Origin: Candidatus Loosdrechtia aerotolerans
Lineage (GTDB): Bacteria > Planctomycetota > Brocadiia > Brocadiales > Brocadiaceae
NCBI GenBank assembly: GCA_021646405.1
Contig: SOER01000024.1
Coordinates: 1 to 46,700 of the forward strand
Direction of reading: 5' to 3'
Length of the DNA stretch: 46,700 bases
Shown here: in pieces, positions 1 through 46,700 of the stretch
How positions within the stretch are numbered: position 1 is the first letter of the stretch
How the letters are laid out: the number at the start of each line of letters is the position of its first letter
Translations under genes and position numbers: made by a program
Notes under the pieces: model-generated
The model's database searches: none
Told to the model about the DNA's origin: nothing
Seen by the model: the letters and a program-made list of their open reading frames with translations, nothing else

Positions 1-2
1 AA

Positions 3-344
3 CGAGCCCAGGTGAAGAGGCTTTGTCAAGAGATTCAGGAAGTAACGGGAGAATCCGTTGAGATAGCCTTTGTGGATCAAGGCTACACAGGTGATCAGGC
101 AAAAGAGGATGCCAAAGAGCATGGAATAGAGCTTCAGGTGGTGAAGCTCCCTCAGGCAAAGAGAGGATTTGTACTTCTCCCCAAAAGATGGGTCGTTGAG
201 AGATCCTTTGCCTGGAAGAGCAGGTTCAGAAGGCTCGTAAGGGATTATGGGCGATTGCCTGAAGTATTGTCTGGCCTTCATTTCCTTGCTTTCGCCATAC
301 TCATGCTCAGAAGATTTGCAGAGGTGATATTTCAAAGTGCATAA
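3..344 (+). CDS. IS5-family transposase, C-terminal fragment (runs off the left edge)
   Basis: The reading frame is open to the first base of the window, so this is the 3' part of a longer gene and the GTG at 12 is probably not its start. The protein carries the end of a DDE transposase catalytic core: VDQGYTG near residue 22 (second Asp region) and [11 protein letters not shown]-like [17 protein letters not shown] near residue 58, where the Glu of VVER is the usual third catalytic residue of IS5-family enzymes (IS1031/ISL2-like groups). It ends normally after a hydrophobic segment ([17 protein letters not shown]), so the 3' end looks intact. I could not identify the right terminal repeat in the 50 bases after the stop. 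Whether the element is complete cannot be judged here. Confidence 0.85.
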
Positions 345-399
345 CACGCTCTAGGATATTCAATAAGATATGACAATACCATACGATAATTCCTCACTA

Positions 400-954
400 T
401 CAGAGACCGATCTTTGTTTTGCATGTGTTGCAGAAGCCGGGTCCTTTCCTGTCGGTATCCTGTATGGAGTTTGAAAAGTGCATGATGCACTTTGGGTCTT
501 TGCAGTGTCCCAATCTGTAGGTATGTCCAATCTCATGGATGGCCTCTTTTACCGCGCGTTCAAAAAAGAGTTTTTCATTTTCCGGCAGGCCATAGTATTT
601 CTGGCGGAGTCTTACCAGTGATATAATGCAGACGCCACTGAAAATATCAGCTTCTCCGAACACAAAGTTTAATTCGGGTACATACAGATCTACATCAGCG
701 ACGCCCAGTATCAATTCATCTTCTATCCTCACCTGTCTTAGCTTCTCAAGGATCTCTGTGGAATGGTACTGGTTCCTCTTTGCACTGAATGCATAGTGTG
801 GTGTGGCCTGTTCCTTAAATATCCTTACACCGAGACCGAATGTGTTGGCTAACTCAATCTGGAGGAGTTCAAGGAGCTCTTTCCGGACCGAGCCGAATGG
901 GATAATTGAAAGGAGTTGGAATCCTGTTTGTCTCATGCGTATAATATAGCACAT
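400..954 (-). CDS. amzA: Archaemetzincin-type zinc metalloprotease
   Basis: Predicted soluble zinc-dependent aminopeptidase of the archaemetzincin (peptidase M54) family; 184 aa is the normal size. The active site is clear: H140-E141-x-x-H144, then H150, C151, C156, the Met-turn M158, and a C175-x-x-C178 pair for the structural zinc, matching the family pattern of HExxH followed by CysCysMet and CxxC. One deviation: the family pattern has Gly seven residues after the first His, but here that position is Arg147 (GHTYRLGHC). The spacing from Met158 to C175 is 16 rather than the commonly quoted 17. There is no signal peptide. An alternative start is the Met at residue 7 (position 936). The gene stands alone, facing the IS fragment on its left and divergent from cbiM. 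Physiological substrates of bacterial members are not known. Confidence 0.88.
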   Translation of the reverse strand: MCYIIRMRQTGFQLLSIIPFGSVRKELLELLQIELANTFGLGVRIFKEQATPHYAFSAKRNQYHSTEILEKLRQVRIEDELILGVADVDLYVPELNFVFGEADIFSGVCIISLVRLRQKYYGLPENEKLFFERAVKEAIHEIGHTYRLGHCKDPKCIMHFSNSIQDTDRKGPGFCNTCKTKIGL

Positions 955-1132
955 GATCTAAAAATGTTTCAAATGATTTAAATATACTTCAATAGGGTAT
1001 CATTCGAACGGAAAAAATAAAAAAAGTTATTGTGGATTAAAGGTTTAAATTTTCGTATTTTTATATAAATTTATTTATTATAGATTTTGCTGAATTTTAT
1101 TTATAGAGATTACTTTAAGAAAAGGGTGCAGA

Positions 1133-1768
1133 ATGCATATTCCCGATGGATTTTTAGATACGAAAACGTGGATTGCAATGGGGGGGATTTCTGCCATATT
1201 TGTTGGGATTGCAGTCCGAAAGATGAATAAGAAGATATCCGAGAAACACATTCCCCTCCTGGGGGTTATGGCGGCCTTCGTTTTCGCTGCACAGATGTTT
1301 AACTTTCCTGTTGGTGGCGGAACGAGCGGCCACTTCATGGGTGCAACCCTTATTGCTATTCTCCTCGGTCCCTGGTCCTCTGTACTCATCATGACAACCG
1401 TGCTGATTATACAATGCCTGGTCTTTCAGGACGGCGGTATTACTGCCCTTGGTGCAAATATCTTTAATATGGGTATTGTCGGGGGGTTTTTCGGATACTA
1501 TATTAGTGCCGTCACCCAGTTCTTTATCCAGGGGAAAAACGGTATCCTCGCAGGCGGCCTCGTTGCAGCATGGTGTTCTCTTGTGTTATCTGCCGTTTTT
1601 TGTGCTGTTGAACTGGCAATTTCAGGCACAGCGCCCTTCAGATTTGTTGTGTCAGCTATGGCAGGTGTCCATGCGATAATTGGTATTGGTGAAGGACTTA
1701 TTACCGTTGCTACACTGAGTTTACTTATGAAAGTGAGACCGGATTTGCTGAAATTACAGAAAATATAG
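1133..1768 (+). CDS. cbiM: Cobalt/nickel ECF transporter substrate-capture protein CbiM/NikM
   Basis: Integral membrane S-component of an energy-coupling-factor transporter for Co2+ or Ni2+. The mature N-terminus begins Met-His-Ile-Pro-Asp-Gly (residues 1-6), the signature of CbiM/NikM proteins, in which His2 belongs to the N-terminal metal-binding loop. About six to seven hydrophobic segments follow, with the conserved NFPVGGGTSGHFMGA stretch at about residues 62-76. Length (211 aa) is typical. The start is fixed by that signature, with a purine-rich AAAAGGG upstream. It is followed after 34 bases by the PDGLE-domain gene, so the two likely form one unit. The T component and ATPase are not here; cbiQ and cbiO lie 24 kb away. 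Sequence alone does not separate cobalt from nickel. No cobalamin riboswitch is recognisable in the AT-rich 178-base leader. Confidence 0.92.
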   Translation: MHIPDGFLDTKTWIAMGGISAIFVGIAVRKMNKKISEKHIPLLGVMAAFVFAAQMFNFPVGGGTSGHFMGATLIAILLGPWSSVLIMTTVLIIQCLVFQDGGITALGANIFNMGIVGGFFGYYISAVTQFFIQGKNGILAGGLVAAWCSLVLSAVFCAVELAISGTAPFRFVVSAMAGVHAIIGIGEGLITVATLSLLMKVRPDLLKLQKI

Positions 1769-1802
1769 AGTACGTTTGGAATAGAAAAGAGGAACACATG
1801 CT

Positions 1803-2150
1803 ATGAAATTATCGACGAAAAAAAATGTCATTATGTTTATTCTCTTTGGTCTGTCTTTCATTGTAGGCCTTGTATTTCTTATCGTGCCATTTACCTCTCA
1901 GATGCCAGACGGGCTTGAGAAGGTATCGGAACATACAATCGGCTTTGTTAAAAAAGATGATTTTGCGTTTTCTGTGAAAGCCCCGATGCCTGATTATGAG
2001 GTACCAGGGGTGAGAAATAAATTTAATACCCGACGGTATGCAGGTGTTATTGGTGTAGGTCTTGTGTTTGGTGTATCGATTTTGATAGGATATATACTGA
2101 AAAAGAGAAAAAAAAAGAGAGGGCAGGATGCATACGTTCATGATGAATAA
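1803..2150 (+). CDS. PDGLE-domain membrane protein (CbiN/NikN-like accessory subunit)
   Basis: Small 115-aa membrane protein with one N-terminal transmembrane helix (about residues 9-30), a short extracytoplasmic loop containing the diagnostic PDGLE motif (residues 36-40), and a second helix (about 80-98) ending in a very basic Lys/Arg tail. This arrangement is that of NikN/CbiN-type small subunits that accompany CbiM-like proteins in Co/Ni ECF transporters. A GAGGA ribosome site precedes the ATG. It lies directly downstream of cbiM on the same strand, which supports a shared role in metal uptake. It converges with the DUF5666 gene; only about 30 bases separate the two stops. Confidence 0.85.
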   Translation: MKLSTKKNVIMFILFGLSFIVGLVFLIVPFTSQMPDGLEKVSEHTIGFVKKDDFAFSVKAPMPDYEVPGVRNKFNTRRYAGVIGVGLVFGVSILIGYILKKRKKKRGQDAYVHDE

Positions 2151-2181
2151 TAATTGTACGCCCTGATACTTGAGGCCTTAT

Positions 2182-2697
2182 CTAATCAACCTTAACGATA
2201 ATAGCCGTTAAGCCAGATTCCGAGTTTCTTACATAAACCCTTGCTTTCTTTCCTTCTACGGGTATCCCTTTTATACAGAAGGCAGAACTTGTATCAATTA
2301 TTTGTCCCAGGACGGTGATCGTACTACTTCCTGTTCCTGTAATAGTCCCTTCCAATCTCGTAAGGCCTTTTATTTCAACCTTTTTTGCTACAAATGTACC
2401 ATTCCTTACAAACCCTTTTGCCTCAACTAAATCACCGATTGCAATATCATTTACACTCAGCAGATTATTACAATGTTCCAGTCTTATTCTGGCCTCACTT
2501 GCATCTATATCGAGAGTATCATTGAGAATGGAAATAACAGGGCCTATAAGCGAGCTTACTACACCGCATATTTCAGATATACTATGGTTGTCTTTTTGTC
2601 TGGTATTACCATAACTATTATTATGAATCAGCCCTGTGAACAGACTCAGGCAAACAAGGAACATAGCTACAGGAACAAATGCGCTTTTGTGTTTCAT
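2182..2697 (-). CDS. Secreted DUF5666-like protein
   Basis: 171-aa exported protein with a clear signal peptide (basic start, hydrophobic residues about 8-24, cleavage near the NNSYG region). The mature part is built of short beta-rich repeats that read as OB-like modules: one around VVSSLIGPVISILNDTLDID, one around GDLVEAKGFVRNGTFVAKKVEIKG (about 89-112) and one around LEGTITGTGSSTITVLGQ. The 'GxVVEAKGxxxNGxxxAxxVEI' pattern is typical of DUF5666 proteins. No catalytic residues are recognisable and the family has no assigned function. Two Cys in the mature protein might pair. The gene is convergent with the CbiM/PDGLE unit and divergent from the methyltransferase, so it appears to be monocistronic. 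Confidence 0.7.
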   Translation of the reverse strand: MKHKSAFVPVAMFLVCLSLFTGLIHNNSYGNTRQKDNHSISEICGVVSSLIGPVISILNDTLDIDASEARIRLEHCNNLLSVNDIAIGDLVEAKGFVRNGTFVAKKVEIKGLTRLEGTITGTGSSTITVLGQIIDTSSAFCIKGIPVEGKKARVYVRNSESGLTAIIVKVD

Positions 2698-2899
2698 CTT
2701 TCTCCCTTTTTGAAAAGAAAAATTTCGTTCTTTATGATATACTCCGGATATGCAAGATTAGGTTTTGCCTTTTTTCTTTCTTGAACAATGATTACTGTGT
2801 TCTCTTTACATTGTATATTTGTTTGCATGAGAGTCAAGATAATACTCTTTATATAAGGCCGGTATATGATCAGGGTGGGATAACGCTCGAGAAAAAAAC

Positions 2900-3847
2900 A
2901 TGTTACCATATCATCAGATTATCAGGAAAGCATGGTCTTTAAGAAAAAAATATATAGATTTTTCCGTTACAAATGTATATCGTTTGGTAAATTCCCATGG
3001 GGACGCGTTACCGGAGGTGACTATTGATGTTTACGACAGAAATTTCCTTATCCAATATTTTCAACCATATGAAGAGCACACAAAAAATAAGATCCGCACC
3101 ACCCTTAAAGAGATCTTTAAACCTGAAAGTATTACAGAAAAAGTACGGTTAAAAGGTGAAGAGGTCAGAACCCATCTCATCTCCGGCTCAGAGATTCCAA
3201 AGGATTTTCCGGTACGGGAAAACGGTATTACGTTTACTGTATCATTCACAGATGGAGGAGGTACCGGACTGTTTCTCGACCAAAGGGATAATAGAAAAAA
3301 GATACAAACCCTGGCGGAGGGTAAGGATATACTAAACTGTTTTTGCTATACCTCTTCTTTTTCACTCTATGCAAGTTATGGGGGAGCCAGGAGGACGATC
3401 AATGTTGATATATCAAAGAGGGCAATAGAATGGAGTAAAAAAAATTTTTTACTTAATCAGCTTGATATAAACAACCATGAATTTATTGTGGGGGATGTAT
3501 GGGATTGGACAAGAAGGTTTCAAAAAAAGGGGAGAATGTTCGACCTGATTATTATGGACCCACCCAGTTTTTCTACAAGCAAGACAAGGGTGTTGAGTAT
3601 AGAAAAGGATACTCCTGAATTGATTGCACTTGGACTCAATATCCTTCGCGAAGACGGGATCCTTGTCTTTTCTACCAATATAGCCAGGGTACATTTTTCA
3701 AAAATTTTCCAATTATTAACAAAGGTAAGAAATTTTACATCCAGAGGTTACAAAATTATTGGTGTATCATCGCAGGGGTTTGACTTTCCTGAAGACGGAG
3801 TTCATATAATTGAACCGTATTTGAAGTTTATTCTGTTAACATGGTAA
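2900..3847 (+). CDS. RlmI-like class I SAM-dependent RNA methyltransferase
   Basis: 315-aa member of the RlmI/RlmK-type Methyltrans_SAM family, which methylates the C5 of cytosine or N7 of guanine in 23S rRNA. The N-terminal third (to about residue 110) resembles the central domain of RlmI. The Rossmann MTase follows: GLFLDQRDNR near 125-134, the SAM-binding ILNCFCYTSSFSLYA near 145-159, the acidic residue in TINVDISK, and the catalytic-motif region IIMDPPSFSTSK near 217-228. Full-length RlmI starts with a PUA domain; I see none here, so target specificity may differ from RlmI. The ATG at 2900 is the first plausible start. It lies 70 bases upstream of nnrE on the same strand. Confidence 0.82.
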   Translation: MLPYHQIIRKAWSLRKKYIDFSVTNVYRLVNSHGDALPEVTIDVYDRNFLIQYFQPYEEHTKNKIRTTLKEIFKPESITEKVRLKGEEVRTHLISGSEIPKDFPVRENGITFTVSFTDGGGTGLFLDQRDNRKKIQTLAEGKDILNCFCYTSSFSLYASYGGARRTINVDISKRAIEWSKKNFLLNQLDINNHEFIVGDVWDWTRRFQKKGRMFDLIIMDPPSFSTSKTRVLSIEKDTPELIALGLNILREDGILVFSTNIARVHFSKIFQLLTKVRNFTSRGYKIIGVSSQGFDFPEDGVHIIEPYLKFILLTW

Positions 3848-3917
3848 TGACAAATCTGCGGAGGTAGTTTTAAACCTTTTTCCTGGGCGCAGTGATATGA
3901 GCAGAGGAGCTATATAA

Positions 3918-4595
3918 ATGGAAAAGATTTTAACACGGGAAGAGATGCGGGAATTAGACAGAAGGGCTATAGAGGAGTATAAAATTCCGGGGATTATCCT
4001 CATGGAAAATGCAGGACGGAATGTTACTGAAGAGGTTATGGAGATGATTCAGGATAAACCCGGTACCATGAAAGTAGCTGTCTTGTGCGGAAAGGGGAAT
4101 AACGGAGGTGACGGGTTTGTCATTGCCCGGCATCTTCATAATCGTTCCATTCCTGTAGATGTCTTTCTTTTTGCAAATATTTCCGATGTTGTAGATGGCG
4201 GAGGGGATGCAGGTATAAACCTGCGTATACTTCTCAATATGAAGATACCGGTTAAGGATTTCCCTGAAATGACCGATATCAATGATACGATAGTGGAACT
4301 CAATAGTTATGATATCCTCATTGATGCCTTATTCGGAACCGGTCTTTCAGGGGAGGTACGGGAGCCCTTTCATGCACTTATTCATGGTATTAATAGCCTG
4401 AATAAACCCGTAGTATCTGTTGATATACCTTCCGGACTTGATTGCAATACCGGCAGGGTCTTAGGTGTTGCTATTAAGGCCACAAGGACAGTAACCTTTG
4501 CTGCAAGTAAAAGGGGGTTTTATATGGAAGACGGGCCAATCCATACCGGGAAGATTACGGTAACAGATATTAGTATTCCAGGAGAGTTAATCTGA
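3918..4595 (+). CDS. nnrE: NAD(P)H-hydrate epimerase
   Basis: Stand-alone YjeF N-terminal domain protein (225 aa) that interconverts the R and S epimers of damaged NAD(P)H hydrates so that the partner dehydratase can repair them. Recognisable are the N-terminal TREEMRELD, the nucleotide-binding loop GKGNNGGDG (residues 58-66), the LIDALFGTGLSG segment near 136-147 and the SVDIPSGLDCNTG active-site region near 170-182. The C-terminal dehydratase domain found in bifunctional Nnr proteins is absent. The last codon and TGA stop are contributed by the end of a transposable repeat inserted at 4592. Removing the repeat and one copy of its target duplication restores an ORF that would end five residues later (Leu-Met-Asp-Met-Ala-Pro-stop). 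The insertion therefore changed only the C-terminal tail. Confidence 0.92.
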   Translation: MEKILTREEMRELDRRAIEEYKIPGIILMENAGRNVTEEVMEMIQDKPGTMKVAVLCGKGNNGGDGFVIARHLHNRSIPVDVFLFANISDVVDGGGDAGINLRILLNMKIPVKDFPEMTDINDTIVELNSYDILIDALFGTGLSGEVREPFHALIHGINSLNKPVVSVDIPSGLDCNTGRVLGVAIKATRTVTFAASKRGFYMEDGPIHTGKITVTDISIPGELI

Positions 4596-4965
4596 CATTC
4601 AAGAGGTTTTTTATCAAGTTAAGGAAATTTCTTGTAAAAGTTGATAGAGTATAGCATCAAAGTTACCATGAGACCTGGTGAGGAACTCTATCCTTTTTCC
4701 TCCCCCTTCGATAGTGAAATCCGAAACACGAAATCCGAAACAAATTCCAAAATACAAAATTCCAATGGAAAAAAACCGTGTTTTGAACATTTGAAAATTG
4801 AAATTGAGAATTTGTTTCGTATTTCGGATTTAGCATTTCGGATTTCACTATCGAAGGGGGAGGGAACTTTTCTCTTTATCTCCTTTATCACGTATGAGAT
4901 CGTCTCAACAACTGCATTCTTTACAAGAATTCCTGCAGTATGACAAGAAACCTCTTGAATGTCAG
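4592..4965. mobile_element. 374-bp MITE-like element with inverted ends and GTTAAT target duplication (copy A)
   Basis: The element starts CTGACATTCAAGAGGTTT and ends with the exact reverse complement. Outside it, GTTAAT occurs on both sides (4586-4591 and 4966-4971), a 6-bp target-site duplication. Inside is a second inverted pair, CCCCCTTCGATAGTGAAATC at about 4701-4720 against its complement at about 4843-4862. Between these are A/T-rich runs built from CCGAAA and CAAATT words. It encodes no credible protein. Related copies in this window are at 30139-30309 (truncated), 32249-32864 (with an insert, opposite orientation) and about 39056-39301 (both ends lost). This is the most complete copy and can serve as the reference. 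Confidence 0.85.
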
Positions 4966-5040
4966 GTTAATGGATATGGCACCTTAGTTTTTGAACGAAA
5001 GTGCTGCTCATGGTTTAATCACGAATTTTCAAAGTTCAGT

Positions 5041-5907
5041 TTAATATTCTTTGTTAAAAACCGTGACTCCCTCTGATTGCGTCTTTGCATGATATGAGCT
5101 GCGCACAAGAGGACCTGCCTCCACATGTTTAAACCCCATACGCATTCCTTCTCTCCTGAACAGTTCAAATTCTTCCGGGTGATAATAACGCTGAATCGGT
5201 AAGGCATCTTTTCCGGGTCTTAAATACTGTCCTAAGGTAAGGATATCACAGCCTGTATTCCTTATGGTCTGCATAACGGTGATGATCTCATCCCGGTTTT
5301 CGCCAAGACCTAACATTAATCCTGATTTTGTTGTTAGAAAGGGCATTTTTTCCCGTGCATAGGATAAAAGTTTCCGTGAACGATTGTAATCGGCCCTGGG
5401 TCTTACCTGCGAGTAAAGGCGGGGTACTGTTTCTATGTTATGGTTCAGGACATCGGGTCTGGCACTGAGTACCGTTTCTAATGATTCAGTAACACCGCCG
5501 AAGTCAGGAATCAGAACCTCTATTCTGCAGTCTTTCATACATGACCGAATGCAATGTATCGTCTTTGCATATACCGATGCGCCTCCATCCGGAAGGTCAT
5601 CACGGGTAACAGAGGTAATGACGACATAGTGTAGCTCCATTTTTTTTACCGCTTCAGCAATCCGGTGTGGTTCATCCTCTTGTATTCCGGGGGGGCTTCC
5701 TTTTTTCACTGCACAAAATCCGCAGTGTCTGGTACACGTGTTGCCAAGTATGAGGAATGTTGCCGTCCGCTGCTCAAAACACTCACCAATGTTTGGACAC
5801 AATGCTTCTTCACACACCGTGTGGAGCCTTTTCTCTTGTAAGATATTTTTTATCTCATAGAAATTTTTTCCTGTTGGTAGTTTTACTTTTAGCCAATTCG
5901 GGTGCAT
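5041..5907 (-). CDS. lipA: Lipoyl synthase
   Basis: Radical-SAM enzyme that inserts two sulfurs into octanoyl groups carried on lipoyl domains. Both iron-sulfur sites are visible: the auxiliary cluster Cys at C32, C37 and C43 (CEEALCPNIGEC) and the SAM-cluster motif C58-x3-C62-x2-C65 (CTRHCGFC). The conserved RSSYHA segment near residue 270 supplies the terminal serine ligand of the auxiliary cluster. Length (288 aa) is normal. It lies at the end of a minus-strand block that contains E1, E2 and lipB, so it probably serves the E2 subunit encoded upstream. A 122-base gap separates it from the kinase-like gene, which leaves room for a separate promoter. Confidence 0.96.
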   Translation of the reverse strand: MHPNWLKVKLPTGKNFYEIKNILQEKRLHTVCEEALCPNIGECFEQRTATFLILGNTCTRHCGFCAVKKGSPPGIQEDEPHRIAEAVKKMELHYVVITSVTRDDLPDGGASVYAKTIHCIRSCMKDCRIEVLIPDFGGVTESLETVLSARPDVLNHNIETVPRLYSQVRPRADYNRSRKLLSYAREKMPFLTTKSGLMLGLGENRDEIITVMQTIRNTGCDILTLGQYLRPGKDALPIQRYYHPEEFELFRREGMRMGFKHVEAGPLVRSSYHAKTQSEGVTVFNKEY

Positions 5908-6029
5908 GGTATCTATTATAGCGGTTTTAATAATATATTTATATTTTTACCGGGGAGAATGTAAAATACGCAGGGCATCGGGAATGTAGCTACCGGATGA
6001 ACCTGTTCTATTTCAACGTCCATTGCTCT

Positions 6030-6818
6030 TCATGCAGGAGGATTCTCTTTTTTCTTTCTTAAGATAGCTTCTGCTTCATCTGAGAGCCCTTTTCGCCACT
6101 CCCGGTATTTTCTGGGGAATGGTCTGTCTATTTTTACCATTTTCTGTAAGTAATTAATCCTCGATTCTACCATTAACTTAGCCAGTTCTGTATTGTCACG
6201 TATGTATTTATCTATCAGGGCAAGTATTTTATCTTTATTTTGATAAAATTTTTCCACGATCTCTACGACATGTGGCATATCATGAATAACATGGGTACTA
6301 AAGAAATAGAGTGTTGAATCTGAAAAATCCAGAATGTCTTCATTCTTATCAATAATAAGGCAGGCGGTATTATCTACGGCATGGAGTTTACCATCATGGG
6401 AGAATAGTATATTTCCCAGGTGCCTGTCACTATTTCCAATAACGAAATCAAAGACCTTTAATCGTTCGAAATCTTTTTTCTCTTCACTGGTAAATTTATC
6501 TATCTGATATCCGTCTTTCGCATCGGGTATCCAATCCTGGACCGCTCCGTCATACCGTACATTATTAATTATGTCATCAATGACCATTGTCTTTGGTACG
6601 AGTCCAAGTCCCACTATCTTATCGATCTGGTAAACAATCGCCTCCCGGATTGGTGTATCCGGATTAGCAGCTGACCAGTAATGCCGGATATCACATTTAA
6701 AGAGTACTGCAGTGCAGTCTTTAAATTTTATCTTTTCAGGTCCGCGTGGTCCTCCCATCCACCGGTCATAGGTTACATAGTCTACTTCCTTACCTTTTAT
6801 ACTGCCAAAGATACCCAT
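6030..6818 (-). CDS. PI3/PI4-kinase-like (HipA/FAM20C-type fold) protein of unknown substrate
   Basis: Kinase-fold protein of about 262 aa. In the numbering of the longer frame that begins at 6869, the catalytic loop is D141-F-V-I-G-N146-x-D148-R149-H150-x-x-N153, and the metal-binding Asp follows in HAVDNTACL (D166). The upstream REAIVYQIDKIVGLGLVPKT segment resembles the Glu-containing helix of bacterial 'phosphatidylinositol kinase' proteins. I chose the ATG at 6818 because GAGGGG lies 6 bases before it; the ATG at 6869 has no ribosome site. The gene sits between lipB and lipA on the same strand. The substrate cannot be read from sequence. Membership in the kinase superfamily is fairly secure; a role in lipoate or dehydrogenase control would be speculation from position. 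Confidence 0.75.
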   Translation of the reverse strand: MGIFGSIKGKEVDYVTYDRWMGGPRGPEKIKFKDCTAVLFKCDIRHYWSAANPDTPIREAIVYQIDKIVGLGLVPKTMVIDDIINNVRYDGAVQDWIPDAKDGYQIDKFTSEEKKDFERLKVFDFVIGNSDRHLGNILFSHDGKLHAVDNTACLIIDKNEDILDFSDSTLYFFSTHVIHDMPHVVEIVEKFYQNKDKILALIDKYIRDNTELAKLMVESRINYLQKMVKIDRPFPRKYREWRKGLSDEAEAILRKKKENPPA

Positions 6819-6961
6819 TTTTTTCCCCTCTTCAATGATATCATTGTTATAATTTTCTGTAATTGTCATTGTCCGTTTTCTGTCTTGTTTGAAGAAGTAA
6901 CATAATCTATCTCCGTGGAGACATACGTAGGCAGGGGGGTGAATACTATCTGCGTCCTTTC

Positions 6962-7684
6962 TTATTCTCTTCCTATCTTCTCCTTACACAATTTTCCCCT
7001 GTGATTGATTTCCTGAAAGATCGTCTTTCTGTCTCCCGGAACTACATATACTTGAAATACGGCTGAATAGTGATAGGTAAGTCTGTTATAGATCTCATCG
7101 ATGGGTATATATGCATGAATTAATTCCTGAAGAGAGGTAATAGTTACTTCTTGTATTCCGCAAGGTGTTATATAGGTAAACGGAAGCAGGTCATTGGTAA
7201 TATTGAGAGAAAATCCGTGCATAGTATAACCAAGCGCAATCCTTACACCAATAAATCCGATCTTTGCCTGATCCACCCATACACCCGTGTACCCCTCTCT
7301 TCGTTGACCCCGAACACGAAAATCTGATAGTGTTCTTATCATTACATCCTCAAGCATTCTCAGGTACTGATAATAATCATTGGTATAGGTACTCATTTTT
7401 ACAATGGGGTAACCAACCGCCTGACCCGGGCCGTGGTATGTTGCCAGCCCACCCCGGTCTGTTTTATAAACGGAAAATCCATTTCGTTCATAATCCTCCT
7501 TATTTGCTATTAAATTTGCCTCTTTATACCTCCGCCCAAAGGTAAAGGTAGGGGGATGTTGAAGCAGGATAAGGCAATCGTCTATCGTGTTAGAAATCCT
7601 TGCCTCTAACAAGATTTTTTGAAGTTCCCAGGCTTCACCATATTCCACCGTATCCATTCGGAGGAGAAGACTTTTCCTTTTCAT
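6962..7684 (-). CDS. lipB: Octanoyl-[ACP]:protein octanoyltransferase
   Basis: Transfers octanoate from acyl carrier protein to lipoyl domains, the first step of de novo lipoylation. Catalytic Cys175 (ITPCGI) and Lys141 (KIGFIGVRI) are both present, as are HPPTFTFGRR (43-52) and the RGGLATYHGPGQ substrate loop (78-88 region). Length is 240 aa, normal for the family. Its start lies inside the end of the E2 gene (50-base overlap), which implies translational coupling with E2. Together with lipA about 1 kb further on, it completes a two-enzyme lipoylation pathway beside its substrate protein. Confidence 0.95.
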   Translation of the reverse strand: MKRKSLLLRMDTVEYGEAWELQKILLEARISNTIDDCLILLQHPPTFTFGRRYKEANLIANKEDYERNGFSVYKTDRGGLATYHGPGQAVGYPIVKMSTYTNDYYQYLRMLEDVMIRTLSDFRVRGQRREGYTGVWVDQAKIGFIGVRIALGYTMHGFSLNITNDLLPFTYITPCGIQEVTITSLQELIHAYIPIDEIYNRLTYHYSAVFQVYVVPGDRKTIFQEINHRGKLCKEKIGRE

Positions 7685-8912
7685 ATGATCTTTCCTTTTT
7701 GTAGGGGGAGATCTCCCATTTTTCTAAAATATCTTTTATTCTCTGGAGGAACTTATCGGCATTGGCACCGTCCATAATTCTGTGGTCAAATGAAAGGCTG
7801 AGGTACACCATGGAGCGAATGGCTATCGCATCTTCTCTTACAACAGGTCGTTTGACTACAGCACCAACACCGAGAATAGCTACCTGTGGCAGCAGAATAA
7901 CTGGTGTTCCGAGTATGCTTCCATTTATACCATAATTGGTGATAGTAAATGTTCCACCCTGAACGTCTTCAGGTTTTAATTTCTTCGTGCGTGAACGCTG
8001 TGCTATATCCTGGGTTTCCCGTGCCAATTGGATAAGATCCTTTTTATCTGCATCTTTTATAACAGGGACGATAAGTCCGTCTTCAAGGGACACGGCGATT
8101 CCTATATTGATGTAGTTCTTCTGAAGAATACCTTCGTCTAGTAAAGAGGAGTTTAGTATGGGATATTCTTTCAGGGCACGTGTTGTTGCAAAGGTTATAA
8201 AAGGGAGGTAGGTAAGATGTATTCCTTCACTTTTTAAACGTTCCCTGTTGAATTCACGGTATCGTTCAACAGATGTCATATCAACCTCAAACACCGTTGT
8301 TACATGAGCAGCTGTTCGTTTGCTCTGTATCATTCTCTCGGCAGTAATTTTTCGTTTGGGACTTAATGGAATCACTGTCTCCTTCTCAGTAACCTTTCCT
8401 TCTTCCTCAACAGGAGGAGCTGTGGGGGCACCCCGTTTTGAACTCACATAATCCATAACATCCTTTTTGGTTATCCGGTTTCCTTCGCCGGTACCCTTGA
8501 TCTCCTCTAAATCCACATGATATTCTTTCGCTAATTTCCGTACGAGCGGTGAATATCTTCTTTCCATCTCTTCCGCTTTTTCGGCCTCTTTTGTAACTTC
8601 CACGCTTTCAGTCCTTTTTGGTGCCCCGGGTCTTTCACCAGGCGCACCAACACCTTCTTTTTGTCCGGCAGTCTCAGCAACCTCAATTTGAGCAATTACT
8701 GTCTGTACGGGTACGGTCTCTCCTTCTGTATGTACAATTTTTTTTAAGATGCCCGTAACCGGTGAAGGAACCTCTGTATCAACCTTATCGGTACTTATCT
8801 CAACCACAGGTTGATCTTTCTTAACCTGGTCTCCTTCATGTACGAGCCATTTGGTTATGGTTCCCTCTACTATACTTTCGCCCATCTGTGGCATAATTAC
8901 ATCAATAGGCAT
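7635..8912 (-). CDS. pdhC: 2-oxoacid dehydrogenase E2 component (dihydrolipoamide acyltransferase)
   Basis: 425-aa core subunit of a pyruvate-type or branched-chain 2-oxoacid dehydrogenase complex. Domain order: one lipoyl domain (residues 1-78) with the lipoylated Lys43 in STDKVDTE, a charged linker, the peripheral subunit-binding domain (about 120-156) and the acyltransferase domain (about 180-408) with the catalytic H377-x3-D381-G382 in SFDHRIMDG. The C-terminal 20 or so residues are low-complexity (Lys/Glu/Ser, then PPNGYGGIW) and are encoded where the gene overlaps the start of lipB. It follows the E1beta gene after about 20 bases. Substrate preference is not certain; pyruvate is the default reading. 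Confidence 0.92.
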   Translation of the reverse strand: MPIDVIMPQMGESIVEGTITKWLVHEGDQVKKDQPVVEISTDKVDTEVPSPVTGILKKIVHTEGETVPVQTVIAQIEVAETAGQKEGVGAPGERPGAPKRTESVEVTKEAEKAEEMERRYSPLVRKLAKEYHVDLEEIKGTGEGNRITKKDVMDYVSSKRGAPTAPPVEEEGKVTEKETVIPLSPKRKITAERMIQSKRTAAHVTTVFEVDMTSVERYREFNRERLKSEGIHLTYLPFITFATTRALKEYPILNSSLLDEGILQKNYINIGIAVSLEDGLIVPVIKDADKKDLIQLARETQDIAQRSRTKKLKPEDVQGGTFTITNYGINGSILGTPVILLPQVAILGVGAVVKRPVVREDAIAIRSMVYLSLSFDHRIMDGANADKFLQRIKDILEKWEISPYKKERSYEKEKSSPPNGYGGIW

Positions 8913-8932
8913 AATGCGAACCTCCTCATAAA

Positions 8933-9907
8933 TTAGTAGCGCATTAATTTTTCAACTGCAGATATGACATCTTCAGCTTTCGGGATAAAGGTTTCTTCCA
9001 GCGGTGCGCTATAGGGTACGGGTGTATCCGGTGCGGTGACGCGGAAAACAGGCCCATCCAGGTACTCAAAACACTGTTCGTTTATTAAGGCAGAGATCTC
9101 GGCACCAACACCACCTGTTTTGGTCTGTTCATGTACAATAACAACCTTATTTGTCTTTTTTACGGTAGTGAAAATTGAATTTTTATCTAACGGCAGGATA
9201 GTTCTCAGGTCAATGATTTCACAGGAGATTCCGTCCTCCTTCAGCGTTTGTGCCGCTTCAAGTGTGGTATGGACCATTGCCCCATAAGTGATAATTGATA
9301 TGTCTTTTCCCTCGAGGGCAACGCGTGCCTTTCCGATAGGTACCGTATATTCTTCCTCCGGGACAGGATCTTTGATACGCCGGTAGAGATATTTGTGCTC
9401 ACAGTAAATAACAGGATCGTTATCCCGGATAGATGCTATTAATAAACCTTTGGCGTCATATGCAGTAGAAGGGGCAACGATTTTGAGTCCGGGTACATTA
9501 AAAAAGAATCCCTCGATACTTTGCGAGTGGAATGCACCGCCGTGGATGTTTCCGCCATAGGGTGCACGTATGACAATGGGGGTAGCTGCTCCCCATCGGT
9601 AATGGTTTTTTGCAGCTACATTTACTATTTGGTCAAATGCACAGGAGATGAAATCAGCAAATTGCATTTCTACTACAGGCCTCATACCCACTAATGATGC
9701 ACCAATAGCAGCACCGGTAAACCCGGATTCTGATAGAGGGGTATCCAGGACACGCAATTCTCCGTATTTTTCATAGAATCCTTCTGTAATACGGAATGCA
9801 CCACCATATACCCCTACATCTTCACCGAGAATAAATACACTTGGATCCCGTGTCATTTCTTCATCCAGCGCTTCTCTAATTGCTTCCAGGTAAGAAATCT
9901 CTCTCAT
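8933..9907 (-). CDS. pdhB: 2-oxoacid dehydrogenase E1 component, beta subunit
   Basis: 324-aa beta subunit of the heterotetrameric thiamine-diphosphate E1 enzyme. Visible family segments are VFILGEDVGVYGGAF near residue 25, DTPLSESGFTGAAIGAS near 56, EMQFADFI near 80, RAPYGGNIHGGAFHSQS near 114, and EHKYLYRR near 168. The C-terminal transketolase domain has DLRTILPLD and HEQTKTGGVGAEI. An AGGAG site precedes the ATG by 11 bases. It is 18 bases downstream of the alpha-subunit gene and about 20 upstream of E2, so the three are one transcription unit. Confidence 0.94.
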   Translation of the reverse strand: MREISYLEAIREALDEEMTRDPSVFILGEDVGVYGGAFRITEGFYEKYGELRVLDTPLSESGFTGAAIGASLVGMRPVVEMQFADFISCAFDQIVNVAAKNHYRWGAATPIVIRAPYGGNIHGGAFHSQSIEGFFFNVPGLKIVAPSTAYDAKGLLIASIRDNDPVIYCEHKYLYRRIKDPVPEEEYTVPIGKARVALEGKDISIITYGAMVHTTLEAAQTLKEDGISCEIIDLRTILPLDKNSIFTTVKKTNKVVIVHEQTKTGGVGAEISALINEQCFEYLDGPVFRVTAPDTPVPYSAPLEETFIPKAEDVISAVEKLMRY

Positions 9908-9925
9908 ACGATCATGTACTCCTTT

Positions 9926-10915
9926 TTACATTACGTTTTCATCTGCTTCAACGGGTGTTGCATAAACACCGGTAAAGGTCTCCTCCGGATCAGGAAATGG
10001 ACTCTCGATTGCAAATCTTTCAGCCTCATCAATCTCTTCCTCTACCCGTGCATCAATATCATCGAGTTCCTCTTTTTTGGTAATGTTATTTTCCAGTAAA
10101 AATTTTTCTATAGTCAAAATCGGATCTTTTTTCTTCCATTCCTCCAGTAACTCCCTCGGTACATATTTAGCACTATCGTGTTCTGAATGACCATGCATCC
10201 GCATCGTTTTGCATTCTATAAACGTAGGTCCTCCGCCGTTCCTTGCATATTCATATGCCTCTTTTGCTGCTGTATAAACTGCTGCAACGTTGTTTCCATC
10301 AACAATCTTATTCGGCATACCATAAGCAAGGGCACGTTCTGCGACATCTTTGATAGCCATTTGCATCCGGAGTGGTGTGGAGTAGGCATATTGATTATTG
10401 TTGCAAAAAAATACAATAGGTAATTTCCTTACAGAGGCGAGGTTCATCGCCTCATGAAAGTCGCCACGACTTGTTCCGCCATCGCCGGTACAAGCGGCTA
10501 CGACCTTTTTTTCTCCGCGGATCATGAAGGCGAGTGCTGCTCCTGTTCCTACAGGGTAGTTATCCGCCAAGTGACTGGGGAAACCAAAAACGCCATGGTT
10601 GAGATCTCCGATATGGACATTTCCATCCTTCCCGCCGGAGACGCCGGTCTTTTTCCCTAAATAATGAGCCATAATCCGTTTTGGAGAAATACCCCGGACC
10701 AGAAAGGCCCCCATATCCCTGAAGTAGGTAGCAGCAATATCGTTCTTCTCAAGTGCGTAGGCATACCCTACTGAGACGGCCTCTGTACCATTGCTCGTCC
10801 ATGCACCACCTAATATCTTTCCCTGATGGTAGAGCGAGGTGATCCTTTCCTCCAGCCTGCGTGTTAGCCTGAGATAATAATACATCTGCAATAAATCATC
10901 CCGTTTAATATCCAT
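9926..10915 (-). CDS. pdhA: 2-oxoacid dehydrogenase E1 component, alpha subunit
   Basis: Thiamine-diphosphate-binding alpha subunit of E1. The ThDP motif is plain: GDGGTSRGDFHEAMNLASV followed by CNNNQYAYSTP. The phosphorylation-loop equivalent is MRMHGHSEHDSAKY. The reading frame extends to a GTG at 10945, but the ATG at 10915 is preceded by GGAG five bases away and gives the usual N-terminus. The extra ten residues upstream would be coded by a dispersed palindromic repeat, so I use 10915 (about 329 aa). It heads the E1alpha-E1beta-E2-lipB block. No E3 gene is present in the window, so lipoamide dehydrogenase must come from elsewhere. Confidence 0.93.
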   Translation of the reverse strand: MDIKRDDLLQMYYYLRLTRRLEERITSLYHQGKILGGAWTSNGTEAVSVGYAYALEKNDIAATYFRDMGAFLVRGISPKRIMAHYLGKKTGVSGGKDGNVHIGDLNHGVFGFPSHLADNYPVGTGAALAFMIRGEKKVVAACTGDGGTSRGDFHEAMNLASVRKLPIVFFCNNNQYAYSTPLRMQMAIKDVAERALAYGMPNKIVDGNNVAAVYTAAKEAYEYARNGGGPTFIECKTMRMHGHSEHDSAKYVPRELLEEWKKKDPILTIEKFLLENNITKKEELDDIDARVEEEIDEAERFAIESPFPDPEETFTGVYATPVEADENVM

Positions 10916-10926
10916 ATCCTCTCCAT

Positions 10927-11007
10927 ACTCTAGCATGAGGCGCACCCTAAAGGGGTGCGGCTACATTTTGTGGCAACTACAGGTAGCCGCATCCCTTTAA
11001 GGTGCGC
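10927..11007. repeat. REP-like palindrome upstream of pdhA
   Basis: Two 25-base arms, 10940-10964 and 10983-11007, are inverted repeats with two mismatches, separated by 18 bases. They would fold into a long hairpin. The left flank and arm (from ACTCTAGCATGAGGCGCACC) recur at 21113-21152, without the matching right arm. A degraded relative (CTCTAACACGAAATGCACTC) lies near 30113. This is therefore a dispersed element, not a pdhA-specific regulatory site, although it may still act as a terminator or barrier. Confidence 0.75.
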
Positions 11008-11052
11008 ACACTCACGACCAAACATCAAAAAAGTACAGCACTCTGGTAATTA

Positions 11053-11190
11053 TGGTATCTACCAGATGAAACCGAACAGAATATAATAAAAACCAAACAA
11101 AAATGAACCAGGATTAATTACACCATCACGGACAAACAAGTTTGTCCGTGCCACCCGGTCTAAAATACTGTTCGGTTTCATCCCTTGGAT
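11053..11190. repeat. Nested inverted repeats, small MITE-like unit
   Basis: ATGAAACCGAACAG at 11066-11079 is matched exactly by its reverse complement at 11168-11181, and weaker pairing continues outward for about ten bases on each side. Inside lies a perfect palindrome, CACGGACAAAC at 11127-11137 and GTTTGTCCGTG at 11140-11150. No ORF is present. The structure looks like a small non-autonomous mobile element or a processed repeat. No second copy is visible in this window. Confidence 0.55.
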
Positions 11191-11201
11191 ACTATATATA
11201 C

Positions 11202-11447
11202 TTACAAACCACCGGTAATAGCCCGGTCAATTTCCATCTGAGCTTTTAGTTCCATTACGTGATTGGTAAGTTCCTGGATATGTCCTTTTTCCCATTCTGC
11301 AAGGTTTAACAGTATTTTACGGGTAGCAGGTTTTGTCGCTTGCAGTGCTGCCCGGTAGTAATAATCGTAGGATTCCTGTTCCCTCTTGATTGCCTCCATA
11401 AGAATTTCCATTATAGTTGAAGGTTCTGAAGTTTTATCTACTTTCAT
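11202..11447 (-). CDS. Small rubrerythrin/ferritin-like half-domain protein
   Basis: 81-aa protein with two predicted helices. The first carries AIKREQESYDYYYRAA (residues 19-34) and the second LAEWEKGHIQEL (49-60). The spacing of E23 (or E25) and E53-x-x-H56 matches one half of a four-helix ferritin-like di-iron site (rubrerythrin consensus: AI..E...Y..A, then E.EH). A single chain supplies only two helices, so a working centre would need a dimer, as known for encapsulated-ferritin-type proteins. No encapsulin gene or targeting peptide is evident here. An AAGGAG-type site precedes the start. It is followed upstream on the same strand by the MidA-like gene. Confidence 0.7.
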   Translation of the reverse strand: MKVDKTSEPSTIMEILMEAIKREQESYDYYYRAALQATKPATRKILLNLAEWEKGHIQELTNHVMELKAQMEIDRAITGGL

Positions 11448-11471
11448 ACAAACTCCTTCCCAAGTAATTCT

Positions 11472-12599
11472 TTATATAATAATTGAATGTAACGGCCTTA
11501 AACTTGTCAGTTGGGGAGATCCAATATTCTTATGCTGAATTAGTACCTTGAAGATTTCTCCCATGCCTTCCGGATGGAAAAGATTCTTTACCTTCATTAT
11601 CGTATTGAAATCGTTACCTGCGGTATTTAAGTCTTCCAGGATACCCAGGGCAATTAGATAATGAGACTGTTTTGTAAAGCCGGTAACCTCTAACCCGAAC
11701 GATTTACCGGCTTCTATCAGATTAGTAAAGTCAACATGGGCTGTAATATCCTGCTCACCCAGTCGTTCATAATAATCATGGTTTACTGTATGTTTATAAA
11801 AGCATCGTACCGTTCCATCCAGGTTACCTTCCCGATATATTCCATGAGCTGTATCTCCGTAATCAATGGTTATTACAAAACCCCTTCTTAATTTTTCGGA
11901 AATGTGTTGCAGCCATTTTGCTGCATGTAAGTTCACTTCATATGTTTGTCCTTCTTCCGGAGAAACCGGAATTCTTTCAAAATATTTTTTTAACGTATAA
12001 ACAGATACCTCATCTTCTGTTTCGTAAAATTTTACGCCATTATAACTCACATATATTTCTTTTAAAGTTTTATTTTTTACCCTTAACCGATGTACAGGGA
12101 GGGCATCGATAAATTCGTTTGATAAAAAACATCCCCTGACCTCATCAAATGGGAATCCGTCCTCAGTACAGGTATGCCATGAGATCTTTTTCTCTATTGA
12201 TTCAATAGGATTGAAAACGAATTTTTGCCTCTCTCTTGTGCAGGGATTAATTTCTATAATACGATAGTGGAGATTGTTGTAGAGTACCGGATATTCTTTC
12301 CATATGCATTGCAAAATATCATGGCATAGCCAGCCATCATTGGCTCCTATTTCGACAATGGTAAATGCTCCTTTCCCCATAATTTCCCACATCTCTTCCA
12401 GTTGTTTTGCAAGAAGCTTGCCAAACATTGTATGGACTGTAGGGCTCGTATAGTAATCACCAAACCTTCCTATCCGCTTCCTTTCAGAGGTATAATATCC
12501 ATAGCGTGGATGATAGAGTACCACTTCCATGAATTCCGCAAAGGTTATCTTTCCGGTATTATTTATTTTTTTTATAAGAAAATTTTTCAGTAATTGCAT
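11472..12599 (-). CDS. MidA/NDUFAF7-family SAM-dependent methyltransferase
   Basis: 375-aa protein of the DUF185/MidA family. Diagnostic features are the N-terminal ITFAEFMEVVLYHPRYGYYT (about residues 18-37) followed by GRFGDYYTSPTVH, the SAM motif TIVEIGANDGWL (about 99-110), LSNEFIDALPVHR (about 159-171) and ITIDYGD near 238. Mitochondrial NDUFAF7 dimethylates an Arg of complex I subunit NDUFS2. The substrate of bacterial homologues is generally not established. It is separated by 24 bases from the ferritin-like gene on the same strand, so the two may be cotranscribed. Confidence 0.88.
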   Translation of the reverse strand: MQLLKNFLIKKINNTGKITFAEFMEVVLYHPRYGYYTSERKRIGRFGDYYTSPTVHTMFGKLLAKQLEEMWEIMGKGAFTIVEIGANDGWLCHDILQCIWKEYPVLYNNLHYRIIEINPCTRERQKFVFNPIESIEKKISWHTCTEDGFPFDEVRGCFLSNEFIDALPVHRLRVKNKTLKEIYVSYNGVKFYETEDEVSVYTLKKYFERIPVSPEEGQTYEVNLHAAKWLQHISEKLRRGFVITIDYGDTAHGIYREGNLDGTVRCFYKHTVNHDYYERLGEQDITAHVDFTNLIEAGKSFGLEVTGFTKQSHYLIALGILEDLNTAGNDFNTIMKVKNLFHPEGMGEIFKVLIQHKNIGSPQLTSLRPLHSIII

Positions 12600-12780
12600 A
12601 AGTTCAGAAATATAAGTGTTTTTACAGGGTAACTGTGTTTCTTTCTAGTAACACCATCATTTCAAATTAAAAAATTATAGTGTAAAAAATTTTTTTATAT
12701 ATATAATATTAATCAATTTTATTCGTAATGTCCTTATATTTGTATCTGATTTTTCGTGCTCTATTAAGGAATGTTTGTGA

Positions 12781-13462
12781 ATGTGTAAAAATAAGTACAA
12801 CATTTTATTGGAAGATCTTCCTTTAAAAATATTTTATAAAGACAGAAGTTCAACCTACATATCGTGTAACGAAAAATTCGCCAGATTTTTAGACAAAAAA
12901 GTAGAAGAAATTACAGGTAAGACGGATTATGATCTCTTCCCTGAAGAAATTGCTAAAGAACACTTAAAATATGATAATGAAGTTATAGAATCAGGTCAAA
13001 GAAAAGATAAGGAACAGAAATATGTCAAGAATAAGAAAGAATCCATTTTCCATACTATTGAAGTTCCCGTAAAAAATGAAAAGGGTGATATTATTGGTAT
13101 ATTGGGTCTTTCTGTAGATATTACTGAAAAAGTAATCTTTGAAAAAGATGCTGAGTTATCCAGGCATTTTGCATTAATAGGTGAATTAGCGGCGGGTGTG
13201 GCTCATGAGATCAATAATCCTATAACAGGGGTTATTAATTGCGCTCAAATTATCCTTAATAAAAGCAATGAAGGGAGCAGGGAAAAAGACCTCGCAAGCC
13301 GGATTATCAGGGAAGAGAACAGGAATGGGATTAAGTATTTGTCATACTCTTATTAAAGATCACGATGGTGATCTTATAATTGATAGTGTCGAGGGAAAGT
13401 ATACCAGGATTACTATTACTTTACCGGCAAGATTAAAAACTACCATGGAAACTCAAAAGTAG
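12781..13462 (+). pseudogene. PAS-domain histidine kinase with internal deletion and frameshift
   Basis: Reading frame 12781-13356 encodes a PAS domain (about residues 8-118; NEKFARFLDKKVEEITGKTDYDLFP) and a HisKA dimerisation helix with the phospho-acceptor H142 (GVAHEINNPITG). It then stops after about 190 aa. The continuing homology, GMGLSICHTLIKDHDGDL followed by the strand TRITITLPA, is in another frame at about 13310-13462. This is the G2 box and end of an ATPase domain. The N, G1 and F boxes that should lie between (around 100 residues) are missing. The simplest reading is a deletion that also shifted the frame, leaving a non-functional kinase. The PAS-HisKA portion could still be expressed as a short protein. 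Confidence 0.8.
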
Positions 13463-13478
13463 AGTAGGATACAAAAAC

Positions 13479-13868
13479 CTAAAGTTCCTTTACTACTTGC
13501 CCCGTCTTTTTTTGCCACCATTCTGCAAATATACGACGATGGCACCAATCCCGCATGTGAGAAAGGTCCTCGATGCAAAGTAAAACAAGACCTTTCTTTT
13601 TTTCAGGGCCTCCTGCATGCCTGAAATCCATAAATTCTTGAAAACGTTCTTTTAGCTGATCAACAGAGAGTGATTCCAGCTTGCTCAGATACACTGTCCT
13701 GTATAACGGATATGAATAATAAACCATCGTTGATGTTGGGGCAAGTTCTTTGATGTGAAAAGGAACGTCAAAGGCTAAACTGGCAGGAACGTACAGGGAA
13801 ATGCCAATTGGCATAATATTCAAATCTGCTATCTTTTTATTTGCATAATGGCTTGTATATATTTGCAT
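13479..13868 (-). CDS. DUF488 family protein
   Basis: 129-aa soluble protein. The C-terminal CIEDLSHMRDWCHRRIFAEWW (about residues 98-118) is the DUF488 hallmark (usually C..D..HCHR..la). The N-terminal IYTSHYANKKI segment also fits that family. No biochemical function is established for DUF488. It is convergent with the broken histidine kinase, with 16 bases between their ends. I see no operon partner. Confidence 0.8.
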   Translation of the reverse strand: MQIYTSHYANKKIADLNIMPIGISLYVPASLAFDVPFHIKELAPTSTMVYYSYPLYRTVYLSKLESLSVDQLKERFQEFMDFRHAGGPEKKKGLVLLCIEDLSHMRDWCHRRIFAEWWQKKTGQVVKEL

Positions 13869-14234
13869 CCTATTATTTCCAGTTTAATAAATGAAAACCT
13901 ATAAACCAAAGCAATCACCGTACCGCTGCGTAGTAAAGCAGTTAAAAGAGAACTTGTATTCCGCATAATTTAAAATACAGATCCGGAGATAAAAACGAAG
14001 AATTTAATATACCTTATGTATTTCAATAATTGAAATTTGAACGAATATGGACAGAATATTACAGAAAGGTAACTATTCAGTACCCGGGTACAGAACTGTT
14101 TAACCTGTGAAAATACTTTTTACAGATATTGTCCATCTGACTTGCATTTACTTTTTCGTCCCAGTAGAATAAGAGATATTCAGGAAGTAAAGCTGGTATC
14201 TATTTACCCTTATTTATTGACTTAATCCAACGAA
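13869..14234. other. Intergenic region between DUF488 and the RND adaptor
   Basis: About 366 AT-rich bases separate two divergent genes. I found no ORF, RNA gene or dispersed repeat here. The region must contain the promoter of the efflux operon, but no -35/-10 pair stands out, and I see no convincing operator palindrome or neighbouring regulator gene. Confidence 0.6.
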
Positions 14235-15305
14235 ATGAAAAAAAGATCAGTAAGAATTATTACTCTGGCATTAATCCTTGCCATAATGGGGATATTGACC
14301 GTGGTGCGGTTAGATCTTTTAAAATTGCGTAAGAAGGATATCAAAGCGAAATCTGCGGAGCCTGTCACAATGACAGTTAGGGCGCAACGCATTGAGCCTT
14401 CATATTTGGTTGATAAAATAAAGGTTTCGGGTACTATCATTCCAAATGAGGAAGTTTCGTTAACGAGCGAAATATCCGGGAAAATTACCGATATTTATTT
14501 TAAAGAAGGAAGTGCTGTTAAAAAAGGTGATGTATTGGTAAAGATTAACGATGAGGATCTGCAGGCGCAGCTCAGAAAAACAATCTATCAGAAAAAACTT
14601 GCCGAACAGATAGAGCGACGGATGCGTAAACTTATCAAAACGGGTATTATTAGTCAGGAAGAATACGATGGCGCACTAACTGAGGCAAATTCATTAGGTG
14701 CAGAAGTCGCCCTTATTAAAGTTAAGATCAGTAAAACCGAAATAAAAGCCCCGTTTGATGGTATCGTTGGTTTGCGGTATGTAAGCGAGGGGGCATATAT
14801 TTCTACCGATACCCGGATTGCTGAATTAATCAGTATCAAGCCAGTTAAGATCGACTTTTCTATTCCGGGGAAGTATGGGAACATGATAAAAGAAAACAAT
14901 ACCATAACCTTCACGGTAGAAGGAGGTAACAAACCGTACCGTGCTGAAATCTACGCGTCGGAATCGAAGATTGATCCGCAGACACGGACGCTCCGGTTGC
15001 GGGCACTCTATCCGAATTCCAGAGGCGAAATCTTACCCGGCGCCTTTGCTCATATCGAATTAACGCTTAGAGAATTTGAGAATACTGTTCAAATCCCTAC
15101 GGAAGCGCTTATTCCGGAACTCGGAAAGCAGAAGGTTTATATTTATAAAAATGGCAAAGTCCAGCCCGCTTATGTTAAAACAGGAATCAGGACAGAAGAG
15201 AAAATACAGATACTCCAGGGTCTCCAACCGGGTGACGTACTGATTACTTCAGGAATATTAAAGATTAGACCCGGTGTTTCTGTGAAACTACAAGAGGTAA
15301 ATTAA
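14235..15305 (+). CDS. RND efflux periplasmic adaptor (membrane fusion protein)
   Basis: 356-aa HlyD/AcrA-family adaptor that bridges an inner-membrane RND pump and an outer-membrane channel. An N-terminal membrane anchor or signal (about residues 8-24) is followed by the lipoyl-like half ISGKITDIYFKEGSAVKKGDVLVKIND, a short alpha hairpin (about 110-150), the second lipoyl half KTEIKAPFDGIVGLRYVSEGAYIS, a beta-barrel domain and the membrane-proximal domain ending in GDVLITSGILKIRPGVSV. No lipobox Cys is present. The hairpin is short, so docking to a TolC-type channel may involve few contacts. Eleven bases separate it from the permease. Substrate is unknown. Confidence 0.92.
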   Translation: MKKRSVRIITLALILAIMGILTVVRLDLLKLRKKDIKAKSAEPVTMTVRAQRIEPSYLVDKIKVSGTIIPNEEVSLTSEISGKITDIYFKEGSAVKKGDVLVKINDEDLQAQLRKTIYQKKLAEQIERRMRKLIKTGIISQEEYDGALTEANSLGAEVALIKVKISKTEIKAPFDGIVGLRYVSEGAYISTDTRIAELISIKPVKIDFSIPGKYGNMIKENNTITFTVEGGNKPYRAEIYASESKIDPQTRTLRLRALYPNSRGEILPGAFAHIELTLREFENTVQIPTEALIPELGKQKVYIYKNGKVQPAYVKTGIRTEEKIQILQGLQPGDVLITSGILKIRPGVSVKLQEVN

Positions 15306-15316
15306 AGGATTTTTTT

Positions 15317-18300
15317 GTGAGTCTTTCATCTGTCAGTATAGAACGCCCGGTACTTGCTATTGTAATGTCCATTGTTGTTATCCTGTTTGGGATCATTGGA
15401 TACCGGTACCTGGGAGTCCGTGAATATCCAAATATTGATCAACCGGTAATTACCGTAAGTACCACGTATATTGGGGCTAATTCGGATATCATAGAATCAC
15501 AGATTAGTGATCCTTTAGAAGAATCAATTAACGGAATTGCAGGAATTCAATCACTCACTTCCGTTAGCCGTGATGGCCGGAGTACCATTATTGTGGAGTT
15601 CGGTCTGGATACCGACCTTGAAGCCGCAGCAAATGATGTACGGGACCGTGTATTCAGGGCAATCGGCAACCTGCCGTCGGATATTGACCCGCCTATAATT
15701 TCCAAATCAGATGCGGACACAAGACCCATTATTTTCCTTAACATTACAAGCGATAAGCGTTCCCTTCTCGAACTTTCGGAAATTGCAGAAAAAACGTTTA
15801 AAGAACGCCTGCAAACCATACCCGGCGTAAGCGAAATAAGGATCTGGGGAGAAAAAAAGTATGCCATGCGTTTATGGATGGACGCTGCACGGTTAGCTGC
15901 ATATCAGTTAACCCCTCTTGACATAAGAGACGCACTTCTGCGGGAAAACGTTGAATTGCCTTCCGGTAGTATTGAAGGGGGGGCCACAGAATTAACGGTA
16001 AGGACTCTCGGGAGGCTGGCGACACCTCAGGAATTTAATAACCTTATTATCAGAGAAAACGGCGGGGGGGTAGTACGGTTCCAGGATGTCGGTTATGCTG
16101 AACTCGGTCCTGAAAATTTAAATTCCGTATTAAAAAGGGACGGCATCCCGATGGTGGGTAATGCAATCGTTCCACAGCCTGGTTCCAATCATATTGAAAT
16201 AGCTGATGAATTTTATAAACGGATACAACAGATAAAAAAAGACTTGCCCGATGATATTATCCTGGATATTGGTTTTGATACTACGAAATATGTCAGGGAG
16301 TCCATAACCGAGGTACAGCAGACTATTTTTATTGCTTTCTGTCTTGTCATATGCATTATCTTTTGTTTCCTGAGGGATTGGCGTACCACAATTATTCCAT
16401 TACTTGCTATTCCTATTTCACTCATTGGCTCCTTTTTTATTATGTATCTTGCCGGCTTTTCTGTAAATGTGTTAAGCCTTCTGGGTGTTGTACTGGCTAT
16501 TGGCCTTGTTGTGGATGATGCAATTATTGTGCTGGAAAACATTTATACCAAAATCGAGAAGGGTATGAATCCGGTAGAGGCAGGAATAAAAGGTTCATCG
16601 GAAATATTTTTTGCTGTTATTGCAACCACACTTACCCTTGCAGTAGTTTTTCTCCCTGTGATCTTCCTGAAAGGCATTGTCGGAAAACTGTTTTCTGAAT
16701 TTGGTATTGTACTCACAGGGGCTGTAGTGATATCTTCTTTTGTAGCGTTAACCCTTACCCCAATGCTCTCTACCAAAATTCTTAAGAGACGTGAAACCCA
16801 TACCTGGTTTTATAAGAAGACAGAACCCTTTTTTATTGGTCTGACGAATGCTTATCGTAATTCCTTGGAAGCGTTTATGAGAAAGCGCTTGCTTGCTTTT
16901 GGGATAATGATATTGGCCATCGGATTCATATTTGGAATTGGAGTATTACTTCCTTCCGAGCTGGCTCCTCTGGAAGACAGAAGCGGCCTGCGACTCCACG
17001 CAACGGCTCCCGAAGGGGCGTCTTATGAATATATGGATATGTATATGGATGAGCTCATTGAATTAATCAAGGAAGAAGTCCCCGAAGCAGAAGGAATAAT
17101 TAGCATTACATCTCCAAATTATGGCGCATCTAGTTCTATAAATTCGGGTGTTGTAACCTTAAGATTGAACGAACCAGCTGAAAGGACAAGAACGCAGGAG
17201 GAAATTGCCGATTATCTGGGAGGAAAAGTTCGGCATTTACCCAGTGCAAGAACGTACATTTCCCAGGAACAGACTATTGGTGACCGCAGAAGCAGCTTAC
17301 CGGTTGAATATGTTATCCAGGCGGCAAATATAGAGAAACTCAAGGATGTTCTGCCCGCCTTTCTTGCACAGGCATACAAAAGTCCGGTTTTTCAATTTGT
17401 TGATGTTAACCTGAAATTCAATAAACCGGAACTCAAGGTAAAGATCAACCGCGAAAAGGCTAAAAATCTGCATGTATCGACGATGGATATTGTTCAAACG
17501 TTGCAACTTGCATTCACCGGGCATAAATTCGGATATTTTCTTATGAACGGTAAACAGTATCAGGTCATTGGTCAATTAAAAAAAGAGGATAGAAACGAAC
17601 CCCTGGATCTGAAATCCCTCTTTGTGAGAAATCAAAGGGGTGATATGGTACAACTTGACAATGTAGTTTCTCTCTATGAGGAGAGCAGCCCTCCTCAACT
17701 GTATCGTTATAACCGTTATCTTTCTGCAACCATTTCAGCCGGCTTGGCAAAGGGAAAAACAATTGAAGATGGCATTACTGAAATGGATGCTATTTCGGAT
17801 CGTGTACTTGATGAGACTTTCAGTACAGCGCTTTCTGGCCTTTCAAAAGATTATGTAGAAAGTTCTTCAAGTATGTCCTTTGTATTTTTTCTTGCCCTGG
17901 CGTTAGTTTACCTCGTTCTGGCGGCACAATTTGAGAGCTTCAGGGATCCCCTTATCATTATGTTTACCGTTCCCCTTGCAATAGCAGGGGCAGTAGTGAG
18001 CCTCTGGTATTTTAAGGAAACGCTGAACATTTTTAGTCAAATTGGTATTATTATGCTCGTTGGCCTGGTAGTAAAAAATGGTATCCTTATCGTAGAATTT
18101 GCGAACCAGAAGAAATCACTGGGACTAAATAGTATTCAAGCTGTTCAGGAAGCGGCGACATTGAGATTCAGACCCGTTTTAATGACCAGTTTGTCCACTA
18201 TTTTAGGGGCCTTGCCTATTGCGCTGGCGCTTGGTGCAGGGTCAGAAGGCCGTACTGCAATGGGAATTGCTATAATCGGAGGCCTTTCCTTTTCCACAAT

Positions 18301-18370
18301 TTTGACACTCTATGTAGTTCCCGCCATATATTCATACTTTTCAAAAGATTTGAATATGCAAAATACCTGA
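15317..18370 (+). CDS. RND-type multidrug efflux permease (HAE1-like)
   Basis: 1017-aa AcrB/MexB-family proton-driven pump. The N-terminal helix (SLSSVSIERPVLAIVMSIVV) and a large periplasmic loop precede the first TM block (about residues 335-480). This block holds the proton-relay GLVVDDAIIVLEN near residue 400, and the second loop and second TM block (ending near 1000) follow. Two acidic residues in TM4 and a Lys-containing GLVVKNGILIVEFAN in TM10 fit HAE1 drug pumps better than heavy-metal HME pumps. Translation starts at GTG 15317. No outer-membrane factor gene follows; the next feature is an IS remnant, so the tripartite partner must be encoded elsewhere. Confidence 0.95.
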   Translation: MSLSSVSIERPVLAIVMSIVVILFGIIGYRYLGVREYPNIDQPVITVSTTYIGANSDIIESQISDPLEESINGIAGIQSLTSVSRDGRSTIIVEFGLDTDLEAAANDVRDRVFRAIGNLPSDIDPPIISKSDADTRPIIFLNITSDKRSLLELSEIAEKTFKERLQTIPGVSEIRIWGEKKYAMRLWMDAARLAAYQLTPLDIRDALLRENVELPSGSIEGGATELTVRTLGRLATPQEFNNLIIRENGGGVVRFQDVGYAELGPENLNSVLKRDGIPMVGNAIVPQPGSNHIEIADEFYKRIQQIKKDLPDDIILDIGFDTTKYVRESITEVQQTIFIAFCLVICIIFCFLRDWRTTIIPLLAIPISLIGSFFIMYLAGFSVNVLSLLGVVLAIGLVVDDAIIVLENIYTKIEKGMNPVEAGIKGSSEIFFAVIATTLTLAVVFLPVIFLKGIVGKLFSEFGIVLTGAVVISSFVALTLTPMLSTKILKRRETHTWFYKKTEPFFIGLTNAYRNSLEAFMRKRLLAFGIMILAIGFIFGIGVLLPSELAPLEDRSGLRLHATAPEGASYEYMDMYMDELIELIKEEVPEAEGIISITSPNYGASSSINSGVVTLRLNEPAERTRTQEEIADYLGGKVRHLPSARTYISQEQTIGDRRSSLPVEYVIQAANIEKLKDVLPAFLAQAYKSPVFQFVDVNLKFNKPELKVKINREKAKNLHVSTMDIVQTLQLAFTGHKFGYFLMNGKQYQVIGQLKKEDRNEPLDLKSLFVRNQRGDMVQLDNVVSLYEESSPPQLYRYNRYLSATISAGLAKGKTIEDGITEMDAISDRVLDETFSTALSGLSKDYVESSSSMSFVFFLALALVYLVLAAQFESFRDPLIIMFTVPLAIAGAVVSLWYFKETLNIFSQIGIIMLVGLVVKNGILIVEFANQKKSLGLNSIQAVQEAATLRFRPVLMTSLSTILGALPIALALGAGSEGRTAMGIAIIGGLSFSTILTLYVVPAIYSYFSKDLNMQNT

Positions 18371-18446
18371 AGTAATTGCAAGACTAAAAAATAGAAACAA
18401 TAAGCCTCCTTCCGGATGAATCCGTGGTTAACAAAATTGAAGTAAA

Positions 18447-19035
18447 ATCAGCATTGTCCGGTTAAGTATTTGCGTGGTCATAATTTTTTGTATGTTCTTT
18501 GAAGTTGTGTTGAGAAAAGTTTCCTAAATCAAGATTTCGAGCCTCATTGTTAATCTTTATTCTCAGTTCCCTGACTCGTTTAATAGAAACTTTCTCTTTG
18601 AAATTATTATGACAGTAGATCGCTAACAATAAATAGGTTATTAACCCTGCAAGTATTTGTACCATGAGCCCATATTGCGATCTTGCTATAAGGTGATAGA
18701 CTTTAAGATGGCGTTTCCACCATCCAAAGAATATCTCGATATCCCAACGAAGCTTATAAATAGACACAACCTCTTCAGCGGTGATGTCGTATCGATCTGT
18801 AGCGACCCAATATTCTTTACCATCAACACGGTATCCGATAAGTCGAACCGGTTTTTTTGTTTGATTTACATGAGGTGTTCCAAGCAGAACAGTAGCATCA
18901 TAGAAGACAAGAGAATCAGGGTTTACAGGATTAGTCTCTATAACCGTTATATGGGTTTTTCTTTTGATGCGGCATACAAAGTGTTTTTCTTCAGTTTGCC
19001 ATAAGTCAAAATCCTTAATAAATATAAATTATCAG
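18447..19035 (-). mobile_element. IS4-family element remnant: right end and 3' part of the transposase
   Basis: On the minus strand an open frame from about 19035 to 18462 encodes the C-terminal half of an IS4-family DDE transposase. The YREK signature is exact: Y-x2-R-x3-E-x6-K in YKLRWDIEIFFGWWK. Upstream of it come DFDLWQTEEKHFVCRIKRK and YDATVLLGTP. The frame has a stop just upstream of 19035 and no start, so the 5' half (including the first catalytic Asp residues) is gone. The right end, 18447-18474, is a 28-base sequence beginning ATCAGCATTGTCCGG. The same 28 bases appear at 46572-46599, where they are the opposite end of a related copy. The element is dead as it stands. Confidence 0.88.
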
Positions 19036-19059
19036 TGTATACATATTTTTGAAAATAAA

Positions 19060-19104
19060 ATAAGCCGCGACTTATTATAATACAATTGGTTGTGGCTTAT
19101 ATCT
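19060..19104. terminator. Possible terminator hairpin beyond the IS4 remnant
   Basis: ATAAGCCGCGAC at 19060-19071 can pair (with G-U pairs) with GTTGTGGCTTAT at about 19089-19100, and ATCTTTTC follows on the plus strand. It lies just outside the truncated IS remnant. Function is inferred only from shape. Confidence 0.4.
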
Positions 19105-19277
19105 TTTCTATGAATACCAATTTCATAATAAACTCACGCTAGGGTATGCTTCTAGATAAAAAAAACCTATTAACACTGATAGAGTTAACAAACTTTTCCA
19201 ATTCTGGGGACACATTGGGGACGGTTTTTTAAGGGGGCTAAAAGTCATAAGTGCTTGACACATAAGGAAGTAAAAAA

Positions 19278-19351
19278 TGGAGACGAGGGGGATCGAACCC
19301 CCGACCTTCTCGTTGCGAACGAGACGCTCTCCCGGACTGAGCTACGTCCCC
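19278..19351 (-). tRNA. tRNA-Ala (anticodon CGC)
   Basis: A complete cloverleaf reads on the minus strand. The seven-base acceptor GGGGACG pairs with CGTCTCC, followed by discriminator A. The D arm is GCTC/GAGC. The anticodon stem TCTCG/CGAGA encloses loop TTCGCAA, giving anticodon CGC. The T arm is GGGGG TTCGATC CCCCT. The third acceptor pair is G-U, the main identity element for alanyl-tRNA synthetase, in agreement with the anticodon. CCA is not encoded; a run of T follows the 3' end. Confidence 0.95.
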
Positions 19352-19469
19352 ATTACTGCATTCCTGAGGTATTAGGATAATGTATAAACGATTGATGGTG
19401 TATGTCCTTACACAATTATATACTTCGTAAATTAAATTACAAATATTTCTTTATAAGGAATTTCCCGTA

Positions 19470-20882
19470 TTAAAGCATATCGTGTACAGCCACGCCGCTT
19501 TCTACTGCTGCGGCTGCAACTGCCGTGGCTACGTTCTTGTGAACTTTTTTATTAAACACGCTTGGTATGATATAGTCTTCAGAGAGGTGATCTTCCTCAA
19601 TGACACCCGCAATAGCATGGGCCGCTGCCATTTTCATATCATCATTGATCGTTGTTGCCCTGCTGTTTAAGGCCCCCCTGAAGATTCCGGGAAAACAGAG
19701 GACATTATTGATTTGATTATGATAATCTGACCGTCCCGTAGCGATGATTCGTGCAATATCCTCAATTAGATCGGGCTCAATCTCCGGATTGGGGTTTGCC
19801 ATGGCAAATACAACGGGGTCCCTCCCCATGCTTTTTACCATATCTCTCGTAAGTATATTGGGTCCGGAAACGCCAATGAAAACATCTTTTCCTTGTAAGG
19901 CATCGGAAAGTGTTCCTTTCTCGTTTTGTGGATTTGTAATCTCTGCCAGAGCTGTCTTGGTTGGATTCATGTTCGTTTTTCTCTCCTTATAAATAATTCC
20001 GGCAGTATCGCACACCACGATATTTCTGGCCCCGGCATTCAGAAGTATCCTGGCTATTGATATCCCTGCAGCACCTGCACCACTAATAACGACAGAGATA
20101 TCCTCCATTTTCTTTTGGACAAGCTTTAATGCGTTAATAAGGCCGGCCAGGCAGACAACAGCAGTACCGTGCTGATCATCATGAAATACCGGGATCGTGA
20201 GAGATTCCTTTAGTCTTTTCTCGATTTCAAAACAGCGTGGTGCTGAAATATCTTCCAAATTAATGCCTCCAAAGGTAGGGGCAATGGTTAGTATCGTTCT
20301 AACGATTTCATCTACCTCCTTACTCCTGAGGAGGATGGGGAACGCGTCTATATCCCCGAATGCCTTAAACAGCATAGACTTACCTTCCATAACAGGCATC
20401 CCTGCTACCGGTCCGATATCCCCTAATCCAAGGACGGCCGTACCATCAGTGACAACTGCAACGGTATTTTTGATAATCGTATATTCCCGGGCTAATTCTG
20501 GTCTTTCCTGAATTGCCTTGCATACCTTTGCTACCCCCGGGGTATACACCCTCGAAAGGTCTTCGAAGGTAGTGATACTAATACGGTTGCTGATAAAAAT
20601 CTTTCCTTTCTCATGGAGTTCGAAGACCTTATCCTTAATACTGATAATCCCGACCAGGCCTTTCCCGATGTTTGAGAGTGCATCTGCGATATTTTTCACT
20701 TGTTTATCCGTACTTACATAGACCGCCAGGTCTCTGATCTTAAACCCCTTTTCTGCCCTGATGATCTGGATATTCCCCATGATCCCACCACATTTACCAA
20801 TGGCTGTAATGGCTAAACCTAAAGTACCAGGAATATTTTTTAATTTTAACCGGAATGTTATAAGGTTTTCAGTAAGCTTCAT
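19470..20882 (-). CDS. NAD-type malic enzyme with N-terminal ACT domain
   Basis: 470-aa oxaloacetate-decarboxylating malate dehydrogenase that converts malate to pyruvate and CO2. Residues about 1-85 form an ACT-like domain (ITFRLKLKNIPGTLGLAITAIGKCGG), which suggests allosteric control by a small ligand. The malic domain follows: SRVYTPGVAKVCKAI near 108-122, TDGTAVLGLGDIGP near 144-157, the divalent-metal region INLEDISAPRCFEIE near 214-228 and FHDDQHGTA near 242. The NAD-binding Rossmann motif is VVISGAGAAGISIARILL. C-terminal residues are standard. It is monocistronic, with tRNA-Ala downstream and a repeat-rich gap upstream. Confidence 0.93.
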   Translation of the reverse strand: MKLTENLITFRLKLKNIPGTLGLAITAIGKCGGIMGNIQIIRAEKGFKIRDLAVYVSTDKQVKNIADALSNIGKGLVGIISIKDKVFELHEKGKIFISNRISITTFEDLSRVYTPGVAKVCKAIQERPELAREYTIIKNTVAVVTDGTAVLGLGDIGPVAGMPVMEGKSMLFKAFGDIDAFPILLRSKEVDEIVRTILTIAPTFGGINLEDISAPRCFEIEKRLKESLTIPVFHDDQHGTAVVCLAGLINALKLVQKKMEDISVVISGAGAAGISIARILLNAGARNIVVCDTAGIIYKERKTNMNPTKTALAEITNPQNEKGTLSDALQGKDVFIGVSGPNILTRDMVKSMGRDPVVFAMANPNPEIEPDLIEDIARIIATGRSDYHNQINNVLCFPGIFRGALNSRATTINDDMKMAAAHAIAGVIEEDHLSEDYIIPSVFNKKVHKNVATAVAAAAVESGVAVHDML

Positions 20883-21258
20883 AAGTATACTTCACCTCCT
20901 GAAATTTAGCAGAAATGAGTACGCATCTGTCAGGTATTATGTGATTACCCAGGTTCCCGAAATGTTTCGATATACTTGATATACTTTAAGACTCAGGAGA
21001 GGGGCGAGACTGATTACCATATGCATCAAGCTAAGGTGCCTTTCCTCACTATGCTATCACCTATGCACACACTCACGCTTATATACCAGAAAAGAGTATA
21101 ACGTTATTCCGCACTCTAGCATGAGGCGCACCCTAAAGAGATGCGGCTACATCCTTTTGCTTAAATTTTTCAGACAGTCTCTTAAACCTGGAACCTTAAA
21201 CCTAAGTAGTTACGGTATTATTAAGAAAGCCTTAAAACAGAGGTAAAAAGACTACATC
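20883..21258. other. Repeat-bearing intergenic region upstream of the malic enzyme
   Basis: This gap between divergent genes contains pieces of dispersed repeats. CATATGCATCAAGCTAAG at 21018-21035 is an exact copy of one arm of the palindromic insert at 32549-32743. A stretch at 21113-21152 matches the REP-like arm next to pdhA (10927-10966). TTTAAGACTCAGG near 20987 recurs near 32966. I see no ORF. The promoter of the phosphoesterase gene lies at its right edge. Confidence 0.65.
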
Positions 21259-21286
21259 TTGATTAGAGATATTTTAGACGTATAAT
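21259..21286 (+). promoter_or_regulatory. Sigma-70-type promoter for the phosphoesterase gene
   Basis: TTGATT at 21259-21264 and TATAAT at 21281-21286 are spaced by 16 bases, about 48 bases before the GTG start at 21335. The match to the consensus is good, with a perfect -10 box. No operator is evident. Confidence 0.6.
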
Positions 21287-21334
21287 AAATAGAATTCTAT
21301 ACTATTTGCATCTTTTAAGGCAAGGGGAAATAGC

Positions 21335-22030
21335 GTGAAAATACTTGTAATATCAGATATTCATGGTAACCTTAACGCAATTAATGCCATTAACGAAGAC
21401 GCTGATCTCGTCTTTTGTTTAGGCGATCTTGTAAATTATGGACCCAATCCTAAAGCATGCATTGAAAAGGTAAGAAGTCTAACCGATACCATAGTCCGTG
21501 GGAATCATGATAATGCAGTAGGAAGGAACATAGATTGTGGCTGTTCTGTACAATACAGAGAGCTCAGCAATGCGGGAAAGGTTTTTACCGATAGTGTTCT
21601 TACTGCAGATGAGAAAAACTTTCTTGGTAACCTGCCAATAACACAGGAATTAGAAATAGAGGGAAAAACATTTTTATTATCACATGGCTCTCCGAGCGGG
21701 GATATGTATAAATATCTTAAGCCCGATACTTCTGATGAGGTGTTAGAGGATAAGCTCAGAAATGTTCATGCAAACTTTGTTTTTGTTGGTCACACCCATT
21801 TTCCCATGATCCGTAAGATTAAGGGGATAACCATGGTAAATCCAGGCAGTGTAGGTCAGCCCCGTGATGGTATTCCTATGGCATCGTATGCCCTATGGGA
21901 GGACGGCCATATTGAGATAAAGCGGGTTCCTTACGATATTGAAGCATCAGTTGAAGAGTTAAAGATGACAAGCATACCTCCCCGGAAGATCGAGATACTC
22001 GCAAGGATTTTAAGAAAAGGCGGGATGTAA
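21335..22030 (+). CDS. YfcE/MJ0936-type metallophosphoesterase
   Basis: 231-aa calcineurin-like phosphoesterase of the bacterial YfcE-like group. All metal ligands are in place: D-x-H in ISDIHGN (about residues 6-12), GDLVNYGPNP (31-40), GNHDN (57-61), LSHGSPSGD (about 115-123) and GHTHFPM (about 151-157), then NPGSVGQPRDG. Start is GTG 21335 with AAGGGG ten bases upstream. Members hydrolyse phosphodiesters; the physiological substrate here is unknown. It precedes grpE by 134 bases, but grpE has its own promoter. Confidence 0.88.
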   Translation: MKILVISDIHGNLNAINAINEDADLVFCLGDLVNYGPNPKACIEKVRSLTDTIVRGNHDNAVGRNIDCGCSVQYRELSNAGKVFTDSVLTADEKNFLGNLPITQELEIEGKTFLLSHGSPSGDMYKYLKPDTSDEVLEDKLRNVHANFVFVGHTHFPMIRKIKGITMVNPGSVGQPRDGIPMASYALWEDGHIEIKRVPYDIEASVEELKMTSIPPRKIEILARILRKGGM

Positions 22031-22071
22031 AAAGCACTGAGTAGTAGTGGCTACTGGATGAAAGACAAGAC

Positions 22072-22099
22072 TTGCATATTTTAATCTTTAAAGTATAAT
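22072..22099 (+). promoter_or_regulatory. Promoter of the grpE-dnaK unit
   Basis: TTGCAT at 22072-22077 and TATAAT at 22094-22099 are separated by 16 bases, 66 bases before the grpE ATG. It looks like a housekeeping promoter. I looked for a CIRCE (HrcA) inverted repeat and did not find one. Heat-shock control, if any, is therefore not of the CIRCE kind at this site. Confidence 0.6.
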
Positions 22100-22164
22100 T
22101 GATAATTTATTATATTGTATCTTAAGATAAATTTTGTCTGGAAGATCGTTAGGGTAGGTTAATT

Positions 22165-22770
22165 ATGTCAAACGAAGATGAGAAAGATACGAAGCCGTCC
22201 GAGAAGGTGGAGGTTGTACAGCCGTCCGAGGTGTTATTTGCTGAACAACAGGCAATAATTCAATCTCTCAGGCAAGAAGCAGATGCAAACAAGAAAAGGG
22301 TTAATGAGCTTCAAGACTCGTTGCGCCGGCTTGCTGCCGATTTTGATAACTATCAGAAACGGACAGTAAAGGAGCGACAGGATACTGAGCGTACAGCTAC
22401 TGCATCGTTGATCACAAAGTTATTGGATGTCTATGAGAGTTTGGAAAAAGCACTCTGTTCTCAAAGAGACATGGCGGGAAATGAGGTTATAGAAGGAGTA
22501 AGACTGATCTACAAAGAATTTTCCCGTATCCTGAAATCGGAAGGTCTGGAACCTATACATTCTGTAGGTGACCCCTTAGATGTTTATAAGCATGAGGTTT
22601 TGATGAGAAAAATTGATGATAATGTCCCTGAAGATACCGTTATAGAAGAAATTCAAAAAGGTTATTTATTAAACAAATATGTATTAAGAACCGCAAAAGT
22701 AGTAGTATCGCAGAAATCTAAACAGGAAAATATTCAGAATCAAGAAAACACAGAGGAAAAAGGAGGTTAG
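22165..22770 (+). CDS. grpE: Nucleotide exchange factor GrpE
   Basis: 201-aa co-chaperone that releases ADP from DnaK. An acidic, disordered N-terminus is followed by a long coiled coil (about residues 30-85, with LRRLAADFDNYQKRTVKER typical of GrpE). The C-terminal beta domain shows GLEPIHSVGDPLDVYKHEV and the end signature VLRTAKVVVS. It is three bases from dnaK, so the two are translated from one message. dnaJ is not present in the window. Confidence 0.96.
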   Translation: MSNEDEKDTKPSEKVEVVQPSEVLFAEQQAIIQSLRQEADANKKRVNELQDSLRRLAADFDNYQKRTVKERQDTERTATASLITKLLDVYESLEKALCSQRDMAGNEVIEGVRLIYKEFSRILKSEGLEPIHSVGDPLDVYKHEVLMRKIDDNVPEDTVIEEIQKGYLLNKYVLRTAKVVVSQKSKQENIQNQENTEEKGG

Positions 22771-22773
22771 GAT

Positions 22774-24636
22774 ATGGCAAAGATTATTGGTATAGACTTA
22801 GGGACGAGTAATTCTGCCGCCGCCGCTTTGATAGGTGGTAAACCTACGATAATCCCGAGCGCTGAAGGTGCAACCCTTGGTGGTAAAGCATTCCCTTCTT
22901 ATGTGGCGTTTACCAAGGATAGCCAAAAGCTTGTTGGTGAACCTGCAAGGAGACAAGCGGTTAGCAACCCTGAAGGGACTATTATGGCAATTAAACGAAA
23001 AATGGGTACCGATTACAAGGTTGCCGTGTATGGCAAAACCTTTACTCCTCAACAAATATCAGCATTTATTTTACAAAAGATAAAACATGATGCAGAGGCA
23101 TTTTTGGGTGAACGGGTTGAGAAGGCAGTAATTACTGTTCCTGCATATTTTAATGATAATCAAAGGCAGGCGACAAAGGATGCCGGGACCATTGCCGGGC
23201 TGGACGTTGTACGTATTATTAATGAACCAACAGCCGCAGCGCTGGCCTATGGATTGGATAAGGTTGAGAAATCTCAAAAGATACTCGTATTTGATCTTGG
23301 TGGTGGTACCCTGGATTGTACTGTCATGGATTTTGGCCAGGGTGTGTTTGAGGTCGTTTCAACAAGTGGTGATACCCAGCTCGGTGGTACAGATATGGAT
23401 AACGCCGTTGTTGATTATCTAGTTGATGAATTCAAGAAGGAATACGGGATCGATCTCAAAAATGATAAGATGGCAATGCAGAGATTAAGAGAAGCTGCAG
23501 AGAAGGCAAAAATAGAACTTTCTACAACGCTAACAACGGATATTAATCTCCCGTTCCTTACCGCCGATGCATCAGGACCAAAACATTTTACGCATTCTTT
23601 AACAAGGGCAAAGCTGGAGCAATTGGTAAATCCAACTGTTAATCGATGCGGACATTCAATTGAACAGGCTCTAAAAGATGCTAAATTGACACCGAATGAT
23701 ATTGACAAAATTATTCTTGTTGGCGGTCCTACACGCATGCCGATCGTACAGAAGTTTGTGGAGGATTATTTGGGGAGAAAGATAGAACGTGGAATCGACC
23801 CTATGGAATGTGTGGCAATGGGTGCTGCAATCCAGGCCGGTGTATTGGCCGGAGAAGTAAAAGATCTCGTTCTTCTTGATGTAACGCCGCTTTCTCTTGG
23901 TATAGAAACCCTTGGAGGTGTGTTTACCCGCTTAATTGATAGAAACACAACCATTCCGACAAAAAAGAGCCAAATCTTTACAACCGCAGAGGAAAACCAG
24001 ACAAGTGTTGAAATCCATGTTCTTCAGGGCGAAAGGGCTATGGCGAGGGATAACGTGACGCTCGGAAGGTTTCACCTTACCGGAATTCCTCCTGCACCAA
24101 GGGGTGTTCCGCAAGTTGAAGTAAGTTTTGATATCGATGCAAATGGTATTCTCAATGTACATGCAAAAGACCTTGGTACCGGAAACGAACAGAAAATAAC
24201 CATTACCGCTTCAGCAAAGTTGAACAAAGAAGAAATTGATAATATGGTGAGACAAGCACAAGACTATGCAGACCAGGATAAAAAAATAAGAGAGAGGGCT
24301 GAATTGAAAAACAAGGCAGACAGTCTTGCTTACGGTGCGGAGAAAACGCTGAAGGATATGGGCGATAAGGTCGATGCTGCACAGAAGCAAAAGGTTGAGT
24401 CTGCTATCAGGGACCTGAGAGAGGCAATAAAATCTGATAATGAGGGAGAGATTCAACAAAAGATGGATACCCTGACGAATATTCTGCATGAAGTCAGCTC
24501 AAAGATGTATCAGGCAGCCACGGAGACCGGACCAGAAGGTGGACAGCAGCAGCCTCCCGGCGGCGGTGAGAAAAAGGAAGGGAAAAAAGGTGGCGAAGAG
24601 GATATCATTGATGCTGATTACGAAGTAAAAGAATAA
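22774..24636 (+). CDS. dnaK: Chaperone DnaK (Hsp70)
   Basis: 620-aa ATP-dependent chaperone. The nucleotide-binding domain has GIDLGTSNS (residues 5-13), [17 protein letters not shown] near 125-141, [12 protein letters not shown] near 149-160, FDLGGGTLD near 173-181 and VGGPTRMP near 317-324. The linker is [18 protein letters not shown] Lys/Glu-rich lid and Gly-rich tail end in [13 protein letters not shown], a common DnaK C-terminus. It has GTSNS in place of the more usual GTTNS. A terminator hairpin lies 60 bases after the stop. Confidence 0.98.
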
Positions 24637-24696
24637 TATTATTATGCTCTATCGATTTTAAAAAAAACGGTAAGGCATCATTAACCTGGAGATAAG

Positions 24697-24744
24697 GGGC
24701 CAATTCTCTTTGAACAGTATATTGTCAAAGGATGGCCCTGTTTT
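24697..24744 (+). terminator. Rho-independent-type terminator after dnaK
   Basis: GGGCCA at 24697-24702 pairs with TGGCCC at 24733-24738, and the inner CTTTGA/TCAAAG extends the stem. TTTT follows at 24741-24744. The hairpin has a fairly long loop but is well placed, about 60 bases after the dnaK stop. Confidence 0.6.
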
Positions 24745-24908
24745 ATCTTATTTGCAGGGATACATTTTCCGGAATTTTTTGTGAAGCAAACAGAGGGGAT
24801 CTGGTGTAATCACTTCATACATACCATGCCTGAATTATTTTCAATAAGATGTGAAAAGCAATATAAATCGATATTGCAGTTACTTCTCCTTTGTGTTACC
24901 TATTACCG

Positions 24909-25904
24909 ATGATTAACCTGGCATATACTGGTCTTATCCAGATAGCAATCGCTTACACCCTGGATCTTGTCATCGGTGATCCTCAATGGGTATATCATCC
25001 GGTCCGTTTGATAGGGAGATTTATCGGGGGTATAGAACGTATTTTACGAAGACTCTTTCTGCCTGATCGCCTCGCCAGTATACTGTTAACTGTTATTGTT
25101 GTGGCAGGGACGTATCTTATAACCTATGGTCTGATAGAAAGCGCAAGACAGTGGGGTTCTTTCTGTACGATACTTTTTGGAGCCGGTGTTATTTATTGTG
25201 CAATTTCTGTGAAAAGCTTAGGTAATGAGGCGAAAAGAGTAAAGACCTTTCTTAAGAAAAATGACCTGGGAAGTGCACGAAGGGCGTTATCATACATTGT
25301 CGGACGCGACACAGCACATCTTAATGAGGAGCAGGTAATACGTGCCTGTGTGGAGACCGTTGCAGAAAATAGTGTTGATAGTATCCTGTCACCATTATTC
25401 TACTCCTTTCTTGGGGGGCCCTGTGCGGCAATGGCATACAGGGCTGTGAATACGCTGGATTCTATGGTTGGGCATAAGGATGAAAAATATATTCGGTTTG
25501 GATGGGCATCAGCGAGGCTGGATGATGCAGCGAATTATATTCCGGCAAGGATTTCTGCCCTGTTGATTCCTGTTGCTTCTTTTCTCTGTGGTTGCGATTA
25601 TAAGGCATCTTTGAAGATTGCATTTCGCGATGGTCGCAAACATCAAAGTCCGAATAGTGGTATTCCTGAAGCTGCTGTTGCCGGGGCTCTGGGGATACAA
25701 TTAGGGGGACCGAGTACCTACCAGGGTGAGATTTTAGAAAAACCCCTTATCGGAGATGCCCAAAATCAATTGACTTTAAGATCGATAGATATGGCGATTA
25801 TGATAGTACATATTACCTCCCTTCTGTTTCTGGCTTTTGGAATTGGAAGTGTTATGTGTTTGCAATATCTCCTTAACTGTATAACCGGGCCTGCTGCGAT
25901 ATGA
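24909..25904 (+). CDS. cobD: Cobalamin biosynthesis protein CobD/CbiB
   Basis: Membrane protein that attaches the aminopropanol (or its phosphate) to adenosylcobyric acid, forming cobinamide in B12 synthesis. Typical segments are YTLDLVIGDPQWVYHPVRLIG near the N-terminus, LNEEQVIRACVETVAENSVDSILSPLFY near 145-172, AYRAVNTLDSMVGHKDEKY and HQSPNSGIPEAAVAGALGIQLGG. Four or five hydrophobic helices are visible. The frame could start at a TTG at 24891; I prefer the ATG at 24909. It overlaps cbiQ by four bases, so B12 synthesis and Co/Ni uptake genes are joined here. Confidence 0.93.
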   Translation: MINLAYTGLIQIAIAYTLDLVIGDPQWVYHPVRLIGRFIGGIERILRRLFLPDRLASILLTVIVVAGTYLITYGLIESARQWGSFCTILFGAGVIYCAISVKSLGNEAKRVKTFLKKNDLGSARRALSYIVGRDTAHLNEEQVIRACVETVAENSVDSILSPLFYSFLGGPCAAMAYRAVNTLDSMVGHKDEKYIRFGWASARLDDAANYIPARISALLIPVASFLCGCDYKASLKIAFRDGRKHQSPNSGIPEAAVAGALGIQLGGPSTYQGEILEKPLIGDAQNQLTLRSIDMAIMIVHITSLLFLAFGIGSVMCLQYLLNCITGPAAI

Positions 25905-26698
25905 TACACCCCTACACTATTGTGGAGAGTCTGGATCCAAGATCCAAGATCATTTCATTCCTCTTTATTATTCTCTGTCTGATTACAACACCTGTTACCC
26001 GTCTTAAAGATTTTGGGCTGTATTTTCTCCTGATACTCGCAATAGCATCTCTCTCAAAAATTACGGTGGGACAGGTACTGAAAAAAGTGTTTGTTTTAAT
26101 CCCTTTTGTTTTTTTTATTGCGATATTTGTACCCTTTATAAAGGAAGGAAATGTGTGTTGGGCACTCAGGATAGGGTATTGGGAATTTCCGGTAACATAT
26201 GAAGGTATCTGGACATTTCTGAATATTGTCATCAAATCCAGTTTATCAATACTTCTCCTTGTAATTGCCTCGTTAACAACAGCCTTTCCGGATTTTCTAA
26301 AAGGATTGGAGATGCTCCGTGTGCCACGGCTGTTGGTAATGTTGATGTCATTTATGTACCGGTATATTTTTGTGCTTCTCGATGAGGCGAAAAGGCTGAT
26401 ACGGGCCCGGTCTCTCCGCTATTTTGGTTCCCGATACAGGGAACAGTTTCGAATAATAGGATATATGGTTGGAGTGTTATTTATCAGAACATTTGAACGG
26501 GCCGAGAGGATTTACGGAGCTATGGTAGTCAGGGGATTCAATGGTGAAATGCCAAGCATGCAGCACTTTACATTTTCCTATAGAGATTTTTTATTTATCC
26601 TGGGTATAATCATATCATTACTCTTCATTGTATCGGGTATTATTTATAACGTTGAACACTGGAGAATTGGTCACTTCCACCTATGGCAAACATTATAA
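25901..26698 (+). CDS. cbiQ: ECF transporter transmembrane (T) component CbiQ
   Basis: 265-aa membrane coupling protein of a Co/Ni ECF transporter. It has four to six TM helices and the cytoplasmic coupling-helix motifs of T components: a first ARG-like motif around LIRARSLRYFG and a second around YGAMVVRGFNG. The N-terminus (DPRSKIISFLFIILC) is family-typical. It overlaps cobD by four bases and the ATPase gene by 16, indicating coupled translation. The substrate-capture partner CbiM/PDGLE is encoded about 24 kb to the left. Confidence 0.92.
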   Translation: MIHPYTIVESLDPRSKIISFLFIILCLITTPVTRLKDFGLYFLLILAIASLSKITVGQVLKKVFVLIPFVFFIAIFVPFIKEGNVCWALRIGYWEFPVTYEGIWTFLNIVIKSSLSILLLVIASLTTAFPDFLKGLEMLRVPRLLVMLMSFMYRYIFVLLDEAKRLIRARSLRYFGSRYREQFRIIGYMVGVLFIRTFERAERIYGAMVVRGFNGEMPSMQHFTFSYRDFLFILGIIISLLFIVSGIIYNVEHWRIGHFHLWQTL

Positions 26699-27471
26699 AA
26701 GTATCAGACCTTAGATATTATTATCCTGATGGTACTGCTGGGTTAAAGGATGTCAGTTTTGAAGTGGAAGAGGGAGAAACACTGGTCATCATCGGTGCTA
26801 ACGGAACAGGTAAATCGACGCTGTTTTTGAACCTCATGGGTATTCTGGAGGGTGAAGGATGTATCAATATTATGGGTTTAACAGCAAACAAGAAGAACAT
26901 AAAGGAAATACGGAAAAGGATGGGATTATTATTTCAGGATCCCGATGACCAGTTATTCTGTCCTACCGTTCTTGATGATGTTTCATTTGGGCCTTTAAAT
27001 TTAGGGTGGGATCCCGATGAAGTAACCGCAGTATCACAAAAAGCATTAATGATGGTAGATCTGGAAGGTTATGAATCACGTACGTCCCATCATTTAAGTT
27101 ATGGCGAAAAGAAAAGGGCTGCAATTGCCACGGTATTATCTATGGATCCGCGTATTCTATTGCTTGATGAACCCACAAGCGGGTTGGATCCCAGAAGCAC
27201 ATCAAAATGCATTAATATACTGTACAACTTAAAATCTCAGGGTAAGACACTGTTAATTGTAACCCATGACATTTTTCTTGCTCAGGAGATAGCAGATCGG
27301 ATACTCGTCTTTAGTGAAGAAAAAAGGCCCGTGGCTATAGGGAATTATAGAGAAATATTAAGTAATCGCGATTTGTTACTCAAGAATAATCTTATCCATC
27401 AACATCAACACCGTCACGATAAGGAAGTACATGAACATGAGCACCGACATGATTACACCCACAAACATTGA
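26683..27471 (+). CDS. cbiO: ECF transporter ATPase CbiO with histidine-rich tail
   Basis: 262-aa ABC ATPase powering Co/Ni import. Walker A GANGTGKST lies at residues 38-46, the Q-loop at Q85 (LLFQDPDDQLF, typical of ECF ATPases), the signature LSYGEKKRA at 138-146, and Walker B LLLDEPTSGLDP just after, with the switch His in VTHD. The last 24 residues contain ten His interspersed with Asp, Glu, Arg and Lys, a likely cytoplasmic metal-binding tail not found in most CbiO proteins. The downstream gene starts inside this tail. Confidence 0.93.
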   Translation: MANIIKVSDLRYYYPDGTAGLKDVSFEVEEGETLVIIGANGTGKSTLFLNLMGILEGEGCINIMGLTANKKNIKEIRKRMGLLFQDPDDQLFCPTVLDDVSFGPLNLGWDPDEVTAVSQKALMMVDLEGYESRTSHHLSYGEKKRAAIATVLSMDPRILLLDEPTSGLDPRSTSKCINILYNLKSQGKTLLIVTHDIFLAQEIADRILVFSEEKRPVAIGNYREILSNRDLLLKNNLIHQHQHRHDKEVHEHEHRHDYTHKH

Positions 27472-28216
27472 CAATATAAGTTTTACAGAAGATGTTTGTG
27501 CCGATGGGATATGTTGTTTCATGAGTATACCACGAAATCAAAGCCACCTGGGTAAAGTGAAGTTCTTTCTGAAACGGGGAAATGCTTCGTACGGTATTAA
27601 GCTCCTCTATACAGCTCCTGAAGTAAAGGATATAGTTTATAATCCGTGCAGATGTTTAAATTTCTCTCTCCGTGAGATTCCTTCATCACACGGTACCAAA
27701 CTGCAGATGGTACTGCGATGCAGTATAATAAATAAGAGATGCAGGCCTTATACTTGTAAGGCTTTTCCCGATAAGGCGGATAGTTTTATGTATGATCTGC
27801 TTGCACCGTGTATCTATAATGAGTACAGAGCGTCCGGAAGGTATGTGAAACTGAAGCATAAGCATATTTTTCACCTGTTTTATGCCTTTAAAGATGATCG
27901 AAAATTATTAGGTAAAATTTTTCCGGGCTATACAGCAGAGGAGGTTCGGAAGAAACTGAGCCAATGCAGCGGTGTTGGAAAGGTCTGTGCTGTATGGGAC
28001 GAAAAAAAGCCGTCAGAGTATTTTCTTCTCGAGATACCCAAAGTAGACTCTATTGTCTATGTTTCTGATGTCCATCCAAGGATTGAAGGTGTAAAACAGG
28101 CATATAATTGCTGGCAGGGACATATTGAGAGCTGGCTGGAAAGGCATTATGGCAGTAAATGGCAAGATTCTTTGGATTATGCGATAGAACAGGAAGGTAG
28201 CAAACGAAAAAAGTAA
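27431..28216 (+). CDS. YkgJ-like cysteine-cluster protein
   Basis: 261-aa soluble protein that I place in the YkgJ-type Zn/Fe-chelating cysteine-cluster superfamily on motif grounds. C23, C28 and C29 (CADGICC), C73 and C75 (CRCL), C97, then C104 and C109 in NKRCRPYTCKAFP. The RPxxCKxFP segment is the best family marker. The C-terminal half has no recognised domain. The ATG at 27431 is preceded by AAGGA five bases upstream and lies 41 bases inside cbiO, so the gene is coupled to the metal transporter. A role in metal sensing or delivery is inference from the Cys set and position. Confidence 0.65.
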   Translation: MNMSTDMITPTNIDNISFTEDVCADGICCFMSIPRNQSHLGKVKFFLKRGNASYGIKLLYTAPEVKDIVYNPCRCLNFSLREIPSSHGTKLQMVLRCSIINKRCRPYTCKAFPDKADSFMYDLLAPCIYNEYRASGRYVKLKHKHIFHLFYAFKDDRKLLGKIFPGYTAEEVRKKLSQCSGVGKVCAVWDEKKPSEYFLLEIPKVDSIVYVSDVHPRIEGVKQAYNCWQGHIESWLERHYGSKWQDSLDYAIEQEGSKRKK

Positions 28217-28271
28217 GACAATCATTTCTTAGGTTTTATCGAATAAAAAATGTAAGAGATGGGATAAACCT

Positions 28272-29216
28272 ATGGGTACTAAGCCTTCGATTCTGCTTCG
28301 CCCGCTGAATAACAATGATATTCCGGAGTATTCAGACATGCTGTATAGCTCTTTTAATACCTGGTACCGGGGGCATGGATGGAGGAAGAATTATTTTGGG
28401 TGTAAGCCGCAGGAAACAAGAATTTTCTATGATATCTACAATGATCTTACTCCAGATTGCAGCGTTGCCGCGTTCTCAATGACAACAGGGCGAATGATGG
28501 GGGTGTGCTTTTACCATCCCCGTGAGTACCATGTTTCTCTTGGGATAATGAGTGTACATCCAGCTTATTGGAAGCAAGGGGTCGGCAGGGCTCTTGTCAA
28601 TCATATTCTTAAATTCGTTCAAGATAACGACTATAAATCGTGTCACATTGTAAGTAGTGCTTTCAATATGGATTCATTTTCCCTCTATAATCGCCCTAAA
28701 TTTGTTCCGCGGGCTATTTACCAAAGTATGGTCATTGCGGTACCGGAAGTGGGCATAAATAAAAATGTTCTCGATGATGATCGGGTTAGGGATGCAAACC
28801 CTGGTGATGTTATAAAGATGGGTGATCTGGAAATGGAAATCAGTGGGATTAAGCGGGAAATAGATTACCGGTATGCTATAGAAAATCCACGTAAGGTATT
28901 GCATGAATTGGTGTATGAGAATAGTCAGGATGGAATTGATGGGTTTATGATATCGGTAAAACATCCAGCCCTTAACATGCTTGGGCCATGCGTAGCACGT
29001 ACAGAAGATATTGCAATTACACTTATAGGAAAGGTGTTAAATAGATTTAGAGGAAATTCGGCCTTGTTCTTAGTACCTATGCAAATGCGCAGGATAGTGG
29101 AGAAGATGTATGATTGGGGTGCCATTAATGTTGAGACTTACCTTATGCAGGTATGGGGTGAGTTTCAGGATTTTAAAGGTGTTAATATGCCTTCCTTTCT
29201 TCCGGAAACCGGGTAG
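28272..29216 (+). CDS. GNAT-family N-acetyltransferase with C-terminal extension
   Basis: 314-aa protein whose N-terminal half is a GNAT domain. The acetyl-CoA motif is GIMSVHPAYWKQGVGRALVNHIL (Q/R-x-x-G-x-G/A type, around residue 105) and a following HIVSSAFNMDSFSLYNRPKF strand-helix fits motif B. Residues about 190-314 look like a second, degenerate GNAT-like domain (LGPCVARTEDIAITLIGKVL). The acceptor substrate is unknown. It follows the Cys-cluster gene by 55 bases on the same strand and may be the last gene of the cobD operon. Confidence 0.75.
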   Translation: MGTKPSILLRPLNNNDIPEYSDMLYSSFNTWYRGHGWRKNYFGCKPQETRIFYDIYNDLTPDCSVAAFSMTTGRMMGVCFYHPREYHVSLGIMSVHPAYWKQGVGRALVNHILKFVQDNDYKSCHIVSSAFNMDSFSLYNRPKFVPRAIYQSMVIAVPEVGINKNVLDDDRVRDANPGDVIKMGDLEMEISGIKREIDYRYAIENPRKVLHELVYENSQDGIDGFMISVKHPALNMLGPCVARTEDIAITLIGKVLNRFRGNSALFLVPMQMRRIVEKMYDWGAINVETYLMQVWGEFQDFKGVNMPSFLPETG

Positions 29217-29547
29217 GAAAAATATTAATGTATAACAATCTATATCCAAAGAAAACCACAGGAATTAACAGAAAACAGAGCAAGTTATAACTCTTATGTT
29301 GTAATGTCGATAATCAGCCAGGCTTTTTTGAGGAGGTTTTTCCATAGGATATGAAGGGGCAAAGTGTTCTTTATTTGTCTTGATACTTGTACTTTATGTC
29401 GTTTATAATAATAGGCAACCAGGCTGATATTAAAATATCTCCAGGAAGTTATAAGTGTTCAGGGATAGATAGTAATAAGTTTTCCTTATTTTTGCGCAAC
29501 ATATGTGGATATAGGCATATTTTATCAGGGACCTTGTTTATCCTGGT
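29217..29547. other. Intergenic region before the Cys-rich gene cluster
   Basis: 331 AT-rich bases without a credible ORF, RNA gene or copy of the dispersed repeats seen elsewhere. It probably holds the promoter of the small Cys-rich gene at 29548, but I cannot assign boxes with confidence. No ribosome site is clear before that ATG. Confidence 0.5.
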
Positions 29548-29979
29548 ATGAATAAAAAGAATACGATACTTACATACATCCAGATTTTGGTTATCCTTTG
29601 TATCGTGCTATTCGATGGAGGGATACATTTTGCTCAGGGGGCTCAGGAAACCCTTACCGCAGAACACCAGTGCGGGTGTGGATCAGGATCTGGTTGCAAG
29701 GAGTATTGCTGCTGTAGTACATCGTACGGAGACCAGAACACCTTCCGTGATAATAGCAACAGACAGAAGAGTGGCTTCCTGGTTTTTATCAGTAGTGTTA
29801 ATTGCAAATATGGAAATAATCCGCTTACCACGATAACCTTTACCACAAAGTACATAGGAGTGAATCAACTTGAATTCATAAGAGAATCCTTTCTCTGCTT
29901 CCTTTTTTTACCTGTTCAATCACATCCTTCCGAGATTATTGCATCTCCCCCAGAAAAACCACCACGATTTTTCATATAA
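29548..29979 (+). CDS. Small secreted cysteine-rich protein (paralogue 1)
   Basis: 143-aa protein of no family I can name. A signal peptide or anchor spans residues about 9-30. The mature N-terminus carries a dense Cys cluster, AEHQCGCxSxSxCKxYCCC (C42, C44, C50, C54, C55, C56). The middle holds a hydrophilic linker, and the conserved C-terminal half includes C86 in CKYGNNPLTxITFT, C117 and the tail ASPPEKPPRFFI. The Cys spacing suggests extracytoplasmic binding of a soft metal. A close paralogue starts at 31753. The two share a run of at least 20 identical bases in the C-terminal half, consistent with recent duplication. Confidence 0.7.
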   Translation: MNKKNTILTYIQILVILCIVLFDGGIHFAQGAQETLTAEHQCGCGSGSGCKEYCCCSTSYGDQNTFRDNSNRQKSGFLVFISSVNCKYGNNPLTTITFTTKYIGVNQLEFIRESFLCFLFLPVQSHPSEIIASPPEKPPRFFI

Positions 29980-30138
29980 ACACAACAATCCAATCAGTCA
30001 GGAGCTATCACTGCGGAGTCGTGAATCAGGAGACGATCCCTGATGTAGTCGCAGGTCTTTAGCCTGCGCACACCCGGGTTCAAATTTTGGGAAAAGTACA
30101 GCAGTATTCCTCGCTCTAACACGAAATGCACTCTAAAG

Positions 30139-30309
30139 CTGACATTCAGGAGGTTTCAGAAATATCCATGCGGGTGTTGAGATAATTCAGGGCGTGGGAG
30201 AGGAGAGAGAAAAGACAAAATATCCCACCCCCCTTCGATAGTGAAATCCGAAATGCTAAATCCGAAATACGAAACAAATTCTCAATTTCAATTTTCAAAT
30301 GTTCAAAAC
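30139..30309. mobile_element. Truncated MITE-like element (copy B) abutting the barrel gene
   Basis: The inverted end CTGACATTCAGGAGGTTT (one mismatch to copy A) begins at 30139. The CCCTTCGATAGTGAAATCCG core and the CAATTTTCAAATG segment follow in the orientation opposite to copy A. Homology stops at about 30309 inside the element, so the second half is missing. Eighteen bases later the gene at 30327 begins. This remnant therefore forms the immediate leader of that gene. Confidence 0.75.
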
Positions 30310-30326
30310 TACGAAAAGGGGCAATC

Positions 30327-31322
30327 ATGCAAATACTAAATCTTCGGTTTGGATATATAGTTCCATTCCTTGTGTTTTTTTTCTTATTCTCTATTCATGA
30401 TGTGAGGGCAAGTCATGGTCCCGGAACTGGTGGTGCTACCACCGTACCGGCTATTACTTTGAAGAAAGAGGCATTTTCACTTGGTTTAAGAACAGAATGG
30501 ACGGAATTCGAATCTATCTCCCGTTCAAGGATTCTTGAAAAAGCGGAGCAGTCAGGTTCTCATTTTGATGCCGTTGACAGGACATTTCTGCACACGGCGG
30601 AACTTGGATATGGAGTAACTGATGACCTGACCCTCGGGCTTATTATCGGGTGGTTTGAGTCGATTAACTTCCGTGAAGCAGAATCTGATCACGATCATGC
30701 TCATGATCATGGCCATGATGAGGCAGGGATACTTCGGGGAGATCCGGATGGTATTACCGACCTCTGGCTTTTTGGCAAGTATCGTTTTTATCGTGGACCT
30801 CAGGGGCACTGGGCTGTTCTGGCGGGTATTAAATTCCCGACAGGGGAGGAGGATAAAGAGAACAGTGCGGGTGAAAAGATAGAACCCGGAGACCAGCCCG
30901 GAAGTGGTTCATATGATTTTTTAGCCGGTCTGGCATACTCACGATGGCTTACAAAAGAATGGACCCTGGATACGAACATCCAGTATATCTTTCGAACAGA
31001 GGGTTCGAGGGATTTTAAGGTAGGTGACCGTATGGACTGGAACCTTGCAATGGCGTATCAGATAATTCCCAGAAATACCTATCCAAATATTGCACCTGTT
31101 GGAGAAATTAACGTAAGATATCTTTTCCGGGATGAGGAGAACGGAAGGGATGAACCCAATAGTGGCGGTACTACGGTCTTTCTTTCACCGGGAATACGTT
31201 TAGGGATTACCCCTCATTTGAACGCAGGGGCCCTGGTTTCATTTCCTGTATTCCAAAATCTGCTTGGAGAACAATTGGAAACAGATTTTAAAGTAACAGT
31301 TACTGTTGGTTATAATTTTTAA
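30327..31322 (+). CDS. Outer-membrane beta-barrel protein with a His-rich loop
   Basis: 331-aa exported protein with a signal peptide (hydrophobic residues about 10-23, ending near VRASHG). The mature chain alternates polar and aromatic/hydrophobic residues in many short strands, such as LTLGLIIGWFESINF and WTLDTNIQYIFRT. It ends with the terminal strand VTVTVGYNF, whose last residue is Phe, as usual for barrels inserted by BamA. It resembles the 'transporter' proteins related to MetA-pathway barrels. A loop at 121-131 (DHDHAHDHGHD) has five His and is a probable metal-binding site. AAGGGG lies six bases before the ATG. It is followed after 15 bases by the YHS lipoprotein gene. Confidence 0.75.
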   Translation: MQILNLRFGYIVPFLVFFFLFSIHDVRASHGPGTGGATTVPAITLKKEAFSLGLRTEWTEFESISRSRILEKAEQSGSHFDAVDRTFLHTAELGYGVTDDLTLGLIIGWFESINFREAESDHDHAHDHGHDEAGILRGDPDGITDLWLFGKYRFYRGPQGHWAVLAGIKFPTGEEDKENSAGEKIEPGDQPGSGSYDFLAGLAYSRWLTKEWTLDTNIQYIFRTEGSRDFKVGDRMDWNLAMAYQIIPRNTYPNIAPVGEINVRYLFRDEENGRDEPNSGGTTVFLSPGIRLGITPHLNAGALVSFPVFQNLLGEQLETDFKVTVTVGYNF

Positions 31323-31337
31323 TGATAGGAGTTATGT

Positions 31338-31760
31338 ATGTTGAATAAAAACATTCTCTTCACAGGTATCTTTTTTCTCACCATTATTGGGTGTGCAAGT
31401 ACGAATAGTACGGTGAAAAAAGAAGAACCGAATGTTGTCGATCCCGTTTGTGCATACTTCGCTGATATGGGATGTATAAATATTACCGTAGATGAGAATA
31501 CCCCACGGTCAACATATGGGGGTATGACATATTATTTTTGCAGCAGGGATTGTAAGGTTGATTTTGACAAGAACCCATCAAAATACCTTAAAACTGCTGT
31601 AGTTCCGGAAGATGTTATAGATTATGTATGCCGCGCAAAGATTGAAGAACAGGGGGGATTTGTTACTTGTGTGTGTCAGGATAATACCTACTACTTCTGT
31701 TCCGATCGTTGCAGGGCAAAGTTTATGGCGGATCCTGATCGTTATGGTATGCATGAATAA
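31338..31760 (+). CDS. Lipoprotein with two YHS/TRASH-like cysteine modules
   Basis: 140-aa protein. The N-terminus is a lipoprotein signal with the lipobox I-I-G-C19, predicting an envelope-anchored protein. Two similar modules follow. Module 1 has DPVCAY (residues 35-40) and then GMTYYFCSRDCKVDFDKNPSKYL (C68, C72). Module 2 has DYVCRAK (96-102) and then TYYFCSDRCRAKFMADPDRYG (C121, C125). Both match the YHS/TRASH layout (C, then YYFCS..C...F...P..Y), a domain linked to copper and other heavy-metal proteins. Its stop overlaps the start of the second Cys-rich gene, so the pair is translationally coupled. Confidence 0.8.
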   Translation: MLNKNILFTGIFFLTIIGCASTNSTVKKEEPNVVDPVCAYFADMGCINITVDENTPRSTYGGMTYYFCSRDCKVDFDKNPSKYLKTAVVPEDVIDYVCRAKIEEQGGFVTCVCQDNTYYFCSDRCRAKFMADPDRYGMHE

Positions 31761-32166
31761 GACACTTTCATATATCCAGATTTTGATTCTTATATGTTCG
31801 ATGTTGTGTGGCGGGGGGTTCACAGGAAACCTCCCGCAGAAATCTCAAGCATCCCTGTGTGCAGAGCATCAGTGTGGGTGTGAATCAGAATCTGACTGCA
31901 GGAAACATTGTTGCTGTAATTCTTATGAAAGGCAGGATATCGGTAGTAAACAGAAAAACGGTTTTCATGTTTTTATCAGTAGCATCAAATGTAAATATGG
32001 AAATAATCCGCTTACCGCAATAACCTTTACCGCAAAGTATATAGGAGAGGATCAAATTGAATTCATAAAAGCATCCTTCCTCTGCTTTCTTCTTTCATAC
32101 GCTGCGCCATACCCTTCTGAAACCATTGCATCCCCCCCGGAAAAACCACCCCGGTATTTCATCTGA
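31753..32166 (+). CDS. Small secreted cysteine-rich protein (paralogue 2)
   Basis: 137-aa paralogue of the protein at 29548. Shared are the N-terminus (NKxxSYIQILxILC), the cluster AEHQCGCxSxSxCRxHCCC (C41, C43, C49, C53, C54, C55), FISSIKCKYGNNPLTAITFT, KYIGxxQxEFI and the tail ASPPEKPPRYFI. The frame is open further upstream to 31624, but that part lies antisense in phase over the YHS gene. The ATG at 31753 both overlaps the YHS stop by eight bases and gives the same N-terminus as the paralogue, so I take it as the start. Function unknown; extracytoplasmic metal binding is inferred from Cys content and neighbours. Confidence 0.7.
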   Translation: MNKTLSYIQILILICSMLCGGGFTGNLPQKSQASLCAEHQCGCESESDCRKHCCCNSYERQDIGSKQKNGFHVFISSIKCKYGNNPLTAITFTAKYIGEDQIEFIKASFLCFLLSYAAPYPSETIASPPEKPPRYFI

Positions 32167-32248
32167 ATACTCATATCCATTTATACAATCGTACTAATCT
32201 GATTCTTTAATTTTCTTTATAAGAACGGCAGATGTGAATGCCTTATAT

Positions 32249-32864
32249 CTGACATTCAAGAGGTTTCCGCCAGGTTGTGGAATTTCTTGTAAAGAATGCA
32301 GTTGTTGAGACAATCTCATACGTGGTAGAGGAGATAAAGAGAAAAGATCCCTCCCCCTTCGATAGTGAAATCCGAAATGCTAAACACGAAATACGAAACA
32401 AATTTTCAATTTCAATTTTCAAATGTTCAAAACACGGTTTTTTCCATTGGAATTTTGTATTTTGGAATTTGTTTCGGATTTCGTGCTTCATGTCCAGTTA
32501 TCGGGTTGAAAATATGTGGGCAAGGATGAGCCGGAGGGGGATGAAGGGCATATGGATCAAGCTAAGCCAGTAGAGACGCAAAATCTTGCGTCTCTACTTG
32601 GCCTGCCACTGGCTTGTTGGGCTACTACCGGCTTGTTCCCAAACTCTGTTTGGGAACAAGATGAAGGGGCAGGCTCAGCGCATGGTTTGGGAACAGGCCA
32701 GCAACAAGCGAGCAAGTTACTGAAGCTTAGCTTGATGCATATGGGATGAAGGGGGAGGGAAAAGGAGATCTTTCCTTACCAGGTCTCGTGGTAACTTTGA
32801 TGCTATACTCTATCAACTTTTACAAGAAATTTCCTTAACTTGATAAAAACCTCTTGAATGTCAG
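32249..32864. mobile_element. MITE-like element (copy C), full ends, carrying a palindromic insert
   Basis: Both inverted ends are present: CTGACATTCAAGAGGTTT at 32249-32266 and its complement ending at 32864. The flanks are TTATAT on the left and ATATAT on the right, a target duplication with one mismatch. Orientation is opposite to copy A. Homology to copy A runs from the left end to about 32486 and resumes at about 32748 (GAAGGGGGAGG then ACCAGGTCTC). The intervening 260 bases are foreign and replace about 15 bases of the core. Confidence 0.85.
32549..32743. repeat. Palindromic unit inserted in copy C
   Basis: Outer arms CATATGGATCAAGCTAAGC (32549-32567) and GCTTAGCTTGATGCATATG (32725-32743) are inverted repeats with one mismatch. 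Inside are two perfect hairpins. GTAGAGACGCAA (32570-32581) pairs with TTGCGTCTCTAC (32586-32597). CTTGTTCCCAAAC (32632-32644) pairs with GTTTGGGAACAAG (32648-32660). An outer arm recurs alone at 21018-21035. The reading frame that crosses this unit is an artefact of the repeats. Confidence 0.8.
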
Positions 32865-33161
32865 ATATATTGTCATTCTGAACACATTCACGGAGTTTAT
32901 ACTGAGCGAAGCGAGTGTGTTCAGTGTAAACTCTGCGAAGCGGAGTGAAGAATCTTGAAAGGTTTTTGCGATTTAAGACTCAGGGGTGGAGTGAAGCGGG
33001 CTGTCAGGTGTCCTTCATAACCTTCAGGCAGTTCTTTTCCTCATACCTTTAACCCTGAACCCCGAACCCTCTATTTTTATCCGTGTCCATCCGTGGTTAC
33101 TATATATGAAATCTGCGTATATCTGCGTCCTATTTTTGGTTTTTGAAATTTGGTATGTGCC
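32865..33161. repeat. Repeat debris downstream of copy C
   Basis: No gene is visible. CTGAACACA near 32878 pairs with TGTGTTCAG near 32913, and GAGTTTATACTG near 32893 pairs with CAGTGTAAACTC near 32920. This makes interleaved inverted repeats rich in the GCGAAGCG word that is common in dispersed bacterial repeats. AACCCTGAACCCCGAACCC near 33051 is a short tandem-like run, echoed by GGTTCAGGGTTCAGGG at 39003. TTTAAGACTCAGG near 32966 also occurs near 20987. Confidence 0.55.
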
Positions 33162-33704
33162 TTATTTCAACGATTTTATTACCTTTATGCCACTCTCAAG
33201 GGCCTGCTTATTGGTTGTGAATAATTCTCTTTTTTTATTCTTTAACATCTCGCGTAACTGCTTCATGATGTGATCAGCAGAGAATAGTTTCCGGATGGCC
33301 AGATAAGCACCCAGTATAATAATATTCGAGACGAGCACATTCCCTAACTTGCTTGCAAGTTCCGTTGCCGGAACTTTATAAACCTTCGATTTAACAGAGC
33401 TATCTACCTTAACCATCGATGAGTTTACAATAAGCAATCCTTCAGGTTTTAGCATCCCTTTAAATTTTTGATATGAGGGCTGGTTCATGATGATTAACGT
33501 ATCAGCTATTTCAATAAGGGGGGAGAAGATTTCTTCATTTGAAATGATAAGATGATACACTGCCGTTCCGCCTCTGACTTCAGTACCGTAGGAAGGAAAA
33601 AAGGTTACATACTTGCCCTCAATCATGGCGGTTTGTGCAAGCAATTTCCCCAGCAACATCATCCCTTGTCCGCCAAAACCAGCTAAGATTATCTTTTCTG
33701 TCAT
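33162..33704 (-). CDS. korC: 2-oxoacid:ferredoxin oxidoreductase, gamma subunit
   Basis: About 180-aa gamma subunit of a 2-oxoglutarate/branched-chain-type oxidoreductase. The signature ILAGFGGQGMMLLGKLLA is at the N-terminus, followed by FFPSYGTEVRGGTA and the acceptor-side region PATELASKLGNVLVSNIIILGAY. I start at the ATG at 33704; a TTG four codons upstream would overlap the korB stop. It is the last of the korDABC series. The gamma chain joins the catalytic subunits in CoA-dependent oxidation of a 2-oxoacid to acyl-CoA with ferredoxin reduction, or the reverse carboxylation. Confidence 0.9.
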   Translation of the reverse strand: MTEKIILAGFGGQGMMLLGKLLAQTAMIEGKYVTFFPSYGTEVRGGTAVYHLIISNEEIFSPLIEIADTLIIMNQPSYQKFKGMLKPEGLLIVNSSMVKVDSSVKSKVYKVPATELASKLGNVLVSNIIILGAYLAIRKLFSADHIMKQLREMLKNKKRELFTTNKQALESGIKVIKSLK

Positions 33705-33712
33705 AGTTAAAT

Positions 33713-34459
33713 TCAATTTTTGTGTTCCCAGTCCTTTACTACCCCTAACGGAAAGGTACGGGTCATTTCCTCGTCAATATATCTCATCGACTCATTCGCA
33801 TCCATTCTCCAGTAAATAGGGCAGGGGGACAGGATCTCTATGAGGGAGAACCCTTTCTTTTCCCTTTGAGTCTTAAAACCCTTTTCAAGTGCTTTTTTTG
33901 TCTTTCGAATATTTTCAGGAGATGAAATACTTACCCTTTCCAGATAGCTGCTGCCGTCGAGGACAGCGAGTAATTCACAAATGCGTATGGGATGACCGTA
34001 GTTTAGCGGCTCCCGGCCCGAAGGCGTGGTTATTGTTTTTTGTCCCAGTAATGTCGTCGGGGCCATCTGGCCATTCGTCATACCGTAAACGGCATTATTT
34101 ACAAAGATAAACGTTATGTTCTCCCCTCTGTTCGCGGCATGAATAATCTCGGCTGTCCCGATTGCTGCAAGGTCACCATCTCCCTGATAGGCAAATACCA
34201 TATGATCCGGATGAACTCTCTTAATACCGGTAGCTACGGCAGGTGGACGGCCATGGGCTGCCTCGCACATATCGATATCAAGGTAATTGTAAGCGAGGAC
34301 CGCACACCCTACAGGCGCCAGACCGATTGTTCTCCCCCTGATATTCCACGCATCGATAATTTCTGCGATTAACCGTAACACGATTCCATGACCGCAACCG
34401 GGGCAAAAATGTGTTGGTGTATCGATTAATGTTTTCGGTTTCTTATAGAGTGATTGCAT
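33713..34459 (-). CDS. korB: 2-oxoacid:ferredoxin oxidoreductase, beta (ThDP) subunit
   Basis: 248-aa thiamine-diphosphate subunit. Near the N-terminus is THFCPGCGHG (C19 and C22), and the ThDP/Mg motif is YQGDGDLAAIGTAEIIHAANR followed by FIFVNNAVYGMTNGQMAPTT. ILSPCPIYW at the C-terminus contains the further conserved Cys. The alpha gene lies one base upstream and gamma follows at once. Together with alpha, gamma and the two-cluster ferredoxin subunit this makes a KorDABC/VorABCD-type enzyme. 2-Oxoglutarate or 2-oxoisovalerate are both possible substrates. Confidence 0.93.
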   Translation of the reverse strand: MQSLYKKPKTLIDTPTHFCPGCGHGIVLRLIAEIIDAWNIRGRTIGLAPVGCAVLAYNYLDIDMCEAAHGRPPAVATGIKRVHPDHMVFAYQGDGDLAAIGTAEIIHAANRGENITFIFVNNAVYGMTNGQMAPTTLLGQKTITTPSGREPLNYGHPIRICELLAVLDGSSYLERVSISSPENIRKTKKALEKGFKTQREKKGFSLIEILSPCPIYWRMDANESMRYIDEEMTRTFPLGVVKDWEHKN

Positions 34460-34460
34460 A

Positions 34461-35558
34461 TTACTTAACCTCTACCAAAGGTAGTATCCTGTTAACCTTA
34501 TCTATGAGATTACTCGGCACTACCTCTGCTATTTTTCTCATAATCTCCAGGGATGTAGGTACACCTCCGCCTGTCCGCCCATAGAAATGAACAGGGCATT
34601 TTCCCTCAACCGCCAATCTTACATCTTCAACCATCTGGCCCGCACTCATTTCAACGGTTAAAATACACTGTACCCTTTCGGACATGGTTTTAATCACCTG
34701 CTCCGGGAATGGCCATAACGTTATCGGGCGGATGAGGCCTACTTTAAATTCAGATTGATGGCTCTTTTTTACAACTTCCTTACATATACGCGCTGAAGTG
34801 CCATAGGCAACCAGAACAATATCGGCCCCATGGATATTAATAGCTTCGTAGCGGACCTCATGCTCCCTGATCGTTCTATATTTTTTCTGCAGGTGGGCAT
34901 TAAATTCTTCCAGCTGTCCCTTAATGGGATAAAACGATTTTATGACATTTCTCTTTCGCCCCTCGGCCCCTGTTAATGCCCAGTCTTTCAGAGGAAAGAC
35001 CTCCCTCGGCTTCTTGCTGAATTCCATTGGTTCCATCAATTGTCCAATCTGTGCGTCCCCCAGAATCATGACAGGGTTTCGGTGTTTATCTGCCAGGTCA
35101 AAGGCATCGTACACAAGATCAGCCATTTCCTGAACAGAACTCGGCGCAAGCACAATCAGATGATAATCGCCGTGTCCTCCTCCTTTAACGGCCTGAAAAT
35201 AATCGGCCTGCGATGCCGAGATGTCGCCTAACCCGGGTCCTCCCCTTTGGATATTGACAATTACACAAGGCAGCTCACTCCCGGCCAAATAGGAAATCGC
35301 TTCCTGTTTTAAACTGATCCCCGGACTGGATGAAGACGTCATTGCACGGCCCCCGGCCGCTGCGCTTCCGTACACCATATTAATAGCCGCAATTTCACTT
35401 TCTGCCTGAATAAATGTACCCCCCACCTGAGGCATTCGTATTGCCATATAATTGATCAGTTCATTCTGGGGTGTAATGGGATATCCATAATAATATCTAC
35501 AACCTGCCTGGATTGCCGCTTCTGCAGCAGCTTCATTTCCTGTTAATAATTGTTTCAT
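34461..35558 (-). CDS. korA: 2-oxoacid:ferredoxin oxidoreductase, alpha subunit
   Basis: 365-aa alpha subunit. It has LLTGNEAAAEAAIQAGCRYYYGYPITPQNELINY at the N-terminus, where the GYPITP segment binds substrate and ThDP. SESEIAAINMVYGSAAAGGRAMTSSSSPG-like residues and NIQRGGPGLGD follow. The C-terminal domain has DIVLVAYGTSARICKEVV and RPITLWPFPE, then VEMSAGQMVEDVRLAV. There is no fused gamma domain at the N-terminus, unlike some KorA proteins, in line with the separate korC gene. The spacing to korD upstream is about 100 bases, with a CGGGAATTCCCG palindrome in between. Confidence 0.93.
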   Translation of the reverse strand: MKQLLTGNEAAAEAAIQAGCRYYYGYPITPQNELINYMAIRMPQVGGTFIQAESEIAAINMVYGSAAAGGRAMTSSSSPGISLKQEAISYLAGSELPCVIVNIQRGGPGLGDISASQADYFQAVKGGGHGDYHLIVLAPSSVQEMADLVYDAFDLADKHRNPVMILGDAQIGQLMEPMEFSKKPREVFPLKDWALTGAEGRKRNVIKSFYPIKGQLEEFNAHLQKKYRTIREHEVRYEAINIHGADIVLVAYGTSARICKEVVKKSHQSEFKVGLIRPITLWPFPEQVIKTMSERVQCILTVEMSAGQMVEDVRLAVEGKCPVHFYGRTGGGVPTSLEIMRKIAEVVPSNLIDKVNRILPLVEVK

Positions 35559-35655
35559 TATAGATATACCCCTATGGAAAATGTTTTTTCCGGATTAAAG
35601 AGGCAACGTGGCCTCACAATAACGAAATCGGGAATTCCCGGGTTTTCTCTCCTTA

Positions 35656-35859
35656 TTAACGATAAATCTCTATTGCTACATCGGGGCACATGATTGCGCA
35701 TTTTTTGCAACCGTCACACTCTGCATCTTCCCGGAACTTTACAGGATGCAGTCCTTGCTCATTTATTACTTCGGATACCACCAGTGATTTATTATGACAG
35801 ACCGGTACACAGAGAAGGCATCCCTTACAATAATGCTCTTTTATCTTAATTACGGCCAT
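35656..35859 (-). CDS. korD: 2-oxoacid:ferredoxin oxidoreductase, delta subunit (2x[4Fe-4S] ferredoxin)
   Basis: 67-aa ferredoxin-like subunit. Two cluster motifs are present: C11-x2-C14-x2-C17-x3-C21 and C48-x2-C51-x2-C54-x3-C58. It would pass electrons from the ThDP centre to free ferredoxin. The start overlaps the end of nadK by 14 bases, with a strong GGGGAGG ribosome site located inside nadK. Gene order DABC is common for KorDABC systems. Confidence 0.9.
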   Translation of the reverse strand: MAVIKIKEHYCKGCLLCVPVCHNKSLVVSEVINEQGLHPVKFREDAECDGCKKCAIMCPDVAIEIYR

Positions 35860-36688
35860 AATTTGGTTGACCTCCCCAGTTTAATTTTTCCCTCAATACA
35901 CCATAAAACGTTCTCGTGCCCGTGTCAATCATCTGAACCTCGGTGTCCGATCGCATGACCTTCACCCTGTCATTCACCTCTAACTCCGTATATACCTGTC
36001 CGTCAACAGTAAGGCCGGTGCCACCCAGATATGAAAGAAGCTCCATCTCGATCCTTATATCACCAGAAACAACTAATGGCCTGTTTGTAAGGGTATGGGG
36101 ACATATCGGTACAATAACAAATGCGCGTAGATCGGGCGTTAAAAGTGGCCCTCCCGCTGACAGGGAGTGTGCTGTAGAACCCAAAGGGGTCGATACAATT
36201 AAACCGTCTGCCCTGTATGTAGCAACATCCTCTTCATTAATACATAATTTTATAGAGATCAACCTTGATAAAGACGACCGTGAGATTACTGCATCATTAA
36301 TCCCTACGCTCTCCTGTATTGTCTTGCCTGCACGTTCAACCTGACATAAGAGCAGCATTCTCTTCCGTACGCGGTAATTACCCTGAAATATCTTTTCCAG
36401 AGAAAAACATACCTCCTTTTCCATAACCTCCGCTAAGAAACCAAACCTTCCCATGTGCACACCAATAATAGGTATCTGGTTTCTTCCGAGGACCCTGCAT
36501 GTTGCGAGAATTGCCCCGTCGCCACCAAATACTACTGCAATCTCGGCACCGGCCTTTCCAATGCTTTTCTCTTTCGACAAGTCAATAATATCAATACGAA
36601 CGAACCTTTCAAACCAGGGTTTTAGTCTGGAGACCGTATCATAGATTTCTGTCCGGCTCAAATCGCCGATAACGAAGATCTTTTTCAT
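35846..36688 (-). CDS. nadK: NAD kinase
   Basis: 280-aa ATP- or polyphosphate-dependent NAD kinase that makes NADP. The GGDG motif lies at residues 55-58 (D57 catalytic) in VVFGGDGAILATCR, then GVHMGRFGFLAEV, NDAVISR (about 127-133), YRADGLIVSTPLGSTAHSLSAGGPLLTP, and the C-terminal VDGQ segment (about 235). It is four bases downstream of dxs and overlaps korD, so it appears to be cotranscribed with both. Confidence 0.95.
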   Translation of the reverse strand: MKKIFVIGDLSRTEIYDTVSRLKPWFERFVRIDIIDLSKEKSIGKAGAEIAVVFGGDGAILATCRVLGRNQIPIIGVHMGRFGFLAEVMEKEVCFSLEKIFQGNYRVRKRMLLLCQVERAGKTIQESVGINDAVISRSSLSRLISIKLCINEEDVATYRADGLIVSTPLGSTAHSLSAGGPLLTPDLRAFVIVPICPHTLTNRPLVVSGDIRIEMELLSYLGGTGLTVDGQVYTELEVNDRVKVMRSDTEVQMIDTGTRTFYGVLREKLNWGGQPNYGRN

Positions 36689-36692
36689 TCTC

Positions 36693-38633
36693 TTAAATGG
36701 CTAAACTTCGCTTCCTTGCCATGCTAAACTGATTATGGATATCGGCAAGTTCAAGCGATTTAATAAATGTACTGGCAATTCCATTCTCGTCCAAACCCAG
36801 GATTTCTAATATTTGATTTCGGGATCCATGTTCCACGAACCGGTCAGGAATACCCATTCTCACAATTTTATTTGCATCTTCTCTTTCATCGGTAACAAGC
36901 TCAAGCACCGCAGAGCCAAATCCTCCCATAAGTACATGGTCTTCCACTGTTACGACGAGCTTATGGCTCCTAACCAAATCCAGGACAAGCTCTTTATCGA
37001 GGGGTTTGGCAAACCTTGCATTCACAACTGTGACTTCAATGCCTTTCTTCTTAAGCTTTTCCGCAGCCTGTAAACACCGGCATACCATGGCACCATAGGC
37101 AAGAAGTACACCATCATTTCCTTCCCTGACGACCTCAGCCTTCCCGATCTCGACCGGTGTGCAATACGGACTCAATCCTTCCTCGGGGATATCCTCTTTC
37201 GGATATCGGATCACTACAGGTTTTCTCATACCCAATGCAGCTTTCAACATAGATTTCAGCTCATTACCATCCTTTGGTGCCATTAAAATAATACCGGGAA
37301 GGTGGCGAAGATAAGCAATATCAAATACACCGTTATGTGTAGGTCCATCGTTACCAACAATTCCCGCACGGTCCATGGCAAATACAACGGCATTCCGCTG
37401 CAGGCAGATATCATGGAATACCTGATCATAGGCCCTCTGTAAAAAGGTCGAATAAATTGCAACAACGGGTTTTAATCCGTCAACGGACAATCCATTCGCA
37501 AGACCAACCGCATGCTGTTCACAAATTCCTACATCGTAAAACCGGTCCGGAAATTTTTTCCCAAAAGAAACGATACCGGTTCCATCGGGCATGGCAGCCG
37601 TTATGCCCACAATCTTGTGATCGGTCCTTGCAAGTTCTACAAGGGTATCTCCCATAATATTCGTATACGATATCTTTTTTTGATCCTTTACGGTAATCTT
37701 TCCATCACATACCTCAAACTTACCCGCACTGTGGTACTGTGTCGGGTTTTGACATGCAGGTTCAAAGCCCCGCCCTTTTTCTGTAATTACGTGCAAGAGC
37801 ACCGGTCCGTCAAGATGCTTAATACTGTGCAGTGTCTCAATTAATATTCCAAAATCATGCCCGTCAATTGGTCCAAAATAGTTAAATCCAAGATCCACAA
37901 ATATTTGCCCCGGCGTAGTGCCTCTTCGTATTGACTCAAGAATGTGCTCCAGCGTCTTTCCGACCGGCTTACCAAATACCGGCAGGATGTTCAGGAGATT
38001 ATGAAAATCCTTCTTCAGATCGGTATACAGCGGAGTAGTTCTGACCTTGTTCAAATACTTTGAAAAGGCCCCAACCGTGCTTGAGATGGACATCTCATTA
38101 TCATTGAGTATCACTAATAAATTCTTTTTCAAATCACCTGCGTGGTTCAGTGCCTCCAGAGACATCCCGGCCCCTATAGCACCATCCCCGACAATAGCAA
38201 CAATGGATCGTTTATATCCAAGAATTTCATTAGCACATGACATTCCAAGTGCTGCCGAAATTGCATTTCCACTATGACCACACGTAAAAGGGTCGTAACT
38301 GCTCTCGTACTTATCGGGAAAACCACTGATACCTTTATATTGCCGCAGGGTGGGAAATTTCAATTTTCTCCCGGTAAGAATCTTATGAACATACGCCTGA
38401 TGGCCAACATCCCATATGAGCTTATCCCTCTTGAAATCAAAACAGTAATGGAGTGCAATCGTCAATTCTACAACACCGAGATTAGAAGAAAGATGTCCCG
38501 GGTTTTTTGAAACAACGTCCACTATGAATTCCCGGATTTCCATTGCCAGTTTCGGCAAATCCTCTGGCTTTACTTTCTTTAGATCTTCCGGACACTCAAT
38601 ACAATCCAATAATTTATTCATAATTTTATTCAC
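36693..38633 (-). CDS. dxs: 1-Deoxy-D-xylulose-5-phosphate synthase
   Basis: 646-aa ThDP enzyme that condenses pyruvate and glyceraldehyde-3-phosphate in the first step of the MEP isoprenoid pathway. Signatures: DVGHQAYVHKILTGR near 75-89, GHSGNAISAALGMS near 118-131, the ThDP motif GDGAIGAGMSLEALNHAG followed by LNDNEMSIS, and DGPTHNGVFDIAYLR near 430. The C-terminal domain shows LVTVEDHVLMGGFGSAVLE. Length is typical. There are 78 bases between the xseB stop and its start. Confidence 0.96.
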   Translation of the reverse strand: MNKIMNKLLDCIECPEDLKKVKPEDLPKLAMEIREFIVDVVSKNPGHLSSNLGVVELTIALHYCFDFKRDKLIWDVGHQAYVHKILTGRKLKFPTLRQYKGISGFPDKYESSYDPFTCGHSGNAISAALGMSCANEILGYKRSIVAIVGDGAIGAGMSLEALNHAGDLKKNLLVILNDNEMSISSTVGAFSKYLNKVRTTPLYTDLKKDFHNLLNILPVFGKPVGKTLEHILESIRRGTTPGQIFVDLGFNYFGPIDGHDFGILIETLHSIKHLDGPVLLHVITEKGRGFEPACQNPTQYHSAGKFEVCDGKITVKDQKKISYTNIMGDTLVELARTDHKIVGITAAMPDGTGIVSFGKKFPDRFYDVGICEQHAVGLANGLSVDGLKPVVAIYSTFLQRAYDQVFHDICLQRNAVVFAMDRAGIVGNDGPTHNGVFDIAYLRHLPGIILMAPKDGNELKSMLKAALGMRKPVVIRYPKEDIPEEGLSPYCTPVEIGKAEVVREGNDGVLLAYGAMVCRCLQAAEKLKKKGIEVTVVNARFAKPLDKELVLDLVRSHKLVVTVEDHVLMGGFGSAVLELVTDEREDANKIVRMGIPDRFVEHGSRNQILEILGLDENGIASTFIKSLELADIHNQFSMARKRSLAI

Positions 38634-38711
38634 TCAATGTAAAATGTACCTTACCTACTTTTACTCATAGTGAGGATAGATAACAAGATGTAAATATTAT
38701 AAATCATTTCT

Positions 38712-38942
38712 CTATGTAGTTTCAATTTCGAAATCTTTTGTTGTGAAATTACCATTTCCATCTTTTATCAATATTTGAATCTTTTTTTCCGCATCCTCCA
38801 GCATGGTAACACACTGGCTGTACAGTTTAATGCCATTCTCATACTCAGATAAGGTCTCATCTAACGATAAATCTCCTTGCTCAAGGCGCTCAACAATATC
38901 CTCTAATCCTTTTAAAGCATCTGCAAATTTTATGTTATCCAT
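38712..38942 (-). CDS. xseB: Exodeoxyribonuclease VII small subunit
   Basis: About 76-aa helical subunit of exonuclease VII, which degrades single-stranded DNA. It has KFADALKGLEDIVERLEQGDLSLDETLSEYENGIKLYSQC, the standard XseB signature. I use the ATG at 38942; a GTG six codons upstream also fits the frame. Normally xseB follows xseA directly. Here they are about 660 bases apart because a repeat cluster has been inserted between them. Confidence 0.93.
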   Translation of the reverse strand: MDNIKFADALKGLEDIVERLEQGDLSLDETLSEYENGIKLYSQCVTMLEDAEKKIQILIKDGNGNFTTKDFEIETT

Positions 38943-39055
38943 AGATATTCTGACCCTCACAAAAATCCATTTTTTTCTCTATCTTAAATATTCAGGTTAT
39001 CAGGTTCAGGGTTCAGGGTTCAGGGTAGGGTACACATCCTCCCGGCATATGCACC

Positions 39056-39301
39056 TGTCCCCCTCTGATGCTGAAATCCGAAATACGAAACTTGTCCTGA
39101 GCGGAGCGAACGGATCCGAAACAAATTCCAAAATACAAAATTCCAATGGAAAAAATCGTGTTTTGAACATTTGAAAATTGAAATTGAGAATTTGTTTCGT
39201 ATTTCGGATTTCGCATTTCACTATCGAAGGGGAGGGATCTTTTCTCTTTATCTCCTCTACCACGTATAAGACTGTCTCAACAACTGCATTCTTTACAAGA
39301 A
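39056..39301. mobile_element. MITE-like fragment (copy D) between xseA and xseB
   Basis: The segment matches the middle and right part of copy A in the same orientation: GAAATCCGAAATACG, AATTCCAATGG, TTCACTATCGAAGGGG and CAACTGCATTCTTTACAAGA. Both outer inverted ends are missing. A block of about 30 bases containing CTTGTCCTGAGCGGAGCG has been added near 39090, and the left side is replaced by a GGTTCAGG run. A frame that runs through this element on the minus strand is a by-product of the repeat. Confidence 0.75.
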
Positions 39302-39304
39302 GTT

Positions 39305-39430
39305 CCAAATATCAAATCCCAAATTCCAAATAAATTCAAAATTTCAATTTCCAATCTCCAAATCATACTGTTTGGAATTTGTTTGTTATTTGGGATTTGT
39401 TGTTTGTTATTTGGTGCTTCCGCGATTCCC
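39305..39430. repeat. AT-rich quasi-palindrome built from CAAAT/ATTTG words
   Basis: Directly after copy D lies a region in which CAAATCCCAAATTCCAAA near 39314 is mirrored by TTTGGAATTTG and TATTTGGGATTTG near 39371-39398. It would form an imperfect long hairpin. A different repeat family from copy A, but with a similar design. The remaining 175 bases to xseA show nothing that I recognise. Confidence 0.55.
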
Positions 39431-39605
39431 TCCTCCTAAAGGACAAGCAGGATGAAAGGGGATACCTTCCGTCTATAAATAGAAATGCGAAAAATGCTTA
39501 TGACCAGGTGTTTCGTCCAGCTGTAATAATATTAGCTTTAAAATCTTTTTTCCTATAATTCTATTATAAATAAGTCCCCAATAATATCCAGTACTATGTT
39601 CTGTA

Positions 39606-40850
39606 CTATTTCAATATCTCAATTATCGAGGATACGATCTTACCGTGAAAAAGGCGCGTTTTTATCTTCATACCAACCGTTAATTCTTCAACTGATCTGA
39701 TGGGTTTATTATCATCCCCGGAGGTAGTAATAGAATATCCCCTGCTCAGTACCCGTAATGGGCTTACACTATCCAATCTGTTTGCAAGGCCGCTTAACCG
39801 TTCACGTTCTAATTCTACTTTATGTTTACTTATTGTCACAAGCCTTTGGCCGGCATCGTCTAACCTCTGTTGTAACCGAAGGATTTTATCAATGGTTTTT
39901 TTCCGCGAGAGGTTATCCCTGATCCTCAGGAGCCGGCTTTTCGCAAGGAGTATTTTATTATATAGTACCTGGATAAGTCTAGTTTTAATTTTTACCAGCG
40001 AATCTATGAGCTGATCATGCCGCGGGACCACCAGTTCACCAGACTCTGTTGGAGTAAGTGCCCTTTTATCAGCAACCAGATCAGAAATAGTAACGTCTAT
40101 CTCATGTCCTACAGCAGAAATAACAGGAATTTTTGAGTCATATATGCTCCGCGCAACCACCTCTTCATTAAAGGCCCATAAATCCTCTAAACTACCACCC
40201 CCCCTTCCTACAATCATTACATCAATACCGGGCATGGTATTCAGGTGGCGGATTGCCTCAGCAATCTCTTGTGCTGCACCATCCCCCTGTACCTTTACCG
40301 GATACACGAGGATCTCTACCCGGGCAAATCTCTTATTGATTACCGTAATGATGTCCCTGACTGCGGCACCTGTGGGGGATGTTACAATAGCTATCTTTCC
40401 CGGAAAGGGAGGGAGTGGTTTCTTACGTGCCGGATCAAACAGCCCTTCCTTTTCAAGCCGTTCTTTCAGCTGTAAAAAGGCCAGTTGCAGCGCACCAATC
40501 CCCTTTGGTTCGATATGTTCAATAATAAATTGGTACTGGCCGCGGGCATCATATACAGTAAGAAAACCAAATACGAGAACCTCCATTCCATCCTTTAGTT
40601 CGAATTTGATGGAATGTGCAGCAGACTTAAATATAACCGCCTGAAGTTGTGCGCCGGTATCTTTCAGTGTTAAATATATGTGCCCGGATAATGGTCTTCT
40701 CACGTTTGATATTTCACCCACAACCCATATATGAGAAAATGCCTGTTCGATTATCGTACGAACCCTTTTCGTGAGTTCGGAAATCGTTAGTACCCGTTTC
40801 TGACCTTCTGCCGGATTTAACAGCAAAGGTATTCTCTTTGTAAAATCCAT
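39606..40850 (-). CDS. xseA: Exodeoxyribonuclease VII large subunit
   Basis: 414-aa catalytic subunit of exonuclease VII. The N-terminal OB fold (about residues 20-120) includes VVGEISNVRRPLSGHIYLTLKD. The catalytic core shows KIAIVTSPTGAAVRDI, MIVGRGGGSLEDLWAFNEE and PVISAVGHEIDVTISDLVADKRALTPT. A coiled-coil stretch (about 280-360) precedes the C-terminal LSRGYSITT segment. The start is directly after the stop of the phosphodiesterase gene. The partner xseB is separated by repeat insertions. Confidence 0.96.
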   Translation of the reverse strand: MDFTKRIPLLLNPAEGQKRVLTISELTKRVRTIIEQAFSHIWVVGEISNVRRPLSGHIYLTLKDTGAQLQAVIFKSAAHSIKFELKDGMEVLVFGFLTVYDARGQYQFIIEHIEPKGIGALQLAFLQLKERLEKEGLFDPARKKPLPPFPGKIAIVTSPTGAAVRDIITVINKRFARVEILVYPVKVQGDGAAQEIAEAIRHLNTMPGIDVMIVGRGGGSLEDLWAFNEEVVARSIYDSKIPVISAVGHEIDVTISDLVADKRALTPTESGELVVPRHDQLIDSLVKIKTRLIQVLYNKILLAKSRLLRIRDNLSRKKTIDKILRLQQRLDDAGQRLVTISKHKVELERERLSGLANRLDSVSPLRVLSRGYSITTSGDDNKPIRSVEELTVGMKIKTRLFHGKIVSSIIEILK

Positions 40851-41642
40851 TTATTCATTCTCTTTCACTTCAATCCTTCGTATACTCTCTGCTTTTCCTG
40901 TTTGACTATCTACGACGATCTTTGCTCCGCTGATACGGACATCTCCTTCCGCTACCTCAAAACGGGTTGGCATCTGGGTCACAATTGCCCTGAGTACACA
41001 TTCTATTTTCCTTCCTAAAACTGATTCATGGGGACCTGTCATCCCCAGGTCGCTAATAAATGCCGTACCTTTAGGTAATATCTTTTCATCTGCTGTAGGT
41101 ACATGGGTATGAGTACCAAAAACGGCGCTTACCCTGCCGTCTAAATACCACCCCATTGCAATCTTTTCAGAAGTTGCTTCTGCATGCATATCCACAAAAA
41201 TTATCTTTATTTCTGCAGGCAGGGTCTTGAGGATATCATCAACGGCCCTGAAAGGGCAATCAACAGGCTTCATAAATACGCGCCCCAGCAAATTAATCAC
41301 GCCAATCCGGATACCCAAATGCGAGTCTTTTACTACATACCCTTTTCCCACCGCAAGCGGCGAATAGTTAGCGGGCCGAAGGATGTTTCTGTTTGTCTCT
41401 AAAAAATGCACGATGTCTTTCTTATCCCAAACGTGATCACCCGTAGTAATAACATCAACACCGCACGAGAACAGCTCTTTTGCTATCTCTGATGTAATAC
41501 CGGCACCGCCGGCTGCATTTTCACCATTTGCTATACAAAAATGTATACCTTCTTTTGCATTAAATGCCTTTAATTTATTTTTTAATATGGTACGTCCGGG
41601 CTTCCCTACAATATCACCGATAACCAGGACGTTAATTTTCAT
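40851..41642 (-). CDS. ymdB: YmdB-type metallophosphodiesterase
   Basis: 263-aa member of the TIGR00282/YmdB family. Di-metal ligands appear in VIGDIVGKPGR (about residues 6-16), NGENAAGG (about 39-46), TTGDHVWDK (about 65-73), FVDMHAEATSEK (about 150-161) and FGTHTHVPTAD (about 176-186). In Bacillus YmdB hydrolyses 2',3'-cyclic nucleotides and influences biofilm choice; whether that applies here is unknown. It overlaps coaD by four bases (ATGA) and abuts xseA. Confidence 0.88.
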   Translation of the reverse strand: MKINVLVIGDIVGKPGRTILKNKLKAFNAKEGIHFCIANGENAAGGAGITSEIAKELFSCGVDVITTGDHVWDKKDIVHFLETNRNILRPANYSPLAVGKGYVVKDSHLGIRIGVINLLGRVFMKPVDCPFRAVDDILKTLPAEIKIIFVDMHAEATSEKIAMGWYLDGRVSAVFGTHTHVPTADEKILPKGTAFISDLGMTGPHESVLGRKIECVLRAIVTQMPTRFEVAEGDVRISGAKIVVDSQTGKAESIRRIEVKENE

Positions 41643-42139
41643 TCAACATTCTTTCCGTAAACATGGTTAAACTTCTCCCTCAAGCGTTTTTCGACATTAG
41701 CCGGAACAAACTGGCTTACGTCCCCACCCAGGCTAACAGCCTCTTTGACCAGGGTGGAATTTAAGAATGAATAGTGCTCACTTGTCATTACAAACACGGT
41801 CTCTACTTCCTTGTTCAGGGCACGGTTCGTCAGCGCCCTTTGAAATTCATATTCAAAATCGGATACGGTACGGATTCCCCGCAATATGATATTCGTTTGT
41901 TGTTTCCTGAGATAATCGACTAACATACCATAAAAGCAATCGACCTCCACATTCTTTAAATCCCTGATGTTGGTACGAATCATCTCCATGCGTTCATCAA
42001 CTGAAAACAGGGCATCTTTCAAAGGATTGCATCCCACGGAAACAACCAGGGTATCAAAGATAACACAACCTCTCCTGATGACATCAAGATGCCCGTTCGT
42101 AATCGGATCGAATGTTCCTGGATATACTGCTTTTTTCAT
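41639..42139 (-). CDS. coaD: Phosphopantetheine adenylyltransferase
   Basis: 166-aa nucleotidyltransferase for the fourth step of CoA synthesis. KAVYPGTFDPITNGHLDVIRR holds the nucleotide-binding (T/H)xGH-type motif. ILRGIRTVSDFEYEFQ and the C-terminal NSTLVKEAVSLGGDVSQFVP correspond to the ISSTxxR-like segment (the second residue pair differs slightly: NSTLVKE). Length is normal. It lies 18 bases after lptD and overlaps the next gene by four bases. Confidence 0.95.
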   Translation of the reverse strand: MKKAVYPGTFDPITNGHLDVIRRGCVIFDTLVVSVGCNPLKDALFSVDERMEMIRTNIRDLKNVEVDCFYGMLVDYLRKQQTNIILRGIRTVSDFEYEFQRALTNRALNKEVETVFVMTSEHYSFLNSTLVKEAVSLGGDVSQFVPANVEKRLREKFNHVYGKNVE

Positions 42140-42157
42140 ATGATGTATACGGTATTC

Positions 42158-44974
42158 CTAAAACCAAAAACGCCTTACAATTCTTTGCATTCCTTTTGGG
42201 CTTATATCGAACCGGAAGGAATTATCGTCCCTCACCGGATCCAATTCGAGGACAATACTTGCCACCCAATCATGGAAATAACGGGATAATACGAAACTTG
42301 TCTTAAGATTCTGGGGTTCCTGTTCTTCATCCCCATCTGCTTCTGTTTCCAGGGATTCCAGGTCGTACTTTTCTACAAACATTACACTCCATTTTTCACT
42401 AATATGGTAATTTGCGCCGAGGATGATCGTAGAACTGACATCCCGGATAAATCTGTGCCCGATGAAATATTCCCAGTCCGGGGGTTTATAAAACTCTAAT
42501 CCCGCAGTGAGAACATCAAACTGGAACTCTTCTGTATTAAACTCATTCCGTTCAGAAACAAAGGTTATAATATCAGTTAACCGCGCCCTGAAATCTATAT
42601 TGATAAAATCATCTTCCCGTATAATAATACCATTTATGCCGTCCGTAAAAATGCCCTCATCTGTTGGAAACATATAGTAATCAACATTCAACTCCAGAAA
42701 GTCTGACGTCCTCTCATACCCTGGCTTCCCCCGTTTCGTCTGTACTTTGTTTTTTACACCTACGACCACAACTTGCGATGAATCCAGCTCATCGATTCTG
42801 TCGTGCCGGAACAACTCATTGGGATCTTCCGTAACAACCGGACTATACCGGTAGCGCAGTTCAGGAACAAAGATATGACGCAAACGATTGATATTGAAAA
42901 AATCGCTGTAAACACTATATGTCCTCCAGTGTGTTGAACTCCAGTCCAGACCAAAAGAACCAATAAAACGCCCTGTTGCAGGACCGTTTGGTTCATCAAG
43001 AGAACCCGATGTATCGATACTTTCTGAGTAGCCGGTGATCCTTCCTTCTACAAACGGGTTTATATTAAAAAAGCCAGGCTTGAAGGGCATGGTTATGCGA
43101 TTCACGCTATCAGCCCTCACAAGGGACTGAGGTTCGGGAGAATCATCTGTCCGGTCGAATATATCATCAAAAATGGTATTCTCAAAGTTTGCAAAGAGGG
43201 TGGGCTCTTCAATGGTATCACCAAAATTTGTTACGGAAGATTCAGAGGTAAATATCAGGCGATTATCCCAAACAGGTTCTCCAAGGATCCGGTACGCTAC
43301 TTCAGGATGGCGCTCTGCAAACCTCCTCTCCCGCAACGAGTCCACAAGGGTATCGAAATCGTTTACCTGTTCGCTGACCAGGAATGTTTCCGCAACGGTA
43401 TCGTGAATCCTTCGGAAATATAATACTGTTTCACGGTCTTTCCCTTCCCTGAATTCCTGCGGGAAATATTCTCTGAGAAATCCCGAATCGCTTAAATAGG
43501 AAAATTCTGCGTCCATTCGAATGTCATAAGGAAGTTCCTGCCTGTGCCTCCAGAGCATTGTACCGCGACTCTCCTGTTCGACAGGAATATCATTAATATC
43601 AAATTCCCCGCTATCGTTTATATAGTACGAACTGACATACCCATACATATCCTCTCTTCTGTATTCATAATCAAGACCTGTACCTACACCTCTTTTTTGT
43701 AAATAATCAGCGCTGAAGATAAGATCACTCCAATCACCCTGTGCTCCGCCTGTTAATGCAAATACATCCCAGTCTGTCCTGAGAAACGGGCCAAAACGTG
43801 ACGAACTGCCAAATTGCCAGTCTCTTAAGATTCGCTTCCTCTCTCGCACGTTAAAGGATAAGTATGGTATATAGAATAAAGGTTTATCATTGATATTAAA
43901 TGTGTTCTCCCTGGACGTTATAACAGTATGATCATCCCTCCGGATCAGCCTGATCTTATTACCGTGAAAATGGTAATGCGGATGGCCAAATCCACAAGTC
44001 GTTAAGGTACCATTTTTCATCTCATACTCTCCCCGGGTAACGTGCCTTATTTCTTCGCTGTTGATATAAACAGGCATTTCTTCCATAAGGGATGATTTAC
44101 CCTCTTCGGGTTTCATCATTTTTGACGGAATTGCCTTTATCTGGCTGTTAACAAAAATCCCCTTATCTTCTCTAATATTCTCAAATATTTTATCCGCAAT
44201 AAATATATCATCTTCGCGGCGCATGGTCACATTTCCTTCTGCGTACACTTCGGTAAGAGGCATTCTCAGGGACTTCGAATCTTCCATCTCCTCCCGTCCA
44301 AACCATAAAATCACGTTGTCGGCATCAATCGTTATATCTTCTTTACTAATCATCACATTCCCGAGCGCTACGACAACACGTTTATCATCTTCTACCCAGG
44401 AGTCAATAGTATCTGCAACAATATCAACCATCTCTTCTTCCGGAGGAACACCGGGTACAGGGGCTCTTTCCGGCATTTTGGTAGAAAAGTATTCTTCCTT
44501 CTTCTTTGACCGGATTTCTTCGCCACGCAGAATTGCATCTGTTTTTTGCGGCTCTTCAAAGGTCTTTATTGGTTGTTTTTCAGCATCAACCACAATACCC
44601 GTCGTCGTTATAAATTTTAAATACACCTGCTCATATTTCTCATAGTTCTCATCCCGGAGAATCGTTACGTTACCCTCACTATATACCTCTACGATAGCCT
44701 CCTCACTTTGTATCGCCTCATCCTCATGAAACCAGCAAATAATCGTATCGGCAGTTATCTGGAATGGCACTTGTAATACCGCTGCATTGCCTTCGGCAAC
44801 AAATACCCGAATTCCCTCTTTTTTCCATGTCTGAATATGTTTGGCTGATAAAGAAAAAGGGTTCTTTTCAATATGTTTTACGGATAACAATCCTTCCGCA
44901 TAACTATAGGTATAACCAATAATTACCAGGAATAAAATGAAAAAAATGCGTACTATTTGCATAAAGAATCTCAT
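42158..44974 (-). CDS. lptD: LPS-assembly outer-membrane protein LptD
   Basis: 938-aa protein that inserts lipopolysaccharide into the outer leaflet. A signal peptide occupies residues 1-26. Two OstA-like segments of the beta-jellyroll follow (about 28-160 and about 180-280); each contains an ITADTIICWF or ITIDADNVILWFG-type strand and then VYAEGNVT. The long C-terminal region has barrel strands such as WRHRQELPYDIRMDAEFSYLSD and ends in Phe. LptD has been noted in several planctomycetes. No LptE gene is seen beside it. It overlaps the aminotransferase gene by four bases. Confidence 0.85.
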   Translation of the reverse strand: MRFFMQIVRIFFILFLVIIGYTYSYAEGLLSVKHIEKNPFSLSAKHIQTWKKEGIRVFVAEGNAAVLQVPFQITADTIICWFHEDEAIQSEEAIVEVYSEGNVTILRDENYEKYEQVYLKFITTTGIVVDAEKQPIKTFEEPQKTDAILRGEEIRSKKKEEYFSTKMPERAPVPGVPPEEEMVDIVADTIDSWVEDDKRVVVALGNVMISKEDITIDADNVILWFGREEMEDSKSLRMPLTEVYAEGNVTMRREDDIFIADKIFENIREDKGIFVNSQIKAIPSKMMKPEEGKSSLMEEMPVYINSEEIRHVTRGEYEMKNGTLTTCGFGHPHYHFHGNKIRLIRRDDHTVITSRENTFNINDKPLFYIPYLSFNVRERKRILRDWQFGSSSRFGPFLRTDWDVFALTGGAQGDWSDLIFSADYLQKRGVGTGLDYEYRREDMYGYVSSYYINDSGEFDINDIPVEQESRGTMLWRHRQELPYDIRMDAEFSYLSDSGFLREYFPQEFREGKDRETVLYFRRIHDTVAETFLVSEQVNDFDTLVDSLRERRFAERHPEVAYRILGEPVWDNRLIFTSESSVTNFGDTIEEPTLFANFENTIFDDIFDRTDDSPEPQSLVRADSVNRITMPFKPGFFNINPFVEGRITGYSESIDTSGSLDEPNGPATGRFIGSFGLDWSSTHWRTYSVYSDFFNINRLRHIFVPELRYRYSPVVTEDPNELFRHDRIDELDSSQVVVVGVKNKVQTKRGKPGYERTSDFLELNVDYYMFPTDEGIFTDGINGIIIREDDFINIDFRARLTDIITFVSERNEFNTEEFQFDVLTAGLEFYKPPDWEYFIGHRFIRDVSSTIILGANYHISEKWSVMFVEKYDLESLETEADGDEEQEPQNLKTSFVLSRYFHDWVASIVLELDPVRDDNSFRFDISPKGMQRIVRRFWF

Positions 44975-46077
44975 GCTTTTGAGAAAAAGTCTCTTATGTG
45001 ACGGATTACATAATCCTGTTCTTCCCGCATGACTTCCGGAAAGATTGGCAGTGCAAGTGTCTCTTGTGCGGCTCTTTCAGAAACGGGTAAATCACCCCTT
45101 CTGTATCCCAGATACTCGAAACACTTCTGTAAGTGAAGAGGCACCGGGTAATAAATAGCCGTTTCTATCCCGTGTTGCTCAAGGTACGTCTTTAATTCAT
45201 CCCTCTTTGGTGTTGCAATAACGTATTGATGAAATATGTGGGTATTATATGATGCTGTTCTCGGTAATGTAAGGGGTAAATCTTTCAGATGTCCGGTATA
45301 GTAGGATGCAACCTGTCTGCGTTTTTCCGACCATATATCCAAATACTTTATTTTTACAGAGAGAACAGCAGCCTGTATGGCATCTAATCTTCCATTAATG
45401 CCAATATGAGAGTGATAATACCTGGACTCAGCCCCATGCACCCTTAACGTTTTGACAAGTCCCGCTAATGCGTCGTTGCTGGTCGTTACCAGTCCCCCGT
45501 CCCCGTAACCACCGAGATTCTTTGTAGGATAGAAAGAAAAGCAGCCGGTATCCCCGAGAGACCCTGCATGTTTCCCTTTATAGAGAGCCCCAATTGCCTG
45601 TGCAGCATCCTCAATAACCGATATGCCACGGGTATGAGCAATCCCGAGAATGGCATCCATATCGGCACACTGACCATACAGGTGAACAGGAAGTATGGCC
45701 TTTGTCTTTTTGCTGATTGCCGGGGTTATCTTGTCTGCCTCTATGTTGTAGGTAAAAGGGTCTATATCTACAAAAACAGGGACCGCTCCCAGCCGGGCGA
45801 TTGAGCCTGCCGTTGCAAAGAAGGTAAAAGGCGTGGTAATAACCTCATCACCGTGTTGAATATTACATGCCATGAGGGCTAACAAAAGTGCATCTGTACC
45901 TGAAGACACACCAATAGCATGCTTTACAGAACAATACTGTGCTATCGTGTACTCAAATGATTCGACAAAAGAACCGAGGATAAAAGACTGGCTGGCTATT
46001 ACTTCTAAAACAGCTTTGTTTATTTCTTCCCGAATATTCTTGTATTGCCGTCCTAAATCTAGTGAAGCTACTTTCAT
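44971..46077 (-). CDS. DegT/DnrJ/EryC1/StrS-family aminotransferase
   Basis: 368-aa PLP-dependent sugar aminotransferase. The cofactor Lys is K186 in CFSFYPTKNLGGYGDGG. Other segments are GVSSGTDALLLAL (56-68), the substrate-side TTPFTFFATAGSI (81-93) and VIEDAAQAIGA (154-164) with the PLP-binding Asp157. It makes amino-deoxy sugars for surface polysaccharide, LPS or O-antigen. Being coupled to lptD is in line with a role in the cell envelope. The exact sugar is not predictable from the sequence. Confidence 0.92.
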   Translation of the reverse strand: MKVASLDLGRQYKNIREEINKAVLEVIASQSFILGSFVESFEYTIAQYCSVKHAIGVSSGTDALLLALMACNIQHGDEVITTPFTFFATAGSIARLGAVPVFVDIDPFTYNIEADKITPAISKKTKAILPVHLYGQCADMDAILGIAHTRGISVIEDAAQAIGALYKGKHAGSLGDTGCFSFYPTKNLGGYGDGGLVTTSNDALAGLVKTLRVHGAESRYYHSHIGINGRLDAIQAAVLSVKIKYLDIWSEKRRQVASYYTGHLKDLPLTLPRTASYNTHIFHQYVIATPKRDELKTYLEQHGIETAIYYPVPLHLQKCFEYLGYRRGDLPVSERAAQETLALPIFPEVMREEQDYVIRHIRDFFSKA

Positions 46078-46249
46078 TAACCTCTTACGTATAGGAATAT
46101 TATTACCATATTGAACAGATCAACGGTGGTTCATAAATTTGCTAATCTCTTACAGTTGCATCATGAGAGTTTGGAATTATATTTCTCTGCGGGGACTTTG
46201 TCAATCAAAAAGAGGTTCTGACACTCCTAACTTGTGTCAAATATTAATC

Positions 46250-46279
46250 TTGATTTTTATTCACTCTTTTCTGTAAAAT
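46250..46279 (+). promoter_or_regulatory. Promoter of tRNA-Arg
   Basis: TTGATT at 46250-46255 and TAAAAT at 46274-46279 are spaced by 18 bases and lie 22 bases ahead of the tRNA 5' end. The layout suits a stable-RNA promoter. I see no other candidate in the gap after the aminotransferase gene. Confidence 0.5.
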
Positions 46280-46301
46280 TCGATTCGCAGGCTAAATATC
46301 A

Positions 46302-46375
46302 GCCCCCATAGCTCAATTGAATAGAGCGTTGGCCTCCGGAGCCAAAGGCTGCAGGTTTGAATCCTGCTGGGGGCG
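46302..46375 (+). tRNA. tRNA-Arg (anticodon CCG)
   Basis: The acceptor GCCCCCA pairs with TGGGGGC, then discriminator G. The D arm is GCTC/GAGC. The anticodon stem TTGGC/GCCAA encloses CTCCGGA, anticodon CCG (reads CGG). The T arm is GCAGG TTTGAAT CCTGC. CCA is not encoded. The gene is intact; disrupted sequence begins only downstream. Confidence 0.95.
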
Positions 46376-46416
46376 CTTGTTTAGGGAAGGTTTCCGGGGT
46401 TTATCAGGTTGAGCTT

Positions 46417-46571
46417 TTAGTCTTCAACTTTCTTCATTTTTGACTTGTGTCTAACACCTAAGAGTCCATCTATTGACAAATCTTCATCAAGTAACGGCCA
46501 ATGAATCCCATAACCGCTCGCACTAAACGAATATTGCTTCCCGTCTATCCTGAAAGATAGTTCTGTATCTG
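46417..46571 (-). pseudogene. DUF2442-domain protein, C-terminal remnant cut by an IS end
   Basis: On the minus strand, codons from about 46568 down to the TAA at 46417-46419 read LSFRIDGKQYSFSASGYGIHW then PLLDEDLSIDGLLGVRHKS. This is the C-terminal half of a DUF2442 protein (GYGIHWP..DEDLS). The reading frame ends upstream at a TGA exactly where the IS4-family end begins (46572). The N-terminal half is not in the window. The family is usually found in small toxin-antitoxin-like or stress pairs with DUF4160, but no partner is visible here. Confidence 0.75.
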
Positions 46572-46700
46572 ATCAGCATTGTCCGGTTAAGTATTTGCGA
46601 AGCAAATACTCAACAAAATTTTTTGTATGGAGGTAATTTTTTGCTTGACTTTTTGAAATAAATTTCTATGGTAAAATTTTTATAACACTTTAACTATAAA
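46572..46700 (+). mobile_element. Left end of an IS4-family element (runs off the right edge)
   Basis: The 28 bases from 46572 (ATCAGCATTGTCCGG...) are identical to those at 18447-18474. In that copy they lie beyond the 3' end of the transposase, so these are the two terminal inverted repeats of the same IS. The GTATTTGC/GCAAATAC pair at about 46592-46610 forms a tight hairpin. A promoter-like TTGACT (46645-46650) and TATGGT (46667-46672), 16 bases apart, point rightward into the element. The transposase itself would begin beyond the window. Confidence 0.75.

Follow-up and report, generated by a model that had tools for sequence, protein, structure and literature searches.

A family of candidate metal-sensing leader ORFs upstream of outer-membrane protein genes in anammox bacteria and other planctomycetes

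Two small Cys-rich ORFs, CysA and CysB, were found in a 46,700-nucleotide stretch of a Candidatus Loosdrechtia aerotolerans contig (hereafter, the window). They are probably cis-acting metal-sensing leader ORFs that act like CruR and CutF. They belong to a previously unnamed family, here called CysX, whose members are annotated as hypothetical proteins. CysX is best read as a new family, spread across Planctomycetota, whose members are candidate leader ORFs that respond to metal. The gene order, the motif conservation, the fixed spacing, the selection at the protein level, and the exchange of target genes were directly observed. A cis-acting leader is suggested by the strictly upstream position of CysX, the invariant Pro/Arg tail at the stop codon, the fixed spacing, and the non-homologous partners.

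The initial annotation of this locus had described four adjacent genes on the same strand, and all four ORFs were recovered on the + strand at the coordinates given there. CysA (29548-29979, 143 aa), the candidate leader ORF for the barrel gene, has a strongly hydrophobic N-terminus as judged from hydropathy. The candidate metal site, H-x-C-G-C-x5-C-x3-CCC, spans residues 40-56 (codons 29665..29715), with the Cys residues arranged as C42-G-C44-x5-C50-x3-C54-C55-C56. The candidate ribosome-stalling motif, SPPEKPPR, occupies residues 133-140 (codons 29944..29967), three residues before the stop codon. This C-terminal motif is the most telling feature of the protein and was missing from the initial annotation. 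An intergenic region of 347 nucleotides (29980..30326), where regulation would be expected, separates CysA from the gene of a barrel-type outer-membrane protein (30327-31322, 331 aa), the presumed regulated target. Next come the gene of a lipoprotein with two YHS modules (31338-31760, 140 aa) and CysB (31753-32166, 137 aa), a second candidate leader ORF. The start of CysB was set at the ATG at 31753 by homology and by the overlap; the mechanical ORF begins at 31624. Since the CysB start and the lipoprotein stop share eight nucleotides (ATGAATAA), translational coupling from the lipoprotein to CysB is plausible. Upstream of CysA, a consensus scan gave TTGATA-18-TATAAT (29380..29409, + strand) as the best promoter-like match of the region (11/12 positions), the frequency of such matches being no higher than in shuffled sequences.

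CysA and CysB share 58% identity, are each other's nearest relatives on the CysX tree (support 99/95), and are the only two CysX copies in the genome. The genome encodes hydrazine synthase alpha (PF18582) and thus belongs to an anammox bacterium. It also encodes Rho. The cluster had been said to follow the cobD-cbiQ-cbiO genes, which is true of the order, but two other genes lie between cobD/cbiB-cbiQ-cbiO and CysA (27431-28216 and a GNAT acetyltransferase gene, 28272-29216). The former encodes a Cys-containing protein of 261 aa with no Pfam match (family F5); about 20 genomes keep it in this place, after cbiO and before CysX. CbiO (26683-27471) has a His-rich C-terminal tail (HQHQHRHDKEVHEHEHRHDYTHKH), which was found in relatives too. 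A CbiM gene lies apart from cbiQO at 1136-1747. It is one of three in the genome, where one CbiM gene belongs to a cbiMNQO-cobD-cobQ-like cluster and another to a nikMLQO-like cluster, after which comes a PF13557 barrel gene that has no CysX.

The initial annotation could not name the Cys-rich family, and it is indeed uncharacterised; no CysX match was found in Pfam or NCBIfam, and a defensin-like match in one member was taken as chance. By direct search, relatives turned up in 41 of the 62 genomes of the order, and a profile search extended the family to further planctomycetes. Plasmid searches gave no match, and two scans of genome contigs gave no relatives. For the family analysis, 54 members were collected with their flanking DNA, in which ORFs were called. 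A hydrophobic N-terminus is present in all 54. In the HxCxC...CCC cluster, Cys42, 44, 54, 55, and 56 are invariant (54/54), and His40 is found in 52 members. Beyond the cluster, another Cys (Cys86 in CysA) and two Pro residues are likewise invariant.

The tail, with the consensus SPPEKPPR, lies two to nine residues before the stop codon, usually three. All 54 members have PP within the last 15 residues, compared with 10 of 588 non-CysX ORFs from these loci, and P.KPP[RKQ] is found in 51 members and in none of the 588 ORFs. The distance from CCC to PPR is 79-80 residues in 46/54 members, and that from Cys86 to PPR is 51-52 residues in 52/54. Despite this fixed spacing, much of the sequence between the cluster and the tail is poorly conserved. 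The dN/dS values of close CysX pairs are mostly 0.14-0.55 (0.76 in one pair). Thus, the CysX proteins are under purifying selection.

Does the gene set recur in other genomes? It does, with a different logic from that first proposed. For 51 of the 53 CysX genes having downstream sequence, the next same-strand gene encodes an envelope protein; the exceptions are the window's CysB and a degenerate copy at locus L045. The downstream genes encode PF13557-like barrels (32), exported proteins (14), and TonB-dependent receptors (5), and the gap before them is 78-656 nucleotides (median, 278). The 14 exported proteins are uncharacterised and are usually followed by a barrel. Eleven loci (e.g., L064:7993-8841) regularly have between CysX and the barrel an exported protein of 280-330 aa (family F11) with an HGCGSSHAHG motif and a His-rich end; one tested member had no Pfam match. 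One receptor downstream of CysX matches TIGR01778, the TonB-dependent copper receptor, with 695 bits (cut-off, 472), and that at L127 does so with 678 bits. A third, at L067, resembles siderophore and other receptors. On the tree, receptor-linked CysX sequences are nested among barrel-linked ones, with a second receptor-linked case in another part of the tree. Thus, at least two swaps to a non-homologous downstream gene have taken place.

Genomes with two CysX copies usually have one separate target for each. In relatives of the window genome, the second CysX, after the lipoprotein gene, precedes a second barrel gene. This barrel gene is missing from the window, where a tblastn search for a remnant gave very short, weak matches only. 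The absence of a recognisable target downstream of CysB in this genome counts against the leader reading. So does the overlap of CysX with the gene before it in some genomes, as a result of which CysX is not always the first in its transcript. The block dnaK, cbiB, cbiQ, cbiO, 261-aa protein, CysX, and barrel, often with cbiA, recurs in about 20 genomes.

The barrel protein matches PF13557 (Phenol_MetA_deg; E = 6.6e-13, 49.7 bits, cut-off 22) and has a hydrophobic N-terminus. Its proposed nature as an outer-membrane barrel rests on this match, while a single-sequence AlphaFold2 prediction (mean pLDDT, 33) did not confirm the topology. The five-His loop pointed out earlier, DHDHAHDHGHD, is present in the window, but it is absent from most orthologous barrels, so it was rejected as a conserved metal site. 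The lipoprotein has a lipobox-like IIGC and matches PF04945 in two stretches (E = 5.8e-17, 61.9 bits, cut-off 30.3). The association of barrel, double-YHS, and Cys-rich proteins held in part: the CysX-barrel pair recurs, but the YHS lipoprotein is found at only 9 of about 50 loci, each time after one barrel type. It is an accessory of the barrel, and both the lipoprotein and the His loop are best read as local additions.

CruR- and CutF-type genes precede metal-homeostasis genes (PMC9426467, PMC9973294). In Bordetella pertussis, the gene of a copper TonB receptor is preceded by that of CruR, a DUF2946 protein of the exported type. When the nascent CruR chain binds Cu at its CXXC motif, stalling at the C-terminal RAPP is relieved, and Rho then ends transcription in the gap (PMC9426467). 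OprC-type TIGR01778 receptors are among the neighbours of such genes, long gaps are typical, and a few DUF2946 members occur in Planctomycetes (PMC9426467). CysX is likewise a small exported-type protein, encoded directly upstream of an envelope gene, including TonB receptor genes. It shares with CruR an invariant Cys site, a C-terminal Pro motif three residues from the end, a near-constant Cys-to-tail spacing, and a long intergenic region (162 nucleotides for CruR). In contrast, CysX has a CCC cluster, PPEKPPR, and a spacing of 80 residues (52 from the last Cys), where CruR has CXXC, RAPP, and 45 residues. That the tail is not RAPP is a point against the leader reading, and so is the lack of detectable homology to DUF2946. 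Membership of CysX in DUF2946 was rejected because no profile match and no CXXC and RAPP about 45 residues apart were found: hmmscan at E<=1 gave no PF11162 match for CysX, none was found in the window genome, and hhalign with one DUF2946 protein gave a probability of 0.1%.

CutF of Rhodobacter capsulatus is exported co-synthetically, and Cu on its CxxxC motif, together with a Pro-rich tail, enables the following gene to be expressed more strongly; the tail alone caused no stalling in a LepB fusion (PMC9973294), which speaks against the leader reading. CysX resembles CutF in its signal-like N-terminus of the Sec type (by hydropathy), Cys site, Pro-rich C-terminal tail, and position upstream of a metal-homeostasis gene. 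CutF differs in its CxxxC motif and in a short stem-loop in the intergenic region that covers the ribosome site of the next gene, while the CysX gaps are mostly 160-420 nucleotides long with no conserved structure. The layout of CysX was compared with the published screening definition of CutF-like proteins (PMC9973294), and CysA agrees with its length, tail, and gene-order parts. The length limit is 150 aa; CysA (143), CysB (137), and 45/54 members are shorter when the start is placed near the signal segment. A same-strand downstream gene lies within 1,000 nucleotides in 52/54 cases, including CysA and excluding CysB. As for the signal peptide, the N-terminal segment of CysX is strongly hydrophobic, by hydropathy only. 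The main text of the CutF paper (PMC9973294) does not mention Planctomycetota, and some planctomycete members may already be in its supplementary lists; a literature search found no paper with both anammox and CutF. The arrest peptides of the SecM/ApdA type with RAPP-like motifs also have a C-terminal Pro/Arg motif near the stop codon upstream of a regulated gene, but they are tied to protein localisation (Sec/YidC) genes and have no metal site (PMC10987492, PMC12992588).

How might CysX work? From the hydrophobic N-terminus, the chain would be exported during synthesis, and the ribosome may pause at the Pro-rich PPEKPPR tail. At this pause, the CCC cluster about 80 residues upstream of the tail would be out of the ribosome and could be at or across the membrane; the further invariant Cys lies about 52 residues upstream of the tail. 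A length of 80 residues suffices to span the ribosome tunnel and the translocon, and sensing outside the cytoplasm would fit this distance. Metal on the Cys cluster may then alter the pause, which would decide whether transcription or translation proceeds through the gap into the outer-membrane protein gene.

The intergenic regions were analysed for signals of this regulation. RNAalifold found no conserved structure in the CysX intergenic regions, and terminator-like sites are present in just 4 of 52. The 347-nucleotide gap has no terminator-like site on the + strand. The regions are only slightly richer in C than other gaps, a point against the leader reading. The long structure-free gaps, the few terminator-like sites, and the presence of Rho weakly favour the CruR type, with an outcome linked to Rho, rather than a stem-loop as in CutF. 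Riboswitch control was rejected, since an Rfam scan matched tRNAs only, with no cobalamin or NiCo riboswitch. A duplicated intergenic region after CysA and CysB was also rejected, since the shared sequence is a dispersed repeat of about 80 bp. This repeat occurs in the window at 30229-30309, inside the CysA-barrel gap, and at 32353-32433, 4780-4860, and 39160-39232. It has 44 matches in the genome, eight of them at >=96% identity over nearly the full length, and one copy directly precedes the barrel start.

Which metal is sensed? Copper is the most likely ligand of CysX, considering the all-Cys site and the TIGR01778 match of a receptor target tested by profile. Nickel or cobalt is possible for the window barrel beside cbiQO, given the cbiQO/cbiA and nikMLQO-like neighbourhoods and DUF4198. 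It is rather doubtful that the ligand of the candidate leader CysX is Ni or Co, with a role in uptake for B12 or nickel enzymes. This alternative departs from the leader reading preferred here in the metal alone, and the two overlap. The window block cbiB-cbiQ-cbiO-...-CysX-barrel, which ends in cbiA in many relatives, and the nikMLQO-like genes or DUF4198 at some loci are in its favour. An all-Cys CCC site, on the other hand, is a soft-metal design. The TonB receptors preceded by CysX, one of them matching the copper receptor model, and the lack of cobalamin and NiCo riboswitches in Rfam also count against it, although His-only CutF-like proteins are known to stand before HupE (PMC9973294).

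The initial annotation was right in assigning the locus to envelope metal handling, but the capture machine that it proposed, with four parts and a small secreted carrier among them, was not supported. CysX is a separable module placed directly before different envelope proteins. This layout, with a conserved Pro-rich tail before the stop codon, fits nascent-chain regulatory leaders and is unexpected in a carrier. CysA and CysB are thus unlikely to be secreted periplasmic or extracellular metal chaperones feeding the barrel and the YHS lipoprotein, even though they have a signal-like N-terminus, are Cys-rich, and always adjoin an envelope protein, and even though CutF itself was once conjectured to be a chaperone (PMC9426467). 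Chaperones would leave unexplained the invariant Pro/Arg tail with its fixed spacing, as well as the strictly upstream position and the swapping of non-homologous targets; barrels also occur without CysX. The detoxification likewise proposed is less likely than regulated uptake, considering the downstream TIGR01778 copper receptor and the Co/Ni ECF importer neighbours. Genes for copper resistance often have YHS and Cys-rich proteins encoded nearby, which speaks for detoxification. So does the position of most Cys-type CutF-like genes before copper homeostasis genes, RND efflux parts foremost (PMC9973294). Nevertheless, a cluster devoted to efflux or sequestration is very unlikely, because the neighbours are importers (CbiQO and TonB receptors) and neither an RND pump nor a P-type ATPase was identified in the annotated part of the recurrent neighbours.

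The leader reading may extend beyond the anammox branch. The HxCGC...C...CCC module was found in ORFs of other Planctomycetota (profile-profile probability, 98%; E = 4e-14), which also have a later Cys and a C-terminal PP tail, such as PPVPPPR and PDPPPPRA. These ORFs lie upstream of barrels, TonB receptors, DUF4198, or DUF1559 pilin-like proteins. Their Cys-to-tail spacing is often longer and variable, which speaks against the leader reading; thus, it is in the anammox branch that the spacing is fixed. It may tentatively be speculated that CysX represents a previously unrecognised, Planctomycetota-wide class of leaders whose nascent chains sense extracytoplasmic metal. This class would have been joined successively to barrels, TonB receptors, and, in other planctomycetes, DUF4198 and pilin-like DUF1559 genes, possibly for different metals. 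In anammox bacteria, the spacing of about 80 residues would then put the Cys cluster across the membrane when PPEKPPR stalls the ribosome.

If the leader reading is true, anammox outer-membrane metal proteins are regulated via the translation of sensing leaders and not by DNA-binding regulators alone. The principle of CruR (2022) and CutF (2023) would reach another phylum, where both the metal site and the motif of the tail are different. Candidate stalling sequences would become available in a large natural collection, and a family without a Pfam or NCBIfam entry would gain a function.

Two further observations were made in other planctomycetes. At L116, L118-L120, and L122-L126, CGC...CCC leader-like ORFs immediately precede prepilin-like genes, of which one was confirmed as DUF1559 and the rest were judged by their N-terminal sequences. 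Such genes would not be expected as targets of a metal-sensing leader. At L140 (5769-6203), a DUF2946 protein ending in RAPPFFLFS adjoins znuABC-like genes and is possibly a zinc-linked relative of CruR.
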